Assembly (NCBI RefSeq): GCF_011207455.1
Contig: NZ_CP048877.1
Span: 1,542,576 to 1,606,575, forward strand
DNA length: 64,000 bases
Reading direction: 5' to 3'
Source: Thermosulfuriphilus ammonigenes
Lineage (GTDB): Bacteria; Desulfobacterota; Thermodesulfobacteria; Thermodesulfobacteriales; ST65
The notes beneath the pieces are model-generated. The model saw only the letters and a program-made list of their open reading frames with translations. It was not told where the DNA came from and searched no databases. The stretch's first letter is position 1, and every line of letters starts with the position of its first letter. This document shows positions 1 to 64,000 of this stretch, in pieces. Made by a program: the position numbers and the translations under genes.

Positions 1-533
1 ATCTGGCCTTTCTGGGGAGGATATCCCCAGAGAAAAGGCCAGATCGGGCTATTCGTATTGCTGAGATGGCCGGAGTGCCCCTCAAAATTGCCGCTAAAAT
101 AGATGAAGCTGATCGTCCCTACTACGAGGAGGTCATTAAACCGCTGCTTAAAAGCCCCTGGGTAGAATTTGTAGGCGAGATTGGAGAAAAAGAAAAGAAC
201 GAATTTCTCGGCCGGGCAATGGCACTGGTTTTGCCCATTGACTGGCCAGAGCCTTTTGGGTTAGTGATGATCGAATCCCTGGCCTGTGGTACACCAGTGA
301 TTGCTTGGCGCTGTGGCTCTGTGCCCGAGATAATAGAAGATGGAAGGGTTGGTTTTATTGTTGAGACCTTGGAAGAGGCCGTAGAGGCAGTGGAAAAGAT
401 TCCATATATAGACCGAGTTGATTGTCGGAAATATTTTGAGAGTAGGTTCTCCGCTCGTCGGATGGCTCAAGAATATCTGGATGTCTATGAAATAGTAATT
501 GGCGAGAGCTACCCTCTGCTCAAGGCGGTCTAG
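1..533 (+). CDS. Glycosyltransferase family 4 (group 1), C-terminal part
   Basis: The reading frame is open from base 3 and runs off the left edge, so the N-terminal domain is missing. The visible part begins LGRISPEKRPDRAIRIAEMAG, the usual start of the second Rossmann domain of GT-B glycosyltransferases. It continues with the nucleotide-sugar binding segment PEPFGLVMIESLACGTPVIAW, in which E-x7-E-type acidic residues contact the donor sugar. The family transfers a sugar from an NDP-sugar to an acceptor; the acceptor cannot be read here. The next gene starts one base after the stop, and because that gene is a glycogen debranching enzyme a role in glucan or trehalose-like metabolism is possible. 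Family assignment is firm, substrate is not known. Confidence 0.85.
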   Translation, partial: LAFLGRISPEKRPDRAIRIAEMAGVPLKIAAKIDEADRPYYEEVIKPLLKSPWVEFVGEIGEKEKNEFLGRAMALVLPIDWPEPFGLVMIESLACGTPVIAWRCGSVPEIIEDGRVGFIVETLEEAVEAVEKIPYIDRVDCRKYFESRFSARRMAQEYLDVYEIVIGESYPLLKAV

Positions 534-2693
534 GTGGCCCATCAAGAGATTATTTGTGTCGAGAACCGTTTTTATATTCTTACTACCTCGGCGAGGATCG
601 ACGATCGCCCGCGGGTCCTCAAAGAGGGGGATACTTTTGCCATCTTTAATCGCTTCGGGGATATAGAGGCCCTAGGAAGTAACGATTATGGCCTCTTTCA
701 CGAGGGGACCAGGTTTCTTTCCAGACTCCGTCTGACTGTAGCTGGTCTAGCTCCTTTACTTTTGAGCTCTACTATTCGAGAGGACAATATCTTCTTCAAC
801 GTTGATTTGACCAATCCAGATATACTCTGTGAAGATAGACTGGAGATTCCCAAAGGGACGGTCCACCTCCTACGAACTAAATTTCTCTATCAGGGTTGTT
901 GTTATGAACGACTTGAGGTTGAAAACTTTGGTCTTTGTGCCGTAGAGCTGGCCATTTCCTACTCCTTTGAGGCAGATTATGCTGATATTTTCGAGGTTCG
1001 AGGTCTTAAGAGGGCCCGGCGGGGGCGATTCTTCTCCCCAGAGGTGACCAGCGATGAAGTGGTCTTTTCTTATCAGGGCCTAGACGGAGTTAGACGAAGG
1101 ACCAAGCTTCGTTTTGAGCCCTCCCCGGACACCCTCACGGCCAACGAGGCCCTCTTCCGTCTCTCTCTTCGTCCCCGAGAGTCCAAGACTATTTTTGTCT
1201 CCGTAGCCTGTTTGCGAGGGGAGGGCACCGTTGAAACCAGCTACCGGCAGGCGGCCCTAGAGGCCCGTTCTCGCTTGGTTGATTTTCGCCATCAGACCTG
1301 TGAAATTTACACCTCCAATGAGCAGTTCAATCGTTGGCTTCAACGTTCTTTCTCGGATATTTTTATCATGCTTACGCAGACCCCCTATGGTCTCTATCCC
1401 TATGCCGGTATTCCCTGGTTTAGCACTATCTTTGGCCGTGATGGCATAATCACTGCCCTGGAATGTCTCTGGATTAACCCGGAGATAGCCCGGGGGGTGC
1501 TCTCCTGCCTTTCGGCTACTCAGGCCCGGGAGATGGATCCAGAAGCTGATGCCGAGCCAGGCAAAATTGTCCATGAGATTCGCCTTAATGAGACCGCCGC
1601 TACCGGTGAAATTCCTTTTGCTTTTTACTACGGCACGGTGGATGCCACCCCATTATTTGTCCTTTTGGCCGGAGCCTATTATCAACGCACCCAGGACCTG
1701 GATTTTATCCGCCAGATTTGGCCTCACATTCTGTTGGCCCTGGAGTGGATCGAGAAGTACGGCGATCTTGACGATGACGGTCTGGTGGAATACGCCTCAT
1801 CCGGGCCGGGTCTGGTCAACAAGGGCTGGAAGGATTCTCATGACAGTGTCTTTTATGAAGATGGCCGGCTAGCCGAGGGCCCCATAGCCCTGGTGGAAGT
1901 TCAGGGTTATGTCTATCAGGCTTGGCTATGGGGGGCGCGGCTGGCTTCGGCCCTGGGGGAGGAGTCTCTGGCCCAAAGACTCATGACCCAGGCTAAACTC
2001 CTGAGGCGCAGAATTAATAAGCTCTTCTGGTCTGAAGAACTGGGAACTTATGTCCTGGCTTTAGATGGTCAAAAACGACCTTGTCGGGTGCGAACTTCTA
2101 ACGCCGGCCATCTCCTTTTTACCGAGGTGGCTGATGAGACAATGGCTCATCGGGTGGCTGAGCGACTCTTCCTGCCAGATTCCTTTTCTGGCTGGGGAAT
2201 ACGGACTCTTTCCACCCTTGAGGTCCGTTACAACCCCATGTCTTACCATAATGGTTCCATTTGGCCCCATGATAACGCTCTAATCGCTTACGGCCTTAAA
2301 AATTATGGCCTAAGAGGTCAATTTCTCAAACTGTTTGAGGCCCTGTTTGAGGCCAGCAATTTTTTTGAACTCCATCGTATGCCGGAACTTTTTTGCGGTT
2401 TCCCTCGCAGACCCCACGAGGGGCCTACGGCTTATCCTGTTTCCTGTAATCCTCAGGCCTGGTCAGCAGCTGTGGTCTTTTTTCTCCTCCAGGCCTCTCT
2501 GGGATTGCGCTTCGAAGAGGGGGGGATTCGCTTCTACCATCCCATACTGCCTGATTTTCTCGACCGGATCTGGATCAAAAATCTCTGGTTAGCCGGGGGG
2601 AAGGTAGATCTCCTGATCCGCAAACTCGATGGAGACGTGGTTATTAATGTTTTCAAGAAGAGAGGAGACTTTGAGGTGGTGGTTGTCAAATGA
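534..2693 (+). CDS. Amylo-alpha-1,6-glucosidase (glycogen debranching enzyme)
   Basis: The 719-residue protein has the two-part layout of bacterial debranching enzymes. An N-terminal beta-rich domain (about residues 30-230) is followed by an alpha/alpha-barrel catalytic domain from about residue 290, with WFSTIFGRDGIITALE, a GKIVHEIR segment and GWKDSHDSV as typical active-site stretches. The family hydrolyses alpha-1,6 branch points of glycogen or related glucans in the cytoplasm. The start is a GTG immediately after the stop of the glycosyltransferase, and the stop overlaps the next start (ATGA), so the three genes are probably co-transcribed. No frameshift or missing part is visible. Exact polysaccharide substrate is inferred, not shown. 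Confidence 0.87.
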   Translation: MAHQEIICVENRFYILTTSARIDDRPRVLKEGDTFAIFNRFGDIEALGSNDYGLFHEGTRFLSRLRLTVAGLAPLLLSSTIREDNIFFNVDLTNPDILCEDRLEIPKGTVHLLRTKFLYQGCCYERLEVENFGLCAVELAISYSFEADYADIFEVRGLKRARRGRFFSPEVTSDEVVFSYQGLDGVRRRTKLRFEPSPDTLTANEALFRLSLRPRESKTIFVSVACLRGEGTVETSYRQAALEARSRLVDFRHQTCEIYTSNEQFNRWLQRSFSDIFIMLTQTPYGLYPYAGIPWFSTIFGRDGIITALECLWINPEIARGVLSCLSATQAREMDPEADAEPGKIVHEIRLNETAATGEIPFAFYYGTVDATPLFVLLAGAYYQRTQDLDFIRQIWPHILLALEWIEKYGDLDDDGLVEYASSGPGLVNKGWKDSHDSVFYEDGRLAEGPIALVEVQGYVYQAWLWGARLASALGEESLAQRLMTQAKLLRRRINKLFWSEELGTYVLALDGQKRPCRVRTSNAGHLLFTEVADETMAHRVAERLFLPDSFSGWGIRTLSTLEVRYNPMSYHNGSIWPHDNALIAYGLKNYGLRGQFLKLFEALFEASNFFELHRMPELFCGFPRRPHEGPTAYPVSCNPQAWSAAVVFFLLQASLGLRFEEGGIRFYHPILPDFLDRIWIKNLWLAGGKVDLLIRKLDGDVVINVFKKRGDFEVVVVK

Positions 2694-3370
2694 CTTGGTT
2701 GGAAATCTGGGAGAAGAAGGGGCTCCCACCTACGGTGGCCTTTATCGGGCCTCATAATGTAGGAAAGACCAGTCTGGTCCTCAAGGTGGTTCGTACCTTA
2801 AGGGAGAGGGGCCATCAAGTAGGGGTTATTAAAACCACAAAAGAGAAAATAGCCCTTGATGACCCGAGCAAGGATACTGGCCGCTACCAGAAGATAGCCC
2901 AAAGGGTAGGCCTTCTTGGCCCAGAAGGGTTGCGTCTGGTGCTGAAGGAGTCTCCACCGCTGGAAGAGATTCTTTTCCGTTATTACGGAGATTGTGATTT
3001 AGTCATCGTCGAAGGCTTAAAATCCCATCCCTTTTTGCCCAAAATTGAGGTGGCCCGAAGGGAAGTTTCTTCAGATCTTCTGGCCCAAATTGTCCCGGGG
3101 GTGGTGGCTGTGGTGGCTGATTTTCCTGTTGCTGACCGGCCCTGCTTCTCCTTTGAAGATGTCGAAGGCCTGGCTTGTTTTATCGAAGAAGAGATTATGG
3201 CTCCCTTTAGAGAAAAAAAACACCTTGGTCTCTGGATAAATGGGTCTTCTGTAGAGCTTAAGTTCTTTATCCGCCAGATCACGGCTGATATTGTCTATGG
3301 AGTGGTCAAAAACCTTCGTCTCCCTGAGGCTCCGCGCTTGGTGGATATAAAGCTGAGGCTACCAGATTAA
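2690..3370 (+). CDS. mobB: Molybdopterin-guanine dinucleotide biosynthesis protein B (MobB-like)
   Basis: The N-terminus holds a P-loop, IGPHNVGKTSLVLKVV, followed by a second conserved stretch CDLVIVEGLKSHPFLPKIEV that is typical of MobB GTP-binding proteins. MobB assists MobA in attaching GMP to molybdopterin for molybdenum or tungsten enzymes such as formate dehydrogenase. At 226 residues it is longer than the roughly 165-residue minimal family member; the extra C-terminal 60 residues have no motif that I recognise. Its ATG overlaps the stop of the debranching gene by four bases. The gene converges with glmM, leaving only three bases between stops and no obvious terminator. Confidence 0.85.
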   Translation: MTWLEIWEKKGLPPTVAFIGPHNVGKTSLVLKVVRTLRERGHQVGVIKTTKEKIALDDPSKDTGRYQKIAQRVGLLGPEGLRLVLKESPPLEEILFRYYGDCDLVIVEGLKSHPFLPKIEVARREVSSDLLAQIVPGVVAVVADFPVADRPCFSFEDVEGLACFIEEEIMAPFREKKHLGLWINGSSVELKFFIRQITADIVYGVVKNLRLPEAPRLVDIKLRLPD

Positions 3371-3373
3371 CAA

Positions 3374-4726
3374 TCAGCCCATGACGTTTTTGATATGTTC
3401 GACAAGTTCTTGGGCGTAGGCCTTTATTTCCGCAGGGTCTTCTCCTTCTACCATAACTCGATAGACCGGTTCTGTGCCCGAGGGTCGGATAACTATCCGG
3501 CCCCGATCGGTTAGTTTGGCCTCAAGTTGAGCCTTGAGTTGCATGAGACCAGGGATTTCTTCTGGTGGACGTCTCTCTTTTACGCGGACATTCAGCAGTA
3601 CCTGAGGGTAGGTTTCCATTATCTGAGCCAGTTCGGAGAGAGCTCTCCCCTCTTTAATCATAACCGCCAAAAGCATTAAAGCGGCCAAGGTGCCGTCACC
3701 AGTAGTCATGTAGTCCAGAAAGATCAGATGGCCCGACTGCTCACCCCCCAGATTATAGCCTCCCTCTCGCATGGCCTCGACTACATAGCGATCTCCAACT
3801 TTGGTCCTTATGAGACGAACTCCCATCTTTTTGAGACAAACCTCAAGGCCCAGATTACTCATGACAGTGGCCACCACGGTGTTATTCCGAAGACGCCCTT
3901 CACGGACCATATCTCGGGCACAGATGGCCAGGATATGGTCGCCATCGACCACCTCACCGTATTCATCTACCACGATGACCCTGTCGGCATCACCATCTAA
4001 AGCGATTCCCATATCGGCCCTGGTCTCCCGAACCTTGGCCTGGACAACCTCCGGATAGAGAGCGCCGCAACGATTGTTGATGTTTATTCCGTCGGGCTCG
4101 ACGCCCACTTTGATGACTTCGGCTCCCAGCTCCTCAAAGACAGCCGGAGCTACCCGATAGGCGGCTCCGTGGGCACAATCCAGGACAAGCCGCAGACCAT
4201 CCAAGGTGTATTCCTTGGGGAAGGCCTGCTTTAAAAAGACTATGTAACGCCCCCGGGCGTCATCAATGCGAAAGGCCTTACCCACTCCGTCCCCGGTGGG
4301 GCGCTCCTGGTCCAGTTCGGGGCTTTCCATAAGGCGTTCAAGCTCGGCCTCTGTCTCGTCTGGGAGTTTGAAGCCATCACCAGAGAAGACTTTAATTCCG
4401 TTGTCTGGATAAGGGTTGTGAGAGGCGGAGATAACCACGCCGGCATCAGCCCGCATGCTGGAGGTCAGAAAGGCAATGGCCGGAGTAGGCATAGGGCCAA
4501 CCAAAAGAACATTGGCCCCCATGGAGCATATACCCGAGGCCAGAGCGGTCTCTAGCATGTAACCAGAGAGTCTAGTGTCTTTGCCGATGAGGACGCGGTG
4601 ATGTCCGCCGATCTTTTTAAAATAATAGGCGATGGCCCGTCCCAGTTTGAGGGCTGTCTCCGGAGTCATCGGAGGTTCGTTGGCCAGCCCCCGAATCCCG
4701 TCGGTGCCAAAGAGCTTTCTGTCCAT
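3374..4726 (-). CDS. glmM: Phosphoglucosamine mutase GlmM
   Basis: GlmM converts glucosamine-6-phosphate to glucosamine-1-phosphate on the way to UDP-N-acetylglucosamine for peptidoglycan and lipopolysaccharide. The protein starts [10 protein letters not shown], has the phosphoserine loop [14 protein letters not shown] with catalytic Ser102, the magnesium loop DGDADR, the sugar-binding GGEQSGH and the phosphate-binding RPSGTEP near the C-terminus. At 450 residues it has the normal length. The ATG at 4726 follows a purine-rich AAGGGG ribosome binding site. It is the last gene of folP-cdaA-cdaR-glmM, and its 5' end is overlapped by about 110 bases of the cdaR frame. Confidence 0.96.
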
Positions 4727-5699
4727 GATCTGCCCCTTTCCAGACGGTTTTCTTGATGAGATGGAGGATATTTTGGGACTCTTGAGCTTTTTGGAGATAA
4801 ACTTTGACCCTTGAGGGTTTGACAGATAAGAGCCGTAGCCTCTTATCTGGTAAGGCTATCTTAACTTCTCTCCAGTAGGTGCCTGGCTTCAGATTTTTAG
4901 TCTCCACCCAGGCCCTTATCTCCTTGGGTTCCAAATTTTTAAGAAGCCAGAGAGGACCAACCACTTTGATTGAGACTAGCGAAGGCTTCAGGACCACAGG
5001 CCTGTTGTCTCCCCCCAGACGGACAGGAACCTTAAAGATCTTTATCTCTTTAATCTCCTGAACAATTACCGTTACTGTTACCATCGGATCCCCTTTTACT
5101 ACGGAGACATAAGGGGGGAGTTTGAGCCTTACCTGACGCTGAAAATTAGTGGTCATGTCTGAAAGATCCACCGCCTGAGTTTCCAAAACTTTGAGCTTTT
5201 CTAGGGTGGACTTGGGGCCTTCAACTTCAATTTTATCGGGATTGACAACGATCTTTTCCAGACGAAAACCATAAGGAAGCTGACCACTGGTGCGAACCTT
5301 GATCTTTAAGGTCTTATGGACCAGTCGGTCAAGGACAATTTCTATCTCCGAAGGGGTTATCTTAACTACTCGAACCCCGCGGGGCACCCGGATACTTTCG
5401 GGGGTTATCTGAATAAGAATCCTTCCGGGTTTGGCCTCCGAGAGATCTATGACTCTGGAGATCCTCTGACGGGAGAGCCCTTGGAGAAGACTTCGGGGGC
5501 CACTGACCCTGACCTTTATTTCAGCGGGAATATCGTTGATGATAATGGTCTCAGGTGGCAGGTTGACCAGCTCAAGGGCAACGTCAAGGGCCATCTCGGC
5601 GTTCTCCTCCCCCACCACCAGAAACCAGAGGACGATGGCGAAGACCAAAGAAAGGAGCTTAAGGACCCAGTCTTTCCCCAGCACGTCCTGCCACTTCAT
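4617..5699 (-). CDS. cdaR: YbbR/CdaR-like domain protein
   Basis: A membrane anchor near the N-terminus ([19 protein letters not shown]) is followed by repeated beta-rich YbbR domains, each with motifs such as [11 protein letters not shown] or KIEVEGP. CdaR proteins are extracytoplasmic regulators of the diadenylate cyclase CdaA encoded just upstream. I place the start at the ATG that overlaps the cdaA stop (TAATG) instead of an upstream in-frame codon. The last roughly 36 residues are read in another frame over the glmM start and are rich in basic and polar residues unlike a YbbR domain. They may be a true overlap or the result of a lost stop codon. Confidence 0.85.
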
Positions 5700-6496
5700 T
5701 AGAAAATCTTCCTCTTCCACCAGGGCTGGCTCTTGGGTGGCCCCATGCCCAGAAGGTTAAGAAGCATGCGCCTCAAAGTGGATTCATCGATGTCTGGAGT
5801 TATGTGCCCTCCTACAGCCAGGCTGATGGCCCCTCGTTCTTCGGAGACCACAATGGCCAAGGCATCAGTAAGTTCGGTGATTCCCAGAGCGGCTCGATGT
5901 CTGGTGCCTAGGTACTTGCTGACATTAGGATTGGTAGTTAGAGGGAGAATGGATCCGGCGGTAGCAATTCGTCCTTCTCGGATAATTACGGCCCCGTCAT
6001 GGAGGGGAGAGGAGGGATTAAAGAGGCAGCAGATGAGCTCCCGATTGACCCGGGCGTCAAGGATGGTGCCAGTCTCGATATATTCCTTGAGGCCGGTTTC
6101 CCTTTCGATGACTATAAGGGCCCCTATGTAGCGGTCAGCCAGGGAGGTTACAGCCTTAATGATCTCTTCCATGACCTGGGAGCGCTCCACTCGGGCCTTT
6201 AAAAAAGGGGTTTGGCCCATTTGAGTCAGAGCTCGGCGAATATCGTCCTGAAAGACAATGATGATAAGTAGAACCAAAGAAGAGAGGAAGGTTCCCAATA
6301 TCCAGTGGAGGGTTAAGAGCTCCAACTTGGCGGCCACGAAGTAGATAACCATAAGCACTCCGAGGCCAGCGACCATCTGCATGGCCCGTGTGCCCCGGAT
6401 AATGAGCATCACCCGATAGATGAGAAAGGCAACGATGACGATGTCTAAGACGTCTTGCCAACGTAGCCTTTCCCAAAACTGGAGTAGTTTATCCAT
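5699..6496 (-). CDS. cdaA: Diadenylate cyclase CdaA
   Basis: Three hydrophobic helices (residues about 15-35, 40-58 and 65-82) precede a DAC/DisA_N domain. The catalytic motifs are visible: DGA at residues 167-169 and RHR at 199-201. The enzyme condenses two ATP into cyclic di-AMP, a second messenger for osmotic and cell-wall homeostasis. At 265 residues the length is that of the family. Order folP-cdaA-cdaR-glmM is the classic linkage of this signal with peptidoglycan precursor synthesis. The start overlaps the folP stop by eight bases. Confidence 0.95.
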   Translation of the reverse strand: MDKLLQFWERLRWQDVLDIVIVAFLIYRVMLIIRGTRAMQMVAGLGVLMVIYFVAAKLELLTLHWILGTFLSSLVLLIIIVFQDDIRRALTQMGQTPFLKARVERSQVMEEIIKAVTSLADRYIGALIVIERETGLKEYIETGTILDARVNRELICCLFNPSSPLHDGAVIIREGRIATAGSILPLTTNPNVSKYLGTRHRAALGITELTDALAIVVSEERGAISLAVGGHITPDIDESTLRRMLLNLLGMGPPKSQPWWKRKIF

Positions 6497-7343
6497 AAGA
6501 GGGACCTTTCCTGGCGGAAATGGTCTGAATTACGGCCAACAGATCCCTGGCCATAGCTACATTGTGGACGCGAAGGATATGGGCCCCCTGAAGTACAGAC
6601 CAGGCTACGGCTCCCATTGTTCCGGCGTCACGTTCCTCTGGCGGCCGGCCGGTGATTTGACCAATGAAGGCCTTACGGCTTGGGCCTACCAGAAGGGGCC
6701 GACCCAGGCGAAGGAAGCGCTTGAGCTCTCTGAGGATGGTTAAGTTGTCCTCAAAACGTTTGCCGAAACCAATTCCAGGATCAAGGATGATCTTCTCCAG
6801 ATCTATGCCCGAGGTGGTTAAGGTCTCCAGGCGTTCTTTAAAGAAGGCCTCTATTTCTCCGAGAACGTCATCATAGTGAGGAGAGAGCTGCATGTCCCGG
6901 GGGCGGCCCTTCATATGCATGACCACCACCGGAACTTCCCTTTCCCGGGCCAGAGAGATCATTTCCGGTTCAAAACGGAGCCCACTTATGTCATTTATGA
7001 TGTCCGCTCCGGCATCAAGGGCAGCCTCGGCCACCTGGGCCTTGTAGGTGTCTATAGAGATGGGGATATGGGGCAGGTGCTGACGGATCAGGACAATGGC
7101 CGGAATAACTCGGGTTAATTCTTCTTCCAGTGGAACCGGGTCGGCAAAAGGGCGGGTGGACTCACCACCAATGTCCAAAATATCGGCTCCGGCGGCTACC
7201 AACCTCTTGGCCTGCTCAAGAGCCGACTGGGGCTGGAGATACTTCCCTCCATCCGAGAATGAATCCGGGGTGACATTTACCACCCCCATAATGTAAGGTC
7301 TTGTCCAGTCAAGGTGGAGGCGCCCCCACTTGAGAGGTTTCAC
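6489..7343 (-). CDS. folP: Dihydropteroate synthase
   Basis: The TIM-barrel enzyme joins p-aminobenzoate to the pterin diphosphate to make dihydropteroate for folate. Visible signatures are MGVVNVTPDSFSDGG near the N-terminus, DIGGESTRP, INDISG and LDPGIGFGK. At 284 residues it is full length. It lies 52 bases downstream of ftsH and overlaps cdaA, consistent with one transcript. Confidence 0.96.
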   Translation of the reverse strand: MKPLKWGRLHLDWTRPYIMGVVNVTPDSFSDGGKYLQPQSALEQAKRLVAAGADILDIGGESTRPFADPVPLEEELTRVIPAIVLIRQHLPHIPISIDTYKAQVAEAALDAGADIINDISGLRFEPEMISLAREREVPVVVMHMKGRPRDMQLSPHYDDVLGEIEAFFKERLETLTTSGIDLEKIILDPGIGFGKRFEDNLTILRELKRFLRLGRPLLVGPSRKAFIGQITGRPPEERDAGTMGAVAWSVLQGAHILRVHNVAMARDLLAVIQTISARKGPSYG

Positions 7344-7395
7344 TGTGTTCCTTTCTGTTTTAGTACTAAACGGAGCCCAACTATGGGCGGACTTC

Positions 7396-9210
7396 CTAAG
7401 CTGCCTGTGGCGTGGCTCCTGTTTCTCGCATGATCTCGTCTATGGCCTTGGCGTCCAGAGTCTCTCGCTCAAGTAGGGCCTTGGCCAACTGATGCAGGGT
7501 GTTGATATTCTCCTCCAGGAGCCTCTTGGTCTTCTCGTAACAATCAGTGACCAAACGGCGAATTTCGTTGTCGATCTGGACAGCAGTAGTCTCACTATAG
7601 TCTTTGTGGTGGGCTAGCTCTTTACCCAGGAAGATGTGTTCATCTCGTTTGCCAAAGGACACAGGTCCCAAGGTCTCACTCATGCCCCACTCGCACACCA
7701 TTTTTCGGGCCAGTTCCGTGGCCCGCTCAATGTCATTGCCAGCCCCAGTGGTGATCTGGTTGAGCACCAGCTCCTCGGCAGCCCTTCCTCCAAGAAGGAT
7801 CATCAGGCGCTTAATGAGGTAGTCTTTGGGGTAGGTGTGACGTTCATCTAAGGGAAGCTGTTGGGTCAGGCCAAGGGCCTGACCACGGGGAATAATGGTT
7901 ACCTTATGGAGGGGATCCGTTCCCGGCAGGAGTTTGGCTACCAGGGCGTGTCCGGCCTCATGATAGGCTGTAATTCTTTTTTCTTCCTCGCTGATGATCA
8001 TGCTCTTGCGCTCTCGTCCCATGAGAACCCTGTCTTTGGCCTCTTCAAACTCTTCCATGCTTACTTTTTCTTTACCTTTGCGGGCGGCCAGAAGGGCGGC
8101 CTCGTTGACCAGGTTTTCCAGATCGGCGCCCGAAAATCCCGGAGTTCCACGAGCAATAAGGGAGATGTTGACATCTTCGGCCAGGGGGACCTTCTTAACA
8201 TGAACCTTGAGGATTTCCTCTCTTCCCTTGACATCCGGGGCGGGGACTACTACCTGGCGATCAAAGCGACCAGGCCGTAAAAGGGCGGGATCTAAGACGT
8301 CAGGGCGGTTGGTGGCGGCAATGACAATGACTCCTTCATTGCTTTCAAAGCCATCCATCTCCACCAGAAGTTGATTTAAGGTCTGCTCCCGTTCATCGTG
8401 CCCTCCACCAAGACCTGCCCCTCGATGACGTCCTACGGCGTCAATTTCGTCGATAAAGATGATACAAGGGGCGTGTCTTTTGGCTTGGGTGAAAAGATCT
8501 CTTACCCGGGCTGCTCCTACTCCGACAAACATTTCCACAAAATCCGAACCGGAGATACTAAAGAAGGGAACACCTGCCTCCCCGGCTATGGCCTTGGCTA
8601 AAAGGGTCTTACCGGTACCCGGAGGTCCAACCAAGAGGACTCCCTTGGGAATTCGACCCCCGAGTCGGGTAAACTTTTTGGGGTCTCGAAGAAACTCAAT
8701 GATTTCCGAGACTTCCTCTTTGGCTTCTTCCACTCCAGCCACGTCTTTGAAGGTAATCTTTATCTGCTGACCAGTAAGCATCTTGGCCCGGCTTCGGCCA
8801 AAAGAAAGAGCCTTGCCTCCCCCCACCTGCATCTGACGCATGAAGAAGATCCAGACTCCCACTAACAGGAGCATAGGAAACCACGAAATAAGTAAGGTTA
8901 CATACCAGGGAGTTTCCTCTTGGGGCTTAACATTGATCTTTACTTGAGCCTCTTTAAGAAGATTTATAAGACCGTCATCTCGGGGGGCTACGGTGTGGAA
9001 CCGCTTCTTATTGGTCAAAAAACCGTCTATTTTATCCCCCTGGATAATAACTTCTTCTACCTCACCCTTCTCTACCAGAGAAATAAACTCGCTGTAAGGG
9101 ATCTCTACCCCCTTGGGTTTAGGCTGGTTAAAGATATTAAAAAGAAAAACCATAATTATGGCTATTATGAGCCACAGGCTAAGATTCCGATAAAAGGACG
9201 ACAAACTCAT
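7396..9210 (-). CDS. ftsH: ATP-dependent zinc metalloprotease FtsH
   Basis: FtsH is a membrane-anchored hexameric AAA+ protease that degrades misfolded membrane proteins and short-lived regulators. The sequence shows two transmembrane helices (about residues 10-28 and 105-125) around a small periplasmic domain. These are followed by Walker A GPPGTGKT, Walker [12 protein letters not shown], the second region of homology [20 protein letters not shown], and the zinc site HEAGH. Length of 604 residues is typical. It follows tilS with a 111-base gap and precedes folP; the tilS-ftsH-folP order is common in bacteria. Confidence 0.97.
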
Positions 9211-9321
9211 TTCCTCCTTAAGCTACCATAATTCGTCGGCCTTAAACTTCTCTATTATTGAAACGGCCCCCGAGCCGCAAATCATTAAAGGCCTTTAAAG
9301 GACAAAATTCCAAGAAACAAT

Positions 9322-10746
9322 TTAATAAGTATTATTGTCTTTTGGCAATAGGCGAAATTTTATTATCTCCTGAGTCTCTGTCTTTACCCGGGCCCTTTCG
9401 GCTGGTCGCAGAGGAAGGACAGCCAGAATCTGTCCCTGACTGACCACTACCGGGTAGAGGTTGCGCCTTTCTCGATCTATTCCGCAGTCAGCCAAGAAAC
9501 GAAAAACTTTTTTCTCTCCCGGGCCCCCCAGAGGGTGGAAGCGGTCCCCGGGGCGGGGAGAGCGGACGGTTATCGGAAAGACCACCTGCCGGGCATCAAG
9601 GATGACCTCTGTCTCTTGGGGATGGTAGAGCCCGTCTTTCTGTCTTTCTACCTGGAGGGTCAGTCCTTCTTTGAGGAGGTAGTGGCCGGGGCCAGGGACC
9701 AGGAGCTCAAAGGGTTGTGGAATTGGTCTTGGGGGCGAAAAAAGAAGCCCTTCTTTGGTCTTTCGGATCCTTAATCTTCCCAGATGGAGGCCTGGTCCGG
9801 GAGAGGAGCTTGCAAAAATATCTTCAATCATCTCTAGATGCCGAAAGCCGGCCTTGGTCTGCGGAGCCAGTTCTCGGATAAGGGCCAGATAAAATCTCCT
9901 TCTGAAAGCCAGGGGTTCGTGAAGGGCTTCCCTCTTGAGAAGGAGTCCTTGATGGCCTTCCCTAAGGTATTTTTTGAGACGTTTCCTGGTCTCTTCCCTT
10001 AAAAATTGTTCCTCTTCGGAGAGGATCTCTGCTGTCTGCCAAAGAGTTTCTTTCATGCGAGGATTGAATCGTTTCTCTAGATAAGGGATCAAATCAAGAC
10101 GAATTCGGTTGCGCAAAAAACGCCGGTCCCTGTTGCTGGGATCCTCACAAAAGGAAAGCCCCCTGGCCTTCAGGTACTCTAGTATTTCCGCCTTAGTTAC
10201 TCCCAGAAGTGGCCGGACAAAAGGATGTCGTCTGGCCGGGATGCCAGCCAAACCTCCTCGTCCCGCCCCCCGGATGAGACGGATAAGAATTTCTTCGGCC
10301 TGGTCGTCATATGTGTGACCTAAGCAGATAAGGTCATACCCTCCTTTTTGGGCCGCAGTTTGGAGGAAACGATAACGCAGTTCCCTGGCTCCTTCTTCCA
10401 GAGAGAGCCCCCTTTGACGACAGAATGTTCTTGTGGCCGCTGCTCCTAAGATGAAAGGTAATTTTCTTTGAACGGCTAAATTTTTGACGAAAAGGGCCTC
10501 CTCCCGGGCCTCAGGCCTAAGACCGTGATGAAAGTGAGCTACTGCCAGCTTTAGATCCCAGGGCTCTTTGAGACGGCAGAGAAGATCAAGCAAGGCTACA
10601 GAATCAGGTCCTCCTGAGACAGCCAGAAGAATTTGATCTTTCGGCCTGAAGAGTTTCTTTTTCCGGATAAAGCCCTTTACTTTTGGAAGAAGATCCACCT
10701 TTAATGAACTATGGCCTCTATGGTTTCTCGGTTGTGCAGAGGCCAA
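9322..10746 (-). CDS. tilS: tRNA(Ile)-lysidine synthase
   Basis: TilS modifies the wobble cytidine of the AUA-reading tRNA-Ile to lysidine. The PP-loop ATPase motif SGGPDSVALLDLL is near the N-terminus and a TilS-type C-terminal domain with SPRPGDRFHPLG follows. The frame as given uses a TTG start at 10746, which overlaps the preceding gene by 46 bases. A GTG at 10698, right behind that gene's stop, is a plausible alternative and would remove 16 residues; neither has a strong ribosome binding site. It shares the operon with the coiled-coil protein upstream. Confidence 0.93.
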   Translation of the reverse strand: MASAQPRNHRGHSSLKVDLLPKVKGFIRKKKLFRPKDQILLAVSGGPDSVALLDLLCRLKEPWDLKLAVAHFHHGLRPEAREEALFVKNLAVQRKLPFILGAAATRTFCRQRGLSLEEGARELRYRFLQTAAQKGGYDLICLGHTYDDQAEEILIRLIRGAGRGGLAGIPARRHPFVRPLLGVTKAEILEYLKARGLSFCEDPSNRDRRFLRNRIRLDLIPYLEKRFNPRMKETLWQTAEILSEEEQFLREETRKRLKKYLREGHQGLLLKREALHEPLAFRRRFYLALIRELAPQTKAGFRHLEMIEDIFASSSPGPGLHLGRLRIRKTKEGLLFSPPRPIPQPFELLVPGPGHYLLKEGLTLQVERQKDGLYHPQETEVILDARQVVFPITVRSPRPGDRFHPLGGPGEKKVFRFLADCGIDRERRNLYPVVVSQGQILAVLPLRPAERARVKTETQEIIKFRLLPKDNNTY

Positions 10747-11426
10747 GCCTCATCGGCCAGTCTCTTAAGCTCCCCCCGGATCTGCGTCAAGGGAGGTAAT
10801 TCTGGAATGTCAGGGAGTTCCTGGGAAGGGGGCTTAAGAGGCGGGATGGCCAGAGATCTTTCCAGCTTCTCCCGGGCTCCCACCTCGCTCATTTCTTCTA
10901 CCAGGCTGGTGCCTGTATTTAGGCGATCAAGCTCCCCCAAAAAGGATAGAATCTCGCTCAGGCTAAAGTTTTCTCCAAAGTGGCGAATTTCTTCATTTAC
11001 CAGGGCTTCATGTCTTTTGAGTTCCGCCAAATCGGTTCTGTAGTGAGAAACATTACGGCGTAATCGCTGATAGATCTCCTGAAGGAGTTTGCGAAAACGT
11101 CCGTGACTGGTAAGACCCCAGACCTTAAGATCCCGAAAAAGACGTCGGCGGATGGTTTTGGATTGGGTGAGGTAGTCGTCATAAAAAATGGGTTCAGAGA
11201 GTCCGATTAGATGGGCAAATTTTTCTATTAGAGACCGGTCCTTGAGCATGATGTAGATACGGCATAGATCAGGGGCAATCTTCTCGTAGATCATTCTTTC
11301 CAGACGACGGGCCTCTTCCTTTAGGGTGGTGATATCTTCCTCAATCATCCGGCGATAGCCGAAGTATCTTTCGGCTATCTCCTTTTTGACCTGAGTCGTT
11401 AGACTTTCAACGATGTCGTTTTCCAT
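10701..11426 (-). CDS. Conserved-looking protein of unknown function, coiled-coil rich
   Basis: I do not recognise a domain in this 241-residue soluble protein. It is helix-rich, with charged heptad-like stretches at about residues 10-60 and 115-165, and a proline-rich tail with repeated short prolines (PPLKPP, PELPPL). There is no signal peptide, membrane segment or metal motif. The gene lies between thioredoxin and tilS on the same strand, 20 bases after the former. Position gives no clear clue to function. Confidence 0.7.
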   Translation of the reverse strand: MENDIVESLTTQVKKEIAERYFGYRRMIEEDITTLKEEARRLERMIYEKIAPDLCRIYIMLKDRSLIEKFAHLIGLSEPIFYDDYLTQSKTIRRRLFRDLKVWGLTSHGRFRKLLQEIYQRLRRNVSHYRTDLAELKRHEALVNEEIRHFGENFSLSEILSFLGELDRLNTGTSLVEEMSEVGAREKLERSLAIPPLKPPSQELPDIPELPPLTQIRGELKRLADEAWPLHNRETIEAIVH

Positions 11427-11446
11427 GGCCTCTCCTTAAGAGGGGT

Positions 11447-11884
11447 TTAACGGAGGTGTCTTTGAAGCCAGAGTCGAAGATCATCTGCTCCAAGGGCACC
11501 GACGATTCGGTCCACCGCTTGACCGTCTTTAAAGAGGATCAGGGTGGGGATAGAGGTTATCCCTAGGTGTCTGGCAAGGTTTGGGTTTTCATCTACATTG
11601 AGTTTGCCCACTCGAAGACGGCCAACAAATTCTTTGGCCAAGCCTTCAAGTAGGGGGGCAATAAGGCGGCATGGTCCGCACCAGGGGGCCCAACAATCCA
11701 GGAGAAAAGGGAGGGGAGAGTCGGTAACCAGTCGGCCAAAGTTGGTCTCTGTAACCACTTCGACTTCTCCTCCTACGGGCAAGGGGGTACGACAGCGACC
11801 ACAGACCGGTCGTTGATGAATCCTCTCCACCGGAAGGCGGTTTTTTACCCCACAGGCAGGACAACGAACAATGATCGTCTCCAT
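11447..11884 (-). CDS. trxC: Thioredoxin with N-terminal zinc ribbon (thioredoxin-2 type)
   Basis: Residues 1-35 hold two CxxC pairs (CPACG and CGRC) that form a zinc ribbon, and the rest is a thioredoxin fold with the redox active site WCGPC and the cis-proline loop ITSIPTL. This layout is that of thioredoxin 2 (TrxC), a cytoplasmic disulfide reductase with a redox-sensitive zinc centre. Length of 145 residues fits. The gene is just three bases from the MFS gene upstream. The symbol is given by architecture; orthology to the E. coli gene is not proven. Confidence 0.9.
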   Translation of the reverse strand: METIIVRCPACGVKNRLPVERIHQRPVCGRCRTPLPVGGEVEVVTETNFGRLVTDSPLPFLLDCWAPWCGPCRLIAPLLEGLAKEFVGRLRVGKLNVDENPNLARHLGITSIPTLILFKDGQAVDRIVGALGADDLRLWLQRHLR

Positions 11885-11887
11885 GGT

Positions 11888-13120
11888 TTATCCCCTCCTG
11901 CTCGGTTCGGGACTTGTGTGCCAGCGATATATCAATGCCAGCGGAATCAGGCCCAAAGTAATCAAGCCAGATATGGCCAGAGGTGTTCCGTAACCGTATC
12001 TTTCTCCCAGAGGTCCGAAGATAAGAGAACCGATGAAGGACCCCAACATGATAGAGAAGGTAATTAATCCGGCGTTTCCTCCTATGCGTTCGATCCGAAA
12101 CAATCTGGCTATCCCCACATAGGATACCACGGCAATGAATCCGTCTCCCAGACCATGGACAAGTCGAAAGGCCAAGGAGATAGGCACCTGAGGCCAGACC
12201 ATTCCGATGTGGCCTACGCCGGAGGCAAAAAGTCCGGCTAAGGCCAGATGTTCGATAGCCAGGCCGCGATGAAGTAGCAATCCTCCTCCGACGGAGGCCA
12301 ACCCTACGGTGGCAAACTCAGCGGACATATAAAGCCCCATTCCGGTAAGGGAAAGACCGAGGCTTTTGCGTAAAAATAAACCATAACTGGTAAACTCCGC
12401 TCCCCAATGGAGATAAAAAAGCAATAGCCAGAGGGCGAAGAAGACCACCGGTCGCCGGACAAAATCTTCCTGATAGGTGATTATTCGAAAGCGAACCGGA
12501 GTTGTTCGCGGTAGCCAAGGATAGAAGGCCAGCAGGAGGAGATAAAATCCGGCCACCGTCTTCAAGGTAAACACGAAGTCCAGTCGATCAAGGAGGACTC
12601 CTCCAAGGATTCCTCCCAGGGTAAACCCGGCCATTCGAGACCCGTTAAAGATACCAAAGCTTTTGCCTGTTCGTTCGGAAACAGTCTTAAAAAGGAGGGC
12701 GTCAAGGGCAATACGAAAGAGATTAAGCCCCAGGCCATAGATTAGAAAGGCCAAAAAATAGACAGTAAAGTGGCTTACTTGGGCCTGAAGGTAGATGGCC
12801 CCTCCAAGAAGAAGTAGAGCCAGAGCCACTAAATCGCGAGCCTTGAGGCGATCACTAGCCAGCCCAAAAGGGAAGGCGGTAATCAAGGTAGTGACACTCA
12901 GGGCCCCATAGAGGAGCCCTATCTGTTGACCAGAAAACCCCAGTTTGCCCTTAAGGTAAACGGGCATAAAAAAGTGCACGGTAGAGATGGCCAAGGCAGC
13001 AAGGGCCGATAATCCGGGAATAACGAGCATAGGGGAAGGGGGTGCAGATATCTTAGACAAAAGTTCTTCCTGAAGCTGATGTTTTTCCAAGGAAATACCC
13101 GGCCGCAGAGAGACTGTCAA
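11888..13120 (-). CDS. Major facilitator superfamily permease
   Basis: The 410-residue protein has about twelve hydrophobic segments and the MFS loop signature between helices 2 and 3 (FPFGLASDRLKARD). A hydrophilic N-terminal stretch of about 35 residues precedes the first helix. The substrate cannot be read from the sequence. It is divergent from the small membrane protein at 13170 and upstream of thioredoxin. Confidence 0.85.
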   Translation of the reverse strand: MTVSLRPGISLEKHQLQEELLSKISAPPSPMLVIPGLSALAALAISTVHFFMPVYLKGKLGFSGQQIGLLYGALSVTTLITAFPFGLASDRLKARDLVALALLLLGGAIYLQAQVSHFTVYFLAFLIYGLGLNLFRIALDALLFKTVSERTGKSFGIFNGSRMAGFTLGGILGGVLLDRLDFVFTLKTVAGFYLLLLAFYPWLPRTTPVRFRIITYQEDFVRRPVVFFALWLLLFYLHWGAEFTSYGLFLRKSLGLSLTGMGLYMSAEFATVGLASVGGGLLLHRGLAIEHLALAGLFASGVGHIGMVWPQVPISLAFRLVHGLGDGFIAVVSYVGIARLFRIERIGGNAGLITFSIMLGSFIGSLIFGPLGERYGYGTPLAISGLITLGLIPLALIYRWHTSPEPSRRG

Positions 13121-13169
13121 ACCAACTCAGGTCTTGATTTGTCTCCTGGTAGGATTTACTCTGCAAGAT

Positions 13170-13457
13170 ATGTTTAGGATGATTAATCTCCGGTCTCTAT
13201 GGCAAGAGGCACGAATGATTCTGTCTCTGGTGGCCTCACTGGCGATAGCCATATTTTTTATAATCGTCAGTTTTCCCTTTATCTTAGCTTCTTTAGTCGC
13301 TGTCGCCGGGCTAGGGCTTTACTTTTACTGGCGGATAAGACGTCTTATAGATAAAGCCGAGCGCTCCTTTGAGCAGATCCTTCAGGAGGAAGAAGGCGAG
13401 ATCATTGATGTCGAGTGCAGTCAGGAGCCCCCAGAGCATCTCTCGTTGCCCCGTTAA
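13170..13457 (+). CDS. Small membrane protein of unknown function
   Basis: About 95 residues with two adjacent hydrophobic segments (MILSLVASLAIAIFFIIVSF and ILASLVAVAGLGLYFYW) and an acidic, cytoplasm-like tail (QILQEEEGEIIDVE). I chose the ATG at 13170; a TTG at 13134 is in frame but only 13 bases from the divergent MFS start. The 3' end overlaps the frame of the next gene by up to 89 bases. No family recognised. Confidence 0.6.
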   Translation: MFRMINLRSLWQEARMILSLVASLAIAIFFIIVSFPFILASLVAVAGLGLYFYWRIRRLIDKAERSFEQILQEEEGEIIDVECSQEPPEHLSLPR

Positions 13458-15003
13458 GAGACTTGATCCTCTCATAAGAAGGCTATCTCTGAAATTAACT
13501 CCTCCAAGTCTTGAGGATAATCGCTCCCCAGAGGCTCGATTAAGGGCTGCCGTGGCCCAGCTTTTAGGGGAGGTGCCCGAACTCCCTCTTCCAATTCTCC
13601 AGAGTCTGCCACCCGTCTTAAATAGAGATTGGTGTCCGGTGGTGGACTGCCTTTTTGATGGTCGGTGGCATGTAGTAGCCATCCACGGAGAATCTCCTCC
13701 CCCTCCTTTGGGTTTAGCTATAGATTTGGGAAGCACCACGGTGGTTTTTTATCTGGTTGATCTTTCTTCGGGAGAAGTTGTCCATCAACGTTCGGCTTTA
13801 AATCCACAGGTAAAATATGGTGAGGATATTCTTACTCGACTCCATCTGGCCTCCAAAAAGGAAGGCCTGGAGAGGATTCATCACCTAACCATAGAATTTC
13901 TTAACCGAGAGATTCTTTCTCTGGCCGAAGGGGTGGGTTATCGCCCGCAAGACATTTCTATTCTTGCCCTGGCTGGGAATACGACCATGACCCACTTCTT
14001 TCTGAACCTTGATCCCTCGATGATCTTTCGGGAGCCATATGTTCCCCTGGCTAACCGGTTTGATTTCTTTCCTGCCAAGGATCTGGCTCTTGAGCTCTCC
14101 CCTCTGGCAAAGGTCTATGTTTTTCCCAATGCCGGCAGCTACTTTGGGGGAGATCTTATCGCTGGGATTCTGGCCTCGGGGATGCACCGCCACCCTGGCC
14201 TTAACTTTTTGGTGGATGTGGGGACCAACGCCGAGGTGGTCTTGGGTAATCAGGATTTTCTGGTGGCCTGTGCTGGGGCCGCCGGCCCGGCGCTTGAGGG
14301 CGGAATTCTTACCTGCGGTATGCGGGCCAGAAAGGGAGCCATCGAGCGGGTTCGGATCGACCCCGAAAGTCTCCAGGTGAACTATAAGGTGATTGGGGAT
14401 GTTCCTCCGGAGGGGCTTTGTGGTTCGGGAATTATTGATCTTTTAGCCCAGATGTTCCTGGCCGGTCTGGTGGATCAGCGAGGACGCTTGATGATCGAGA
14501 AAGATCCTTCCCGGATGGTAGAGATTGATGGCCAACGGGCTTATGTGGTTGTCTTTCCTGAGGAGACATCCCATGGTCAACCTATCTACATTACCGAGGC
14601 CGACATTAAGAATCTTATCCGTTCAAAGGGAGCCATGTACACCATTCTTACGGTGGTCTGTCGCAGTGTGGGGGTTTCTTTTGAGGACATTGAAAATTTT
14701 TATGTGGCTGGAGCCTTTGGAAATTATATAGACCCTGAGGCGGCAGTAATTATTGGCATGCTACCCGATATTCCCCTCTCGCGTTTTCAACCTTTGGGAA
14801 ATGCTGCCGGCCAGGGCGCTATTTGCCTTCTGCTTAATCGCCAAGCTTTAGGCGAGATTGATGAAATCCTCAAAAAATTGACCTATCTAGAAATGAATGT
14901 TCGCGGAGAATTTATGCAACTTTTAACGGGGGCTCTCTTTATCCCCCACACAGACCCAAATCTTTTCCCCTCGGTAAAGGCCAAGCTGGGCAGCCGGGGT
15001 TAG
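13369..15003 (+). CDS. ASKHA-fold activator resembling RACo (corrinoid protein reductive activator), without the 2Fe-2S domain
   Basis: The protein matches the DUF4445/RACo family: a linker with PPSLEDNRS, then the ATPase fold with phosphate loop AIDLGSTTVVFYLVD, LAGNTTMTHFFL, VDVGTNAEVVLG and GLCGSGIIDL. RACo proteins use ATP to drive reduction of cob(II)alamin in corrinoid iron-sulfur proteins to the active cob(I) state. Family members normally start with a plant-type 2Fe-2S ferredoxin domain; here there is no room for one, since the conserved linker begins close to the start. The frame opens with TTG at 13369 inside the preceding gene, so the exact start is uncertain. No corrinoid methyltransferase lies next to it. 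Its stop overlaps the convergent gene by four bases. Confidence 0.8.
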   Translation: MSRSFRRKKARSLMSSAVRSPQSISRCPVKRLDPLIRRLSLKLTPPSLEDNRSPEARLRAAVAQLLGEVPELPLPILQSLPPVLNRDWCPVVDCLFDGRWHVVAIHGESPPPPLGLAIDLGSTTVVFYLVDLSSGEVVHQRSALNPQVKYGEDILTRLHLASKKEGLERIHHLTIEFLNREILSLAEGVGYRPQDISILALAGNTTMTHFFLNLDPSMIFREPYVPLANRFDFFPAKDLALELSPLAKVYVFPNAGSYFGGDLIAGILASGMHRHPGLNFLVDVGTNAEVVLGNQDFLVACAGAAGPALEGGILTCGMRARKGAIERVRIDPESLQVNYKVIGDVPPEGLCGSGIIDLLAQMFLAGLVDQRGRLMIEKDPSRMVEIDGQRAYVVVFPEETSHGQPIYITEADIKNLIRSKGAMYTILTVVCRSVGVSFEDIENFYVAGAFGNYIDPEAAVIIGMLPDIPLSRFQPLGNAAGQGAICLLLNRQALGEIDEILKKLTYLEMNVRGEFMQLLTGALFIPHTDPNLFPSVKAKLGSRG

Positions 15004-15224
15004 CGACGATTAAGCAGAGAGAGAATTAAAGTTAAGATGATACTTATGATAATCGATGTGGCCAGAGGAAAATAAAAGGTAAAATTATCCTTTTTGATGT
15101 ATATATCTCCTGGCAATCTTCCGATATAAGGGATTTTAGCCCCGAATATAAGAATCAGGCCTATAACTACCAAAATAACACCAAATAGAAGCAGCAGCTT
15201 TCCTAACCCTTCAAGAGGGCTCAT
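15000..15224 (-). CDS. DUF2905-type small membrane protein
   Basis: A 74-residue protein with two membrane helices and the family hallmark PYIGRLPGDIYIKKDNFTFYFPLATS between them. Function is unknown; members are usually encoded next to RNA-modification genes. Its start overlaps the queH stop (ATGA), so it is translationally coupled to queH. Confidence 0.85.
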   Translation of the reverse strand: MSPLEGLGKLLLLFGVILVVIGLILIFGAKIPYIGRLPGDIYIKKDNFTFYFPLATSIIISIILTLILSLLNRR

Positions 15225-15772
15225 GCCTGGCCTCCTTTTTTGAGCTTTTTGTCATAGCGCTCCTGTTCGCTGAAAATACAACCGCAGTAAGACTGAAGGT
15301 ATATCCCCATTTTCCGGGCCTGCCTCTGCCCCGCTGGCCATCCCTGGCGGAAATCTCGGTAGATGAAAGTTAGCCCATAACGATAGGCTAAGTCCTGGCC
15401 GATTCGCTGTATAAGATTATGCCGCTGATAACGGCTGTAAAGAAGGGTGGTACTGAAGGCCGAAAACCTCAGCTCTTTGGCCTTTTGGGCCGTGGCCTCA
15501 AGGCGAAGGAGGTAGCAGGCCCAGCAACGTTGCTCCTCCTGGAAGATCACCCGTCGCAGGTATTCCCTCAAACCGTAGTTGGTTTCGGCAATCAGAGAGA
15601 GCTTTAGCTCTTCGGCCATCTGGCGCATGGCCTGGAGACGACGGCGGAACTCCCGGAAGGGGTGGATATTTGGGTTATAAAAATAGGCTACCGCTTCAAG
15701 GCCTTCTTCTCTCAGGGCCTTTACCGGATAAAAGCTACAGGGACCGCAGCAGCAATGAAGGAGGAGTTTCAC
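15221..15772 (-). CDS. queH: Epoxyqueuosine reductase QueH
   Basis: QueH performs the last step of queuosine synthesis in tRNA, reduction of epoxyqueuosine, as an alternative to the cobalamin enzyme QueG. The sequence carries the N-terminal CCCGPC motif, a CWACYLLRLE stretch and the C-terminal YCGCIFSEQERY, which supply the ligands of the iron-sulfur and metal sites in this family. Length of 183 residues fits. It forms an operon with the DUF2905 gene. Confidence 0.92.
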   Translation of the reverse strand: MKLLLHCCCGPCSFYPVKALREEGLEAVAYFYNPNIHPFREFRRRLQAMRQMAEELKLSLIAETNYGLREYLRRVIFQEEQRCWACYLLRLEATAQKAKELRFSAFSTTLLYSRYQRHNLIQRIGQDLAYRYGLTFIYRDFRQGWPAGQRQARKMGIYLQSYCGCIFSEQERYDKKLKKGGQA

Positions 15773-15795
15773 AGTTACAAAATAGCTAAATCCTT

Positions 15796-17229
15796 CTAGG
15801 GGGCCAAGTGGATAGGAGGGCCTTGGGTCTTGGGCAGGCAGATTTTTATACAGGCCCCCGGAAGTTCTCCCTGGCAGATATCGATAATTCCTCGATGAAT
15901 AGTGGTGATGAAGAAGGCCTCGGTGAGTCCCAACCCTAGAGAGGCTGGTTTGGTAGTATAAAAGGGTTCGAAAACTCGGCCCTCTTCCCCTGAGGGAAGC
16001 CCGGGTCCGCTGTCCATGATTAAGATGCAGGTAAAACCCCGGTCGTGTTGGACCTTGATGCGGATCTTTCCCCCATTGGGCATAGCCTCAACGGCATTTT
16101 CTATTATCCGCCAGAAGAGTCGTTCAAGTAGCCCCTCTTCTCCGTATGTTTTGAGGTCATCTTGAGGCATTAGAAGCTCCAGCTGAAATTCGCCATCAAG
16201 AGAGACCTTGTGGATCTGCTCCACTCCCCTTTTGATGAGGGCGGCCAGATCTACCTCTCGAAAACGGATGTCTTCTCCCCGTAGGAGAGAGACCGAACGG
16301 GCGCTTTCTTTAAGAAAATCCTCGATTCGTTCTACCTCTCGGCAGATGGTTTCAAAATAGGGCCACAGAGGATCATCTCGACGAATTTTCTGAATAAGCC
16401 GGCGGGAAAACCCACCGATAACCATCAGAGGGTTGCGAAGGTTATGGGCCAGACCATCGACAAGGTTAATCAAAGCGGTCAGAATCTCCAGGCGTTCATT
16501 GCGAAGCCGGAGATCGGGCAGCTGGCTAACGTCTCTTATCACTAGAAGGGCCTCACCGGGAGCAATAGTCTTAATGAGGACGTGGCCATGGAAGACCTGC
16601 CCCCCTCGTCCTAGAAAGCGGATGAGATCCTGGGTGTTGGCTCCGGCTCCGGCCAATCTCACCAGAGAACCGATATCGTCAGGGGAAAGATCGGTGATCT
16701 TCTTGCCTTTAAGAGTCTCCGAAGGGATCCCGAATAATTGAGCGGCATAGGGGTTAGCGTAACGAATGACACCTTCTTTTACTCGTAAAACGGCCTCTTC
16801 AATGTTCTCCAAGACAAAGGCCAGCTCCTCTTCTATCCGCGATATCCTTTCCTTAAGAGAGTCGGCCTCTCGTCTGGTGGCTTCCTGGAGGGCAAACCGT
16901 TTTATTATCTCTGAAAGACTATCCAAATTTATGCCCGGAGGCAGGCAGAGATCGGCTCCGGCCAGGAGGAGGGGTGCCATTTTTTCTGGGGGAATGTCGA
17001 TCAAGACACTCAGGGGTTCGGCTTCGGTAAGGGCTAACATCCGGACGATTTCTCCGGCCGTCAGCCCGGCGAACTCCTCACCGGCAATAAAGACCAACGG
17101 CCATTCTCGAAGGCCATCAAACATGGCCTCTAAATCATTTACTGCGGCTGCCTCAAGGCCACTGTCCACCAGAGAGCTGGCCAGCTTGAGGGAGTGGGCA
17201 TAGTCCTTTAAGGCTACTAAAATTTGCAT
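15796..17229 (-). CDS. PAS-domain sensor histidine kinase
   Basis: Order of parts: an N-terminal receiver-like fold (about residues 1-115) that lacks an evident phospho-acceptor Asp in the usual place, a coiled linker, a PAS domain (about 130-235), a dimerisation domain with H-box DGLAHNLRNPLMVIGG, and a HATPase_c domain with N-box IIENAVEAMP, G1 DSGPGLP and G2 GLGLTEAF. There is no membrane segment, so it senses an internal cue. It follows the HDOD gene with no gap (stop and start are adjacent), which suggests the two act in one signalling pathway. No response regulator is encoded beside it. Confidence 0.88.
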   Translation of the reverse strand: MQILVALKDYAHSLKLASSLVDSGLEAAAVNDLEAMFDGLREWPLVFIAGEEFAGLTAGEIVRMLALTEAEPLSVLIDIPPEKMAPLLLAGADLCLPPGINLDSLSEIIKRFALQEATRREADSLKERISRIEEELAFVLENIEEAVLRVKEGVIRYANPYAAQLFGIPSETLKGKKITDLSPDDIGSLVRLAGAGANTQDLIRFLGRGGQVFHGHVLIKTIAPGEALLVIRDVSQLPDLRLRNERLEILTALINLVDGLAHNLRNPLMVIGGFSRRLIQKIRRDDPLWPYFETICREVERIEDFLKESARSVSLLRGEDIRFREVDLAALIKRGVEQIHKVSLDGEFQLELLMPQDDLKTYGEEGLLERLFWRIIENAVEAMPNGGKIRIKVQHDRGFTCILIMDSGPGLPSGEEGRVFEPFYTTKPASLGLGLTEAFFITTIHRGIIDICQGELPGACIKICLPKTQGPPIHLAP

Positions 17230-17982
17230 TTATTGATCCTGTTCTATTTGGGAAATAATCTTTTGTCCCGCGTCACTTAGCTGGCCGGTATTCAGGGCCT
17301 CATCGGTTTCCCTTACCAGGCCGGCAACCCCTTCTTGACTCAGATGGTGATTCTTGATGGCCTCAACCAGTACAGGAGGTAGCTGCCAGAATTCGGCCAA
17401 AAGCCCCCCGGCCTCGGCGTGATCCAGGTGAAAAAGCTCCCTTTCCGCCTGTTGAAGGGCTGGTCCCCAGAGCCCCTGCCCCCTTAATCGCTGGTAGCTT
17501 TCTTTGAAGGTAATCTTGAGAACCAACTTTCCAATATCATGAAGGAGCCCGGCTGTATAGGCCAGAGAGGGGTCGATCTCACCAGATCTTAATTCACTTA
17601 GGGTGGCTACCTTAAGGGCGTGCAGAAATAGGTCTTCTTCGCTAAGAAGGGTCTTTCGAAGGGAAAGTCTTAAGGCCAGATGTCGAATCTCGTTTATCCC
17701 CAACAGGGCCACTGCCTGGCGTAGGGAATAAACCTTGCGAGGCAGGCCATAATAGGCGGAATTTACCTGCTTGAGGATCATAGCTGAAAGAGCTTGGTCC
17801 CTCTCAATGATCTGACCTATATCCCGGACGGAGCTCTCGGGATTGGCCAGTTTTTGTAAAAGTTCTAGGATACTAGACGGAAGAGGGGGGATCTTCTGGC
17901 AAATCTTAATAATCAGTTTGACAGCTTCTGGGGTCCTTTGACCGTTCTGGAGTGCCTGTAAGGAATTTTTTTTGTTGATCAT
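17230..17982 (-). CDS. HDOD domain protein
   Basis: The protein has the HDOD signature: PPLPSSILELLQKLANPESS, RDQALSAMILKQVNSAYYG, LRQAVALLGINEIRHLAL and AGLLHDIGKLVL. HDOD proteins are regulatory relatives of HD phosphohydrolases that bind signalling partners or nucleotides. The gene is directly fused in transcription to the PAS kinase that follows. A second HDOD gene is at 53565. Confidence 0.88.
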   Translation of the reverse strand: MINKKNSLQALQNGQRTPEAVKLIIKICQKIPPLPSSILELLQKLANPESSVRDIGQIIERDQALSAMILKQVNSAYYGLPRKVYSLRQAVALLGINEIRHLALRLSLRKTLLSEEDLFLHALKVATLSELRSGEIDPSLAYTAGLLHDIGKLVLKITFKESYQRLRGQGLWGPALQQAERELFHLDHAEAGGLLAEFWQLPPVLVEAIKNHHLSQEGVAGLVRETDEALNTGQLSDAGQKIISQIEQDQ

Positions 17983-18223
17983 TTTTCTTATTTAAAGGGC
18001 TTTGTTTGTATTTTTAATCGACTTTTTATCTCTTTGGCCTTAAGGAGCCTCCCTTTTCACTTTAAGGAAGAGGCCTCTATAAGGTCTCTTGACCTTCCCT
18101 CGAAACAATTTTCTTCAAGTTAAAGCTAATGGCAATTAATGATGTTGCTTCTCAGTTTACTTTGCTTTATATTGTTTCTTGTGCAATAGTTTCGCATCAA
18201 CCTAGCTTTGGGAGGGGGAAGTT
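17983..18223. other. Intergenic region between HDOD gene and DUF5320-like gene
   Basis: This 241-base AT-rich stretch separates two divergent genes and must hold both promoters. I see no clean -35/-10 pair that I would defend, no tRNA and no long dyad. The ribosome binding site GGGAGGGGG lies immediately before the ATG at 18224. Confidence 0.5.
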
Positions 18224-18445
18224 ATGGTTAGAAAAAGATTACGCTCCGGTTTGGGGCCCTGTGGCCGGGCCCTTGGTCCTTCTTGGGGGTCAGGAAGAAA
18301 TCGAGAAAGATGGCGTTGCCGAGGAAACCGTGGGGATATCTGCTCGCGGAGGCAGGGTCTTGAGATCCGGGTGGAGAGGCTTCGTCGTAAGCTCCGTACC
18401 TTGGAGGAACTTTTAAAGAAGGAGGAAGAGAGTCCTTCCTATTGA
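18224..18445 (+). CDS. Small DUF5320-like protein
   Basis: The 73-residue protein has a glycine- and arginine-rich N-terminal half with the pattern SGLGPCGRALGPSWGSGRN and a C-terminal coiled helix (VERLRRKLRTLEELLKKEEE). This two-part design is that of small DUF5320 proteins often encoded near iron-molybdenum cofactor-like metal proteins in anaerobes. The start has a strong ribosome binding site (GGGAGGGGG, five bases before ATG). An overlapping frame from 18129 is longer but has no such composition and is rejected. Function is unknown; assignment is by composition. Confidence 0.6.
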   Translation: MVRKRLRSGLGPCGRALGPSWGSGRNRERWRCRGNRGDICSRRQGLEIRVERLRRKLRTLEELLKKEEESPSY

Positions 18446-18482
18446 CGAATGCGGCGGTAGGTTTTATTAATAAGCCCTGGCT

Positions 18483-18558
18483 TCCCGGGTAGCTCAACCG
18501 GCAGAGCGGGTGGCTGTTAACCACTAGGTTGGGGGTTCGAGTCCCTCCCCGGGAGCCA
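18483..18558 (+). tRNA. tRNA-Asn (anticodon GTT)
   Basis: The cloverleaf can be folded by hand: acceptor TCCCGGG (18483-18489) pairs with CCCGGGA (18548-18554), the D stem is GCTC/GAGC, the anticodon loop CTGTTAA carries GTT, and the T arm has loop TTCGAGT. Discriminator G and an encoded CCA end at 18558. The last eight bases, GGGAGCCA, are the left attachment core of the mobile element, and the tRNA remains complete after integration. Confidence 0.95.
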
Positions 18559-19990
18559 TTTCTTTATTTCGAACTAAATCAGACGGGCAAGAGGAAAAGA
18601 AATTTTGATTCTCTTTTTCTAAACGCCCACCACCCACCCCCACTTGACCAGAACCTTGTTGAGAGTGGTTTAAGTTATTGATCTTTAAAGAATATTTAAA
18701 GTTTACCCTGATTCTCTTTTTGGAATATTTTATTGAGTCAATTCTTTCTCTTATTAAAAGAACCTGCTCGGCTCGGGAGAGGGAGGAGAGGGTACTAAGG
18801 AAGGTTTTAAGTTGGAAAATTAAACCTTGAGGATCAATTTTCAATTGCTCCTTTCTTAGTTCGAATCCAGCCCGGTCGCCCGATACTCTATTTTTTATAA
18901 GGGAATTTCGAACTAACTCATCTGGATTATGATTTAGTCTAAACACAAGATTTTCAATATAAGGCTCATCTCTAGATACTCTTTCTAAATTCTCTAAAAC
19001 AAATTGTTCTAATCTATCAGCATTTACCTGTCTTGTAGTACATACCTGCCAGTCTCTTTTTAGAGTAGAGGTGCACCTATAATAAAAATATCTCCTTCTT
19101 CCTCTTTTTGCTTTTTTGTTTGTATAGGTAGGTGTCATTTTTGATCCGCATTCGTCACAGGTGACTAAACCAGCAAAAAGATAATTTCTAAAGAGCTTCA
19201 TTTTTCTAATTTTCTTTTTGTGTAGTTCTTGGGCTTCGTTGAAGAGAAGTTCACTAATTATAGGCTGGTGCAATCCATTATAAATTTTCCCAGCATATTT
19301 TAACTTTCCGATATAGACAGGATTAGAAAGGATATTTTTAATACTTGTTTTAGTAAAAACTTTGCCATACCTGTTTAAAATGTTTTTCTCTTTTAGTGTG
19401 TTATAAACTTCTGCTACTGAGCCAGTCTCAACATAGGTTTCAAATATCAACTTTACAATCTTAGATTCTTTCTCATCGGGAATAAGTTTTTTATTTAATG
19501 CTTTATATCCAAAGGGAGGAATGCCACCATTCCACAATCCTTTTTCTGCCCGTTGAAGCATTTTATCTTTTGTTCTTTCGCTTGCTAACTCTCTTTCAAA
19601 CTGAGCAAAAGTAAGCATTATATTTCTTAAAAGCCTTCCTGCTGGAGTAGAGGTATCAAATCTTTCTGTGATTGAGATAAAATCAACTTTGTATTTTTCA
19701 AAAATCTCCATTAAGTAGTAGAAATCTTTAGGAGAACGGGTAAGTCTATCAATCTTATAAACTAAGACTATGTTAATTTTGCCTTGTTTAATGTCTTCAA
19801 GTAATTCTTGTAAGGCTGGTCGATTAAGATTTGCTCCAGAAAAACCGGGATCAGAATAAACCTTAAAAACTTTCCAATTATTCTGGCTTTTAATAAAAGC
19901 TTTTATCTTTTCTTCCTGAGCTTCACAGGAGGAAAATTCTTTTTCAGCTTGAGTATCGGTTGATACCCTTGTATAGATTGCACAATTCAT
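18524..19990 (-). CDS. Large serine recombinase (integrase)
   Basis: The 488-residue protein has the resolvase-type catalytic domain with nucleophile Ser10 in AIYTRVST, the conserved YKIDRLTRS and FAQFERELASERT stretches, a recombinase domain with GGIPPFGYK at about residue 155, and a zinc ribbon starting CDECGSKM near residue 275. Large serine recombinases cut attP and attB with a two-base stagger and rejoin them. Residues about 400-480 lie in inverted repeat 1. The last eight residues (GEGLEPPT) are read antisense through the tRNA-Asn gene, so the C-terminus depends on the integration site. The start overlaps the OLD stop (ATGA). Confidence 0.95.
   Translation of the reverse strand: MNCAIYTRVSTDTQAEKEFSSCEAQEEKIKAFIKSQNNWKVFKVYSDPGFSGANLNRPALQELLEDIKQGKINIVLVYKIDRLTRSPKDFYYLMEIFEKYKVDFISITERFDTSTPAGRLLRNIMLTFAQFERELASERTKDKMLQRAEKGLWNGGIPPFGYKALNKKLIPDEKESKIVKLIFETYVETGSVAEVYNTLKEKNILNRYGKVFTKTSIKNILSNPVYIGKLKYAGKIYNGLHQPIISELLFNEAQELHKKKIRKMKLFRNYLFAGLVTCDECGSKMTPTYTNKKAKRGRRRYFYYRCTSTLKRDWQVCTTRQVNADRLEQFVLENLERVSRDEPYIENLVFRLNHNPDELVRNSLIKNRVSGDRAGFELRKEQLKIDPQGLIFQLKTFLSTLSSLSRAEQVLLIRERIDSIKYSKKRIRVNFKYSLKINNLNHSQQGSGQVGVGGGRLEKENQNFFSSCPSDLVRNKEMAPGEGLEPPT
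18551..18558 (+). other. attL core (GGGAGCCA) within tRNA-Asn
   Basis: Left junction: ...CCCC-GGGAGCCA-TTTCTT. The core is the tRNA 3' end including CCA. Comparison with the other two copies shows that only these eight bases are common to the tRNA side and the right flank. Confidence 0.85.
18551..18793 (+). repeat. Inverted repeat 1, left copy
   Basis: These 243 bases are repeated without a visible mismatch, in reverse orientation, at 22257-22499. The segment starts at the tRNA/attachment core and covers the 3' coding part of the recombinase gene (from about codon 400). Identity stops at 18794, inside the recombinase gene. Confidence 0.95.
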
Positions 19991-22005
19991 AGCTGTAAAG
20001 CTTGTTTTAAAGAATTAAAAAGAGAGTCCCATTTGGAAAGATTTTGTTTATTAATTTCAGTCTCTGGAAGGATAGAGATTAACGCTTTAGCTACTTTAAT
20101 TTTATCTATTTTTCCTGATTGTCCAATTTTTTTCTTTCTAAAGTATTTCTTTAAGCCGCTAAAGTTAGGTCTTTCTAAGTCTGAAGCTTCTATTTTTTCT
20201 TTGTTAAGTTTCTCTTTAAATATTTTTTTATACGCTATATTTACAGCCTGAAGATATAATTCGAAATCAATTAGGTCTTCTATTTCGGCATCTTCTCCCG
20301 GGTTTTCAGTAATTTTATCAAGGGTCAAGATCAGATTTTCTTCTATTTCAAATTTTTCTATTAATTCTTTTTTGATTTTTCTTCCTTCACTATCATGATC
20401 TAATAGCACAACAAAATTTAAGTTTTCTTTACTTAGAAGAGTAGAGAAATAAGGCATTTTTTCAGCACCACCAACAGGGATGATAGAAATTTCTCTATTA
20501 TCTAACTCTATATGATTTAATCCTTCTTCTTTACATATTTTTGAAAATGCTTCTAATATCAAAAAATCAGAAAATCCTTCTACTAAAATGTTTTTCTTAG
20601 TAGTAAATAAAGAATCTCCAATTGTCATTCCTATAGAAGCTCTGATAGGTTCTAGTGCATCATATTTGCTAATATAAAATTTTTCCTCTATTTTGGTTCC
20701 TATTCGGTCCTTTTCTTTACTTACAATTCTAACTCTCTGCAAATTTTTTCTATCTATTAAAAAGGGAGAATGGGTAGTGAAAATTATTTGATTGTGTTTA
20801 GAAATTTTTTCTAGTGTGTTTAATAAATCTCTCTGTCCTGAAGGATGTAAATATACACCAGGATCGTCAAGGAGAATAACTGTATTCTTGAGCTCACCTT
20901 TAGACCCTGCTGTAAAATTGATATAAAAAGAAAGGAACCATTGGAAACCTTGACTTCTTCTAGTTGGTGGATCTAAGGCTCCTACTTCATCCTCAATATA
21001 AACTATAATTTCCCCACTATCTAGTCTCAGTTTTATGTTTACTTTTTCTTGTTTCCATGATTCGTTTATATATCCAGTTATAGTAGCAGAAGCTTCGCTT
21101 TCTGCAGCTAGCCTCTCATAATGATCTACATCTTTTAATCGTTCCACATCTAACCCTGCAAGTTTTAATAGATTATTAAGGGTTTTGTATTTCTCCCTCT
21201 CTTCTAAAAATTCATCTATTCTTACCGTATCAGTAAGTTCTTCCATTGTGTTGAAATAGATAAATTGAGGTGTTATTTTTAAAATTTTGTCGATTATACT
21301 ATCTTCTCCTGCTAAGATTTTTTTGAATTCTAATTTATATTGGTCAAGTTTTTTTATAAATGATTCAATATCATTTTGAATATAAGTATCTTGGTTTGGG
21401 AGACTTCTTAATTGGGTGTAGAAGGAGCTAAATGTTGTATCGATATTTGGGTCTTCTTGTGGACTATAGGACTCAATCTGTGATAATATTTGCTCATACT
21501 GTTGTTTGGCAGAGGAGAAAGGAGAATATCTTTGAGCGTGTGAATCAAGTTTTTCTTTAAAGGCAGTAATTTCGTTCTTAAAATCAATTGCAATTTTATT
21601 AAAACTCTCTTCTTCTATTTTTTCTAAATCAACATTATCTATTTCCACTTCGTAGGTATTATCAAAAAATTTGGTAATTTTAATAGTGTTTATTTTAGTA
21701 AGCTGGGAGTGAATTTCTTTTAATTTTTCCTTATCTTCTTTTTCGATTTCAAACCAAATAGTTATAATAGGAACATCTTCTTTTTCTATCTCCCCTGACT
21801 CTAATTTTTTCTTTGTCGCAGAATAAATACACAAGTCGCTATCAGTATATTCATAATCACCATTGAAAGATTCTAATGCTTTAAGAATATTAGTCTTGCC
21901 AGACTCATTTTTGCCTATTAAGACCGTAATTTCAGGCTCTAAATTAACCTCGCCCGAATTTTTAATTGATCTGAAGTCTTGTATGATAAATTTTTTTATT
22001 CTCAT
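19987..22005 (-). CDS. OLD-family ATP-dependent endonuclease
   Basis: An AAA/ABC-type ATPase domain opens with RIKKFIIQDFRSIKN and Walker A GKNESGKT at residues 31-38; the signature and Walker B region ILLDDPGVYLHPSGQ is near residue 370. A C-terminal TOPRIM nuclease domain has the Glu in LVEGFSDFLILE (about residue 472) and the DxD in LLDHDSEGRK (about 533). OLD proteins are nucleases, several with anti-phage function; no UvrD-like partner (as in Gabija) is encoded beside it. It overlaps the HTH gene before it and the recombinase after it by four bases each, so the three proteins are translationally coupled. Length of 672 residues is usual for the class. Confidence 0.92.
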   Translation of the reverse strand: MRIKKFIIQDFRSIKNSGEVNLEPEITVLIGKNESGKTNILKALESFNGDYEYTDSDLCIYSATKKKLESGEIEKEDVPIITIWFEIEKEDKEKLKEIHSQLTKINTIKITKFFDNTYEVEIDNVDLEKIEEESFNKIAIDFKNEITAFKEKLDSHAQRYSPFSSAKQQYEQILSQIESYSPQEDPNIDTTFSSFYTQLRSLPNQDTYIQNDIESFIKKLDQYKLEFKKILAGEDSIIDKILKITPQFIYFNTMEELTDTVRIDEFLEEREKYKTLNNLLKLAGLDVERLKDVDHYERLAAESEASATITGYINESWKQEKVNIKLRLDSGEIIVYIEDEVGALDPPTRRSQGFQWFLSFYINFTAGSKGELKNTVILLDDPGVYLHPSGQRDLLNTLEKISKHNQIIFTTHSPFLIDRKNLQRVRIVSKEKDRIGTKIEEKFYISKYDALEPIRASIGMTIGDSLFTTKKNILVEGFSDFLILEAFSKICKEEGLNHIELDNREISIIPVGGAEKMPYFSTLLSKENLNFVVLLDHDSEGRKIKKELIEKFEIEENLILTLDKITENPGEDAEIEDLIDFELYLQAVNIAYKKIFKEKLNKEKIEASDLERPNFSGLKKYFRKKKIGQSGKIDKIKVAKALISILPETEINKQNLSKWDSLFNSLKQALQL

Positions 22006-22208
22006 TTTTTCTCCTTGGGTAAATTATAAGATCTTTGAGTAAGCCACCTATCGATATCCTCTTTCCTAAATCTCCATTTCTTACCAGCCTTTAAAGCGGG
22101 TATTTTCCCTTTTTGTGCCATCTTATAGATAGTATGGACACTAAGCCTTAAATATTCAGCTACTTCTTCTAAAGTCATTAGCTTTTCTGGTATCTTTTCG
22201 TCTTTCAT
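22002..22208 (-). CDS. Excisionase-like HTH DNA-binding protein (OLD/recombinase operon)
   Basis: A short MerR-like winged helix-turn-helix of the excisionase type: MTLEEVAEYLRLSVHTIYKMA, then KGKIPALKAGKKWRFRKEDIDRWL. Such proteins bind DNA as directionality factors or as transcription regulators. The promoter at 22219-22247 puts the transcript start almost at the ATG of 22208, so the mRNA may be leaderless; an upstream in-frame codon at 22247 would lie inside the promoter. The stop overlaps the OLD start. It is a paralogue of the HTH at 27093. Confidence 0.85.
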   Translation of the reverse strand: MKDEKIPEKLMTLEEVAEYLRLSVHTIYKMAQKGKIPALKAGKKWRFRKEDIDRWLTQRSYNLPKEKK

Positions 22209-22218
22209 AGTATTTAAT

Positions 22219-22247
22219 AGTATAGCTAAGTATTTCTTAAAAGTCAA
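22219..22247 (-). promoter_or_regulatory. Sigma-70-type promoter of HTH-OLD-recombinase operon
   Basis: On the minus strand TTGACT (22247-22242) and TATACT (22224-22219) are separated by 17 bases. The site lies between the edge of inverted repeat 1 and the HTH start, so it belongs to the unique arm and would flip with it. Confidence 0.7.
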
Positions 22248-22256
22248 ATAAAGAAC

Positions 22257-22499
22257 ACCCTCTCCTCCCTCTCCCGAGCCGAGCAGGTTCTTTTAATAAG
22301 AGAAAGAATTGACTCAATAAAATATTCCAAAAAGAGAATCAGGGTAAACTTTAAATATTCTTTAAAGATCAATAACTTAAACCACTCTCAACAAGGTTCT
22401 GGTCAAGTGGGGGTGGGTGGTGGGCGTTTAGAAAAAGAGAATCAAAATTTCTTTTCCTCTTGCCCGTCTGATTTAGTTCGAAATAAAGAAATGGCTCCC
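22257..22499 (-). repeat. Inverted repeat 1, right copy
   Basis: Reverse complement of 18551-18793. Its inner edge at 22257 lies ten bases upstream of the -35 box of the HTH-OLD-recombinase operon. Its outer edge, the core TGGCTCCC, is shared with inverted repeat 2. Confidence 0.95.
22492..22499 (-). other. Internal attP core, inverted
   Basis: On the minus strand the context is GGATG-GGGAGCCA-TTTCTT, that is, the right end of the element joined through the core to its left end. This is the junction expected in an excised circle, present here inside the integrated element in reverse orientation. Confidence 0.85.
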
Positions 22500-22794
22500 C
22501 ATCCTTCCATTCTTCTAATCATTCCTTTTGACTTCCCCAATGAGATTCACGGATGTAAAAGAAAGAATCTTTAAGTAAAGTTTTACCCCACCACCCCGCG
22601 CTCTCGGTGCTCGGGCTTCAGTACTTTCGGGCTTCCGTAGTCTGTGTTCTGAGTCTGCTTCCACCTTTGGGATACCTGTTTTTGGGAGTTTCTTTTATGT
22701 GGGGCTTTAGCCGGAAATAGAAGCAAAAAGAACAAAAATCTCTAAAGAAAAAGGTATTATCGGAATTCTTTCTTGAACATAAATCCCGTATAGC

Positions 22795-22823
22795 TTGACT
22801 TTTGCTTAATTTTTCCATATAAT
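22795..22823 (+). promoter_or_regulatory. Promoter in inverted repeat 2, left copy
   Basis: TTGACT (22795-22800), a 17-base spacer and TATAAT (22818-22823). It points at the truncated HTH copy and then into the 3' end of the restriction-modification gene in antisense. Confidence 0.75.
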
Positions 22824-22892
22824 TATGGACGCTGTTGAACTTTAGTGTATTTAAATAGACTTAGCATTACAAAACTTGGAGGCTTAAAGGAA

Positions 22893-23057
22893 ATGACCAA
22901 TAAAGAAGAAAAATTGATGACCGTAAAAGAGGTGGCAGAATATTTAAGGCTTGATGAACATACAGTTTACAGAATGGCAAGAAAAGGAGAAATCCCAGCC
23001 TTTAAAATCGCTGGTCAGTGGAAATATATTTTTAATTGTTATCAAAAAATTGCTTAA
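22893..23057 (+). pseudogene. Truncated copy of excisionase-like HTH gene
   Basis: The first 43 codons equal those of the gene at 27287-27093 (MTNKEEKLMTVKEVAEYLRL...). Past the repeat edge at 23021 the frame reads into unrelated DNA, replacing RFKKELLEKW with KYIFNCYQKIA and stopping at 23057. The recognition helix is kept but the wing is damaged. Its end overlaps the convergent restriction-modification gene by 26 bases. Confidence 0.8.
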
Positions 23058-26000
23058 TAATCTTTATATCTTCTTCTTCCAATCCATATAGGTGATAAAC
23101 AATTCGATCAATAAGTTTGTCCGTTTCGGCTATGCGATTTTCACAATTTCTTAGAATATTTAAAGCGATTTCTTTTTTGAGATCTTCTGAGGCAGAATCT
23201 TCCCAATGAGGATGTTTTTCTAATAACTTTATTAGCTGTATCATCTTATCAGAGCCATGTTCAAGTTTTCCATCTATGAAAAGTTGAAGCAGATATTTAT
23301 TCTGATTGAATTCTATCATCTTCTCAGCTAAATAAGCAAGAAAATCGTGGAGAACAGCAGAGTTCGAGGGGAGGGATTGTATCTTTTCGTGTAACTCTAC
23401 AAATTCATCGTTTTCGTATTTGTGTTTAAGTATGCTTAATTTTTTATCATCACGGGTAGTAAAATCTATTTTGGGAAGAGGCAATGAATCTACTTCATAA
23501 CTGTTCACATGATTAGTGGTGCTGGTAAGCCTAAATAGCCATTCCAGTAAATTAGAGTTTAATATAGCAAGGATAAAATTCAAAGAAAACTTTTGGGGAT
23601 TAACAATATAGTTTATCGTATCAGCACAAAAACTTCCTTTTGGTATTAAAGTAGCAATTATTCGTCTCCAATTGTCAAGTGCTGCTCCTCTTTGATAACC
23701 TATTCTTTCGTAACGATAGTCAAATCCTTTAGAATCATTTCCTCTAAATGACGACAGAAAATCTTTCCACCGTATATAATAGTAGCCACCTTGTTTGGGT
23801 GCATGTATCAGATATCTATCAATATATGCTCCCCTTAAAACTTCCTTATATTCATTTCCAATTTTTTTCTGCGGTTTCTGGAAATGTTTAATGAACCTCC
23901 GATGGGTAGAAACATTTACTTCTCCTTGCTTTGAAATGGCAAAGTTTTCAAGAGCAATTCCGGACGATCGGACTTTAATAGCAATTTCTATTTCTTTATT
24001 GGTAGTCAATGGTTTTGTTGGAAATCTTAGTAATTGTGGATCAAAAACTTTTATTTCTTCAGCTGACATAAAAATAATTGGTGTTGAGGTTTCAATATAC
24101 TTATAGGGATGGATTCTAATTTTAAACTTCGCTTTAGGATTTGCGATATGGGCTTTATTCCCTACATACACACATACCGGAAGCTTTGCTTCTTTAAAAA
24201 CTCTAAGATCTGGATTATCTTTATGAGGGAATGCCTCTATACTTACAAAGTTAAATCTTTTTAACATAAACTTTCTCAATTTTTGACTGTGTTTATCGCC
24301 TAATATTCCTAATGGAACAATGAAACTATGGAATCCCCCTTCCCTTGTAAGAAACTTTAAGCTTAAAGATATAAACAGTCTAAAATAATTTATTTTTTGC
24401 CCAATAGATGGATGAAACAGCTTATTGTTTTCGTAAAATGTTTTTTCTGCTTCTACATCTTCTTTGCTACGATTCTGTTCTTTTGCGGAAATAATATCAT
24501 ACGGAGGATTTCCAATCACAACATCAAAACCGCCGTTTGCTTTTTTCCTCCCCTTTTCATACCACACTTCTGGAAATTCCAGTTTCCAGTGAAAGAATCG
24601 TTTATTTTGGGCAAGATTAAGAGCTGTATCTATTAAATTTTGTTCCTCTTGTGTTAGATCTACTTTTCCAGAAATAACATCTAAAGGATCTCCTTTCGTC
24701 CCATCAAGCAAACTCAAGGGCGATTTATACTTTTTAAGATCAGATTTTTTCTTTGGTCTTAAGAAAAACTCAGCGGTATAAACATTTAAAAGCTTTTTAT
24801 ATGGTTCAAGTTGCTTAACAATATTATCGTAGATTTTCGCGCTTTCTTCTACTTCTGATATGTCAGCATCGGTGATCTCCTGAAGCTTTTCAATCATTGC
24901 AACGGCATTCATAAGCCCTGCGTATTTTGAGCCAAAGAGTGGGCTTTTCTCAAATATTTTGTCAAAGTCTTCTGGATTTGCACCGATAAGAGAATTACCA
25001 CATTTCAAATGGTGGTCTAAAAACGAAAGGGGAGCACCTATAGTGAAGGTATGAAGCCATAAAGAGACTTTCGCAAGTTCAACTGCAAGTGGATTTACAT
25101 CAACCCCATAAATACATCGTTTTAAAATAATTCTTTTGATTAAATTCTTATCTTCGAGTTGCGTTTCATCAATTATGTAACCCTCTTTTTTTGCTTTCTC
25201 TAAAATACGTATTCTTATATTTTCCAACTTTTCTATCAGAGGACTGCGATAAATTTCTTTTCCAAAGTAACTTTTATTAGAAGTTTCTGCCAGTATTTCA
25301 AGTATTCTGTCCGAAAGATAGTCAACAGCACCGACAAGGAAATGCCCGCTTCCCATAGCTGGGTCAAGAATTTTGAGTTTTAATACTGATTCAGCCGGGT
25401 CTTTTAATGTTAAAAGTGCATTCCTATAAGCATTGAGGTTCTTTTCGCTTATGATTCTTCCCCTATCGTCATAAGTCTTGGGGTCAAAAGGAATGTTGAA
25501 TTCTATTATTAATTTTTGCAATTCACTTTTGTTTTTAGTTTTTAATAGATCTTTCCACTCCTCAAATTCTCTCAATTTTTCTTGTATAAGAGGCTCGATA
25601 GAGTTTTTGACAATATATTGAACTATATAATCTGGTGTGTAGTAAGAACCCGTAGCTTTTCGCTCAGACTTATCGTTCGTTAAATATAATTCCCCTTTCT
25701 TTATTTTTGCTTCTTTTTCATTTTTAACTGGATGATAAATTTCTTTTCCTTTTTCTTTTTTCACGCCAAGGTGAGTTTCAGCGATTTTTAACTTAAACTC
25801 TAATAGCCCTTCATAAATACTCCCTAATTGTCTAACCGAAAGGTCTCTATAATTTATTCTTTTTGGCGGAGTTACTGTGTAGTCTCTGCTTAATTTATCG
25901 ATAGCCGGTACCAGAAACTTATCTGGGACCGAGTAATTTTCTAAAAATGGATGTTTTTGAGGGTCAAAGAGTCCTCCGTTATAAGGTGGAATTCCTAAAC

Positions 26001-27078
26001 TTTTATCTCCATTATTTATGATTCTGAAAAGGTTTTTTATTCTATCCCAATAGAAAGATGCTATTTCACTTAGACTTTCTTTCTTGTCAATCTTTTCAGC
26101 TATTTCGTCTCGAATTTTGCTGAGCGAATAATTTCTGTAACTATTGTTTCTTATAGGAAGAAGATCTCTATCTTCAGCATAAAAAATAAAAAGTAATCTG
26201 TATAGCAGAACCAATGTGTTATCATAGATTTCCTGTAAAAGAGAATCATCGTTTCTACCCTTTGCTTTAGCAACCTTCAAAAAACCTTTAGCTATATCAG
26301 GGAAGATTTCATAAAATATTTTTTCTTTAAGATCTTCTGATACCCTTTCTTCCCAACGTTTCCCCTCTTCGAGAGCTATTTCTAGAAAAGTTCTGTGAGG
26401 TCTCCAATTGGTGGGAATGAAAGCCTCTTTTCTAAAAAGAAGATAAAAAAGCTTGAATTTTTCTCTTTTGTCTTGGACGCTCTCAAATAGAGAAGCTTCC
26501 TCCAAAATTTCGCTTAGGTTAAATTCAATATATCCTTCTGCTCTGGAAGGGGCTCGATGATAATATAATCTCCAAATTTCTCCGTTTGTCAGAATCCCCC
26601 ACACTATATGCCCGTTAGATGCTGGGTCAACCGCTGAAAGGTATCTTAAAATTTGGTTAGATGGAATATAAGGATCGATAGGATCGGTTCTGTCTCCTCT
26701 ATCTAGATGTCTTTTCCATCTTTTTCCCTCTAAAATGCAGATTCCCTTATTCCAAGGCTTACGATTGCTTGGTTCTCTATCAAAGTCTTCTTTAGATTTT
26801 TCATCAGGAAATAGAACAAAATCTGGAACATCTTGCCTGCCCTTTCTGGAGGGAGATTTTTGCCTCGACCACTGAAAACCAAGAAGTTCTATGATAGGGC
26901 GAATTAAACCATCTTCGGTATCTGCTTCATCTGGTTTTTTTCTTTTGCTAAAATGTTTAAAAATTTGCTTTGCCTTTGAATAAAAGTTTTCCAGCTCCTG
27001 TTCAGAACATTTTTTCCAGTCTTCGGTGAACTTTATTCCTTCTACTAAAAAATAATTACTAAAAAGGCTCCCTTTCAT
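23032..27078 (-). CDS. Type IIG (Eco57I-like) restriction-modification enzyme
   Basis: A single 1348-residue polypeptide joins a nuclease, an adenine methyltransferase and a target recognition region. The N-terminal PD-ExK nuclease is seen as Asp86 in VPDFVLFP and E117-x-K119 in ILEGK. The methyltransferase has motif I DPAMGSGHFLVG at about residue 573, YGVDVNPLAVELAK, and catalytic NPPY at about 856. The rest is a TaqI/Eco57I-like C-terminal specificity domain. Such enzymes methylate one strand of an asymmetric site and cut unmodified DNA nearby. No separate specificity or restriction gene accompanies it. It follows an HTH gene by 14 bases, and its low G+C content fits recent transfer. Confidence 0.93.
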   Translation of the reverse strand: MKGSLFSNYFLVEGIKFTEDWKKCSEQELENFYSKAKQIFKHFSKRKKPDEADTEDGLIRPIIELLGFQWSRQKSPSRKGRQDVPDFVLFPDEKSKEDFDREPSNRKPWNKGICILEGKRWKRHLDRGDRTDPIDPYIPSNQILRYLSAVDPASNGHIVWGILTNGEIWRLYYHRAPSRAEGYIEFNLSEILEEASLFESVQDKREKFKLFYLLFRKEAFIPTNWRPHRTFLEIALEEGKRWEERVSEDLKEKIFYEIFPDIAKGFLKVAKAKGRNDDSLLQEIYDNTLVLLYRLLFIFYAEDRDLLPIRNNSYRNYSLSKIRDEIAEKIDKKESLSEIASFYWDRIKNLFRIINNGDKSLGIPPYNGGLFDPQKHPFLENYSVPDKFLVPAIDKLSRDYTVTPPKRINYRDLSVRQLGSIYEGLLEFKLKIAETHLGVKKEKGKEIYHPVKNEKEAKIKKGELYLTNDKSERKATGSYYTPDYIVQYIVKNSIEPLIQEKLREFEEWKDLLKTKNKSELQKLIIEFNIPFDPKTYDDRGRIISEKNLNAYRNALLTLKDPAESVLKLKILDPAMGSGHFLVGAVDYLSDRILEILAETSNKSYFGKEIYRSPLIEKLENIRIRILEKAKKEGYIIDETQLEDKNLIKRIILKRCIYGVDVNPLAVELAKVSLWLHTFTIGAPLSFLDHHLKCGNSLIGANPEDFDKIFEKSPLFGSKYAGLMNAVAMIEKLQEITDADISEVEESAKIYDNIVKQLEPYKKLLNVYTAEFFLRPKKKSDLKKYKSPLSLLDGTKGDPLDVISGKVDLTQEEQNLIDTALNLAQNKRFFHWKLEFPEVWYEKGRKKANGGFDVVIGNPPYDIISAKEQNRSKEDVEAEKTFYENNKLFHPSIGQKINYFRLFISLSLKFLTREGGFHSFIVPLGILGDKHSQKLRKFMLKRFNFVSIEAFPHKDNPDLRVFKEAKLPVCVYVGNKAHIANPKAKFKIRIHPYKYIETSTPIIFMSAEEIKVFDPQLLRFPTKPLTTNKEIEIAIKVRSSGIALENFAISKQGEVNVSTHRRFIKHFQKPQKKIGNEYKEVLRGAYIDRYLIHAPKQGGYYYIRWKDFLSSFRGNDSKGFDYRYERIGYQRGAALDNWRRIIATLIPKGSFCADTINYIVNPQKFSLNFILAILNSNLLEWLFRLTSTTNHVNSYEVDSLPLPKIDFTTRDDKKLSILKHKYENDEFVELHEKIQSLPSNSAVLHDFLAYLAEKMIEFNQNKYLLQLFIDGKLEHGSDKMIQLIKLLEKHPHWEDSASEDLKKEIALNILRNCENRIAETDKLIDRIVYHLYGLEEEDIKIIKQFFDNN

Positions 27079-27092
27079 CGTTTTGACCCTTC

Positions 27093-27287
27093 CTATTCAC
27101 CACCCACGGATTTTAGTTTGTTTTCAATCCATTTTTCTAGAAGTTCTTTTTTAAATCGCCACTGACCAGCGATTTTAAAGGCTGGGATTTCTCCTTTTCT
27201 TGCCATTCTGTAAACTGTATGTTCATCAAGCCTTAAATATTCTGCCACCTCTTTTACGGTCATCAATTTTTCTTCTTTATTGGTCAT
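27093..27287 (-). CDS. Excisionase-like HTH DNA-binding protein (restriction-modification operon)
   Basis: 64 residues with the excisionase-type helix-turn-helix MTVKEVAEYLRLDEHTVYRMA and wing KGEIPAFKIAGQWRFKKE. It heads the restriction-modification gene with a 14-base gap and could act as its controller or as the element's directionality factor. The first 43 codons lie in inverted repeat 2. I prefer the ATG at 27287, preceded by AAAGGAA and GGAGG; an in-frame ATG at 27335 lies within the leader. Confidence 0.85.
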   Translation of the reverse strand: MTNKEEKLMTVKEVAEYLRLDEHTVYRMARKGEIPAFKIAGQWRFKKELLEKWIENKLKSVGGE

Positions 27288-27356
27288 TTCCTTTAAGCCT
27301 CCAAGTTTTGTAATGCTAAGTCTATTTAAATACACTAAAGTTCAACAGCGTCCATA

Positions 27357-27385
27357 ATTATATGGAAAAATTAAGCAAAAGTCAA
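27357..27385 (-). promoter_or_regulatory. Promoter of HTH/restriction-modification operon
   Basis: Same sequence as at 22795-22823, on the minus strand: TTGACT, 17-base spacer, TATAAT. A leader of roughly 65 bases would precede the HTH start. Confidence 0.75.
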
Positions 27386-27680
27386 GCTATACGGGATTTA
27401 TGTTCAAGAAAGAATTCCGATAATACCTTTTTCTTTAGAGATTTTTGTTCTTTTTGCTTCTATTTCCGGCTAAAGCCCCACATAAAAGAAACTCCCAAAA
27501 ACAGGTATCCCAAAGGTGGAAGCAGACTCAGAACACAGACTACGGAAGCCCGAAAGTACTGAAGCCCGAGCACCGAGAGCGCGGGGTGGTGGGGTAAAAC
27601 TTTACTTAAAGATTCTTTCTTTTACATCCGTGAATCTCATTGGGGAAGTCAAAAGGAATGATTAGAAGAATGGAAGGATG

Positions 27681-27688
27681 GGGAGCCA
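27681..27688 (+). other. attR core (GGGAGCCA)
   Basis: Right junction: GGATG-GGGAGCCA-AATGAC. Joining the tRNA side of attL to the bases after 27688 restores a plausible empty attB. Confidence 0.85.
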
Positions 27689-27689
27689 A

Positions 27690-27791
27690 ATGACACGCTG
27701 CACAAAACTCTCTCCTGAGGAAATAGACCAAATATCCTACAATTATTTTGGCCGTCTGGACTTCCTTTCAGTAATAGACGAGCTGCTTTAA
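27690..27791 (+). CDS. Possible 33-residue ORF abutting attR
   Basis: ATG follows GGGGAG by four bases and opens MTRCTKLSPEEIDQISYNYF, ending DFLSVIDELL. No family recognised. The ribosome binding site is partly the attachment core, so before integration the tRNA 3' end would have stood there. It may be the remains of a longer host gene. Confidence 0.3.
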   Translation: MTRCTKLSPEEIDQISYNYFGRLDFLSVIDELL

Positions 27792-27793
27792 GG

Positions 27794-27928
27794 GTGCAGA
27801 AGATCATATTTCTCCTCGGCTGTGAGGTGCTTAAAGACCTCTTTGAAGTATATCTGAAATTGGCCTTGAGGGGCGTGAGGAGGAATGCGGGGAAAGGCCT
27901 TGGAAGCGGGATATGGAATGGAGAGTAA
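27794..27928 (+). CDS. Possible 44-residue ORF, maybe continuation of a broken gene
   Basis: A GTG two bases after the previous stop opens VQKIIFLLGCEVLKDLFEVYL and ends at 27928. It is shifted by one frame from the 33-residue ORF; together they could be a decayed gene. No homology recognised. From 27929 to 28099 I see only a GC-rich imperfect hairpin near 28061-28095 that may end the convergent transcript. Confidence 0.25.
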   Translation: MQKIIFLLGCEVLKDLFEVYLKLALRGVRRNAGKGLGSGIWNGE

Positions 27929-28099
27929 TATAGGGAGCTACCTGATGAGCCCTCAAAGATAGCCGGAAAGAGAGAAGTTACTTACGCCTTCCCAAGGTTT
28001 AGATATGCCCTAAGCGACTGTTTTATGTTCGGATTAATGGTGATTTTTGATTTTGGTTGGCCAGAGGGGGCGGTCTTTTCCGGACTGCCCTCTTTCCTC

Positions 28100-28366
28100 T
28101 TACTCTAAGGGGATGTCTAGGCCGGCCTCTTTTAAGGCGAGCTCACTTGGGCCCTCTTGTTGGCAGCAGGCAACCAGCCTTTCATTGATGGCTATCGCGG
28201 GAGCCCGGCGGATCCCCAGCTCCCGGGCCCTTTGGGCCACCTCGGGGTTATGGAGATCTAACACCCGGATCTCACATGAGGGGCAGGCCATCTGCTTGAC
28301 AAGCTCTACAGTCTCCTGGCATAGGGGACAGCCGGCACTAAAGACTTCAACCTTTCTCTTTTTCAT
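28100..28366 (-). CDS. Small thioredoxin/glutaredoxin-like protein
   Basis: 88 residues with a thioredoxin-like start KKRKVEVFSAGCPLCQETVE, in which CPLC replaces the usual active site, a second CPSC pair and a CC pair near the C-terminus, and the cis-proline segment RRAPAIAI. The start at 28366 has a perfect AAAGGAGG site; the upstream in-frame extension overlaps the previous gene and is rejected. It is the last gene of the MerR-controlled operon, so a role in metal or thiol handling is likely but not proven. Confidence 0.75.
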   Translation of the reverse strand: MKKRKVEVFSAGCPLCQETVELVKQMACPSCEIRVLDLHNPEVAQRARELGIRRAPAIAINERLVACCQQEGPSELALKEAGLDIPLE

Positions 28367-28382
28367 AGGACCTCCTTTAAGT

Positions 28383-28874
28383 TTAGGATTTTTGAATTCT
28401 GGTGGATTTACAGGCTGGACAGGGTGCTTCCTCCCTTTGGACGGGTAAGGCATTCCAGATCGAGGCCATCAGGAGGGAAAATGCACCCAGATAAACAAGC
28501 CAGGTGATATTCAGGGCAAATTTGCCGGCCAAAATCAGGCCTGAGGCCAGAATTCCCAACCAAAGTGGACCATAGCCTCTTCTTTCTTTGGCTTTATAGG
28601 CCAGAGCGCCCATGGCTAGGGCCAGAAAAAAGACGCTTAAGGGAAGGAGGTATCTCTTCTCCAGTATCATCCCTAGTCCGAAGGAACTTAAGACCCCGGC
28701 GTAGGCCGGCAGACAGGCCGGACAAAGCCCCACCGGAAGAAAAGATGCCCCCAGGCCGGGTAAGGCCGCCAGGGGGCTCCACCACCTAATAATGAGCCCC
28801 TGCCGTTTGGGGTTAAGGTTTTCTGGGGTATTAAGGGGGTCTTTAGCAGACCTATTCGGGGGTTGTTTTTTCAT
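28383..28874 (-). CDS. MerC/MerT-like membrane protein
   Basis: About four membrane helices. The first carries FLPVGLCPACLPAYAGVLSS, a Cys pair inside a helix as in mercuric-ion transporters of the MerC/MerT group. A further CPAC pair sits in the C-terminal tail. I placed the start at 28874 because TGGAGGAAAGAG precedes it; it overlaps merR by 23 bases. With a MerR regulator upstream and a multi-cysteine thioredoxin-like protein downstream, uptake or transfer of a soft metal is the natural guess. Confidence 0.65.
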   Translation of the reverse strand: MKKQPPNRSAKDPLNTPENLNPKRQGLIIRWWSPLAALPGLGASFLPVGLCPACLPAYAGVLSSFGLGMILEKRYLLPLSVFFLALAMGALAYKAKERRGYGPLWLGILASGLILAGKFALNITWLVYLGAFSLLMASIWNALPVQREEAPCPACKSTRIQKS

Positions 28875-29274
28875 CTCTTTCCTCCAAGGCCTCAAGTATA
28901 GGGCAATTGTGAAGAGGGCCCTTTCCCTGACAGCTATCGGCTAGCTTCTCCAGGACAGCCTTCATCCGTTTGAGGGCTTCTAGTCGGCCCTCTATGTCTC
29001 TGATCTTGGCCCGGGCCCTTTGGCGTATGTCCTCGCAGGTAGTCTCAGGTGACATACGGAGATCAAGGAGCTCTTTGATCTCCTTAAGAGAAAACCCGAG
29101 CTCTTTGGCCCGCCGAATAAAGCGGATGCGAGCCACGGTTTCCAGGGAATACTGCCGGTAGCCAGAAAGGCTCCGGGGAGGGCTGTCAAGGAGACCCTTT
29201 CGTTCATAAAAACGGATCGTATCCACTCCTACTCCGGCCAATTGGGCTACCTTGCCGATGGTAAGTCTGTCCAT
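28852..29274 (-). CDS. MerR-family metal-responsive regulator
   Basis: The N-terminal winged helix reads LTIGKVAQLAGVGVDTIRFYERKGLL, and a dimerisation helix follows. Three cysteines in the C-terminal half (TTCEDIR, SCQGKG and HNCPIL) match the spacing of the metal-binding cysteines in MerR/ZntR-type proteins. Such regulators bind between an over-long -35/-10 spacer and untwist the promoter when metal binds. A site of that type is present directly upstream (29305-29336). The metal cannot be fixed by reading; mercury is favoured by the MerC-like neighbour. Confidence 0.85.
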   Translation of the reverse strand: MDRLTIGKVAQLAGVGVDTIRFYERKGLLDSPPRSLSGYRQYSLETVARIRFIRRAKELGFSLKEIKELLDLRMSPETTCEDIRQRARAKIRDIEGRLEALKRMKAVLEKLADSCQGKGPLHNCPILEALEERDEKTTPE

Positions 29275-29304
29275 AAAGGCCTTTCCCTTAAAAGCTTGTT
29301 TTTG

Positions 29305-29336
29305 ATCTTACCCCCTGGACCATAGTCCAGGGTCAA
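29305..29336 (-). promoter_or_regulatory. MerR-type promoter and operator
   Basis: On the minus strand TTGACC (29336-29331) and TAAGAT (29310-29305) are 20 bases apart, longer than the usual 17. The spacer holds a perfect dyad CCCTGGAC-TATG-GTCCAGGG (29313-29332). Long spacer plus central dyad is the hallmark of MerR-activated promoters. The regulator starts 31 bases downstream. Confidence 0.85.
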
Positions 29337-29391
29337 GAGAAAAATTAAGGGTAGAGTTTTTTGTGGCTCATTGGGGTGAGGGGAAATACTA

Positions 29392-29446
29392 CCGGCCCTG
29401 AGCAGGGCCGGGAAAGGAGTGAGGCACGCCTCTTGTAGGCGTGCCT
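29392..29446 (-). terminator. Two tandem hairpins after the HEIGH protein gene
   Basis: Hairpin AGGCACGCC/GGCGTGCCT with a seven-base loop (29422-29446) and hairpin CCGGCCCT/AGGGCCGG with a four-base loop (29392-29411). They follow the stop at 29460. Neither has a strong U-tract, so the terminator role is only probable. Confidence 0.5.
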
Positions 29447-29459
29447 TGTGGCTATCATC

Positions 29460-30167
29460 CTAACAGGGCATGGGAAGACCACGTTGCATTCGGAGCTTTA
29501 GGAGCTCCCTTAAGGCAAACTGGTCAGCCAGCCATTCCACTTTGGCCTTAAGCTTAGCTAGGTCACGGCGACGTTTGGCCGAGCGACGTCCGCCAGAGAG
29601 GGCGTGGCTGACGAAAAGTCGATAGAAGCAAAGGTTGCCAGCCTTGGGAGTGTGGCCGATCTCATGAAGGAAAAGGAAGGTCTGAACTTCGGTGGGGTGG
29701 ATTCGGACCCCTAACTCTTCAGAGAGTTTTTCGGCCACCCGTCTCTTATCTATATGGGGGTTGAGGAATACATTGTAGCCAAACTTCCCAGGAATATCCG
29801 AGGGGGTGGTGCAGGCCAATTTACCAGGCCCCCAGCTAAGATCCTCCTGATCCCCCTCAAGGCCAATGTAGTTAATATCATAGGCTTTGGCATAGTTGAT
29901 CATGAGGTCAATATCCAAGAGTTTGCGGAAGCGTTCTAGTTTCTCCCGAAATTCGATAAGCTCATCCACAAAAAAGCCGGAGAACTTGGTCCGGATTGTA
30001 GTCCGCACTAATCCAAAAATAGGCATATAAAGAGAAAGTACCTCGGCTCCATCCCGTACCTGGACGGCCTTAAAGCGTAAAAGGTAGTAGCTGGTGATAA
30101 GCCCGCTTAGAAAACCCAGAAAAAACAATAATGCTACCCACGGAATCCAGCTCGGCAAATGGAACAT
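29460..30167 (-). CDS. Membrane-anchored protein with HExxH motif
   Basis: 235 residues. One N-terminal membrane helix (WIPWVALLFFLGFLSGLITS) anchors a soluble domain. The segment FLFLHEIGHTPKAGNL contains HEIGH, the zinc-binding HExxH of metallopeptidases; the third ligand cannot be assigned. No signal peptidase site is evident. The gene lies 36 bases after tyrA. I do not recognise the family; protease activity is a motif-based inference. Confidence 0.6.
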   Translation of the reverse strand: MFHLPSWIPWVALLFFLGFLSGLITSYYLLRFKAVQVRDGAEVLSLYMPIFGLVRTTIRTKFSGFFVDELIEFREKLERFRKLLDIDLMINYAKAYDINYIGLEGDQEDLSWGPGKLACTTPSDIPGKFGYNVFLNPHIDKRRVAEKLSEELGVRIHPTEVQTFLFLHEIGHTPKAGNLCFYRLFVSHALSGGRRSAKRRRDLAKLKAKVEWLADQFALRELLKLRMQRGLPMPC

Positions 30168-30203
30168 GGCCTATTCCTCCTTGAACAGAGCCTTAACCTC
30201 CCT

Positions 30204-30995
30204 TTACTTTGCTTTTCGGATCTTTTGGCCCAGGGTTTGAACCTCAGTGAAAAGCTGGACAAATTCTTCCTCCCGACGTTCTTGGGCAATCTCCTTGAGC
30301 TTGGAGACTGCCCGGGCAAAGGCCTCCCGGATCTGATCGCCGGCAGGGTTGTCAAATTGGATGGCTGCATAAAGATGCGGATCTTGGTCGGCTAGTCGCG
30401 AGAGAATGTTGAGCTGGCGAATGAAGCTAGGAGTGGCCAAATTGACCAGACGCTGAGGGTCAAGACCCTGGCGATTAATTACCTCCCCGAGGGCCAGAAG
30501 AATAAAGTGATTCAGGACTTGGATTACAGCCATAAGCTGGTCATGCTCTTCGGGGCTAATAACCACCGTCTCTGCCCCTTGGGTGTCTAGAAAATCCTTG
30601 AACCAATTGAACCAGCCGTTCCCACGAGCCGGACAAAGGGCCACCCTTTGGCCAACGATGGAATTCTCACCGGGTCCGAAAAGGGGATGGGCGCCTACCA
30701 CTTGGCAGGTGGTTTCCCGAAGCATAACAGCCACCTGTCGGGCCTTAAGAGAGCAAAGGTCGATAAGGCCGGCCTCTGGAGGCATAAGAGGCCCGACCTG
30801 GATAACTACCTCCTCAAAACGTTCCATCGGAACGGCCAGAAAGACCACCGGACATTGTCTGGCCAGATCTTGATTACTCAAGGGAGTGCCAAGATCAGAG
30901 ATTTCCACCTGATAGCCTGCCCTCTTGAAAAGGTTGGCAAACCAGCGGCCCATTCTTCCTCGACCACCTACTATACCAATACGTTCCGGCCTCAT
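30204..30995 (-). CDS. tyrA: Prephenate dehydrogenase-like protein
   Basis: A Rossmann fold begins [20 protein letters not shown] and the prephenate-binding segment [16 protein letters not shown] follows. The enzyme oxidises prephenate to 4-hydroxyphenylpyruvate for tyrosine. I take the ATG at 30995, which overlaps the aroC stop (ATGA) and fits the family N-terminus. The pairing with aroC supports an aromatic amino-acid role. At 263 residues it is on the short side and has no ACT domain. Confidence 0.85.
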
Positions 30996-32053
30996 ATCCA
31001 GCCCTCTATGGCCCGTTGCCGGAGGAGATGATCGGCCAAAACCAGGCGAACCATGGCCTGACATACCGGTACGATTCGAGGGATGGCAGAGGCATCGTGT
31101 CGGCCGCCAACTGTGATCTTCCGGGGGGTACCATGTATGTCGATGGTATCTTGTTCTTGGGCTATGGAAGGAATGGGTTTTACCGCCACGCGACAGATGA
31201 TTTCATCTCCATTAGAGATTCCCGCCAGAATCCCTCCGGCGTGATTGCTTCTGAATCCTTCGGGGGTGATGGGATCGTTATGTTCAGAACCAAGCATTTC
31301 AGCAGCAGCAAAACCTGAGCCTATCTCTACTCCCTTTATTGCTCCAATACTCATCAGGGCCCGGGCTAATTCGGCATCCAGTTTATCAAAGACCGGCTCT
31401 CCCAGACCAGCTGGCACTCCTTGGGCAATGATTTCCACAACTCCCCCGATGGAATCTCCTTGGGCCCTTACCTCGGCTACTCTGGCCTCCATAGCGGGCA
31501 ATGCCTCGGGGTCAGGGCAAAAGAGAGGATTTTGATAGATAAAAGAAAGATCTTTTCTCCGGGCCCTTACCCCTCCCAAGGCCAGGGTATAAGCTATGAC
31601 TTTGATTCCCGACAGATCAAGAATCTTCTGGGCCACGGCTCCGGCAGCCACTCGAGCGGCGGTCTCTCGACCACTGGAGCGACCTCCGCCCCGGTGATCT
31701 CGGTGGCCATATTTTCGGTAATAGGTGATGTCTCCATGGCCAGGCCGGAAGACATCTTTGAGGTGATCGTAGGCCCCAGGGCGGGCATCTTTGTTATAGA
31801 TGATGAGGGAGATGGGGCAACCTGTGGTCAGGCCCTCAAAGACTCCCGAGAGGATCTCCACCCGGTCGGGCTCCTTTCGAGGGCTTTCAACCAGAGATTT
31901 ACCCGGCCTCCGCCGATCAAGCTCCACCTGAATATCTTCTTCCCTTAGGGGGATTCGGGGGGGACAACCGTCTATGACCACACCCAGAGCCGGGCCATGG
32001 GATTCTCCCCAGGTGGTAATGCGAAAGACCTGACCAAAAGAATTTCCTGGCAT
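30992..32053 (-). CDS. aroC: Chorismate synthase
   Basis: Chorismate synthase removes phosphate from EPSP using reduced FMN. Signatures are [21 protein letters not shown] at the N-terminus, [21 protein letters not shown], and GGISNG-like loops ([14 protein letters not shown]). The start is placed at 32053, giving the common MxGNSFG start. It is followed by tyrA with a four-base overlap, and prfB lies 32 bases upstream. Confidence 0.96.
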
Positions 32054-32085
32054 AAGCGGAATATAACTCAATCTAGCCGTAGTCT

Positions 32086-33196
32086 CTAGGCGGCCCTGTC
32101 TTTGGAGACCAGATAGGCCTTGATAAAGGGATCAAGATCTCCGTCAAGCACGGCCGCCACGTTGCCAATTTCCACCCCGGTGCGGTGGTCCTTAATCAGT
32201 CGGTAGGGGTGAAGAACGTAAGAACGAATCTGACTGCCCCAAGCAATTTCTTTCTTTTCTCCCTGAAGCCTTTGACGTTCCTCTTCCCGTTTTTTTCTTT
32301 CTAATTCATAGAGACGGGCCCGGAGGATCTTAAGGGCAATAGCCTTGTTGCGGTGCTGGCTACGTTCGTTCTGACACTGAACGACAATTCCTGTAGGGAT
32401 GTGGGTAATTCGGACGGCAGACTCTACCTTATTGACATGCTGACCTCCAGCCCCACTGGCCCTAAAGGTCTCGATGCGAAGATCCTTTTCGTTAAGGTCT
32501 ATATGGATATCCTCGGCAATCTCCGGTATCACGGAGACGGAGGCGAAAGAGGTGTGCCTTTTGTGGGCCGTGTCGAAGGGAGAAAGGCGTACCAACCGAT
32601 GGATACCCGATTCCCCCTTGAGATGGCCATAGGCATAAGGGCCCTCGACGATGAAAGTCACACTCTTTATTCCGGCCTCCTCTCCCGGCAGAAGGTCGAT
32701 GATCTTTGTCCTATAGCCTCTTCTTTCGGCCCAGCGAAGATACATTCTCAGGAGCATCTCGGCCCAGTCTTGGGCCTCCGTACCCCCGGCCCCGGCATGG
32801 ATGGTGACAATGGCATTGTTGCGATCCGCTGGATCGGCCAGGAATTGCTTGAGTTCCTGTTGGGAGACCTTCTTTTTAAGAAGACCTATCTGTTGCCGGA
32901 CTTCTTCAAGGGCCCCTTCATCCTTTTCTTCGCGGGCCAATTCAAGCAGTGTCCAGGCATCGTCAAACTCTTGATTTAACTCCTGCCATTCAGATAGTTG
33001 TTCCTGGAGGGAAGCCCTTTCTTTAAGGATATCCTTGGCCTCTGGGCGTTCCCAGAAGCCTTCTTTGATGAGTTCCTGCTCCAGTTCCTGAAGGCGTTTT
33101 TCTTTGCTCGCCGGATCAAAGATACCTCCTTAGGAGATCTAGGCGTCCTTTAAGGGATTCAAGCTCTGCTCGAAGCTCTGCCGGATGTAAGGTCAT
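32086..33196 (-). CDS. prfB: Peptide chain release factor 2, programmed +1 frameshift
   Basis: RF2 reads UGA and UAA stop codons. The main frame holds the SPF anticodon-like motif ([14 protein letters not shown]) and the catalytic GGQ ([12 protein letters not shown]). The gene truly starts with ATG at 33196 after GAGGGATAT; after 26 codons an in-frame UGA (33118-33116) must be passed by a +1 shift. The site AGGAGGTATCTTTGA, with an internal Shine-Dalgarno and CUU-UGA, is the classic prfB autoregulatory signal. Calling only the open frame from 32940 would miss about 85 residues. Confidence 0.96.
33116..33130 (-). promoter_or_regulatory. prfB programmed frameshift site
   Basis: Minus-strand AGGAGG-TAT-CTT-TGA. 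The internal Shine-Dalgarno sits at the same spacing as in E. coli prfB, and the UGA is followed by U instead of C. Low RF2 favours the shift, giving autogenous control. Confidence 0.93.
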
Positions 33197-33274
33197 GAGT
33201 ATATCCCTCCTCTGTAAGAATTTTGGGTTTTATCGTTCTTTTCTATGGTCGGGGCTCTAAAACTCTTCTTGGGC

Positions 33275-34810
33275 CTATTCTAACCTTTTAGAAAGGCCCT
33301 TCAAGCCGATGGCCTCCAGGGCCAGGAGGCCCAAAACTATCATGACCATAGCCAGACATGTTCGGGGGAGAAGCGGGCCTAATTGAAGGTAGATGGTCGC
33401 CGGTTGTGGAGAAGGGAGGTTTACTATCTGATACCAACTCTCTTCTAATGGCCCCCGGGACAGGATTCGACCGTAAGGGTCAATGAGGCCTGAGATCCCG
33501 GTGTTGGCTATCCTGATCAGGGGCAGACCGGTTTCAGCCGTCCGGATACGGGCCAGAGCGAAATGTTGCCATGGACCAGCCGAGCGGCCGAACCAGGCAT
33601 CATTGGTGAGGTTGATTAATACCTTGGCTCCTCTTAAAGCCTCCCGCCGGGCAAGTTCTGGGAATATGGCTTCAAAGCAGATAAGCACTCCCATCCTTGG
33701 GCCAGACCAAGCAAGGGGGTGGTCCAGGGGGCCGGGTCGGTAATCCCCGCTAGGTCCTACTAGTTTGCGGAGAAAGGGTATGCGACCTCCACCGGGAACA
33801 TACTCGCCAAAGGGAACCAGGTGTTGTTTGTCGTAGCGGTCGATGATTTTCCCCTCTGGGGAGACCAAGAAGGCACTGTTGTGGTAGGAAAGGCCCTCGG
33901 GGCCAAGGGTCGCTATGGGAGCTCCGAATAGAAGATAGACGTCGAGTTGTTTGGCTATGGAGAGTACTTCCTTCCCTAGCCCTTCTTCAGGGTGAAAGAT
34001 AAAAGGTGTAGCGGTCTCTGGCCAGATGATAAGCTGAGCCCCCTTTTGGACCGCTTGTTTGCTGAGATTTTCGTATATCCTTAATGTCTCTCTTTGAAAT
34101 GCCGGATCCCATTTTTTGTCTTGGCTGATGTTGGCCTGGATGATGCCCACTTTAAGGCCCAGAAATTCTACCGGAGCCTTAAGTTTTGTTTGACCATAAC
34201 CCAGGGCTAAGATGGGTAAAAGGAGCCCCAGGAAGGCCCCGACTAAGGCCGGCGGTTTAAAGCCTCGGCGAAGGAGGAGGTAAAAGGCGGCATTAGTGGA
34301 GACAATGAGGAAGGTGATTCCCCAGGGGCCGGTAAGACGACTTGAGACAGTGATGGCCGGCCAGGGAGCTTGACTGGCCCAGAGGCTACCCCACGGAAAG
34401 CCGCTAAGGGCCTTCTCCCGCAGATATTCTAATCCGACAAAAAGGGCCGCTGAGAGAAAGGGGTAAAAAATCAGATACCAGCCTGTAAGACGCCGCTGGA
34501 GATAGCTTAGGGCTAAAGACCAGATGGCGAAGTATCCTCCCAAATAGAGGCTAAGGAGTCCTATTAGCCCCAGGGCTCCAGGGAGGGGGACAAAACCGTA
34601 GTAGTTTAAGACGTGAATTAGCCAGTAAAGGAGGCCCGTGAAAAAGACGGTCCCTGACAGGAGAGCGTATTTAGCCGCCTCCTGGGCCGGTAATTCGCAA
34701 AGGATCATCAGGGGTACCAGAGCGCCCCAGGCTAAAGGATAATAGCCGAACTTGGGGTAAGAAAGAAGGAGCAGCCCGGCCGAGACCAGGGCCAAAAGAA
34801 GGGGTATCAT
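33275..34810 (-). CDS. lnt: Apolipoprotein N-acyltransferase
   Basis: About six N-terminal membrane helices are followed by a nitrilase-type periplasmic domain. Catalytic Glu is in IIWPETATPF, and the Cys nucleophile is in VLICFEAIFPE. Lnt adds the third acyl chain to outer-membrane lipoproteins, so the organism is Gram-negative. Length of 511 residues is typical. It starts at the stop of the CorC-like gene, a common pairing. Confidence 0.95.
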   Translation of the reverse strand: MIPLLLALVSAGLLLLSYPKFGYYPLAWGALVPLMILCELPAQEAAKYALLSGTVFFTGLLYWLIHVLNYYGFVPLPGALGLIGLLSLYLGGYFAIWSLALSYLQRRLTGWYLIFYPFLSAALFVGLEYLREKALSGFPWGSLWASQAPWPAITVSSRLTGPWGITFLIVSTNAAFYLLLRRGFKPPALVGAFLGLLLPILALGYGQTKLKAPVEFLGLKVGIIQANISQDKKWDPAFQRETLRIYENLSKQAVQKGAQLIIWPETATPFIFHPEEGLGKEVLSIAKQLDVYLLFGAPIATLGPEGLSYHNSAFLVSPEGKIIDRYDKQHLVPFGEYVPGGGRIPFLRKLVGPSGDYRPGPLDHPLAWSGPRMGVLICFEAIFPELARREALRGAKVLINLTNDAWFGRSAGPWQHFALARIRTAETGLPLIRIANTGISGLIDPYGRILSRGPLEESWYQIVNLPSPQPATIYLQLGPLLPRTCLAMVMIVLGLLALEAIGLKGLSKRLE

Positions 34811-35637
34811 CAGTCGGTCTTTTTGATCATAAGCTTTCTTATTCGCCTGGAGTCTCCCTCGAGAACTTTGATGATTAGCCCCTCAAAGGTGAGTTCTTCT
34901 CCCGGGGCGGGGAGGCGCCCCAGACTCTCTACCACCAGGCCTCCGATTGATTCATAAGGTCCCTGGGGTAGCCTTATCCCTAGGGCCTTCTCTACATCCT
35001 CCAAGGGGACATGCCCGGCGACTATAAGGCCTTCGGCGGTTTTTTGGAGGTCATGGTTTTGACGGTCATGTTCGTCTTCTATCTCCCCAACAATCTCCTC
35101 CAAAACGTCTTCAAAGGTCACCAATCCAGAGACTGATCCGTACTCATCGATAACGATGGCCATGTGACTCCGACGCTCCCGGAATTTACGCAGAAGCTCG
35201 CCGATGCGTTTGGTTTCGGGCACCATATAAGCCGGTCTGAGAAGGGCGGAAAGATTGAAATCCTCCGGGCGGGCCAGACAGAACCGGAGAAGATCCTTGA
35301 CATGGAGGATACCAATGATGTGATCAAGATCCTCCCTGTAAACGGGAATGCGGGAGTGGCCTGACTCCACGGCCGTATCCACAGCCTCCTTAAGGGAGGC
35401 TGTGCTTTCCAGGCAGATCATCCGACTCCTGGGGATCATGACCTCCCGGACGATCTTATCTCGGAACTTAAGGATGCTTTCGATCATCTCTCCTTCTTGA
35501 GGAGAGATGATCCCCCGTCGTTCCCCTTCGTTGATCAGCTCTTCGATCTCGTGGGCGATTTCTGCGGCCTCTTCCTCTGATGGTCGACGGAAAAGGCTGC
35601 GAATGGTCTTTAGAAGACCTTTACCTGGGTCATCCAT
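34810..35637 (-). CDS. corC: CorC/HlyC-type CBS-domain protein
   Basis: Residues about 60-190 form two CBS domains ([26 protein letters not shown]) and the C-terminus is a CorC_HlyC transporter-associated domain. There is no DUF21 membrane domain, so it is the soluble type linked to magnesium/cobalt efflux or to Lnt. It overlaps lnt by one base. Confidence 0.9.
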
Positions 35638-35662
35638 AGCTGTTTCATGGATAGATTCTAAT

Positions 35663-36721
35663 CTATCTTAGCTCGGCCACCTTCTGGGAGAGGGCAGCCG
35701 TTAAAAATACAGCCCGTTGAGCAAGATCTTCATTAAGGGTCCCCATCCCGCAAGAGGGGGTGATCAAAAGCCGCTGGATTAGATCTTTTATCGGCAATCC
35801 GGTGGCTCTACTTATTGCTTCAAGGGCCCCTTTTAGGCGCTCAAAAAGACTTTCTTCATCTTCCCGGCTCAAGGCTTCTTTGTCCAGGGTAGGGACTATC
35901 CCCAGGGCTAGATTTCCTCCCACTTCTAAAAAGCCTTTCAGAGGCTCAGCGAAGAGAAGGAGACGATCTAAATAGCCGTAGGCATCGAGGTTGACGATTT
36001 TCACTCCGGTCTCAAAGATCAGACTCCAGTCCGTGTTGGCGCAAACATGTATTCCGGCGATGGCCTGGCTGCGCTTGATGGCTTGAGCCACCTCGGTCAC
36101 CATAGTGACCACTTCTTCCCTTGAGATCCCCACGTAGGAGGAGGAACCAAAGCCGGCCAGGGCCGGTTCATCCATAAAAATGACCACCTCAGAGCTCAAA
36201 GAGCTCAGTTTTTGGGCCTGCCAGGCGGCCTTAAGGGCCAGGAACTTGACGATCAGGTCCCGGAGCTGGAGATCATAAAATGCGGCCTCACCGTCTTCTT
36301 TTTTGATACCGGTAGTCAAGGTAAAGGGGCCGGTTATCTGCCCTTTTACCCCCTGGGGGCGCAACCCCTGAGCGTTTAAAGCCTCTTCCAGCAGGTAGAG
36401 CCCCGGAGCCCTATCGGGAGATATTGTGGCTACTTCTGGCAGATCTCCTCCAGCCTCCCAGGCCAGATAGTCTTCGTAGAAGGCCAACATCTTTGATTCA
36501 AAATCATCTTTTGGAAGGATGTAAGGCATTTTGTTCTGGAGCCCAAAGCCTGGCAGACCCTCGCAGAACTGAACAAGCATACCCTCCTGAAGGCGCCGGG
36601 GCAGCTGGGGCCAGCAGGGAAGCCGGGTGAGGTTAGAAACAATTATCTCCACTGCAGGCCGGGCATCTTCATAAGGCATGCTTCCGATAAGGGTTCCTCT
36701 CCCCTGCCCCCAGAAATCCAT
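35663..36721 (-). CDS. MetE/UROD-like zinc methyltransferase (core methionine synthase type)
   Basis: The 352-residue protein resembles only the C-terminal barrel of cobalamin-independent methionine synthase. It shows GQITGPFTLT, FMDEPALAGFG, the zinc ligands His and Cys in GIHVCANTDW, and a late Cys in TPSCGMGTL. Full-length MetE has about 750 residues; short 'core' forms take methyl groups from corrinoid proteins or other donors instead of folate. The upstream divergent gene is cbiA, which fits a corrinoid link. Methyl donor and acceptor are inferred. Confidence 0.75.
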   Translation of the reverse strand: MDFWGQGRGTLIGSMPYEDARPAVEIIVSNLTRLPCWPQLPRRLQEGMLVQFCEGLPGFGLQNKMPYILPKDDFESKMLAFYEDYLAWEAGGDLPEVATISPDRAPGLYLLEEALNAQGLRPQGVKGQITGPFTLTTGIKKEDGEAAFYDLQLRDLIVKFLALKAAWQAQKLSSLSSEVVIFMDEPALAGFGSSSYVGISREEVVTMVTEVAQAIKRSQAIAGIHVCANTDWSLIFETGVKIVNLDAYGYLDRLLLFAEPLKGFLEVGGNLALGIVPTLDKEALSREDEESLFERLKGALEAISRATGLPIKDLIQRLLITPSCGMGTLNEDLAQRAVFLTAALSQKVAELR

Positions 36722-36873
36722 GGCGCCCTCCTTTTATCTACAGTCTTTAGAAACTTGGTAATACCCATCTTTGGAAGAATTTTCCACTCTTTAGAGGGAT
36801 TGGAAAGGACTTGCCTTCTCCGGGGGAAGCGGCTTTCTTTGAAGAGTAAAAGCTTTTCCCAGGGAGGTTCCCC

Positions 36874-38214
36874 TTGAAGGCCTTTGTTGTCTCTGGCACC
36901 CATTCCGGATGTGGCAAGACGACGGTCTCTTTGGCCCTTATGGCCGCCCTGGTGAGACGTGGCTATAGGGTGGCTCCTTTTAAGGTCGGGCCGGATTTTA
37001 TTGACCCTGGCCATCATCGGCAGGTCTGTGGTCATCCCTCTTATAACCTGGATCAGTGGATGATCCCCCTTGAAGAAAACAGACGTTTTCTTCAAGGGGC
37101 GGCCCTTTGGGCCCAGGTGGCGGTGGTTGAAGGGGTCATGGGGCTTTTTGATGGTGCTTCGGCCAGGGAAGACACCGGTTCAACGGCCGCCCTGGCCAAA
37201 GCCCTTGGTCTTCCAGTGGTCCTGGTGGTGGACGCTCGCCGCCAGGCCCGTTCGATAGCCGCCCTTATCCGAGGATTTGAGGCCTTTGATCCCCGGCTCC
37301 AGCTGGCGGGGGTAATTCTTAATCAGGTGGGTTCAAAAAGGCATGAGTCCCTTTTGAGCGAGGCCATCGAGACCTACTGTCAGATAAAACTCTTAGGGAC
37401 CCTGCCCCGAAGAGAAGATTTGTCTCTACCGTCACGCCATCTCGGTTTAGTGGATGCCGGAAGTTTTCACCTAGGGACAGAGCTTCTTGATCGCCTGGCT
37501 TGCTGGGTGGAGGAAGGAGTTGATCTGGATCGGCTTCTTTCTTTGGCTAAAGATATCAGCCCCGGGTCTTTTTTCTCTCCATCTTCGGACTCCGGCCCTC
37601 TTGTGGCCTACGCCTTCGATGAGGCCTTTAGCTTTTACTACCAGGCCAATCTTGAAGCCCTCTCTCGGGCCGGAGCCCGTCTGAGGCCCTTTTCTCCATT
37701 AAGGGAAGAGCTTCCTTCTGAGACCAGGGCCGTCTATTTGGGGGGAGGTTACCCGGAGCTTTTTGCCGATGCCTTAACAGAAAATAAAAAAATTCTTCAC
37801 GACTTACGTCAGGCCGCGGCCTCTGGGATTCCCATCTACGCCGAATGTGGCGGCTTCATGTTTCTCTGCCGAGGGCTGCGACAAAAAGGGAGGCTTATCC
37901 CCTGGGCGGGAATATTTCCCTTTGAGGTAGAGATGGGGCAGAGATACCGGGCCCTGGGTTATCGAGAGGTTTTATTCCTTAAGGATAACTTTCTTGGCCC
38001 AGCCGGATGTCGGGCCCGGGGACATGAGTTTCATTATTCTCATCTCCTCGGTCATTATCAGGGGCCCCGGATCTATCGTCTCTTTGACGCCCGGGGTAGA
38101 GAACTGGGAACCGAGGGGTTTCTGCGGGAAAAGGCCCTCGGTAGCTATGTCCATCTCCATTTTGCTAGCAATCCTTTGCTAGCTTCCTCCTTGGTGGCGG
38201 CGGCTCAAGGGTGA
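36874..38214 (+). CDS. cbiA: Cobyrinate a,c-diamide synthase
   Basis: CbiA uses ATP and glutamine to amidate the a and c carboxylates of cobyrinate. The N-terminal P-loop is VSGTHSGCGKTTVSLALMAA, and the class I glutamine amidotransferase-like C-terminal half has GGGYPE, the Cys in YAECGGFMFLC and the His in GHEFHYSH. The start is a TTG behind GGGAGG. At 446 residues it has the normal length. With cobO nearby it fits corrinoid synthesis. A second CbiA-like gene at 61137 probably has a different substrate. Confidence 0.9.
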   Translation: MKAFVVSGTHSGCGKTTVSLALMAALVRRGYRVAPFKVGPDFIDPGHHRQVCGHPSYNLDQWMIPLEENRRFLQGAALWAQVAVVEGVMGLFDGASAREDTGSTAALAKALGLPVVLVVDARRQARSIAALIRGFEAFDPRLQLAGVILNQVGSKRHESLLSEAIETYCQIKLLGTLPRREDLSLPSRHLGLVDAGSFHLGTELLDRLACWVEEGVDLDRLLSLAKDISPGSFFSPSSDSGPLVAYAFDEAFSFYYQANLEALSRAGARLRPFSPLREELPSETRAVYLGGGYPELFADALTENKKILHDLRQAAASGIPIYAECGGFMFLCRGLRQKGRLIPWAGIFPFEVEMGQRYRALGYREVLFLKDNFLGPAGCRARGHEFHYSHLLGHYQGPRIYRLFDARGRELGTEGFLREKALGSYVHLHFASNPLLASSLVAAAQG

Positions 38215-38281
38215 CCAGAGGCTGGCTACATGGTATCTATTCCAGAATTTGGTTTCGATTGTAAAGGTTTAAGGAGGGTTC

Positions 38282-41266
38282 ATGGCGTCCCGCTACCTAT
38301 TCCTGATCCTGATTCTCTGGCTAGTTTCTTTTTTCTCTCCAGTCTGGGCTCAAGAAGACCAGCCCCTTGAGATTAACCTCTCGGTAAAGTTCAACCTAAA
38401 GGAACACGTCCTTCGGGGTACCATGACCACCAACCTGCCTAACGGGAAGGTCGTCTGGTTTGATCTCGGGCAGGTTGTCCTCCGTTCGGTAAGTCTGGCT
38501 GGAAAGGCCTTTGAGCCGGAGATAGAAGGCAATGCCTTTCGGGTTATGGCTCTGGGGCACAATCGGCGCCTTAAGATTAACTTCGTGGCCCGATTCGATC
38601 CTCGGCAGATTCGTCTCAGTCAGGGAGGTGAGGCTCTTTCAGCCAACGCCATATCTCCTAAGGGGATTCTCCTCACTGGAGGCTGGTTCCCTGCTCCCCG
38701 GGCTCTGGCTATCTATCGCTTAACGGCCCTGGTCCCCCATAAGTTCCGGGCGGTGGCTCCGGCCGATGAGATCAAGGTCAAACGTAAGAAGAGGGGGCGA
38801 TTCTACCGTTTTCGCTTTGAACACCCCTCCGAACCGCCCCCCCTTGTTGCTGGCCCCTACCACATTGCCGATCGGAATGAGGGCCAGACCACCGTGGCTG
38901 TCTATACCCTCTCGGAGGATCCCAGCCTGGCGGTGCTCTATTTGGAAAAGACTATAGCCTATCTCCGTTATTACTCAGAGGAAATTGGTCCTTTTCCCTA
39001 TCAGCGACTGGCTGTAGTGGAGAGTCCCTATGAGGTGGGCTATTCATTCCCCGGCGTTATCCTTTTAGGACGCCGGGTAATGCGTCTCCCTTTTATTCCT
39101 GAGACTTCCTTACCCCATGAGGTGCTTCATCAATGGCTGGGATGCAGCGTCTTTGTTGATGAGACCTCGGGCAACTGGAGCGAGGGGCTCACTAGCTACT
39201 TGGCTGACCATGCTATGGCCGAAAAGAAGGGAGAGGCCGCGGCCTATCGTCATCGCCTTTTAGTAGAGTATCAAAGTTTTGCCGGCGAAGAGGGAGGAGC
39301 CCTTAAAGACTTCAAAGGACGCTATGACCGTCTCTCTAAGGTTATCGGCTATAACAAAGGGGCCATGTTTTTCCACATGCTGCGACGCCGTCTGGGGGAG
39401 GAGACCTTCCTGGAGGGAATAAGGCGTTTCTGGGAAGGAAATCTCTTCCGGCGGGCCAGTTGGGATGATCTCCGGGAGGCCCTTTCTGAAGTGAGCGGTC
39501 AAGATCTTTCGGCCTTCTTTGGTCAGTGGCTGGAGAGCCGAATGGTTCCCCGGATCAAACTCAGTGGCGCCCTGGTGACCCCAAAGGATTCCGGTTTTGT
39601 GCTCACTTTTTCCATTATCCAGGAGGGGCCCATATTCAGGCTTAGGGTGCCTCTTAAAGTCCTCACTGAGGGTGAGGAAGAGACCATGTTGGTAGATCTG
39701 ACTGAAAGGCGGCAGGTAGTAAACGTAGATCTGACAGCCAAACCCCGCCTTTTGATTCTGGACCCAGACTATGATCTCCTGCGCTATCTGGCCGATGATG
39801 AATACCCTGCCTGCCTTTGGCGCCTTTTGGGGGCTAAGGGAGTAGGCATTGTGGCCCTGGCTGAGGATCTCGAAAAGGCCCGTCCGCTGGTGGACTATCT
39901 TCTTGATCGAGGAGCGGTCATCATTGCTCCCCAACGGCTGACGGAGTTTGACTTAGAGACCATGGATCTGCTTTTTCTCCGCCCCCAAGCGGCACTCAAG
40001 GGTCTCTTTGACACTGATGTCTGGGCCGGACACGGCCTCTACCTTAAGATTCGTAAAAGCCCTTGGAGTTCGGGACACTTTGTCGCCCTTCTGTTGACGG
40101 AATCTTTAGAAACGACCAGGCGCCTTTTTCCCCGTTTGATGCACCTAGGACGCTATCAGGAAATTCATCTTGGGGCCGGAAAGCGACTTCTCAAGGAGGC
40201 CTCCGTGGGTAAAGGACACCGTTTGGAGTTAGTTCAGGAGGTGCCGGCGGTAGATATTTCCCGCCTGACCTCTCTGTCTGATATCCTTCCGCGCTTGGCC
40301 CGCAACCGGGTAGTCTATCTGGGCGAACAACATGATGAGTATGCCCACCATCTGACCCAACTCGAGGTCATCAGGGCTCTGGTAGAGCAGTTTGGTCTTA
40401 AGGTGGCCGTGGGGATGGAGATGTTCCAGCAGCCCTATCAGAAGGTCTTGGATGACTATTTGGCCGGCCGCATTGATGAACTGACCTTCTTAAAGAAGAC
40501 AGAATACTTTAAACGCTGGGGGATGGATTTCCGACTCTACAAACCCATTCTTGACTATGCTCGCGAGAAGAGGTTGCCGGTGGTGGCTCTCAATATCCCC
40601 AAGGAGATCTCCGAAAAGGTGGCTCGTCAAGGTCTTGAGGCGTTAAGCCCCGAGGAAAGAGTCTGGGTGCCCGAAGATCTTGATTTTTCAAACGAGGTCT
40701 ATCGGGCCCGTCTTAAAAAGGTCTTTGAACAGCATCCTGAGGGGGATGTTAAAGACTTTGAGACCTTCTATCAGAGTCAGATCCTTTGGGATGAGGCTAT
40801 GGCCCTGGCTATCGTGCGCTATTTAAAGGAGCACCCCGATGAGGTGATGGCCGTCATCGTTGGTAAAGGACATGTTATGTACAGTGCTGGCATCCCCGAT
40901 CGGGTTTGGCGACGTCTTAAAGTCCCCTACACAATTTTGGTCATGTCAAGTGGTGAGAGATTAGAGCCCGGGGTGGCCGACTATGTTCTTTATCCGGCCC
41001 CGGCGAAGGCCCCGGCGGGGGTAAAGCTGGGAGTCTTTCTCAAAGAGACAACCAAGGGGCTGGAGATTAAGGGGGTAGCCAAGGAAAGCCCGGCAGAGAA
41101 GGCCGGCTTAAAGAAAGAAGATATTATCGTCGCTGCCGACGGTCAGCCAGTGAAAACAGTGGCTGATCTGCGCTTGATTCTCTACGGAAAGAAGAAAGGC
41201 GATAAAGTAGAAATAGAGATTCTCCGCGGCCAGAAAAAGGAAAGGGTTACCGTGGGTCCTCTTTAA
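38282..41266 (+). CDS. Secreted M1-like peptidase / ChaN-like / PDZ fusion protein
   Basis: The 994-residue protein begins with a signal peptide (residues 1-23, ending PVWAQE). An M1-type gluzincin domain carries HEVLH at about residue 279 with a downstream Glu in NWSEGLTSYLADH. From about residue 673 a ChaN/DUF399 heme-binding-like domain opens with VVYLGEQHDEYAHHLTQLEV and has GMEMFQQP. A PDZ domain covers about 915-994. The parts are each recognisable; their fusion in one periplasmic or outer-membrane protein is unusual. ChaN domains bind heme or belong to the TIKI fold. A ribosome binding site AAGGAGGGTTC precedes the ATG. Confidence 0.88.
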   Translation: MASRYLFLILILWLVSFFSPVWAQEDQPLEINLSVKFNLKEHVLRGTMTTNLPNGKVVWFDLGQVVLRSVSLAGKAFEPEIEGNAFRVMALGHNRRLKINFVARFDPRQIRLSQGGEALSANAISPKGILLTGGWFPAPRALAIYRLTALVPHKFRAVAPADEIKVKRKKRGRFYRFRFEHPSEPPPLVAGPYHIADRNEGQTTVAVYTLSEDPSLAVLYLEKTIAYLRYYSEEIGPFPYQRLAVVESPYEVGYSFPGVILLGRRVMRLPFIPETSLPHEVLHQWLGCSVFVDETSGNWSEGLTSYLADHAMAEKKGEAAAYRHRLLVEYQSFAGEEGGALKDFKGRYDRLSKVIGYNKGAMFFHMLRRRLGEETFLEGIRRFWEGNLFRRASWDDLREALSEVSGQDLSAFFGQWLESRMVPRIKLSGALVTPKDSGFVLTFSIIQEGPIFRLRVPLKVLTEGEEETMLVDLTERRQVVNVDLTAKPRLLILDPDYDLLRYLADDEYPACLWRLLGAKGVGIVALAEDLEKARPLVDYLLDRGAVIIAPQRLTEFDLETMDLLFLRPQAALKGLFDTDVWAGHGLYLKIRKSPWSSGHFVALLLTESLETTRRLFPRLMHLGRYQEIHLGAGKRLLKEASVGKGHRLELVQEVPAVDISRLTSLSDILPRLARNRVVYLGEQHDEYAHHLTQLEVIRALVEQFGLKVAVGMEMFQQPYQKVLDDYLAGRIDELTFLKKTEYFKRWGMDFRLYKPILDYAREKRLPVVALNIPKEISEKVARQGLEALSPEERVWVPEDLDFSNEVYRARLKKVFEQHPEGDVKDFETFYQSQILWDEAMALAIVRYLKEHPDEVMAVIVGKGHVMYSAGIPDRVWRRLKVPYTILVMSSGERLEPGVADYVLYPAPAKAPAGVKLGVFLKETTKGLEIKGVAKESPAEKAGLKKEDIIVAADGQPVKTVADLRLILYGKKKGDKVEIEILRGQKKERVTVGPL

Positions 41267-41271
41267 ATAAA

Positions 41272-41799
41272 CTACTTTTCGATTCCGATCCGGGCTCTGA
41301 CCCCGGCCTGGTAATAGTGCTTTACAGCCTCCATATAGGTGACCAGATCGGCGGCCTGGATAAGCTCTTCAGGGGCCCAGCGCCCGGTAAGAACCAGTTC
41401 CACCGGGGTGGGTTTTTCTTTGATGAGCTCAAGAACATTCTCGAGGGAGATGAGACCGAACTTAATGGCCACGTTGGCCTCATCAAGGATCACAACAGGG
41501 TGCTTTTGGGCCCGCACAATTTCTTTTACCTCGGCAAACCCCTCTCTGGCGGCCTTTATCTCCTCAGCACTGGGGCGCCCTCTTACAAAGTGTCCGGTTC
41601 CATATTGGCGGACAGTGATTAAGTCGGCAAAGCGGGCCAGGGCCTTTATTTCACTGTACTCTCCAGACTTGGCAAACTGGGCGAAGAAGACCGCCAGCCC
41701 GGCCCCGGCAGCTCGCAGGGCCAATCCCAAAGCGGCTGTAGTTTTCCCCTTCCCCGGACCGGTATAGACCTGGACATATCCTTGAGGCCAGAGCATCAC
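41272..41799 (-). CDS. cobO: Corrinoid adenosyltransferase
   Basis: CobO/BtuR type ATP:cob(I)alamin adenosyltransferase. The P-loop GPGKGKTTAALGLALRA and the segments PVVILDEANVA and ELVLTGRWAPEEL are diagnostic. It attaches the 5'-deoxyadenosyl group to corrinoids. Length of 175 residues is usual. The start overlaps the stop of the membrane protease gene (ATGA). Confidence 0.94.
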   Translation of the reverse strand: MMLWPQGYVQVYTGPGKGKTTAALGLALRAAGAGLAVFFAQFAKSGEYSEIKALARFADLITVRQYGTGHFVRGRPSAEEIKAAREGFAEVKEIVRAQKHPVVILDEANVAIKFGLISLENVLELIKEKPTPVELVLTGRWAPEELIQAADLVTYMEAVKHYYQAGVRARIGIEK

Positions 41800-42695
41800 A
41801 TCCTCCCGCTGGCTCCTTTTTCTTTGTAGGGCAGGGGAATGAAGCCTACGGATGGTTTTGTCCCTTGGGCCTGAGGATAAAGGGACATCAGCTTATAGAC
41901 CACCGGGGGCATATCTGTTTGCACGGCAAGTCCTAAATTACGGGCCCGATCGACAAAAATGGGGTAGTCGTGAGTCCAGGTTCCCTGAGAGAGGATATCA
42001 GCCAATCTTTGGGCCTCTTCAGGGGGCATTTTGTCTCGGAGGAGCTCAAAGACGAAGTTTCGTACCTGACGGAGGGCTTTCTCGGCTTGATCGGCCATCA
42101 TTAAAGTCTCATCAGAGATTTTATCTTTGGGTTTTTCCCTTAAGACCCGAAGGATGGAGGCTGCCGCCACCTCGGTCTGACCAGAGACAAATTGAGGATC
42201 CACTGGCCCCAGAACGGCATTTTTGTCCATAACGATCTCATCGGCGGCCAAAGCAATTAGAGTGCCACCACTCATGGCGTAATGAGGGACAAAGACCGTT
42301 ACCTTGCCTCGGTGTTCCTTGAGGGCCTTGGCGATCTGTTCGGCGGCTAAAACCAGCCCTCCAGGGGTATGAAGGATTAGATCTATGGGCATTTCATCGG
42401 GAGTCAGCCGAATGGCCCGGAGGATGGCTTCGGAATCATCGATGTCAATGTAGTGGTAGACAGGGATACCGAGAATGGATAGCGACTCCTGGCGGTGGAT
42501 GAGGGTAATCACTCGGCTACCGCGACTCTCTTCCATTTGTCGCATGACTTGGAGACGCTCCTTCTCCAGGGCCTGCTGCTGGATAAAGGGCCAGATGGCA
42601 AACCAGATAAAGAACCCCCAGAAGAGGATCTTGATCAGACCAAATAGGGTATAAAACCCGTGAGATAATCCGCCTCTTTCACTTTCTCGAAACAT
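41796..42695 (-). CDS. Membrane-anchored Clp-fold serine protease (SDH family)
   Basis: One N-terminal membrane helix (LFGLIKILFWGFFIWFAIW) and a coiled stretch lead to a ClpP-like fold. It has LILHTPGGLVLAAEQIA, the probable nucleophile Ser in HYAMSGGTLIALAADEI and the following NAVLGPVDPQF. These features match the serine dehydrogenase proteinase (SDH) family, whose members are membrane proteases of poorly known function. It precedes cobO with an overlap. Confidence 0.85.
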   Translation of the reverse strand: MFRESERGGLSHGFYTLFGLIKILFWGFFIWFAIWPFIQQQALEKERLQVMRQMEESRGSRVITLIHRQESLSILGIPVYHYIDIDDSEAILRAIRLTPDEMPIDLILHTPGGLVLAAEQIAKALKEHRGKVTVFVPHYAMSGGTLIALAADEIVMDKNAVLGPVDPQFVSGQTEVAAASILRVLREKPKDKISDETLMMADQAEKALRQVRNFVFELLRDKMPPEEAQRLADILSQGTWTHDYPIFVDRARNLGLAVQTDMPPVVYKLMSLYPQAQGTKPSVGFIPLPYKEKGASGRM

Positions 42696-42774
42696 GTTTC
42701 CTCCTTAAGGCAGGATCAATCTGTTCTTACTATGATCTTAAGAAAATTTCACAGCAAAAAGGGCTTTTCCTCCC

Positions 42775-43380
42775 TTAGATAAGGGCATCTTTGAGGAAGG
42801 ATAGGCCGATTGCCATCAGGGCCAGCCCCAGGGCACCGCCCATCAGACGACTCAACTTTGGGGACAAGAGCCTTTGTCCTTTATGGGCTACGCGCGAGAG
42901 GCCGGTTAACCAGATTAGATTACAAAGAAGATGAAAAATAACCATCAGAGCAAAGCCCAAAAGGCCAAACTTTAGAGACCGACCTATCAACCCGGCCCCG
43001 ATGGTGGCCCACCAGAGGATAAAATAGGGATTGCCGGCGGAAAGGATGACCCCCGAGGTCAGAGGAGACAGGGTGGTATGGCCGGCTTTGGCATCCAGCG
43101 AGCTCCGGGCTAAGTCGATCCCCATAAGGATAAGGAGACTTCCCCCAAGAAAGCCAATTACCCGAATCAGAGATGTCTGAAGGTAATGATTAAGGCCAAT
43201 GAGCAGGAGAAACATGAGAGGAAGTTCCACCAGGGCATGTCCCAGAGTGATCCAGACGCCGGCCCAGCGATCCTTAAGGCCGTGGCCTAGTGTTGCTGCC
43301 GTTAAGGGGCCGGGGGCCATCACCCCTGAAAGGGAGACGATGACCACCTGCCCCACAAAGAAGCCCAGACTAGCGATCAA
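42775..43380 (-). CDS. LysE-family transporter
   Basis: Six hydrophobic segments, with the first followed by SGVMAPGPLTAATLGHGLKD, the LysE/RhtB signature. Family members export amino acids or related solutes; the substrate is unknown. The start overlaps the stop of the isopropylmalate-synthase-like gene (ATGA), so amino-acid-related export is possible. A gap of 79 bases separates it from the protease gene. Confidence 0.85.
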   Translation of the reverse strand: MIASLGFFVGQVVIVSLSGVMAPGPLTAATLGHGLKDRWAGVWITLGHALVELPLMFLLLIGLNHYLQTSLIRVIGFLGGSLLILMGIDLARSSLDAKAGHTTLSPLTSGVILSAGNPYFILWWATIGAGLIGRSLKFGLLGFALMVIFHLLCNLIWLTGLSRVAHKGQRLLSPKLSRLMGGALGLALMAIGLSFLKDALI

Positions 43381-45206
43381 ATCTCGCCGTTTTCCTCCAT
43401 TTTGGCTAGATCTTCGAAGCGGATGTCCACCCCTAGAACTCCGACAATCTCTTCATACTGGTTGCGGATAGGGGCGGAGACCGTAATGCAGAGGGCTCCG
43501 GTAATCCGGGAGGTGTAGAAGTCGGTTACATGGACCCGACCGTCTTTAAGGGGGCCGATGAACCAGGCTCGGTCTGAGAAGTCATCGCCCAGGCCACTAT
43601 GGGCATATTTACCCCGGTCTTCAGGGTGAGTGATGTTGCGGGTGATCTTGCGCCCTTCAATGTCCACCACGTAGATGAACTGAATGAAGGGATTTTCTTC
43701 AAGGACCTGTTTAAGTACTGGTTCTATTTGGGCTGGATCCATAGAGCGGATCTCGTCTTTCTCAACCAGTTCTTCCACAATGCTGGCTGCCAGATCATAG
43801 GCCTTCTTCTTGAGGCGGTCAAATTCGGAGACAAAAAGCTCCGGCAAATATTTACGACACAATCGCATCATTTCTTCGTGGGAGATGGAGGTTATTCGGC
43901 CGTCTTCATATTGTTTGATGATCCATTTATAAATCTTACTTACTCCGGGGTGACGCTTGTCTACGGCCCGTTCTCCTGAAAGGCCGAAATGGGTGTTGAT
44001 CCAGTAAGCGATTCCGGCTGTACCACTTTTGTCGGTAATAATGATAGACACCGGTCGCCGGAGGATTTTGGCGGTATTGAAGGGATTGTAGATCTCCTCA
44101 TTTTTGAGGAGGCCGTCGATATGAATACCGGCCTTGGTGGCGTTGAACTCAGAGCCCACAAAGGGCTGATTGGGAGGAATGTGGTGATTTAGTTCTCGTT
44201 CAAAGTACTCGGCGATATCAGTGATCACCGTGGTGTCGATGCCATGAGCCTCTCCCCTTAGGGCGATATATTCGATGATCAGGGCCTCAATGGGGGTATT
44301 GCCAGTTCTTTCGCCGAAGCCGAGTAAGGTTCCGTTTATGGCCGCACAACCATAAAGCCAGGCAGTAGTAGCGTTGATTAGGGCCTTGTAAAAGTCATTG
44401 TGTCCATGCCATTCGAGAAGCTCTCCAGGAACCCCGGCCTCGTCGATCATAGCCCGAACCAGCTTGGGGACACTACGGGGCAAAGCCGCTCCGGGGTAAG
44501 TAACTCCAAGGCCTAATGTGTCACAGAGGCGAATTTTTATGTTGATCCCGGACTCCTCCCGGAGTTTCATTAACTCCTGGGCAAAGGGGATGACAAACCC
44601 AAATATGTCGGCCCGGGTAATGTCTTCAAAGTGGCAGCGGGGGACGATACCCAACTCCAGGGCAGCCTTAACAATGGCCAGATAGTCTTCCAGGACCTGA
44701 CGGCGGGTCTTTTTGAGCTTAAGAAAGATATGATAGTCTGAGACTGAAGTTAAAATTCCCGTTTCCCGAAGCCCCATTTCTTTGACCAGCTTCATGTCCT
44801 CTGCTTTGGCCCGAATCCAGCCAGTGATTTCCGGGTAGCGATATCCTCGTTCCAAACATCTCTCTACCGCTTCGCGGTCTTTCTTGGTGTAAAGAAAGAA
44901 CTCGCTCTGTCTGATGACCCCCTTTTCACCTCCCAACCGATGAAGGAAGTCAAAAAGCGTAACGATTTGCTCTACGGTATAAGGAGGGCGGGCCTGCTGG
45001 CCGTCTCGAAAGGTGGTGTCGGTGATAAAGATTTCTTCGGCCGGCGAAGGGGCCAGGAATTTGTGGTCAAAGTCTATCAGGGGAATCTGATCGTAGGGAA
45101 AGATCTCTTTCATCAGGTTGGGTTCAGAGACTTCCTTGACCTCGTGACGCCAGAATTTGGTGTGTTCGTGGTCTAGCAGACGACGATAAGGATTCCATTT
45201 AGGCAT
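43377..45206 (-). CDS. HMGL-like acyltransferase (Re-citrate/isopropylmalate/homocitrate synthase type) fused to a Cache-like domain
   Basis: A TIM-barrel starts near IFITDTTFRDGQQARPPYT, with the metal-binding HxH in LLEWHGHNDFYKALINA and the glycine-rich GFGERTGNTPIEALI. This is the Claisen-condensing HMGL family that includes isopropylmalate, homocitrate and Re-citrate synthases. The last 130 residues (about 480-609) instead resemble a Cache/PAS-like ligand-binding fold: IQFIYVVDIEGRKITRN, DFSDRAWFIGPLKDGRVHVTDFYTS, ISAPIRN-type strand and GVLGVDIRFEDL. Sulfate reducers lacking Si-citrate synthase use a Re-citrate synthase of this family, so that activity is the best guess. The ATG at 45206 has GGAG seven bases before it. 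Confidence 0.82.
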   Translation of the reverse strand: MPKWNPYRRLLDHEHTKFWRHEVKEVSEPNLMKEIFPYDQIPLIDFDHKFLAPSPAEEIFITDTTFRDGQQARPPYTVEQIVTLFDFLHRLGGEKGVIRQSEFFLYTKKDREAVERCLERGYRYPEITGWIRAKAEDMKLVKEMGLRETGILTSVSDYHIFLKLKKTRRQVLEDYLAIVKAALELGIVPRCHFEDITRADIFGFVIPFAQELMKLREESGINIKIRLCDTLGLGVTYPGAALPRSVPKLVRAMIDEAGVPGELLEWHGHNDFYKALINATTAWLYGCAAINGTLLGFGERTGNTPIEALIIEYIALRGEAHGIDTTVITDIAEYFERELNHHIPPNQPFVGSEFNATKAGIHIDGLLKNEEIYNPFNTAKILRRPVSIIITDKSGTAGIAYWINTHFGLSGERAVDKRHPGVSKIYKWIIKQYEDGRITSISHEEMMRLCRKYLPELFVSEFDRLKKKAYDLAASIVEELVEKDEIRSMDPAQIEPVLKQVLEENPFIQFIYVVDIEGRKITRNITHPEDRGKYAHSGLGDDFSDRAWFIGPLKDGRVHVTDFYTSRITGALCITVSAPIRNQYEEIVGVLGVDIRFEDLAKMEENGEI

Positions 45207-45217
45207 AGCGTACTCCT

Positions 45218-47002
45218 TTACTTTCTTTCTTTGAGCCAGCCCGGTTTGATATAGAGCTCGGCCAATTGGGTCATGGATACCGGGCTGGGAGCCCCGGTCA
45301 TCAGACACTGGGCCTTCTGGGTTTTGGGGAAGGCAATAACCTCGCGTATGGATTCACAACCTGCCATTAGCATTACCAGACGATCGAAACCCAGGGCAAT
45401 ACCCCCATGGGGTGGGGCTCCATAGGTCAGGGCCTCAAGAAGAAAACCAAACTTCTCCTGGGCCTCCTGCGGAGATATCTGTAGCAAGGAAAAGACCCTT
45501 TCCTGAACGTCTTTCCGGTGGATACGAATGCTGCCCCCACCGATTTCAACTCCATTTAAAACAAGATCGTAAGCTCGAGATCGAACCCGTCCTGGATCGC
45601 TCTCCAAGAATTCAAGATCTGTCTCCTTGGGGGCGGTGAAGGGATGATGGACGGCCACCCAGCGTCCCTCATCTTCATCAAACTCAAACATGGGAAAATC
45701 TAGAATCCAGACGGGAGCGAAAATCTCTTTAGGGATGAGCTCAAGACGCCTCGCCAGCTCAAGGCGCAACTCTCCCAGGACCCGATTGACGACCGGGGCC
45801 TGATCAGCTCCAAAAAACACCGTCTCGCCAGGCTTAAGATCAAGTGATCTTTTGAGTTCTTCTACCTCTTCGGGCCGAAAGAACTTGACAATGGGGGCCT
45901 GAAGCCCATCAGCACGGACCTTGATCCAGGCCAATCCCCGGGCTCCGAAGTTGGTGGCAAAGGTGGTTAGATCATCTAAATCCTTGCGGGAGAAATCTGC
46001 GGAGACCTTAAGGGCCTTAACGACTCCTCCGGCCTCCAAGGCCTGGCGGAAAACCTTAAACCCTGTTTGCCGGAAAATATCGGAAAGATCGATAAGCTCC
46101 AGGCCAAAGCGAACATCGGGGCGGTCAAGACCGTAGCGTTCAATAGCCTGATCATAGCTGAGGCGGGGAAATGGCCGAGGAAGTTCTACCTCTAGCGTCT
46201 CCCTGAATATGTGCCTTATCAGGCCCTCCATGAGGGAAAGAATGTCTTCCTCATTAATAAAGGCCATCTCCAGATCGAGCTGAGTGAATTCCGGCTGGCG
46301 ATCAGCTCTTAAATCCTCATCGCGGAAACAACGAACGATCTGATAGTATCGTTCCACACCAGCGATCATCAGGATCTGCTTGAAGAGTTGAGGGGATTGA
46401 GGGAGGGCATAGAAGCGTCCAGGATTCAGACGAGAGGGGATAAGAAAATCTCTGGCCCCTTCTGGAGTGCTTTTGGTCAGAAAGGGGGTTTCTACCTCCA
46501 GAAACCCCTGGGCATTGAGATATTGCCGGCAGGCCTGGGCCACTCGGTGTCTTAAGAGAAGATTGCGATACATCTCGGGTCGTCTCAGGTCCAGGTACCG
46601 ATAGCGCAGTCGAAGAGATTCCGAGACCTCAGGATCTTCATCAAGGGGCCAGGGTGGAGTCTTGGAGGTGTTGAGAATCTTTAATTTCTCAACAGCGACC
46701 TCGATCTCCCCCGTGGGAATCTTTGGGTTTTCCATCCCTTCCGGACGCCGTCGGACTTTACCTTTAATGGCAATAACGTATTCGCTTCTTAGGCGGTGGG
46801 CCTCCTGGTGAGAGGCCGCGTTAACATCGGGGGAGAAAACCACTTGGGTGATCCCTTCTCGGTCTCTTAAGTCGATGAAAATTAGTCCTCCATGGTCCCG
46901 ACGCCTCAGGACCCAGCCCATGAGACAGACCTCTTGACCAATATCCGAAGCCCTTAGGGCATTGCAGTGATGAGTCTTCTTCCAATCTCCTAAGTCTTGC
47001 AT
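45218..47002 (-). CDS. aspS: Aspartyl-tRNA synthetase
   Basis: Bacterial-type class II synthetase: anticodon-binding OB fold (VCLMGWVLRRRDHGGLIFIDLRD), motif 2 YYQIVRCFRDEDLRADRQPEFTQ, a GAD insertion domain and motif 3 GIALGFDRLVMLM. Whether it also charges tRNA-Asn cannot be read. The start at 47002 follows GGGAGGAAAG and overlaps the hisS stop by 13 bases. Order hisS-aspS is common. Confidence 0.97.
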   Translation of the reverse strand: MQDLGDWKKTHHCNALRASDIGQEVCLMGWVLRRRDHGGLIFIDLRDREGITQVVFSPDVNAASHQEAHRLRSEYVIAIKGKVRRRPEGMENPKIPTGEIEVAVEKLKILNTSKTPPWPLDEDPEVSESLRLRYRYLDLRRPEMYRNLLLRHRVAQACRQYLNAQGFLEVETPFLTKSTPEGARDFLIPSRLNPGRFYALPQSPQLFKQILMIAGVERYYQIVRCFRDEDLRADRQPEFTQLDLEMAFINEEDILSLMEGLIRHIFRETLEVELPRPFPRLSYDQAIERYGLDRPDVRFGLELIDLSDIFRQTGFKVFRQALEAGGVVKALKVSADFSRKDLDDLTTFATNFGARGLAWIKVRADGLQAPIVKFFRPEEVEELKRSLDLKPGETVFFGADQAPVVNRVLGELRLELARRLELIPKEIFAPVWILDFPMFEFDEDEGRWVAVHHPFTAPKETDLEFLESDPGRVRSRAYDLVLNGVEIGGGSIRIHRKDVQERVFSLLQISPQEAQEKFGFLLEALTYGAPPHGGIALGFDRLVMLMAGCESIREVIAFPKTQKAQCLMTGAPSPVSMTQLAELYIKPGWLKERK

Positions 47003-48276
47003 CTTTCCTCCCGGTGGAGCGTTTCCTGAATCTTGGCTATAAAGGGCCAAAGGCCATCGAGGGTGAAGGGCAATTCCTGCTGTTCGTGGGTTTCCATATC
47101 TCTAACAATGGCCTTGCCGGAGACCAATTCGTTGTCACCGATGATGACCACCAGCCTAGCCCCAATTCGGTTGGCCTGTCGCATTTTGGCCTTGAGGCTT
47201 CGAGGGGCGTGATCTATCTCTGTCTGGATGCCTCGGAGACGAAATTCTCGAGCCAGCTGGAGGCACCTTCGAGTGGCCTCTTCTCCCAATGGGGCAAAGA
47301 ACAAAAGCGGTGGAGGTTCTATCCTTTCTGGGATTTTAGCCAGAAGCATCAGACGCTCCAGACCGATAGCAAACCCGATGGCCGGAGCTTGTGGACCACC
47401 GAGTTCGGCCATCAGTCCGTCATATCGTCCCCCTGCGGCCACGGCATTCTGGGCTCCAAGCCCTCTGGCAATTATCTCAAAGGTAGTTCGGGTGTAGTAG
47501 TCAAGCCCCCTTACAAGTCTGGGATTTACCCGATAGGGGATGTTTAATCCTTCAAGGGAGATCTTTACTTTTTGAAAATGTTCCTCACATTCGGGGCACA
47601 GATATTCTCCGATTAAAGGGGCTTCGCCATAAATGGCTTGACAGTCTTTATTTTTGCAGTCAAGGACCCTTAAGGGATTGGTCTCCCGGCGTCGCCGACA
47701 ATCTGGGCACAGGTTTTCCTGCCGATGAAGGAAGGCCACCAGAGCTTCCCGAAAATTAGGACGGCACTTTGGGCACCCTAAGGAATTAAGCTCCAAATCT
47801 ACCTCTGAAACCTTCAGAGTTTTAAGGAGATCTATGGCCAGGGAAATGACCTCGGCGTCTACGGTGGCCTCAGCAGCCCCAATGACCTCCACATCTATTT
47901 GATGAAATTGGCGCAGACGTCCTTTTTGGGGGCGTTCATAACGGAACATGGGGCCAATAGTAAAGAGTTTGAGTACCCTCCCTGGGCGAAATAGGCGGTG
48001 TTCAACAATGGCCCTGATGATTCCGGCAGTAGCTTCGGGCCTCATGGTCACCGACTCGCCGCTGCGATCTTGAAAGGAGTACATTTCCTTTTCCACGATG
48101 TCAGTGGAGGTTCCTATAGATCGAGCAAAAAGCTCCGTTTTCTCTAATACAGGAATCCTGATTTCCTGGAAGTTGTAGGCTCCCAGACATTGCCGGGCCT
48201 GGGCCTCTACCCAGGCCCAACGGGCGGCCTCTCCAGGAAGAATGTCTTTGAAACCCCGTATAGCCACAAAGGGCAT
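46990..48276 (-). CDS. hisS: Histidyl-tRNA synthetase
   Basis: Class II synthetase with the N-terminal AIRGFKDILPGEAARW, motif 2 MFRYERPQKGRLRQFHQ, the histidine-specific LVRGLDYYTRTTFEI and the C-terminal anticodon domain. A four-cysteine cluster in the insertion (CPKCRPNF, CPDCRRR, CPECEEH) is present, as in many thermophile enzymes. The ATG at 48276 follows AAGGAGGG. Confidence 0.97.
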   Translation of the reverse strand: MPFVAIRGFKDILPGEAARWAWVEAQARQCLGAYNFQEIRIPVLEKTELFARSIGTSTDIVEKEMYSFQDRSGESVTMRPEATAGIIRAIVEHRLFRPGRVLKLFTIGPMFRYERPQKGRLRQFHQIDVEVIGAAEATVDAEVISLAIDLLKTLKVSEVDLELNSLGCPKCRPNFREALVAFLHRQENLCPDCRRRRETNPLRVLDCKNKDCQAIYGEAPLIGEYLCPECEEHFQKVKISLEGLNIPYRVNPRLVRGLDYYTRTTFEIIARGLGAQNAVAAGGRYDGLMAELGGPQAPAIGFAIGLERLMLLAKIPERIEPPPLLFFAPLGEEATRRCLQLAREFRLRGIQTEIDHAPRSLKAKMRQANRIGARLVVIIGDNELVSGKAIVRDMETHEQQELPFTLDGLWPFIAKIQETLHREERCKT

Positions 48277-48450
48277 AGTTGCCCTCCTTAAAAAAACAAA
48301 CAATACTTCCCTTCCGGGAAAAGATATAAGAAGGGCTTATTTAAAACAGCAGATAGAAATAAGTCAACGAAGGAAGGTAGCCACCTTGACCAAAAGTGGT
48401 GATGTCCCTATCCTCAATTTATAGGAGTTTAAACAAAGGCGGAGGTTAAG

Positions 48451-48693
48451 ATGCTCAAGGCCTATATCCTAATCAATACTAGAATTGGTCGGACCGCGGA
48501 GGTGGCTCGTCGGCTTAAAGAGATGCCAGAAGTCCGGCGTCTTGACGTCATTATGGGGCCTTATGACATCATCGCCGAGGTGGAAACCGAGGATCATGAT
48601 GCCCTTTCAGACATGGTTCTTTCCAAGATTCAGACCATTGATGACATTCAGCACACTATGACCTGCCCGGTGGTTCGGCTAGAAGTGGTCTAA
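48451..48693 (+). CDS. Stand-alone AsnC/Lrp ligand-binding (RAM) domain protein
   Basis: 80 residues that equal the effector-binding half of Lrp/AsnC regulators: KAYILINTRIGRTAEVARRL, then VIMGPYDIIAEVETEDHD and CPVVRLEV. The DNA-binding half is absent. Such small proteins are thought to bind amino acids or modulate full-length Lrp proteins. The gene is divergent from hisS and its stop overlaps the convergent pilB stop by four bases. Confidence 0.88.
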   Translation: MLKAYILINTRIGRTAEVARRLKEMPEVRRLDVIMGPYDIIAEVETEDHDALSDMVLSKIQTIDDIQHTMTCPVVRLEVV

Positions 48694-50999
48694 CGGAGAC
48701 AGACGGCCCGGATTTGCTTGACATCTGTGTGCCCCTCAAGCACCTTAAGGATGCCGTCCTGCTTAAGGGTGAGCATCCCCTCAGCCATAGCTTGGTCGCG
48801 AATTTGGGCTACAGGCGCCCGTTTCTGGATAAGCTCCCGGATGCTATCGCTGGCTACCAGTAGCTCATGAATGGCCAACCTTCCACGATATCCTGTCTTG
48901 TGACACCTGGTACACCCCTTGGGGCGATAGATGGTAATCCCTTTGAGGTCTTCGGCCGTTAGGGGCCGGACGGGATGGTCACCATATTCGTAGAGAATTT
49001 CTTCTATTTCTTTAGGACTTGGCTCATAGGGCTCTTTGCAGCTACAGAGCCTTTTGGCCAGACGTTGAGCCAAAATGGCCAGCAGGGCATCGGCGAAGTT
49101 AAAGGGATCCATACCCATACCCAGAAGACGGACAATGGTTTCCGGAGCACTATTAGTATGGAGGGTGGTAAAGACGAGATGTCCAGTGAGAGAAGCCTCG
49201 ATAACGGTATGGGCTGTCTCTTCATCTCTGGTCTCACCTATCATAATTATATCTGGATCAGCCCGAAGAAAGGCCCTTAAAGCTCGAGCAAAGGTGAGGC
49301 CGATTTTGGGTCGGACCTGAACTTGACGAAGCCCCTCCTGGACAATCTCCACCGGATCTTCAGCGGTCCAGATCTTTTTTTCGGCTCGATTGACGTACCC
49401 TAAGGCAGCGTGCAAGGTAGTAGTTTTACCGGATCCTGTGGGACCAACGACCAAAATGAGACCATATGGTAGCTCAAGGGCCTCTTGAAATCTCTTCAGA
49501 TTTTCCTCCCTCAGGCCTATTTTGTCCAAGGGCATGGCCTCTACAGCGGCCAGAATACGCATAACCACATCCTCATTGTTGTCGATAGTGGGCAGAGTGG
49601 CTACTCGAACCTCGAATACCCGGCCTGAGCGGGTTCGAAATTTGATTTTTCCATCTTGGGGCAGCCTTTTTTCGGCAATATCTAGGTCAGCCATGATCTT
49701 GAAGCGAGAAACTAGGGCCTTTTTGTAGGCGTAAGGCACATCTTGATAATGAATACAGTCCCCATCGATGCGGAAACGGATGCGGGCTCCTCTCTTCCCA
49801 GAGAGACTTTCTATATGGATATCCGAGGCTCCTTTGTTGTAGGCATCTTCCAAGATCCGATTGGCTAGCTGGACAACGACATTTTCCGCCTCTGGGGTCT
49901 CTTCTCCCTCTTCTTCCTCCTCTTCAGGAATAACTTCTAGCTGGCTAAAAACATCTTCATCGTCTTCCGACAAACCATACTTGCCATAGAAATAGTCTAT
50001 AAATTGATTGATATCTTCCCGAAGGGAGACGACGAACTCGAGGTTTTTGGCCTTAAGGACCCGTCTTATGGCGTCTATTTTGACAATATCATTAGGATTG
50101 TCGATAGCTACTACTACAGTGCCCCCGGGTTTTTCCATAATGGGAACACAGACATTGGCTCTGAGAAATTGTTCTCTTACACCCTCCAAACAGGCTGGCT
50201 TTTCTCCAACTTCCAGCTCGTCGAATTCAATAAAAGGCCGTTTGTAGAATTCAGCCAGAGCCTTTCCAACCTCCTCTTTGGGGACCCCAAAGTCCTCAAT
50301 GAGGGTTTTTTCGATAGAGGTTCCCTTTTCCTTGGCCAGCTTGGTGGCCTCTTCGAAGTCTTCTTCAGTAATAATCTTCTTCTGGATGAGATAGTAAAAG
50401 CGACCAAAACGTTCTACTTGTCGGGAAAGCTCTTCAATCCTATCGGAGACATTTAGATAGGAAGGGTTTATTTCCTTAACTTTTTCATAATATTGGATGG
50501 CCTTGGTATAAGCCCCGGCGGTCTCAAGGGCCAATCCGATTCGATAGCAGGTATCCAGGTATTCTTCGGTTCCTACCCCGGGGGCTTCTAAGGCCTTCTT
50601 TAAGGCCTCGATCCCCTCATAGATCATGCCGTGACTTATGTAGGCCTCACCTAGATGTCGCCAGCAGTCAAATTCTCGATAGCCTTTGTCTATTAGGCGT
50701 CGAAACTCGTTTATAGCCTCTGGTAGAAAGCCGGAGTCTTTGAGGGCCACAGCATTCAGAAAGGCCTTTTCGTTTTCATCTATTTCTAAAAGAACGGGGG
50801 GTTCCTTGTCGTCATCTGTGGCCTGCCCTAATTCCGCTATCTTTTTCTGAATTTCTTCCCGCAGCCCATTTGATTCTTCAGGAAGGTTTTGAAGTAGTTC
50901 TTCGTAGACTAATCGAGCCTCGTCGATTAATCCTTGGTCAAGATAGACTTCAGCCTCGGTGAGGCGCTTTTGGATTTCCTCGGGAATCTCCGTTTTCAT
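48690..50999 (-). CDS. pilB: Type IV pilus/type II secretion assembly ATPase (PilB/GspE) with N-terminal TPR region
   Basis: The N-terminal 200 residues contain TPR-like helices (AINEFRRLIDKGYREFDCWRHLG). A MshEN-type domain follows (GTSIEKTLIEDFGVPKEEV). The ATPase then has Walker A GPTGSGKTTTLHAAL at about residue 520, the Asp box, Walker B LRADPDIIMIGETRDEETA and a tetracysteine zinc site (LCSCKEP and CTRCHKTGYRGR). It powers pilus extension. It ends an operon with MglA- and Roadblock-like genes, pointing to pilus polarity. The start at 50999 overlaps the preceding gene by four bases. Confidence 0.93.
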   Translation of the reverse strand: MKTEIPEEIQKRLTEAEVYLDQGLIDEARLVYEELLQNLPEESNGLREEIQKKIAELGQATDDDKEPPVLLEIDENEKAFLNAVALKDSGFLPEAINEFRRLIDKGYREFDCWRHLGEAYISHGMIYEGIEALKKALEAPGVGTEEYLDTCYRIGLALETAGAYTKAIQYYEKVKEINPSYLNVSDRIEELSRQVERFGRFYYLIQKKIITEEDFEEATKLAKEKGTSIEKTLIEDFGVPKEEVGKALAEFYKRPFIEFDELEVGEKPACLEGVREQFLRANVCVPIMEKPGGTVVVAIDNPNDIVKIDAIRRVLKAKNLEFVVSLREDINQFIDYFYGKYGLSEDDEDVFSQLEVIPEEEEEEGEETPEAENVVVQLANRILEDAYNKGASDIHIESLSGKRGARIRFRIDGDCIHYQDVPYAYKKALVSRFKIMADLDIAEKRLPQDGKIKFRTRSGRVFEVRVATLPTIDNNEDVVMRILAAVEAMPLDKIGLREENLKRFQEALELPYGLILVVGPTGSGKTTTLHAALGYVNRAEKKIWTAEDPVEIVQEGLRQVQVRPKIGLTFARALRAFLRADPDIIMIGETRDEETAHTVIEASLTGHLVFTTLHTNSAPETIVRLLGMGMDPFNFADALLAILAQRLAKRLCSCKEPYEPSPKEIEEILYEYGDHPVRPLTAEDLKGITIYRPKGCTRCHKTGYRGRLAIHELLVASDSIRELIQKRAPVAQIRDQAMAEGMLTLKQDGILKVLEGHTDVKQIRAVCLR

Positions 51000-52402
51000 A
51001 GGTCTTGACCCCAAAAGTTTTCTTTAAGGTGTTCAAGGCCGTAATAGGGAATTTTTACGCCGTCTATTTCTACCAGACCGTAGGCTTTTGCCTCTGTAGG
51101 GTAGAGCCTTGTCTTAGGTGGAAGCTCAAACTCTAAAGCCTCATCTATCCCTAAAGCCAAGGCCTTTTTGCCGTCCCACAGAATGATCAACATTTCGGCT
51201 GTGGGGCTCAGGGGTACAAAGGGGGCAGAAAAGGTTAGAAGACGATTTTCAGAAATCTGACTCAAAGCCCCACGAAACTTTTTGTTAAGACGGATAAAGG
51301 GCCATTTAAGCCAGTAAGCCTTGAAAACCCGGCTATTGAGGAGTTTTTTGTGCACTCTTTTAGGAAGCTTATCCAAAAAGCCCACCTGACTCTGAGGAAC
51401 GACAAATTCTCTCTCTCCGGCGAAGCAATGAACGACCTTGTAGTCAGGAGGCTCGATGTTTTTTTCTTCTTCTGGGAGCTTTGTGGGTGCAGGAACGTTA
51501 TTTTCGGCCAGCGGAAGCCCTTGGGCCGGGCCAAGATCAATGTCAATCCATTCGGGGACAATTGATAAGGCAAACTCTATCTCTGATCTTATTTGGGTGC
51601 AGCTTTCAGCCAGTTTTCCCAGGCCCTTGACTCTGCGGAAGAGTTTCTCAAAGGTTTGAAGAAGGTGGAGACATTTCTTAAGAAGATTGCTTTGAAGCTC
51701 AAGGAGATCCTTTAGCCCCTCAGGTGTCTCTGGAGGAGGAGACTTTTCCTTGGCCCCCAAGTCTTGACGTAATTTTTCCAGCCCCTTAGAGATGTCTTTC
51801 CCTTGGGCTAAGGCCTTAAGTAGCCCCAGGGCCCTGTAGAGAAGGGCCATGGTTTCCGGGGTGGCTTTAGAGGGGTCCTTAAGTCGTTCTCCGGCCTTTT
51901 CCATAAGGCTAGCGATCTCGGCCGTCTCACCACCTAAGGCCTGAAGTTTTTCCAACCAATTTTGAAATTCCTCAAGATATCTGGGAGAGACCTCCCAATC
52001 TAAGGCAAGGACAGAGGCCTCAACGGATTCCAGCAAGTTCTCGAAGTTGAGATCTTCCTTCTTGTCTTCTGATGGCTCTTCTTCCAGGGCCTCCGTAGGC
52101 TCCAGGATTTGTTCCACCTCCTGGGGGGCTATTTCCTCCAAAGAGAGACTCAGGAATTCCTCATTAGACTCCTCTGTGGGGCCCTCTTTGGCTCCCTCCT
52201 TGCCGGAAGTTTTTGGGGGTGCCTCCTTTTCTTCGGGAATCAGTTCCAGTGTAGGTTCAGGTGAAGGCGGAGGTGGTTCAGGTGCTGGCTTCTTTTCTTT
52301 ATCAACCGGCGATTTTGAGGCTCCTAAGGGATCAAAGACCCTTTCTATAGCGGCCTCGATTTCAGCCTCAAAGTCAGATCTATCTGGGAGGTCAGGGGCC
52401 AT
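50996..52402 (-). CDS. Acidic coiled-coil protein of unknown function in the MglA-PilB operon
   Basis: 468 residues in three parts: an acidic, proline/glutamate-rich disordered N-terminus (about 1-125), helices with heptad character (about 125-305) and a compact C-terminal domain. The last part ends KAYGLVEIDGVKIPYYGLEHL, which faintly recalls a CheW-like fold. No membrane segment. Encoded between the GTPase and PilB, it may be an adaptor that links the polarity switch to the pilus motor; this is inference from position only. Confidence 0.7.
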   Translation of the reverse strand: MAPDLPDRSDFEAEIEAAIERVFDPLGASKSPVDKEKKPAPEPPPPSPEPTLELIPEEKEAPPKTSGKEGAKEGPTEESNEEFLSLSLEEIAPQEVEQILEPTEALEEEPSEDKKEDLNFENLLESVEASVLALDWEVSPRYLEEFQNWLEKLQALGGETAEIASLMEKAGERLKDPSKATPETMALLYRALGLLKALAQGKDISKGLEKLRQDLGAKEKSPPPETPEGLKDLLELQSNLLKKCLHLLQTFEKLFRRVKGLGKLAESCTQIRSEIEFALSIVPEWIDIDLGPAQGLPLAENNVPAPTKLPEEEKNIEPPDYKVVHCFAGEREFVVPQSQVGFLDKLPKRVHKKLLNSRVFKAYWLKWPFIRLNKKFRGALSQISENRLLTFSAPFVPLSPTAEMLIILWDGKKALALGIDEALEFELPPKTRLYPTEAKAYGLVEIDGVKIPYYGLEHLKENFWGQDL

Positions 52403-52411
52403 ATTTTCCTC

Positions 52412-53038
52412 CTAAGCGGCTTTGGTGTCCCGGAAGATGTACTTTCGGGCCACATGCAAGACCGTGAGCTTGCTAATATGCTTAAGGGTCTCAAAGACGC
52501 CGATGCCTTGAGTAGCCACGGCCTCATAGTAAGGGGCCTTAAGTTCGCTGTTTAAATCCTGCTGTAGCTCTTCTACAGAGAGGATGGGGACTCCCGTTTT
52601 GATTAAATCTCGCTTGTTATACTGGAAAACAAGGGGGACGTTGCTGATGTCCAGATTGTATTCTCTGAGGTTGTTTTTGAGGTCAAGGAGGCTTTCCAAA
52701 TTTTTTTCCCGCCGAACCCTGAGGCTGTCGGCCACAAAGACTAGCCCATCTACCCCTTTAAGGACTAATTTTCGGGTGGCCCGATAAAGGGTTTGTCCAG
52801 GTACAGTATAGAGTTGAATTCTGATATTGAGGCCCTTTATTTTGCCCAGATGGATAGGTAGGAGATCAAAGAAAAGGGTTCGTTCCCCCTTGGTTTCTAT
52901 GGTGAGCATCTGTCCTCGGTGATTATTGGGAATAGTATTGTAAATATGGAGCAGATTGGTTGTTTTACCGCACCGGCCAGGTCCATAGTAAACAATTTTG
53001 CAGTGTATCTCCTTTCGGCTGAGGTCAATTAGTGCCAT
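52412..53038 (-). CDS. mglA: MglA-type small Ras-like GTPase
   Basis: The P-loop is IVYYGPGRCGKTTNLLHIY, the conserved MglA segment ERTLFFDLLPIHLGKIKG follows, and the guanine-specificity motif is in FQYNKRDLI. MglA-type GTPases sit at a cell pole in the GTP form and recruit motility machinery; GTP hydrolysis is promoted by Roadblock (MglB) partners. The companion Roadblock gene precedes it with an overlap of 14 bases. The ATG at 53038 is preferred over an in-frame codon at 53059. Confidence 0.9.
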   Translation of the reverse strand: MALIDLSRKEIHCKIVYYGPGRCGKTTNLLHIYNTIPNNHRGQMLTIETKGERTLFFDLLPIHLGKIKGLNIRIQLYTVPGQTLYRATRKLVLKGVDGLVFVADSLRVRREKNLESLLDLKNNLREYNLDISNVPLVFQYNKRDLIKTGVPILSVEELQQDLNSELKAPYYEAVATQGIGVFETLKHISKLTVLHVARKYIFRDTKAA

Positions 53039-53441
53039 TTCCCTTCCCGTCCATGTCAAAGATCTGGGCGACCTGCTGGGCCACCTGGGCGGCCCTAAGA
53101 CGCACTACTCCTAGGGAAATATCGTCACCAAAGATGAGGACCAGAATAAGATGGGGGCCTATTTTACTGAAGTGAACACTTTCTTTTTTCCCCTTGTGGA
53201 AAAGAAGGGTAAAATCCTCCTCCCCAATCATGCGGGCAATCTCGCAGGTGGCTCCAAAGTTAGCTGCTGCCAAGGCGGCCAGCGATACGGTGTCCAGACC
53301 TCGATTATCTCCGCTATCAACGATGATGTTCCCGGCGTCGTCTATTAGAAGGGCCATGTGAACCCCGGTGGATATGAGGGCCTCCTCGAATAAGGCCCTG
53401 GTCTGATTAATTCTTTCAGGAGTGAGGATAAAATCCGCCAT
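53025..53441 (-). CDS. mglB: Roadblock/LC7 domain protein (MglB-like)
   Basis: Roadblock fold: VHMALLIDDAGNIIVDSGD, TVSLAALAAANFGATCEIARMIGE and a late strand LILVLIFGD. MglB-like proteins act as GTPase activators for MglA. I put the start at 53441, giving ADFILTPERINQ, preceded by GGTGAG; the longer frame to 53522 adds a basic stretch without support. First gene of the mglB-mglA-unknown-pilB operon. Confidence 0.88.
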   Translation of the reverse strand: MADFILTPERINQTRALFEEALISTGVHMALLIDDAGNIIVDSGDNRGLDTVSLAALAAANFGATCEIARMIGEEDFTLLFHKGKKESVHFSKIGPHLILVLIFGDDISLGVVRLRAAQVAQQVAQIFDMDGKGNGTN

Positions 53442-53564
53442 CGCACTCACCTTTGAACACTCGTTAAGAAATGTCTCATCTTTTCTTATCGACTTCGCCC
53501 TCTGGCTTCTTAACAGGCTCAAGGGGCACCAAAAAACTTCCGATTAGGGAAGGAGGGGAGAGAG

Positions 53565-54407
53565 ATGGACACCATCCAAAAACTGCAAAACCTTGACACC
53601 CTGCCTACTATTCCACTGACCGTCCAGAAGGTTCTTCAAGCTCTGGAGAGAGAGGACATTTCGGCTAAGGAGCTGGAGGAAATTATTAAAGATGATCAGG
53701 CTCTGGCCGCCAAGATCCTCAAGGTCTCCAATTCCCCTCTCTATCGAGGGGGACAGCCGGTAGTCTCCCTCAGACAGGCGGTCATGCGGCTGGGGTTTGT
53801 GGAGGTTAAAAACATAACCCTGGCTTTAGCCCTGACCCAATTTATAGATAACCACCAGCCTTTTGAAGGCTTTGATCTCAATGGCCTCTGGCTCCATGCT
53901 GTAGTAACGGCTCGGACAGCGGAGTATCTAGCCAAAGAGATAGGCCAAGATCCGGAAGCCCTTTATACAGCTGGACTCCTTCACGATATTGGCCGGTTTG
54001 TCACCTGTCTTTATTTGCCGGAAGATTTTTCTCGCCTTTTAAAGGTAGCCCGAGAGCGGGCTCTTTCTCTTACTGAAGCCGAGGAGATACTTGGGATCTC
54101 CCATGAGGAAATTGGAGCTTATTTGGCCGAGAGCTGGAACTTTCCCGAACCCATCGTCAGGGCTATTGGCTTCCATCACCGACCAAGTCAGGCCAAAGAG
54201 GATGTCCATATGGCCGGGGCTATATATGTGGCTGATGCCATAAGTTATCTTCTTGGGCTAGGAGGAGATCCCTGGCGCAAACAGACAACCCTTAAAGTAC
54301 CTCGAAGTTTGGGGCTTTCTCTTGATGTCATCAAAAAGGTGGCCCGAAGGTTGGCTCAAGAGAAAGAGGACCTTGTCCTAGCCTGGGGAACGGTGTTTAC
54401 TGCCTAA
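53565..54407 (+). CDS. HDOD domain protein
   Basis: HDOD signatures TLPTIPLTVQKVLQALERED, DDQALAAKILKVSNSPLYRGG, LRQAVMRLGFVEVKNI and AGLLHDIGRFVT are clear. The 280-residue protein has the HD-related His/Asp pair in the LLHDIG segment. It is divergent from the mglB gene and may share signalling with it. Strong ribosome binding site GGAGGGGAGAG. Confidence 0.88.
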   Translation: MDTIQKLQNLDTLPTIPLTVQKVLQALEREDISAKELEEIIKDDQALAAKILKVSNSPLYRGGQPVVSLRQAVMRLGFVEVKNITLALALTQFIDNHQPFEGFDLNGLWLHAVVTARTAEYLAKEIGQDPEALYTAGLLHDIGRFVTCLYLPEDFSRLLKVARERALSLTEAEEILGISHEEIGAYLAESWNFPEPIVRAIGFHHRPSQAKEDVHMAGAIYVADAISYLLGLGGDPWRKQTTLKVPRSLGLSLDVIKKVARRLAQEKEDLVLAWGTVFTA

Positions 54408-54479
54408 TTCTTCAAAGCCTTTTCAAAAATTTAGATTTATTATAAAATACAAACTCTACCATGGGTAGGAGGTGAAACT

Positions 54480-54674
54480 ATGATGACCTATGGAGAGGCC
54501 AAAAGAGTGCTCCAGGATTCACCCTGTGGGCGAACAGTCTATCTTTCCTGCGGTGATCCCGATACCTGCGCCGATATTCTCTCTCTCATAAAGCGTAGCC
54601 CCAAATACCGCCTCATGAGCCTCAAAAATGAAAAGGCCCGCCTAAGGTTAGTGGTCAAGAAGGCCAAGTGTTAA
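54480..54674 (+). CDS. Small cysteine-containing protein of unknown function
   Basis: 64 residues, with SPCGRTVYLSCGDPDTCADIL containing three spaced cysteines and a C-terminal Cys. The start is ATG at 54480 or 54483 after AGGAGGTG. It is followed at once by a strong terminator, so it is a transcription unit of its own before dsrA. No family recognised. Confidence 0.7.
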   Translation: MMTYGEAKRVLQDSPCGRTVYLSCGDPDTCADILSLIKRSPKYRLMSLKNEKARLRLVVKKAKC

Positions 54675-54677
54675 AAT

Positions 54678-54710
54678 AAAGGCGGGCGAGATGGCCCGCC
54701 TTTATTTTTC
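54678..54710 (+). terminator. Intrinsic terminator
   Basis: Perfect ten-pair stem AAAGGCGGGC/GCCCGCCTTT with a six-base loop, followed by ATTTTTC. It separates the small gene from the dsr promoter. Confidence 0.9.
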
Positions 54711-54740
54711 TTCGCATGTGCTAGTCCTCACATTTTTTAA

Positions 54741-54767
54741 TTGACAAAGAGATTGCCCTATTATACA
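54741..54767 (+). promoter_or_regulatory. Probable dsrABD promoter
   Basis: TTGACA (54741-54746) and TATACA (54762-54767) with a 15-base spacer; TATTAT at 54759 overlaps. It begins TTGACAAAG, as does the promoter before the CbiA-like gene at 61072. Confidence 0.65.
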
Positions 54768-54784
54768 AAGACTCCGGTGGAAAA

Positions 54785-54815
54785 TGAATGGGCGCTCATT
54801 CGCCCATTCTTTATT
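54785..54815 (+). promoter_or_regulatory. Leader hairpin / operator-like motif of dsrA
   Basis: GAATGGGCG-CTCATT-CGCCCATTC forms a perfect nine-pair stem, followed by TTTATTTC. The first half, TGAATGGGCGCTCATT, resembles the dyad before the CbiA-like gene. It could be an attenuator, an mRNA-stabilising 5' hairpin or a regulator site. Confidence 0.6.
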
Positions 54816-54848
54816 TCTCTTTGGTAAATCTTTAAAAGGAGGGAGATA

Positions 54849-56138
54849 ATGGCGGACATCAAGAAACACGACACCCCGATGTGCGACGAGCTAAAATCGG
54901 GTCCTTGGCCGAGCTTCGTCGATGATATCGAAAATTATGGCTTGGCCAAGGGTAAGCAGGCCTGTATGGATCTTTTGGGGCAGCTGGAGCTTTCCTTTAA
55001 GAACAAGGAGACCCACTGGAAGCACGGGGGAATAGTGGGTGTCTTTGGTTATGGTGGTGGTGTTATCGGTCGTTATTCAGATCAACAGGAGAAGTTCCCT
55101 GCTATTTGGGCCTTTCACACGGTTCGTGTTAATCAGCCGGCCAGTAAGTTTTATCATTCTGCGGCCCTCCGGAAGCTCTGCGATGTCTGGGATCACCGGG
55201 GCTCTGGAATGACCAACTTTCATGGTTCTACTGGTGATATGGTCCTTTTGGGGACTACTACTGAGCAGCTTGAGCCCATTTTCTTTGATCTTACCCACCA
55301 GCTTAAGATGGATCTTGGGGGCTCTGGTTCTAACCTGCGGACCCCTTCCTGTTGTGTGGGTAAGGCCCGTTGTGAGTGGAGCTGTATTGATACCCAGGAG
55401 CTCTGTTATGACTTAACCATGACCTATCAGGATGAGCTCCACCGTCCGGCCTTCCCCTATAAGTTTAAGTTTAAGTTCTCTGGTTGTCCTAATGACTGTG
55501 TGGCGGCTATTGCTCGAGCTGATCTTTCGGTTATCGGCACCTGGATCGATGACATTCGTATCGATCAGGAAGCTGTCAAAGCCTATGTGGGAGGCGAGCT
55601 TAAGCCTAATGCTGGAGCTCATGCTGGTCGTGACTGGGGGGCTTTTGATATTCAGAAGGAGGTCATTGATCTTTGTCCTACCCAGTGTATGTCCTGGGAT
55701 GGCAACAAACTTTCCATCAACAACAAAGAATGTAATCGCTGCATGCACTGCATAAATGTTATGCCGGAGGCCCTGCGTCCTGGCACTGATACTGGTGCCA
55801 CCATTCTTATGGGTGCTAAAGCTCCTATTTTGGAGGGTGCTCAGCTCTCTACGGTAATTGTGCCCTTTATGAGGCTGGAGCCTCCTTTTGATAACCTCAA
55901 GGAGCTCATTGAAAAGGTCTGGGATCTTTGGATGGAAAACGGCAAGAACCGTGAGCGTCTCGGAGAGCTTATTCAGCGCTTCTCTCTCTCGGAGTTTATT
56001 CGCCACATTGAGGTTGATCCCATTCCGCAGATGATTCGCGAGCCGCGGGCCAATCCTTATGTCTTCTGGAGAGAAGAAGAGGTGCCCGGTGGATGGAAGC
56101 GGGATGTGGCCGAATTCCGTAAGCGTCATCCGGCCTAA
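54849..56138 (+). CDS. dsrA: Dissimilatory sulfite reductase subunit alpha
   Basis: DsrA with DsrB forms the alpha2-beta2 enzyme that reduces sulfite in six-electron steps at siroheme-[4Fe-4S]. The subunit shows CCVGKARCEWSC and FSGCPNDCVAAIARADL, which hold the cluster-siroheme ligands, and a ferredoxin domain with CPTQC and CNRCMHCINVMPEAL. Length of 429 residues is that of the family. The start follows AAAGGAGGGAG. dsrB lies 44 bases downstream, dsrD after that. Sequence type is the reductive (sulfate-reducer) form, as the presence of dsrD also suggests, though disproportionating bacteria have the same set. Confidence 0.98.
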   Translation: MADIKKHDTPMCDELKSGPWPSFVDDIENYGLAKGKQACMDLLGQLELSFKNKETHWKHGGIVGVFGYGGGVIGRYSDQQEKFPAIWAFHTVRVNQPASKFYHSAALRKLCDVWDHRGSGMTNFHGSTGDMVLLGTTTEQLEPIFFDLTHQLKMDLGGSGSNLRTPSCCVGKARCEWSCIDTQELCYDLTMTYQDELHRPAFPYKFKFKFSGCPNDCVAAIARADLSVIGTWIDDIRIDQEAVKAYVGGELKPNAGAHAGRDWGAFDIQKEVIDLCPTQCMSWDGNKLSINNKECNRCMHCINVMPEALRPGTDTGATILMGAKAPILEGAQLSTVIVPFMRLEPPFDNLKELIEKVWDLWMENGKNRERLGELIQRFSLSEFIRHIEVDPIPQMIREPRANPYVFWREEEVPGGWKRDVAEFRKRHPA

Positions 56139-56182
56139 GTCGAGTTTAAAATCTGAACATAACCCTTTTAGGAGGTGTAGAT

Positions 56183-57391
56183 ATGTCCGAGAAGACGTAT
56201 GATCCTATTTATGACCAGCCATATGATCCCACTTTGGCGGAAAAACTTTATAATCCCAAAAAACCTATGGAGAACCGGATTACGGATATCGGTCCTCCAA
56301 AATATGATCAGTTCTTTCCTCCGGTAATTAAAAAGAACTATGGTAAGTGGGTAAGCCACGAGATCCTTGAGCCCGGTGTGCTGAAGTACAAGAGCGAAAC
56401 TGGTGATGTGGTCTATGTGGTTCGCTGTGGTACACCGCGCTTAATCACTACTGATTATATCCGGGAGATTTGTGATATTGCTGACAAATACTGTGACGGT
56501 TATGTCCGTTGGACTACTCGGAATAACATCGAATTTCATGTGACCGATGAGGAAACTCTTCGGGCCTTGATGGATGACCTAAAAGGCCGGAAACACCCTG
56601 GTGGCTCTTATAAGTTCCCTATTGGTGGAACGGGCGCCAGTGTGACTAACATTGTCCATACTCAGGGATGGGTCCACTGCCATACTCCGGCCACAGATGC
56701 CTCTGGTGTAGTCAAGGCGGTTATGGATGATCTCTTTGAATACTTCGGAAGCCATCGGCTGCCGGCTCAGGTTCGGATCGCCCTAGCCTGTTGCCTTAAT
56801 ATGTGTGGGGCTGTCCACTGCTCTGATATTGCTATTCTCGGTATCCACCGGAAGCCTCCTCTAGTTGAGGACGACAGAATCACCGGTGTCTGTGAGATCC
56901 CGCTAGCTATTGCTGCCTGTCCTCTTGGGGCCATCAAACCGGCCACGGTAGAGATCGAGGGTAAAAAGATCAAGACTGTCCGGGTGAACGAGAAACGTTG
57001 TATGTTCTGCGGTAACTGCTATACCATGTGTCCGGCTATGCCTTTGGCCGATGGTGAGGGTGACGGTATTGCCATTCTTGTGGGTGGTAAGGTCTCCAAC
57101 CGGATCAGTGCGCCTAAGTTTTCTAAATTAGTTATTCCTTATCTGCCCAATGAGCCTCCACGCTGGCCCAGCGTGGTTAAGGCTATCCGCCATATCCTTG
57201 AAGTGTATGAAAAGCATGCTCGTAAATACGAGCGTATCGGCGACTGGATTGAGCGGATCGGTTGGGAGAAGTGGTTTGAGCTGACAGAGATTCCGTTTAC
57301 CGAAAAGAGCATTGACGATTATCGGCTGGCGTATGATACTTATCGTACCTCAACCCACTTTAAGTTCACCAACCATGTCGCGGTAAAATAA
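56183..57391 (+). CDS. dsrB: Dissimilatory sulfite reductase subunit beta
   Basis: DsrB carries the catalytically competent siroheme. Visible are [20 protein letters not shown], the ligand segment [17 protein letters not shown] and a ferredoxin domain [21 protein letters not shown]. The 402 residues equal the normal length. The start follows TTAGGAGGTGTAGAT. It lies in the dsrABD operon. Confidence 0.98.
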
Positions 57392-57409
57392 AAAAAGGGG
57401 GCTTTGAAT

Positions 57410-57640
57410 ATGGCCGATATCGAAGAAGTGAAACAGAAAATCTTAGAATTTATGGAGAAAAAGGCCGCTGCTAAGTCCAAGCTCTACCTTAAGGACATGC
57501 AGCGGGCCCTGCCGGACTACTCCCCTCGGGAGATCAAAAAGGCTGCTAACGCCTTGGTTCAGGAGGGGAAGCTAGAGTACTTCTCTACAGGGTCAACAGT
57601 AATGTACGGCATCCCTGGGAAGGGGCAAGCCGTAGAATAG
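57410..57640 (+). CDS. dsrD: DsrD, activator of dissimilatory sulfite reductase
   Basis: A 76-residue winged-helix protein (SKLYLKDMQRALPDYSPREI and LEYFSTGSTVMYGIPG). DsrD has been reported to stimulate DsrAB turnover and is found in sulfate-reducing and disproportionating organisms. I take the ATG at 57410, eight bases after GGGGG; an in-frame TTG at 57404 is less likely. A terminator follows. Confidence 0.95.
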   Translation: MADIEEVKQKILEFMEKKAAAKSKLYLKDMQRALPDYSPREIKKAANALVQEGKLEYFSTGSTVMYGIPGKGQAVE

Positions 57641-57661
57641 ACCCTTACCTTTGAGTTTAAG

Positions 57662-57701
57662 AGGCCTCGTATTTCCCGAAAGGGAAGACGGGGCCTTTTT
57701 T
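57662..57701 (+). terminator. Intrinsic terminator after dsrABD
   Basis: Stem AGGCCTCGT...ACGGGGCCT with inner pairing TTTCCC/GGGAAG around GAAA, then six T residues. Ends the dsr operon. Confidence 0.88.
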
Positions 57702-57761
57702 CATTTTAAAAAGACCCTAATTTTTTAGAGTGATAAACTTCTCCAAAGGAAGGAGGAGATC

Positions 57762-58010
57762 ATGCCCATTTATGAATTTCACTGTCAAGACTGTGGTCAT
57801 GAATTTGAAGCGCTTTTAAAAAGCCGGGAGGAGATTTCAGAGGTGGTCTGTAAAAAATGTCAGGGGCGCAATGTTAAACGCTTGATGAGCGTGGCTCGGG
57901 CCCTTATCTCTGGAGAATCAAAGTCTTCAGGCCCAAGAATTGTGGACCAGAAGACCTGTGATACAGGAACATGTACTCACGTAGATCTTCCGGGATATTC
58001 TCGTTCCTAA
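57762..58010 (+). CDS. FmdB-family zinc ribbon protein
   Basis: MPIYEFHCQDCGHEF with a second pair CKKCQG, the standard FmdB ribbon, in an 82-residue protein. The tail holds two more cysteines (KTCDTGTCTH). FmdB proteins are putative regulators or metal carriers of unknown mechanism. It starts after GGAAGGAGGAG and overlaps the next gene by 40 bases. Confidence 0.88.
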   Translation: MPIYEFHCQDCGHEFEALLKSREEISEVVCKKCQGRNVKRLMSVARALISGESKSSGPRIVDQKTCDTGTCTHVDLPGYSRS

Positions 58011-58567
58011 GGGAATTACCCCCTGAGATCTCTATCCCCTTTGGTACCCTGGTCCGAGAGATAGATGAACTGGTCAGGGGGTTTAATAGACGTTTTCCCA
58101 AGGAGGTTCGCTGTCGTCCCGGCTGTCAAGATTGTTGTTACGCTCTCTTTGATGTCTCTTACCTTGAGGCCTTGGTTATACGGGAGGCGGCTCGAGCTCT
58201 CAAGCGGGATCAACGCCGAGAGATAGAGCGGCGTAGCCGGAAGGCCTTAAAGGCCTTGGGTTGTTTGGAGCCGATCTCAGACCCTTTTAAAATTGCCCAA
58301 AAAAGAGTTCGCTGCCCCCTCCTTGGAGAGGATAGGCTCTGTCTGCTTTATGAGGTCAGACCTTTTACCTGTAGAATTTATGGACTGCCGGTGGAAATTG
58401 ACGGTCGGGCCAGAGTTTGTGGTTTTTCTGGTTTTGAACCAGGGCAAAAATATCCGACTATTAAGTGGTTGTCCCTCAAAGAGCGCCTTGAAAGAGTTTC
58501 TATAAAACTCTCTCCCCAATTGGGAAGGAGACGTTTTACCTTGGCGGAAGTTTTGCTCAATCTGTAG
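57971..58567 (+). CDS. YkgJ-family cysteine cluster protein
   Basis: The metal-binding pattern CRPGCQDCC, then CPLL, CLLYEVRPFTCRIYG and a later Cys, defines the YkgJ (zinc/iron-chelating) family. Function is unknown; members may be oxidoreductases or metal chaperones. 198 residues. The ATG at 57971 lies inside fmdB in another frame, so a slightly later start is possible. The end overlaps the convergent TPR gene by 11 bases. Confidence 0.85.
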   Translation: MYSRRSSGIFSFLRELPPEISIPFGTLVREIDELVRGFNRRFPKEVRCRPGCQDCCYALFDVSYLEALVIREAARALKRDQRREIERRSRKALKALGCLEPISDPFKIAQKRVRCPLLGEDRLCLLYEVRPFTCRIYGLPVEIDGRARVCGFSGFEPGQKYPTIKWLSLKERLERVSIKLSPQLGRRRFTLAEVLLNL

Positions 58568-59126
58568 AGGCAGCAATCTCTTCCAGGCGTCTGATTCCCT
58601 CCTCGACTATTCGTAGCTGTTCTAATGAGCCTAATCCTTTGTATATCTTCTTGGCCAAGCGGTAGGCCTCGAGGGCCTCTGAAAATCGTTTTTGGCGGCT
58701 GTAAAGATCACCGATGCCCACCAGATATCGGGCAGCCTTGTGGGCATCGCCAAACTGCTCAGCAAGCTCTAAGCAGCGGAGGTAGTAGGGCATAAGGCGA
58801 CCGTAGTCCTTTTTTTGACGGAGAATATCAATAATTTTTTCAGAAATAATCACCGCGCCAATTGCGTCCCCTTGATCTTCACAGACCTCGAGGACGTACT
58901 TGTAAGCCAGCAAGGCTTTGTCTAAATTGCCCCGGATAAGTTGGAGATCGCCTATCTTTTCGGCAATATTGGCCGCTACTTCAAGTTGACCTAATTCGTC
59001 ATAGAGGGCAAAGGCCTCCTGATAATTCTCCAGAGCAAATCCTACGGCCCCTTTGGCTGACCACTCCTGGGCCTTAGCCAGGGCTTCTTGGGCCTTTTTA
59101 TGGCGATCATCTGAAGGTGATTTCAT
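58557..59126 (-). CDS. TPR-repeat protein
   Basis: Four to five tetratricopeptide-like helices pairs (for example GAVGFALENYQEAFALYDEL, GNLDKALLAYKYVLEVCEDQ, KRFSEALEAYRLAKKIYKGL) in 189 residues, no signal peptide. A cytoplasmic scaffold; partner unknown. Its start lies four bases after the HEAT-protein stop. Confidence 0.82.
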   Translation of the reverse strand: MKSPSDDRHKKAQEALAKAQEWSAKGAVGFALENYQEAFALYDELGQLEVAANIAEKIGDLQLIRGNLDKALLAYKYVLEVCEDQGDAIGAVIISEKIIDILRQKKDYGRLMPYYLRCLELAEQFGDAHKAARYLVGIGDLYSRQKRFSEALEAYRLAKKIYKGLGSLEQLRIVEEGIRRLEEIAASTD

Positions 59127-59130
59127 TTGC

Positions 59131-60201
59131 TTATCCTTTCCGAGTCTCTAGTGCCTCTTTTGCTAACTGGCCTATCTTTAATTGATGGATACTCTGACCA
59201 TCAAAGAGGTTAAAGGAAGCCTCATCGTCGAGGAGGGCCTTAAGGCTTGCCTTAAGGCCTGGCCCCCCTATCTGCGTAAGGGCCCATAGGGCATGCCCTC
59301 TTATTTGGGGATCGGGATCTTCTAAAAGGGCCCTGATGATTAAAAAGGCCCTGGATCTTACCAGGGTAGGATGACGCCTGCCAATTCGCCCTAGGGCCCA
59401 AAGGGCTGCCTCCCGATTGGTATCATCCTTAAGAAAGGCTACTAAATTAGGAATAAACTGGCCAAAAAGATCCGGTCTCCGGGAGATGATCTCTCCGGCA
59501 GCCTCTAAGGCTCCCCAATTGGTGGCCGCAGAATCGGCACTGGCCCAGATAAGTCCCTTTACCAGATCCCCCACTGCCGAAACTTTGATTTCACAAAGAT
59601 CCTCGGCCACCTCGGCCAAGGCTATGACCGCTTTCCAGCGAAGGGTAGCTTCTGGACTGTAGAGGACCTTCTGTAGACTTCTTAGGACGGCCGTTGAGGC
59701 TCTGGCTAAAGCCTTAAGCTTTTCTATTTGTCCGGAGTTTATTAGTTCTTCGAGCTGGTGGCGGCTGAGACGGCGGCGCTTAGGGAGAGAGGTCGGGGAA
59801 GAAGGGGGCATTTTCAGGGTGTTCGAAGGCCCAGGAGAACGGAGGCCTTCCCTTAGGCGGACAAAATAGAGAACTCCCCTTATCTTACGGCCTTCCCACT
59901 CCCCTGTGGGAATTATCCGATGGAGACGATGATCATAGTGTTCCACTAGGGCCTCCTGATAGTCCTCTCCTGGGATGAGATCCCAAGCCATCTGGGGATG
60001 AGGACCGCAGGCTACGGTCATGGCCTCTACCATGGCCGCCCCTATATTATGGCCAGTAGCATCATGGACAAAGACAGCCCCACAGGGACAAAAGCCCACC
60101 TCGAAATCGCCGGTATAAAGATCTTGAGGCTCCCGGGGAGGGGAGATCTCTTGGTCGCAAAAAGGGCATCGGGGTTTTTGGAGAGAGATAAAAAGGGGCA
60201 T
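59131..60201 (-). CDS. HEAT-repeat protein with N-terminal zinc ribbon
   Basis: An N-terminal CPFCDQEI and a later CPCG pair form a small ribbon, followed by a mixed region. From about residue 155 come HEAT repeats (LRWKAVIALAEVAEDL, EAALWALGRIGRRHP, IRGHALWALTQIGGPG). DVU-type proteins of this layout are encoded near dsr genes in some sulfate reducers, but I cannot name a function. 356 residues, cytoplasmic. Confidence 0.8.
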   Translation of the reverse strand: MPLFISLQKPRCPFCDQEISPPREPQDLYTGDFEVGFCPCGAVFVHDATGHNIGAAMVEAMTVACGPHPQMAWDLIPGEDYQEALVEHYDHRLHRIIPTGEWEGRKIRGVLYFVRLREGLRSPGPSNTLKMPPSSPTSLPKRRRLSRHQLEELINSGQIEKLKALARASTAVLRSLQKVLYSPEATLRWKAVIALAEVAEDLCEIKVSAVGDLVKGLIWASADSAATNWGALEAAGEIISRRPDLFGQFIPNLVAFLKDDTNREAALWALGRIGRRHPTLVRSRAFLIIRALLEDPDPQIRGHALWALTQIGGPGLKASLKALLDDEASFNLFDGQSIHQLKIGQLAKEALETRKG

Positions 60202-60206
60202 AGTTG

Positions 60207-60836
60207 TTATGAAGAAAGTCTTTTTTTAATCTCTTCCACAAGTTCTTCGGAGACCGGATAACCTAATTCTCGGGCCTTTTCTAGGTATTTGAGGGCTTCC
60301 TGATAGTCTTCGAGGTAAAAATAGGCCACAGCCAGATTGTTCAAGGCTACCGAGAATCCCGGCTCGAAGTCTAAGGCCTGGTTACAAGCTTCAATGGCCT
60401 CCTGATACTCTCCCTTTTCTATTAAGGCCGTAGAGAGATTAACCCAGGTGGTAGCCATGCCGGGACGCACCTCTAGGGCCTTTCGATAGGCAGAGATAGC
60501 CTCTTCAAGGCGCCCCTGTTCAAAAAAGGCCAGTCCAAGGTTGGTCCAACCCTCGGCCGAGCGAGGATATATCTTTAGGGCTTGTTCTGTTTCTCGAATA
60601 CCGGCATCAAGGTCTCCCTGCTGGAAGTAGATTGTTCCCAAGTTGATGCGAACATCATAGGCATACGGGTCTATTTCCAGAGCCTTTTTGAGGACTTCAA
60701 TGGCTTCATTGATCTTACCTTCTCGCCAGAGGGCCAGGCCCAAACGGTGGTGAGCGAATACTGATTGGGGATTTTCAGCCAGTTCTTTTTTTAGGGTTTC
60801 GATAATTTCCTTTGCCATATCCTCCGCCTGAAGCAT
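60207..60836 (-). CDS. TPR-repeat protein
   Basis: Canonical TPR units repeat every 34 residues: GKINEAIEVLKKALEIDPYAY, GDLDAGIRETEQALKIYPRS, GRLEEAISAYRKALEVRPGM and more. No membrane segment. The start may be the second ATG at 60818, which follows GGCGGAGG. It is first in the three-gene minus-strand group between dsrABD and the CbiA-like gene. Confidence 0.85.
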   Translation of the reverse strand: MLQAEDMAKEIIETLKKELAENPQSVFAHHRLGLALWREGKINEAIEVLKKALEIDPYAYDVRINLGTIYFQQGDLDAGIRETEQALKIYPRSAEGWTNLGLAFFEQGRLEEAISAYRKALEVRPGMATTWVNLSTALIEKGEYQEAIEACNQALDFEPGFSVALNNLAVAYFYLEDYQEALKYLEKARELGYPVSEELVEEIKKRLSS

Positions 60837-60877
60837 ATTTTAGACAGACAATTTACCTATTGAGAGAGGATTTGCCA

Positions 60878-61075
60878 ATGGAAGAGATGAGGTTGAAGTG
60901 TCTAGCCTGTGGCGGCCCGGCCGTCATTAAGGGGCGCTGAGCAAAGGCTCAAGTGATATGCCGCAGGTGCGGCCTGGAAAGACCGGCAAAGGATTATCAA
61001 ACCCAGATTGAAAGTTCGAAGGAACAGTGGATCCTGGAAGCCAGGGGGTGCCCGATAAAGAAGGGTTCCGGTTGA
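60878..61075 (+). CDS. Small zinc-ribbon protein interrupted by an in-frame UGA
   Basis: ATG at 60878 follows GAGAGGA by seven bases and opens MEEMRLKCLACGGPAVIKGR, then TGA (60938-60940), then AKAQVICRRCGLERPAKDY and on to CPIKKGSG with a stop at 61073-61075. Two CxxC pairs on either side of the UGA would form one zinc ribbon, so both halves belong together. The UGA may be selenocysteine, a nonsense mutation (CGA to TGA) or a sequence error. A hairpin GCCGC-AGGT-GCGGC starts 19 bases after the UGA. The gene is too short for simple ORF calls and is broken by the UGA. Confidence 0.6.
60960..60973 (+). promoter_or_regulatory. Possible bacterial SECIS-like hairpin
   Basis: Five-pair stem GCCGC/GCGGC with loop AGGU. 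The loop is 24 bases after the UGA, within the window seen for bacterial SECIS elements, and resembles the AGGU-containing loop of E. coli fdhF. The same bases encode a CRRCG zinc motif, so the hairpin could be chance. Confidence 0.3.
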
Positions 61076-61119
61076 CAAAGTCAGGGGGGTTATATATCTA
61101 CTACCTGAATGGCGATTCA
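61072..61119 (+). promoter_or_regulatory. Promoter and dyad before the CbiA-like gene
   Basis: TTGACA (61072-61077), 15-base spacer and TATATC (61093-61098), then dyad TGAAT-GGCG-ATTCA (61106-61119). The 16-base stretch TGAATGGCGATTCATT agrees at 12 positions with TGAATGGGCGCTCATT in the dsrA leader. Confidence 0.6.
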
Positions 61120-61136
61120 TTAAAAGAGGCCTCATT

Positions 61137-62591
61137 ATGAGCACACCTTCTTTTTCCGTCCCAAGAGTAACGGTCTCTGCCCTTAAGGGGGGAGCGGGTA
61201 AGACCTTGGTTACTCTGGGAATTCTTCATGGTCTTCGCCGATCTGGTTTAAGGGTTATTCCCTTTAAAAAGGGGCCAGATTACATTGACGCCGGCTGGCT
61301 GGGGATTGTGGCTGGTCATTCCTGCTATAACCTTGATCCCTTCATGATGTCCGGGGAGGTCCTTGAAGCCTCCTTTGTTTTTCGTTCTCAAGGTGCGGAT
61401 TTAGCCCTTCTGGAGGGTAATCGAGGCCTTTTTGATGGCGCTGACGTCGAGGGAAGTTGTTCGACGGCCGAACTGGCTAAACGTCTTCGGTCTCCGGTTA
61501 TCCTTGTTCTCGATTGTACCAAGGTGACCCGCACCGTGGCAGCTCAGGTTCTGGGTTGTCTTCATTTTGACCCCCAGCTTGATATTCGGGGGGTTGTTCT
61601 TAATCGTGTTGCTCGCTCTCGGCATGAAAGGATAGTCAGAGAAAGTGTTGAGAAGTATTGCGGTTTGCCTGTCTTGGGAGTCATCCCGCGGGTGGCAACT
61701 TTTTTACCTATGCGTCACCTGGGGCTTCTCCCCTGGCAGGAACATGAAGAAAGATCACGGGTGCTGGAAACATTGGAGGCCAAGATTTTGGCCAATTTAG
61801 ACCTTTCGGCTATTGTTGATATAGCTCGTCAGGCGCCTCCTCTCCCCTCTCCTGTGACTGGACAGACCCAAAAGAAGACTCCCGCGAGGATAAAGGTGGG
61901 AATCCTCCGGGATGCGGCCTTTCAGTTCTATTATCCAGAAAATCTTGAGGCCCTTTCTGCTCAGGGAGCAGAACTTGTTTTTATAGATGCCCTTTCGGCT
62001 CGAGGGCTTCCTCCCATAGATGCCCTTTATATAGGTGGAGGTTTCCCTGAGACCCAAGCCGAGGCCCTGGAGGCTAATGTTTCTTTCCGTAAGGATCTCC
62101 ACCAGGCCATCAGATATGGGCTCCCGGTTTATGCCGAGTGCGGTGGGCTCATGTATCTAGGTCGGAAGATAATTTATCAAGGTCGTTCCTTTGAAATGGT
62201 CGGAGCCTTACCGGTTGACTTTGAGGTCTGCTCCAAGCCACAGGGTCATGGCTATGTAGTCCTTAAGGTCGAAGGACCTAATCCCTTTTACTCTCCGGGC
62301 CTGGAGATCATTGGTCACGAATTTCATTACTCTCGTCCTCAAGGATCTGGTGATCTCTCTTTCGCCTTTAAAGTGTTACGCGGACATGGGGTGGATGGCC
62401 GTCATGATGGCATCGTGCAGGGTAACGTACTGGGAATGTATACCCATATTCATGCCTTGGGTTTTCTTCATTGGGCCCCGGCAATAGTGCGTCTGGCTGA
62501 GGAGTTTAGGAGGACGGGGGCCATCTCTTCCCGGGGAAACCCTCTTATCCGGGCCCTTAGTCTGGCCAAAGAGGAGACCAAAGATCTCTAA
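61137..62591 (+). CDS. dsrN: CbiA-like amidase, candidate siroheme amidase DsrN
   Basis: P-loop in SALKGGAGKTLVTLGIL and a C-terminal amidotransferase-like half with GGGFPETQAEAL, the Cys in YAECGGLMYLG and the His in IGHEFHYSR mark the cobyrinate a,c-diamide synthase family. A second, separate cbiA exists at 36874. In sulfur-metabolising bacteria, dsrN encodes a paralogue that amidates siroheme for DsrAB. Position 3.5 kb from dsrABD, the shared promoter motif and the ferredoxin behind it favour DsrN. Sequence alone does not distinguish the two functions. Confidence 0.78.
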   Translation: MSTPSFSVPRVTVSALKGGAGKTLVTLGILHGLRRSGLRVIPFKKGPDYIDAGWLGIVAGHSCYNLDPFMMSGEVLEASFVFRSQGADLALLEGNRGLFDGADVEGSCSTAELAKRLRSPVILVLDCTKVTRTVAAQVLGCLHFDPQLDIRGVVLNRVARSRHERIVRESVEKYCGLPVLGVIPRVATFLPMRHLGLLPWQEHEERSRVLETLEAKILANLDLSAIVDIARQAPPLPSPVTGQTQKKTPARIKVGILRDAAFQFYYPENLEALSAQGAELVFIDALSARGLPPIDALYIGGGFPETQAEALEANVSFRKDLHQAIRYGLPVYAECGGLMYLGRKIIYQGRSFEMVGALPVDFEVCSKPQGHGYVVLKVEGPNPFYSPGLEIIGHEFHYSRPQGSGDLSFAFKVLRGHGVDGRHDGIVQGNVLGMYTHIHALGFLHWAPAIVRLAEEFRRTGAISSRGNPLIRALSLAKEETKDL

Positions 62592-62693
62592 AATGTTGCT
62601 GAAAATTATTTCAGATCATGGTATGCATCACGGGATGTGGGCAAAGGTTGGTCCTCTAAGAGGGGCCTAAAAAATTAAGTTGAGGAGGGAAGT

Positions 62694-62882
62694 ATGTTCC
62701 AGATTACCATCGACTATGACAAGTGTGCTGCTGATCAGGAGTGTATTAATGCCTGCCCGGCTCAGGTCTATGAGGTCGGTGATGATGGCAAGCCGGTCAT
62801 CGAACGTCCGGAGGACTGTCTCGGATGTGAGACCTGTGTCGAGGTTTGTCCGCAAGGGGCCATTACGGTAGAAGAAATCTAA
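62694..62882 (+). CDS. Two-cluster ferredoxin with one Cys replaced by Asp
   Basis: 62 residues. The second motif is canonical: CLGCETCVEVCP. The first reads DKCAADQECINACP; aligned to CxxCxxCxxxCP its second ligand is Asp. Known ferredoxins with this CxxD pattern bind [4Fe-4S] with Asp ligation or readily lose an iron to [3Fe-4S]. Likely electron carrier for sulfite reduction. Strong GGAGG start, terminator directly behind. Confidence 0.92.
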   Translation: MFQITIDYDKCAADQECINACPAQVYEVGDDGKPVIERPEDCLGCETCVEVCPQGAITVEEI

Positions 62883-62901
62883 CTTAAGACAAAAAGAGCT
62901 C

Positions 62902-62934
62902 AAAAGGGGGGCTTAGCCCCCCTTTTGGGTTTTT
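62902..62934 (+). terminator. Intrinsic terminator after ferredoxin
   Basis: Stem AAAAGGGGGG/CCCCCCTTTT with a five-base loop, then GGGTTTTT. Confidence 0.92.
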
Positions 62935-63110
62935 AGGCGAATTTAAGGATAAGGAATCTTTGGGGTATATATTGTCTTAGGAGCCATCTTTTAGCCTGAT
63001 TAAAGATTGTGTTCTGCTTTTTTCGCCGAAATTTTCTCAAACCCTTGTCAGTTAAGGCCTACCCATAAATAGGGCTTGAGTATCCATTCAGTGAATCTTA
63101 AAATAGGGAT

Positions 63111-63404
63111 ATGAAGTTCTTTAAGTGGATTTTTATTATCTGGGTTATTTCAATTGTGCCGGTGTTCTTTTGGGTTCTGTCTTCCTCAGGCAAGACCCCA
63201 ATTAAAGGGGATTACCATAATCCTTATTCCCTTGAGGATGTCAAAAGGTTAATGAATTTTCACGGGGCCTTGGTAGCCCGCTATGATGGCGGTCGTTGGT
63301 ATTTTCTCTCTGGAAGGCGTTGGTATCGCTTGGATAGCCCCTTTGCCCTTAAGGAATGCGCCTGTCTTTCTTCTCTTGAGGCCCCTTCTACCTATAGGCC
63401 TTGA
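63111..63404 (+). CDS. Membrane-anchored protein of unknown function
   Basis: 97 residues: an N-terminal helix (WIFIIWVISIVPVFFWVL) that could be signal anchor, then a small domain rich in Tyr, Trp and Arg (DGGRWYFLSGRRWYRL). Family not recognised. Its stop overlaps the TTG start of the next gene (TTGA). Confidence 0.65.
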   Translation: MKFFKWIFIIWVISIVPVFFWVLSSSGKTPIKGDYHNPYSLEDVKRLMNFHGALVARYDGGRWYFLSGRRWYRLDSPFALKECACLSSLEAPSTYRP

Positions 63405-63811
63405 AGATTCTGCTCTTTTTTGCCAAAGAGTTTTGGTCTTCTCCCTACGCTAGAGTTCTTCCTGAAGCCGAGCCTCCAGAAGGACCTATTTGTCTTAAGG
63501 AGGCCGTGGTTGTTTTCTACCATCTAGAGGCCGAAGACATCGGACGGGAGAGTTCTCTTATCAGCAAAATGGTTAAAAACATTAAGTGGTTGGCAGGCAA
63601 GTTTGGGGTGAAGGCTGTCCTTTTACACTCCTTTAATCATCTCTCTTCAAGTAAAGCCCCGCCCGATCTGGCTGTCAAAATCATTCCTCTGGTTAAAGAG
63701 AGACTTGAACGGGTAGGGTTTATAGTTAAAGAAACGCCTTTCGGGTATCTTAACGAATGGAAAATCCATGTAGCTGGTGAGTCTCTAGCCAAGGTCTTTA
63801 AGGAGCTTTGA
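63401..63811 (+). CDS. Stand-alone archaeal-type threonyl-tRNA synthetase editing domain
   Basis: The 136 residues look like the N-terminal editing domain of archaeal ThrRS (a D-aminoacyl-tRNA deacylase fold): ILLFFAKEFWSS at the start, VLLHSFNHLSSSKAPPDLA in the middle and TPFGYLNEWKIHVAGESL near the end. That domain removes serine from mis-charged tRNA-Thr. No synthetase core is attached. Start codon TTG, coupled to the previous stop. Confidence 0.8.
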   Translation: MKILLFFAKEFWSSPYARVLPEAEPPEGPICLKEAVVVFYHLEAEDIGRESSLISKMVKNIKWLAGKFGVKAVLLHSFNHLSSSKAPPDLAVKIIPLVKERLERVGFIVKETPFGYLNEWKIHVAGESLAKVFKEL

Positions 63812-63812
63812 T

Positions 63813-64000
63813 ATGAAGGGTATCAGAGTTCTAATGGTCTTCTTTTTTATTGTGTTTCCAAATTTTCTCCATCTTGCTCCGGCCTTTTCCCTTACAGTAG
63901 AAGAGGTTCTGAAGCTTAAAAAGGCAGGGGTTTCTGAAGAGACTATTCGTTTCCTTGGAGAACTTGAGGCCAAGGTCCAGGCCAGCTCTCCAGATAGAAG
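63813..64000 (+). CDS. Exported protein, 5' part
   Basis: An ATG after AAGGAGC opens a signal peptide (VLMVFFFIVFPNFLHLAPAFS), followed by LTVEEVLKLKKAGVSEETIRFL, a short helix-turn often found at the mature start of exported proteins in this group. The frame runs off the right edge. Function cannot be judged. Confidence 0.7.
   Translation, partial: MKGIRVLMVFFFIVFPNFLHLAPAFSLTVEEVLKLKKAGVSEETIRFLGELEAKVQASSPDR

Follow-up and report, generated by a model that had tools for sequence, protein, structure and literature searches.

This locus of Thermosulfuriphilus ammonigenes, analysed here within a window of 64,000 nucleotides, raises the question of why an OLD-family gene should be translationally coupled to genes encoding an HTH protein and a large serine recombinase. 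The HTH-OLD-recombinase operon forms the left half (A-module) of a 9,130-bp element that has integrated at the tRNA-Asn 3' end. The whole is probably best explained as a two-module tRNA-Asn element in which OLD is swappable cargo and the modules, bounded by mirrored arms, may invert.

The operon and the integrated element

All three genes are encoded on the minus strand. HTH1 (22208-22002, ATG start, 68 aa) is an HTH_17/MAD1-like DNA-binding protein, and a TTG further upstream also opens its reading frame, from 22247. It is followed by the OLD-family protein (22005-19987, 672 aa) and by the large serine recombinase (19990-18524, 488 aa), which contains Resolvase, Recombinase and zinc-ribbon (Zn_ribbon_recom) domains, all Pfam matches above the cut-off. 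The ATGA overlaps reported by the first-pass annotation were read in the sequence at both junctions (22005-22002 and 19990-19987), as was its TTGACT-17-TATACT promoter (22219-22247, minus strand), with TTGACT at 22247-22242, a spacer of 17 nt and TATACT at 22224-22219. Bacterial operons often contain four-base stop/start overlaps, and neither overlap was kept in the relatives L007 and L006. The promoter is located 10 nt from the HTH1 ATG, which would leave the mRNA almost without a leader. As a class, sigma-70-like matches showed no excess (31 versus 29.4 ± 5.6 in shuffles), and TTGACT-17-TATACT was among the best of them (10/12). A similar TTGACT/TATACT promoter lies upstream of the same HTH gene in L007. 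It is plausible that the one promoter serves all three genes. The span originally assigned, 18524-22208, had these coordinates right and missed the unit, which extends to 27688.

The integrated element (18559-27688) was delimited by its composition (GC content of 30-38% versus 50-53% for the chromosome), the att core at both ends and an empty site in a relative. Its target is tRNA-Asn (GTT; 18483-18558, plus strand; ARAGORN and Rfam), within which the recombinase ORF stops. The attL core, GGGAGCCA, corresponds to the last 8 nt of the tRNA (18551-18558) and recurs as a short direct repeat in the attR core at the right end of the element (27681-27688). In the relative genome G510 (locus L050), the right-flank sequence (the window after 27688) directly adjoins tRNA-Asn, with 73% identity over 215 nt. 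Integration and excision would be carried out by the element's own recombinase. The element resembles tRNA-targeting elements with A118/TP901-1-type integrases in the domains of its recombinase, the integrase gene at attL, the short direct core repeat and the restored tRNA 3' end, but differs from them in having two inverted attP regions, mirrored ends on each module and a recombinase reading frame that crosses attP. The nearest curated recombinase model was CcrB, a likeness to SCC elements (CcrA/CcrB), although it scored 219.8 bits against a cut-off of 900. Membership in SCC was rejected, as no CcrA, CcrB or CcrC model exceeded its cut-off; the target here is tRNA-Asn, not rlmH, and we know of no mirrored modules in SCC elements.

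Mirrored arms and the recombinase tail

Each module is enclosed by inverted copies of one half of attP. The A-module (recombinase, OLD and HTH) lies between a left A arm (18551-18793), comprising the att core and the recombinase 3' end, and a middle inverted copy (22257-22499), comprising a recombinase 3'-end fragment and the core; the operon promoter is located just outside the latter. The two A arms are identical as reverse complements over 243/243 nt. The B-module contains a type IIG-like restriction enzyme/methyltransferase (23032-27078, minus strand, 1,348 aa; Eco57I and N6_Mtase domains, PADLOC DrmMI and REase_MTase_IIG models) and a second HTH_17/MAD1-like protein, HTH2 (27093-27335, minus strand, 80 aa), which leads the R-M operon and is preceded by a TTGACT-17-TATAAT promoter (27385-27357). 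It is flanked by a middle inverted B arm (22492-23021) and a right B arm (27159-27688) ending in the attR core, with a reverse-complement identity of 530/530 nt. The middle B arm includes the codons of the conserved recombinase tail, along with a promoter copy (22795-22823, plus strand) and a truncated HTH2 (22845-23057, plus strand) directed toward the 3' end of the R-M gene. At the middle att core (22492-22499, minus strand), the junction B-GGGAGCCA-A constitutes an intact attP in inverted orientation. No layout comparable to this two-module, mirrored-arm element was found in the literature searched.

The recombinase reading frame passes through its own attP. In the integrated form, antisense tRNA-Asn supplies the codons for the final residues (GEGLEPPT); read across attP, the protein would have 504 aa and end in ..APHPSILLIIPFDFPNEIHGCKRKNL. 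Because the gene overlaps its own attP, integration swaps a conserved 26-residue tail for antisense-tRNA codons. When the tail codons across attP were compared with those of L042, 8/14 differences fell at third positions; of the codons, 8 were synonymous and 4 non-synonymous (p = 0.0005 versus random placement). L042 was used for tail codons alone, not for layout. The tail motif IHGCKRKNL is also present in the relative G534. Judged by this codon-type conservation, the recombinase tail beyond attP is conserved as protein, and it may act as a switch of the recombinase.

A complete four-arm layout was found in one relative contig (G534:C169), the recombinase of which is 55% identical to that of the window. 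There, tRNA-Asn lies at the A end, the att cores are at 3955, 15038 and 20618, and the A arms share 82% over 269 nt and the B arms 84% over 262 nt. The outer approximately 120 nt of the G534 A arms are nearly identical, and the inner part has diverged. Other relatives preserve portions of the layout together with other cargo: mirrored A arms of 101 nt at a contig end in L006 and of 241 nt (93%) in L067. A partial mirrored-arm case with an exact match of 138 nt was found in L007/L008. The inverted recombinase fragment of L067 has an intact frame, and its substitutions show no significant coding constraint (p = 0.21). Arm identity is 82-100% within one element versus 40-89% between separate elements. 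A relative at the same tRNA-Asn position (HR37, L005) has no mirrored arm and carries a frameshift in its recombinase. L074, the contig of which ends within the recombinase, was left out of the mirrored-arm comparison, and two hot-spring MAG contigs with related pieces (L040 and L042), apparently chimeric or rearranged, were left out as layout evidence. Several relatives are short MAG contigs with unreliable host labels. No further close relative was present among 297 genomes of the element's own phylum. Protein scans of IMG/VR gave no OLD or recombinase relatives, and an A-arm sequence had no match there; at the DNA level, the middle region matched nothing in plasmids and the recombinase gene nothing in phages.

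Cargo exchange and the roles of OLD and HTH1

The OLD-family protein combines an ABC-type ATPase (AAA_15) with an OLD-like TOPRIM domain. It retains the motifs GKNESGKT (Walker A), LLDDPGVYLHP, VEGFSD and LDHDSEG, and among solved structures an OLD-family protein (6p74) comes closest to it. It shares the ATPase + TOPRIM architecture of OLD-family defence nucleases and Gabija GajA, but here OLD is in one operon with HTH and a recombinase. No GajB-type/UvrD-like helicase gene was found in 18559-27688, and Gabija membership was rejected in the absence of a GajB helicase beside OLD.

The first-pass annotation had regarded OLD either as a regulated defence cargo or as a direct participant in recombination or replication. 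When the three-gene set was sought elsewhere, the recombinase relatives carried other cargo, a result close to the one named beforehand as refuting the coupling idea. L006 has an NTase-HEPN pair (PADLOC type PDC-M05) beside the recombinase, L067 an unrelated 375-aa gene and an XRE regulator, and L068 HerA-SIR2. In the complete four-arm layout of G534:C169, HerA-SIR2 occupies the A-module, and a DrmD helicase, methyltransferases and a TIR protein occupy the B-module. The cargo half of the earlier proposal is thus upheld by the exchange of OLD for other defence genes in recombinase relatives, and the comparison supports OLD as exchangeable defence cargo. It is plausible that this cargo is regulated, and the OLD of the window would have anti-phage activity.

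That OLD plays a direct part in the element's recombination, excision or replication is very improbable. The ATGA coupling to HTH and the recombinase speaks for such a part, as does the OLD-type protein of the L007 relative, yet the OLD proteins of the window and L007 share 26% identity over the matched part, whereas the recombinases are 91% identical. The coupling is not conserved, and other recombinase relatives are without OLD. Relatives of OLD itself occur within a type I R-M locus (G136, 47% identity) and on plasmids, where their neighbours are toxin-antitoxin, IS or Tn7-type genes. In neither setting does a large serine recombinase adjoin them. On these relatives, OLD was rejected as a member of the recombination machinery.

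HTH1 passes a generic excisionase-domain model, and an excisionase-like partner had been proposed; however, an HTH_17 gene is present in the window and L007 and was not observed in the recombinase-bearing modules of L006, L067 or L068. L067 has its XRE regulator in that place. HTH1 as a required directionality factor or dedicated excisionase was ruled out, since it is not conserved with the recombinase. A role as operon regulator is likelier because a second HTH of the same type opens the R-M operon. MAD1 opens the MADS defence operon, and the two HTH proteins resemble it and likewise stand first in defence operons. Nevertheless, they scored 77.6 and 77.3 bits with the MAD1 model, just below the cut-off of 80, and the other MADS genes are absent; MADS membership was rejected on the score.

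Origin of the arms and possible inversion of the modules

A rather unlikely but specific account, which we put forward tentatively, is that mobile defence elements of this kind form a bacterial family in which inversion of the two cargo modules is programmed, with the pair of oppositely oriented attP sites as its endpoints; the yeast 2-micron plasmid would then have an equivalent that uses a serine recombinase. There is an appreciable chance, short of even, that the arms are instead a by-product: an inverted dimer would have arisen once, its duplicate genes would have disappeared or given way to cargo, and gene conversion would hold the arms similar, with no switching function. This account shares the element and the exchangeable cargo with ours and differs on arm function. 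RecA-mediated conversion alone would keep arms similar without function, and the G534 A arms, nearly identical outside and diverged inside, fit it. Against it, A and B arms persist although the recombinases are 55% identical and the cargo is wholly different, which is long for a useless repeat, and the recombinase tail beyond attP is conserved as protein.

It is improbable that the locus represents separate insertions stacked by tRNA-Asn, with every module a unit of transposon type whose long terminal inverted repeats end in the att core. A single module alone resembles such a unit, and a decayed older A end with a core farther out in G534 indicates that stacking does occur. However, the sequence at the middle junction is precisely an attP (B-core-A), the two outer ones match attL and attR exactly, at a tRNA 3' end for which an empty site is known, the order A-module then B-module is the same in both complete elements, and both B-modules seen are without a recombinase of this family. 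An assembly artefact, conceivable in that coexisting excised and integrated forms could confuse an assembler and most relatives are MAG contigs, was rejected as extremely improbable: the source genome is closed in one contig with perfect inverted arms within it, the G534 arms are 16-18% diverged and cannot be one sequence used twice, and the L067 arms differ by 7%.

Under the favoured explanation, the large serine recombinase would insert the element at the tRNA-Asn 3' end, and OLD would be expressed together with it from the A-module promoter as anti-phage cargo. The excised circle would contain two identical attP regions in inverted orientation, either of which could integrate at tRNA-Asn, and the integrated form retains one intact attP mid-element. 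Most likely, the modules would be flipped by recombination between arm copies, through either RecA or the action of the recombinase on attP x attP, and a flip of the A-module would restore the attP-encoded recombinase tail and keep the arms identical. Module inversion as in the 2-micron plasmid (Flp/FRT) is suggested by a works-like comparison only: in the predicted excised circle, the A and B arms form two identical inverted regions separating two unique halves. Unlike the 2-micron plasmid, the element has a serine rather than a tyrosine Flp-type recombinase and is integrated in the chromosome; no replication gene was seen in it, and its inversion is conjectural. Most serine integrases do not perform attP x attP recombination (PMC3556126, PMC3783163). 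A118 integrase does so inefficiently in vitro and, when both sites are on the same molecule in E. coli, at a high level (PMC3556126), and CcrA/CcrB have been reported to recombine attP x attP (PMC3783163).

If true, inversion would switch the recombinase C-terminal tail, change the module adjoining the tRNA and allow module exchange between elements. The family is defined by its architecture of two modules, four mirrored arms and three att cores, which outlasts recombinase divergence to 55% identity and a complete change of cargo, and it may offer a route for defence-gene swapping between distant thermophiles. It raises the questions of why a serine-integrase element has a second, inverted attP and whether integration switches the recombinase by tail replacement. 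A palindromic core, which would permit either orientation, was also considered: when six attP sites were scanned for dyad symmetry, the best centre, at the GG of GGAGCCA, was only weak. The A118 integrase likewise has GG as its dinucleotide.

Boundaries and mirrored arms of the element

The GC content of the window dropped from approximately 51% to 30-35% between approximately 18.5 and 27.7 kb. At the left edge of this region, the recombinase ORF enters the 3' end of a tRNA-Asn gene (18483-18558), the last eight bases of which, GGGAGCCA, are repeated at 27681-27688. In G510 (locus L050), a genome of the same taxonomic order but a different family, the sequence located after 27688 in the window comes immediately after tRNA-Asn (73% identity over 215 nt). 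Based on the GC drop, the repeated tRNA end and this empty site, the element was assigned to 18559-27688 (9,130 bp). The approximately 180 nt to its right (27689-27870), also kept next to tRNA-Asn in the other family (L050, 72% over 206 nt), contained no clear gene.

The element was organised by two perfect inverted repeats. The A arms (18551-18793 and 22257-22499) were identical at 243/243 positions and the B arms (22492-23021 and 27159-27688) at 530/530, and the two types of arm join at a third, middle att core (22492-22499). On the minus strand, the middle site reads B-GGGAGCCA-A, an intact attP inverted with respect to attL and attR. It follows from this layout that the A arms flank a module containing the recombinase and OLD, that the B arms flank the restriction-modification (R-M) module, and that the excised circle would carry two identical attP regions in inverted orientation. 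The R-M module encodes the remaining cargo, a 1,348-aa type IIG-like restriction/modification protein, headed by its own HTH_17 gene. The middle B arm also contained a full promoter copy (TTGACT-17-TATAAT, 22795-22823, plus strand) and a truncated HTH gene directed towards the R-M gene's 3' end; this promoter could produce an antisense RNA against the R-M mRNA.

The attP-encoded recombinase tail and upkeep of the arms

Reading the recombinase frame through the middle core added 26 residues, APHPSILLIIPFDFPNEIHGCKRKNL. The same tail also crosses the core in the hot-spring contig L042 and, more diverged, in the related locus L006, and the tail motif IHGCKRKNL is carried by the relative G534. Between the window and L042, 8/14 base changes in the tail were at third codon positions, with eight changed codons synonymous versus four non-synonymous (p = 0.0005). 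In the integrated form, GEGLEPPT, derived from the antisense tRNA, stands in place of the tail; the HR37 copy showed an equivalent junction (EGFEPPT) at its own tRNA-Asn.

All parts of the layout were present in G534:C169, namely core/B arm (3955), B arm/core/A arm (14784-15306), A arm/core (20368-20624) and tRNA-Asn (20618-20692), with 82% identity between its A arms and 84% between its B arms. Its A-module carried HerA-SIR2, and its B-module TIR, methyltransferases and a DrmD helicase. To the left (L069, 300-760) lies an older, decayed A end (recombinase 3' end) with an att core, which suggests successive insertions at one tRNA-Asn. In the relative L067, mirrored A arms (241 nt, 93%) enclosed a 375-aa gene, an XRE regulator and the recombinase; coding constraint on its inverted recombinase fragment was not significant in a direct test (p = 0.21). 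Arm identity was 82-100% inside one element versus 40-89% between separate elements, and the arm differences in G534 and L067 were mostly in the inner part, distant from the core. These values are consistent with an old layout whose arms recombination has kept similar, rather than with one recent accident.

From its anatomy and knowledge of the family, the recombinase would integrate the element by attP x attB at tRNA-Asn. With two attP regions per circle, two integrated isomers would be possible, each leaving one attP inside. Either RecA or attP x attP recombination could drive inversion across the arms, and turning the A-module would give the recombinase its attP-encoded tail again. For the A118 integrase, attP x attP recombination in vitro reached <5% of the rate for attP x attB (PMC3556126), and within a single molecule in E. 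coli its level was high; CcrA/CcrB were reported to recombine attP x attP (PMC3783163). The layout resembles that of the yeast 2-micron plasmid, a works-like comparison only. The literature searched, with partial journal coverage, yielded no account of mirrored modules combined with paired inverted attP regions. The element appears to be a serine-recombinase integrative element with an apparently undescribed mirrored two-attP layout.

Exchange of cargo among relatives

The genes for the HTH_17 protein, the OLD-family ATPase/TOPRIM protein and the large serine recombinase, their two ATGA overlaps and the promoter were all located as the first-pass annotation had stated. That annotation had left OLD as either regulated defence cargo or a direct participant in recombination or replication of the element. 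The reading as defence cargo was supported, as relatives swap OLD; the proposed direct role was not supported, since the ATGA overlaps were not found in the two relatives compared (L006 and L007) and OLD relatives occur in other loci. Within the phylum, the nearest one detected (47%, G136) belongs to a type I R-M locus; those on plasmids adjoin toxin-antitoxin, IS or Tn7-type genes. By sequence comparison, the OLD of the window is cargo.

A GTDB scan with the recombinase returned four close relatives with very different labels (HR37, Aminicenantes JdFR-80, a Nitrososphaeria bin and an Actinomycetota bin), in which short contigs may be misbinned; a wider search returned further recombinases at 55-59% identity. 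The cargo separating the recombinase from the mirrored arm was NTase-HEPN (PDC-M05) in L006 and, in L007, a differing OLD (26% over the matched part) after a related HTH. The L006 contig stops within the repeat, where 101 nt matched in inverted orientation. L007 and L008, linked by an exact inverted match of 138 nt, may be pieces of closely related elements. The arms, not the cargo, stay with the recombinase across relatives.

In L042 (G300:C75, 1-1778), 76-nt inverted arms with a promoter enclosed genes for an HTH_17 protein and a tyrosine recombinase, with no serine recombinase, and adjoined the shared core and B arm and an MjaI-type R-M pair. L040 (G300:C23), from the same hot-spring genome, carried the OLD of L007, a reversed A-core and a recombinase that is frameshifted and differs in part, and is probably a chimeric or rearranged element. 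L074 (G900:C47, 12117-16901) contained tRNA-Asn, an RmrA-like gene, a toxin-antitoxin-like pair and a recombinase of the same family, terminating in the tRNA-like remnant RVGLEPTI; the contig stops short of the arm region. In the HR37 locus (L005, 64-1347), 17 regularly spaced, CRISPR-like repeats were located 7 kb from the recombinase remnant.
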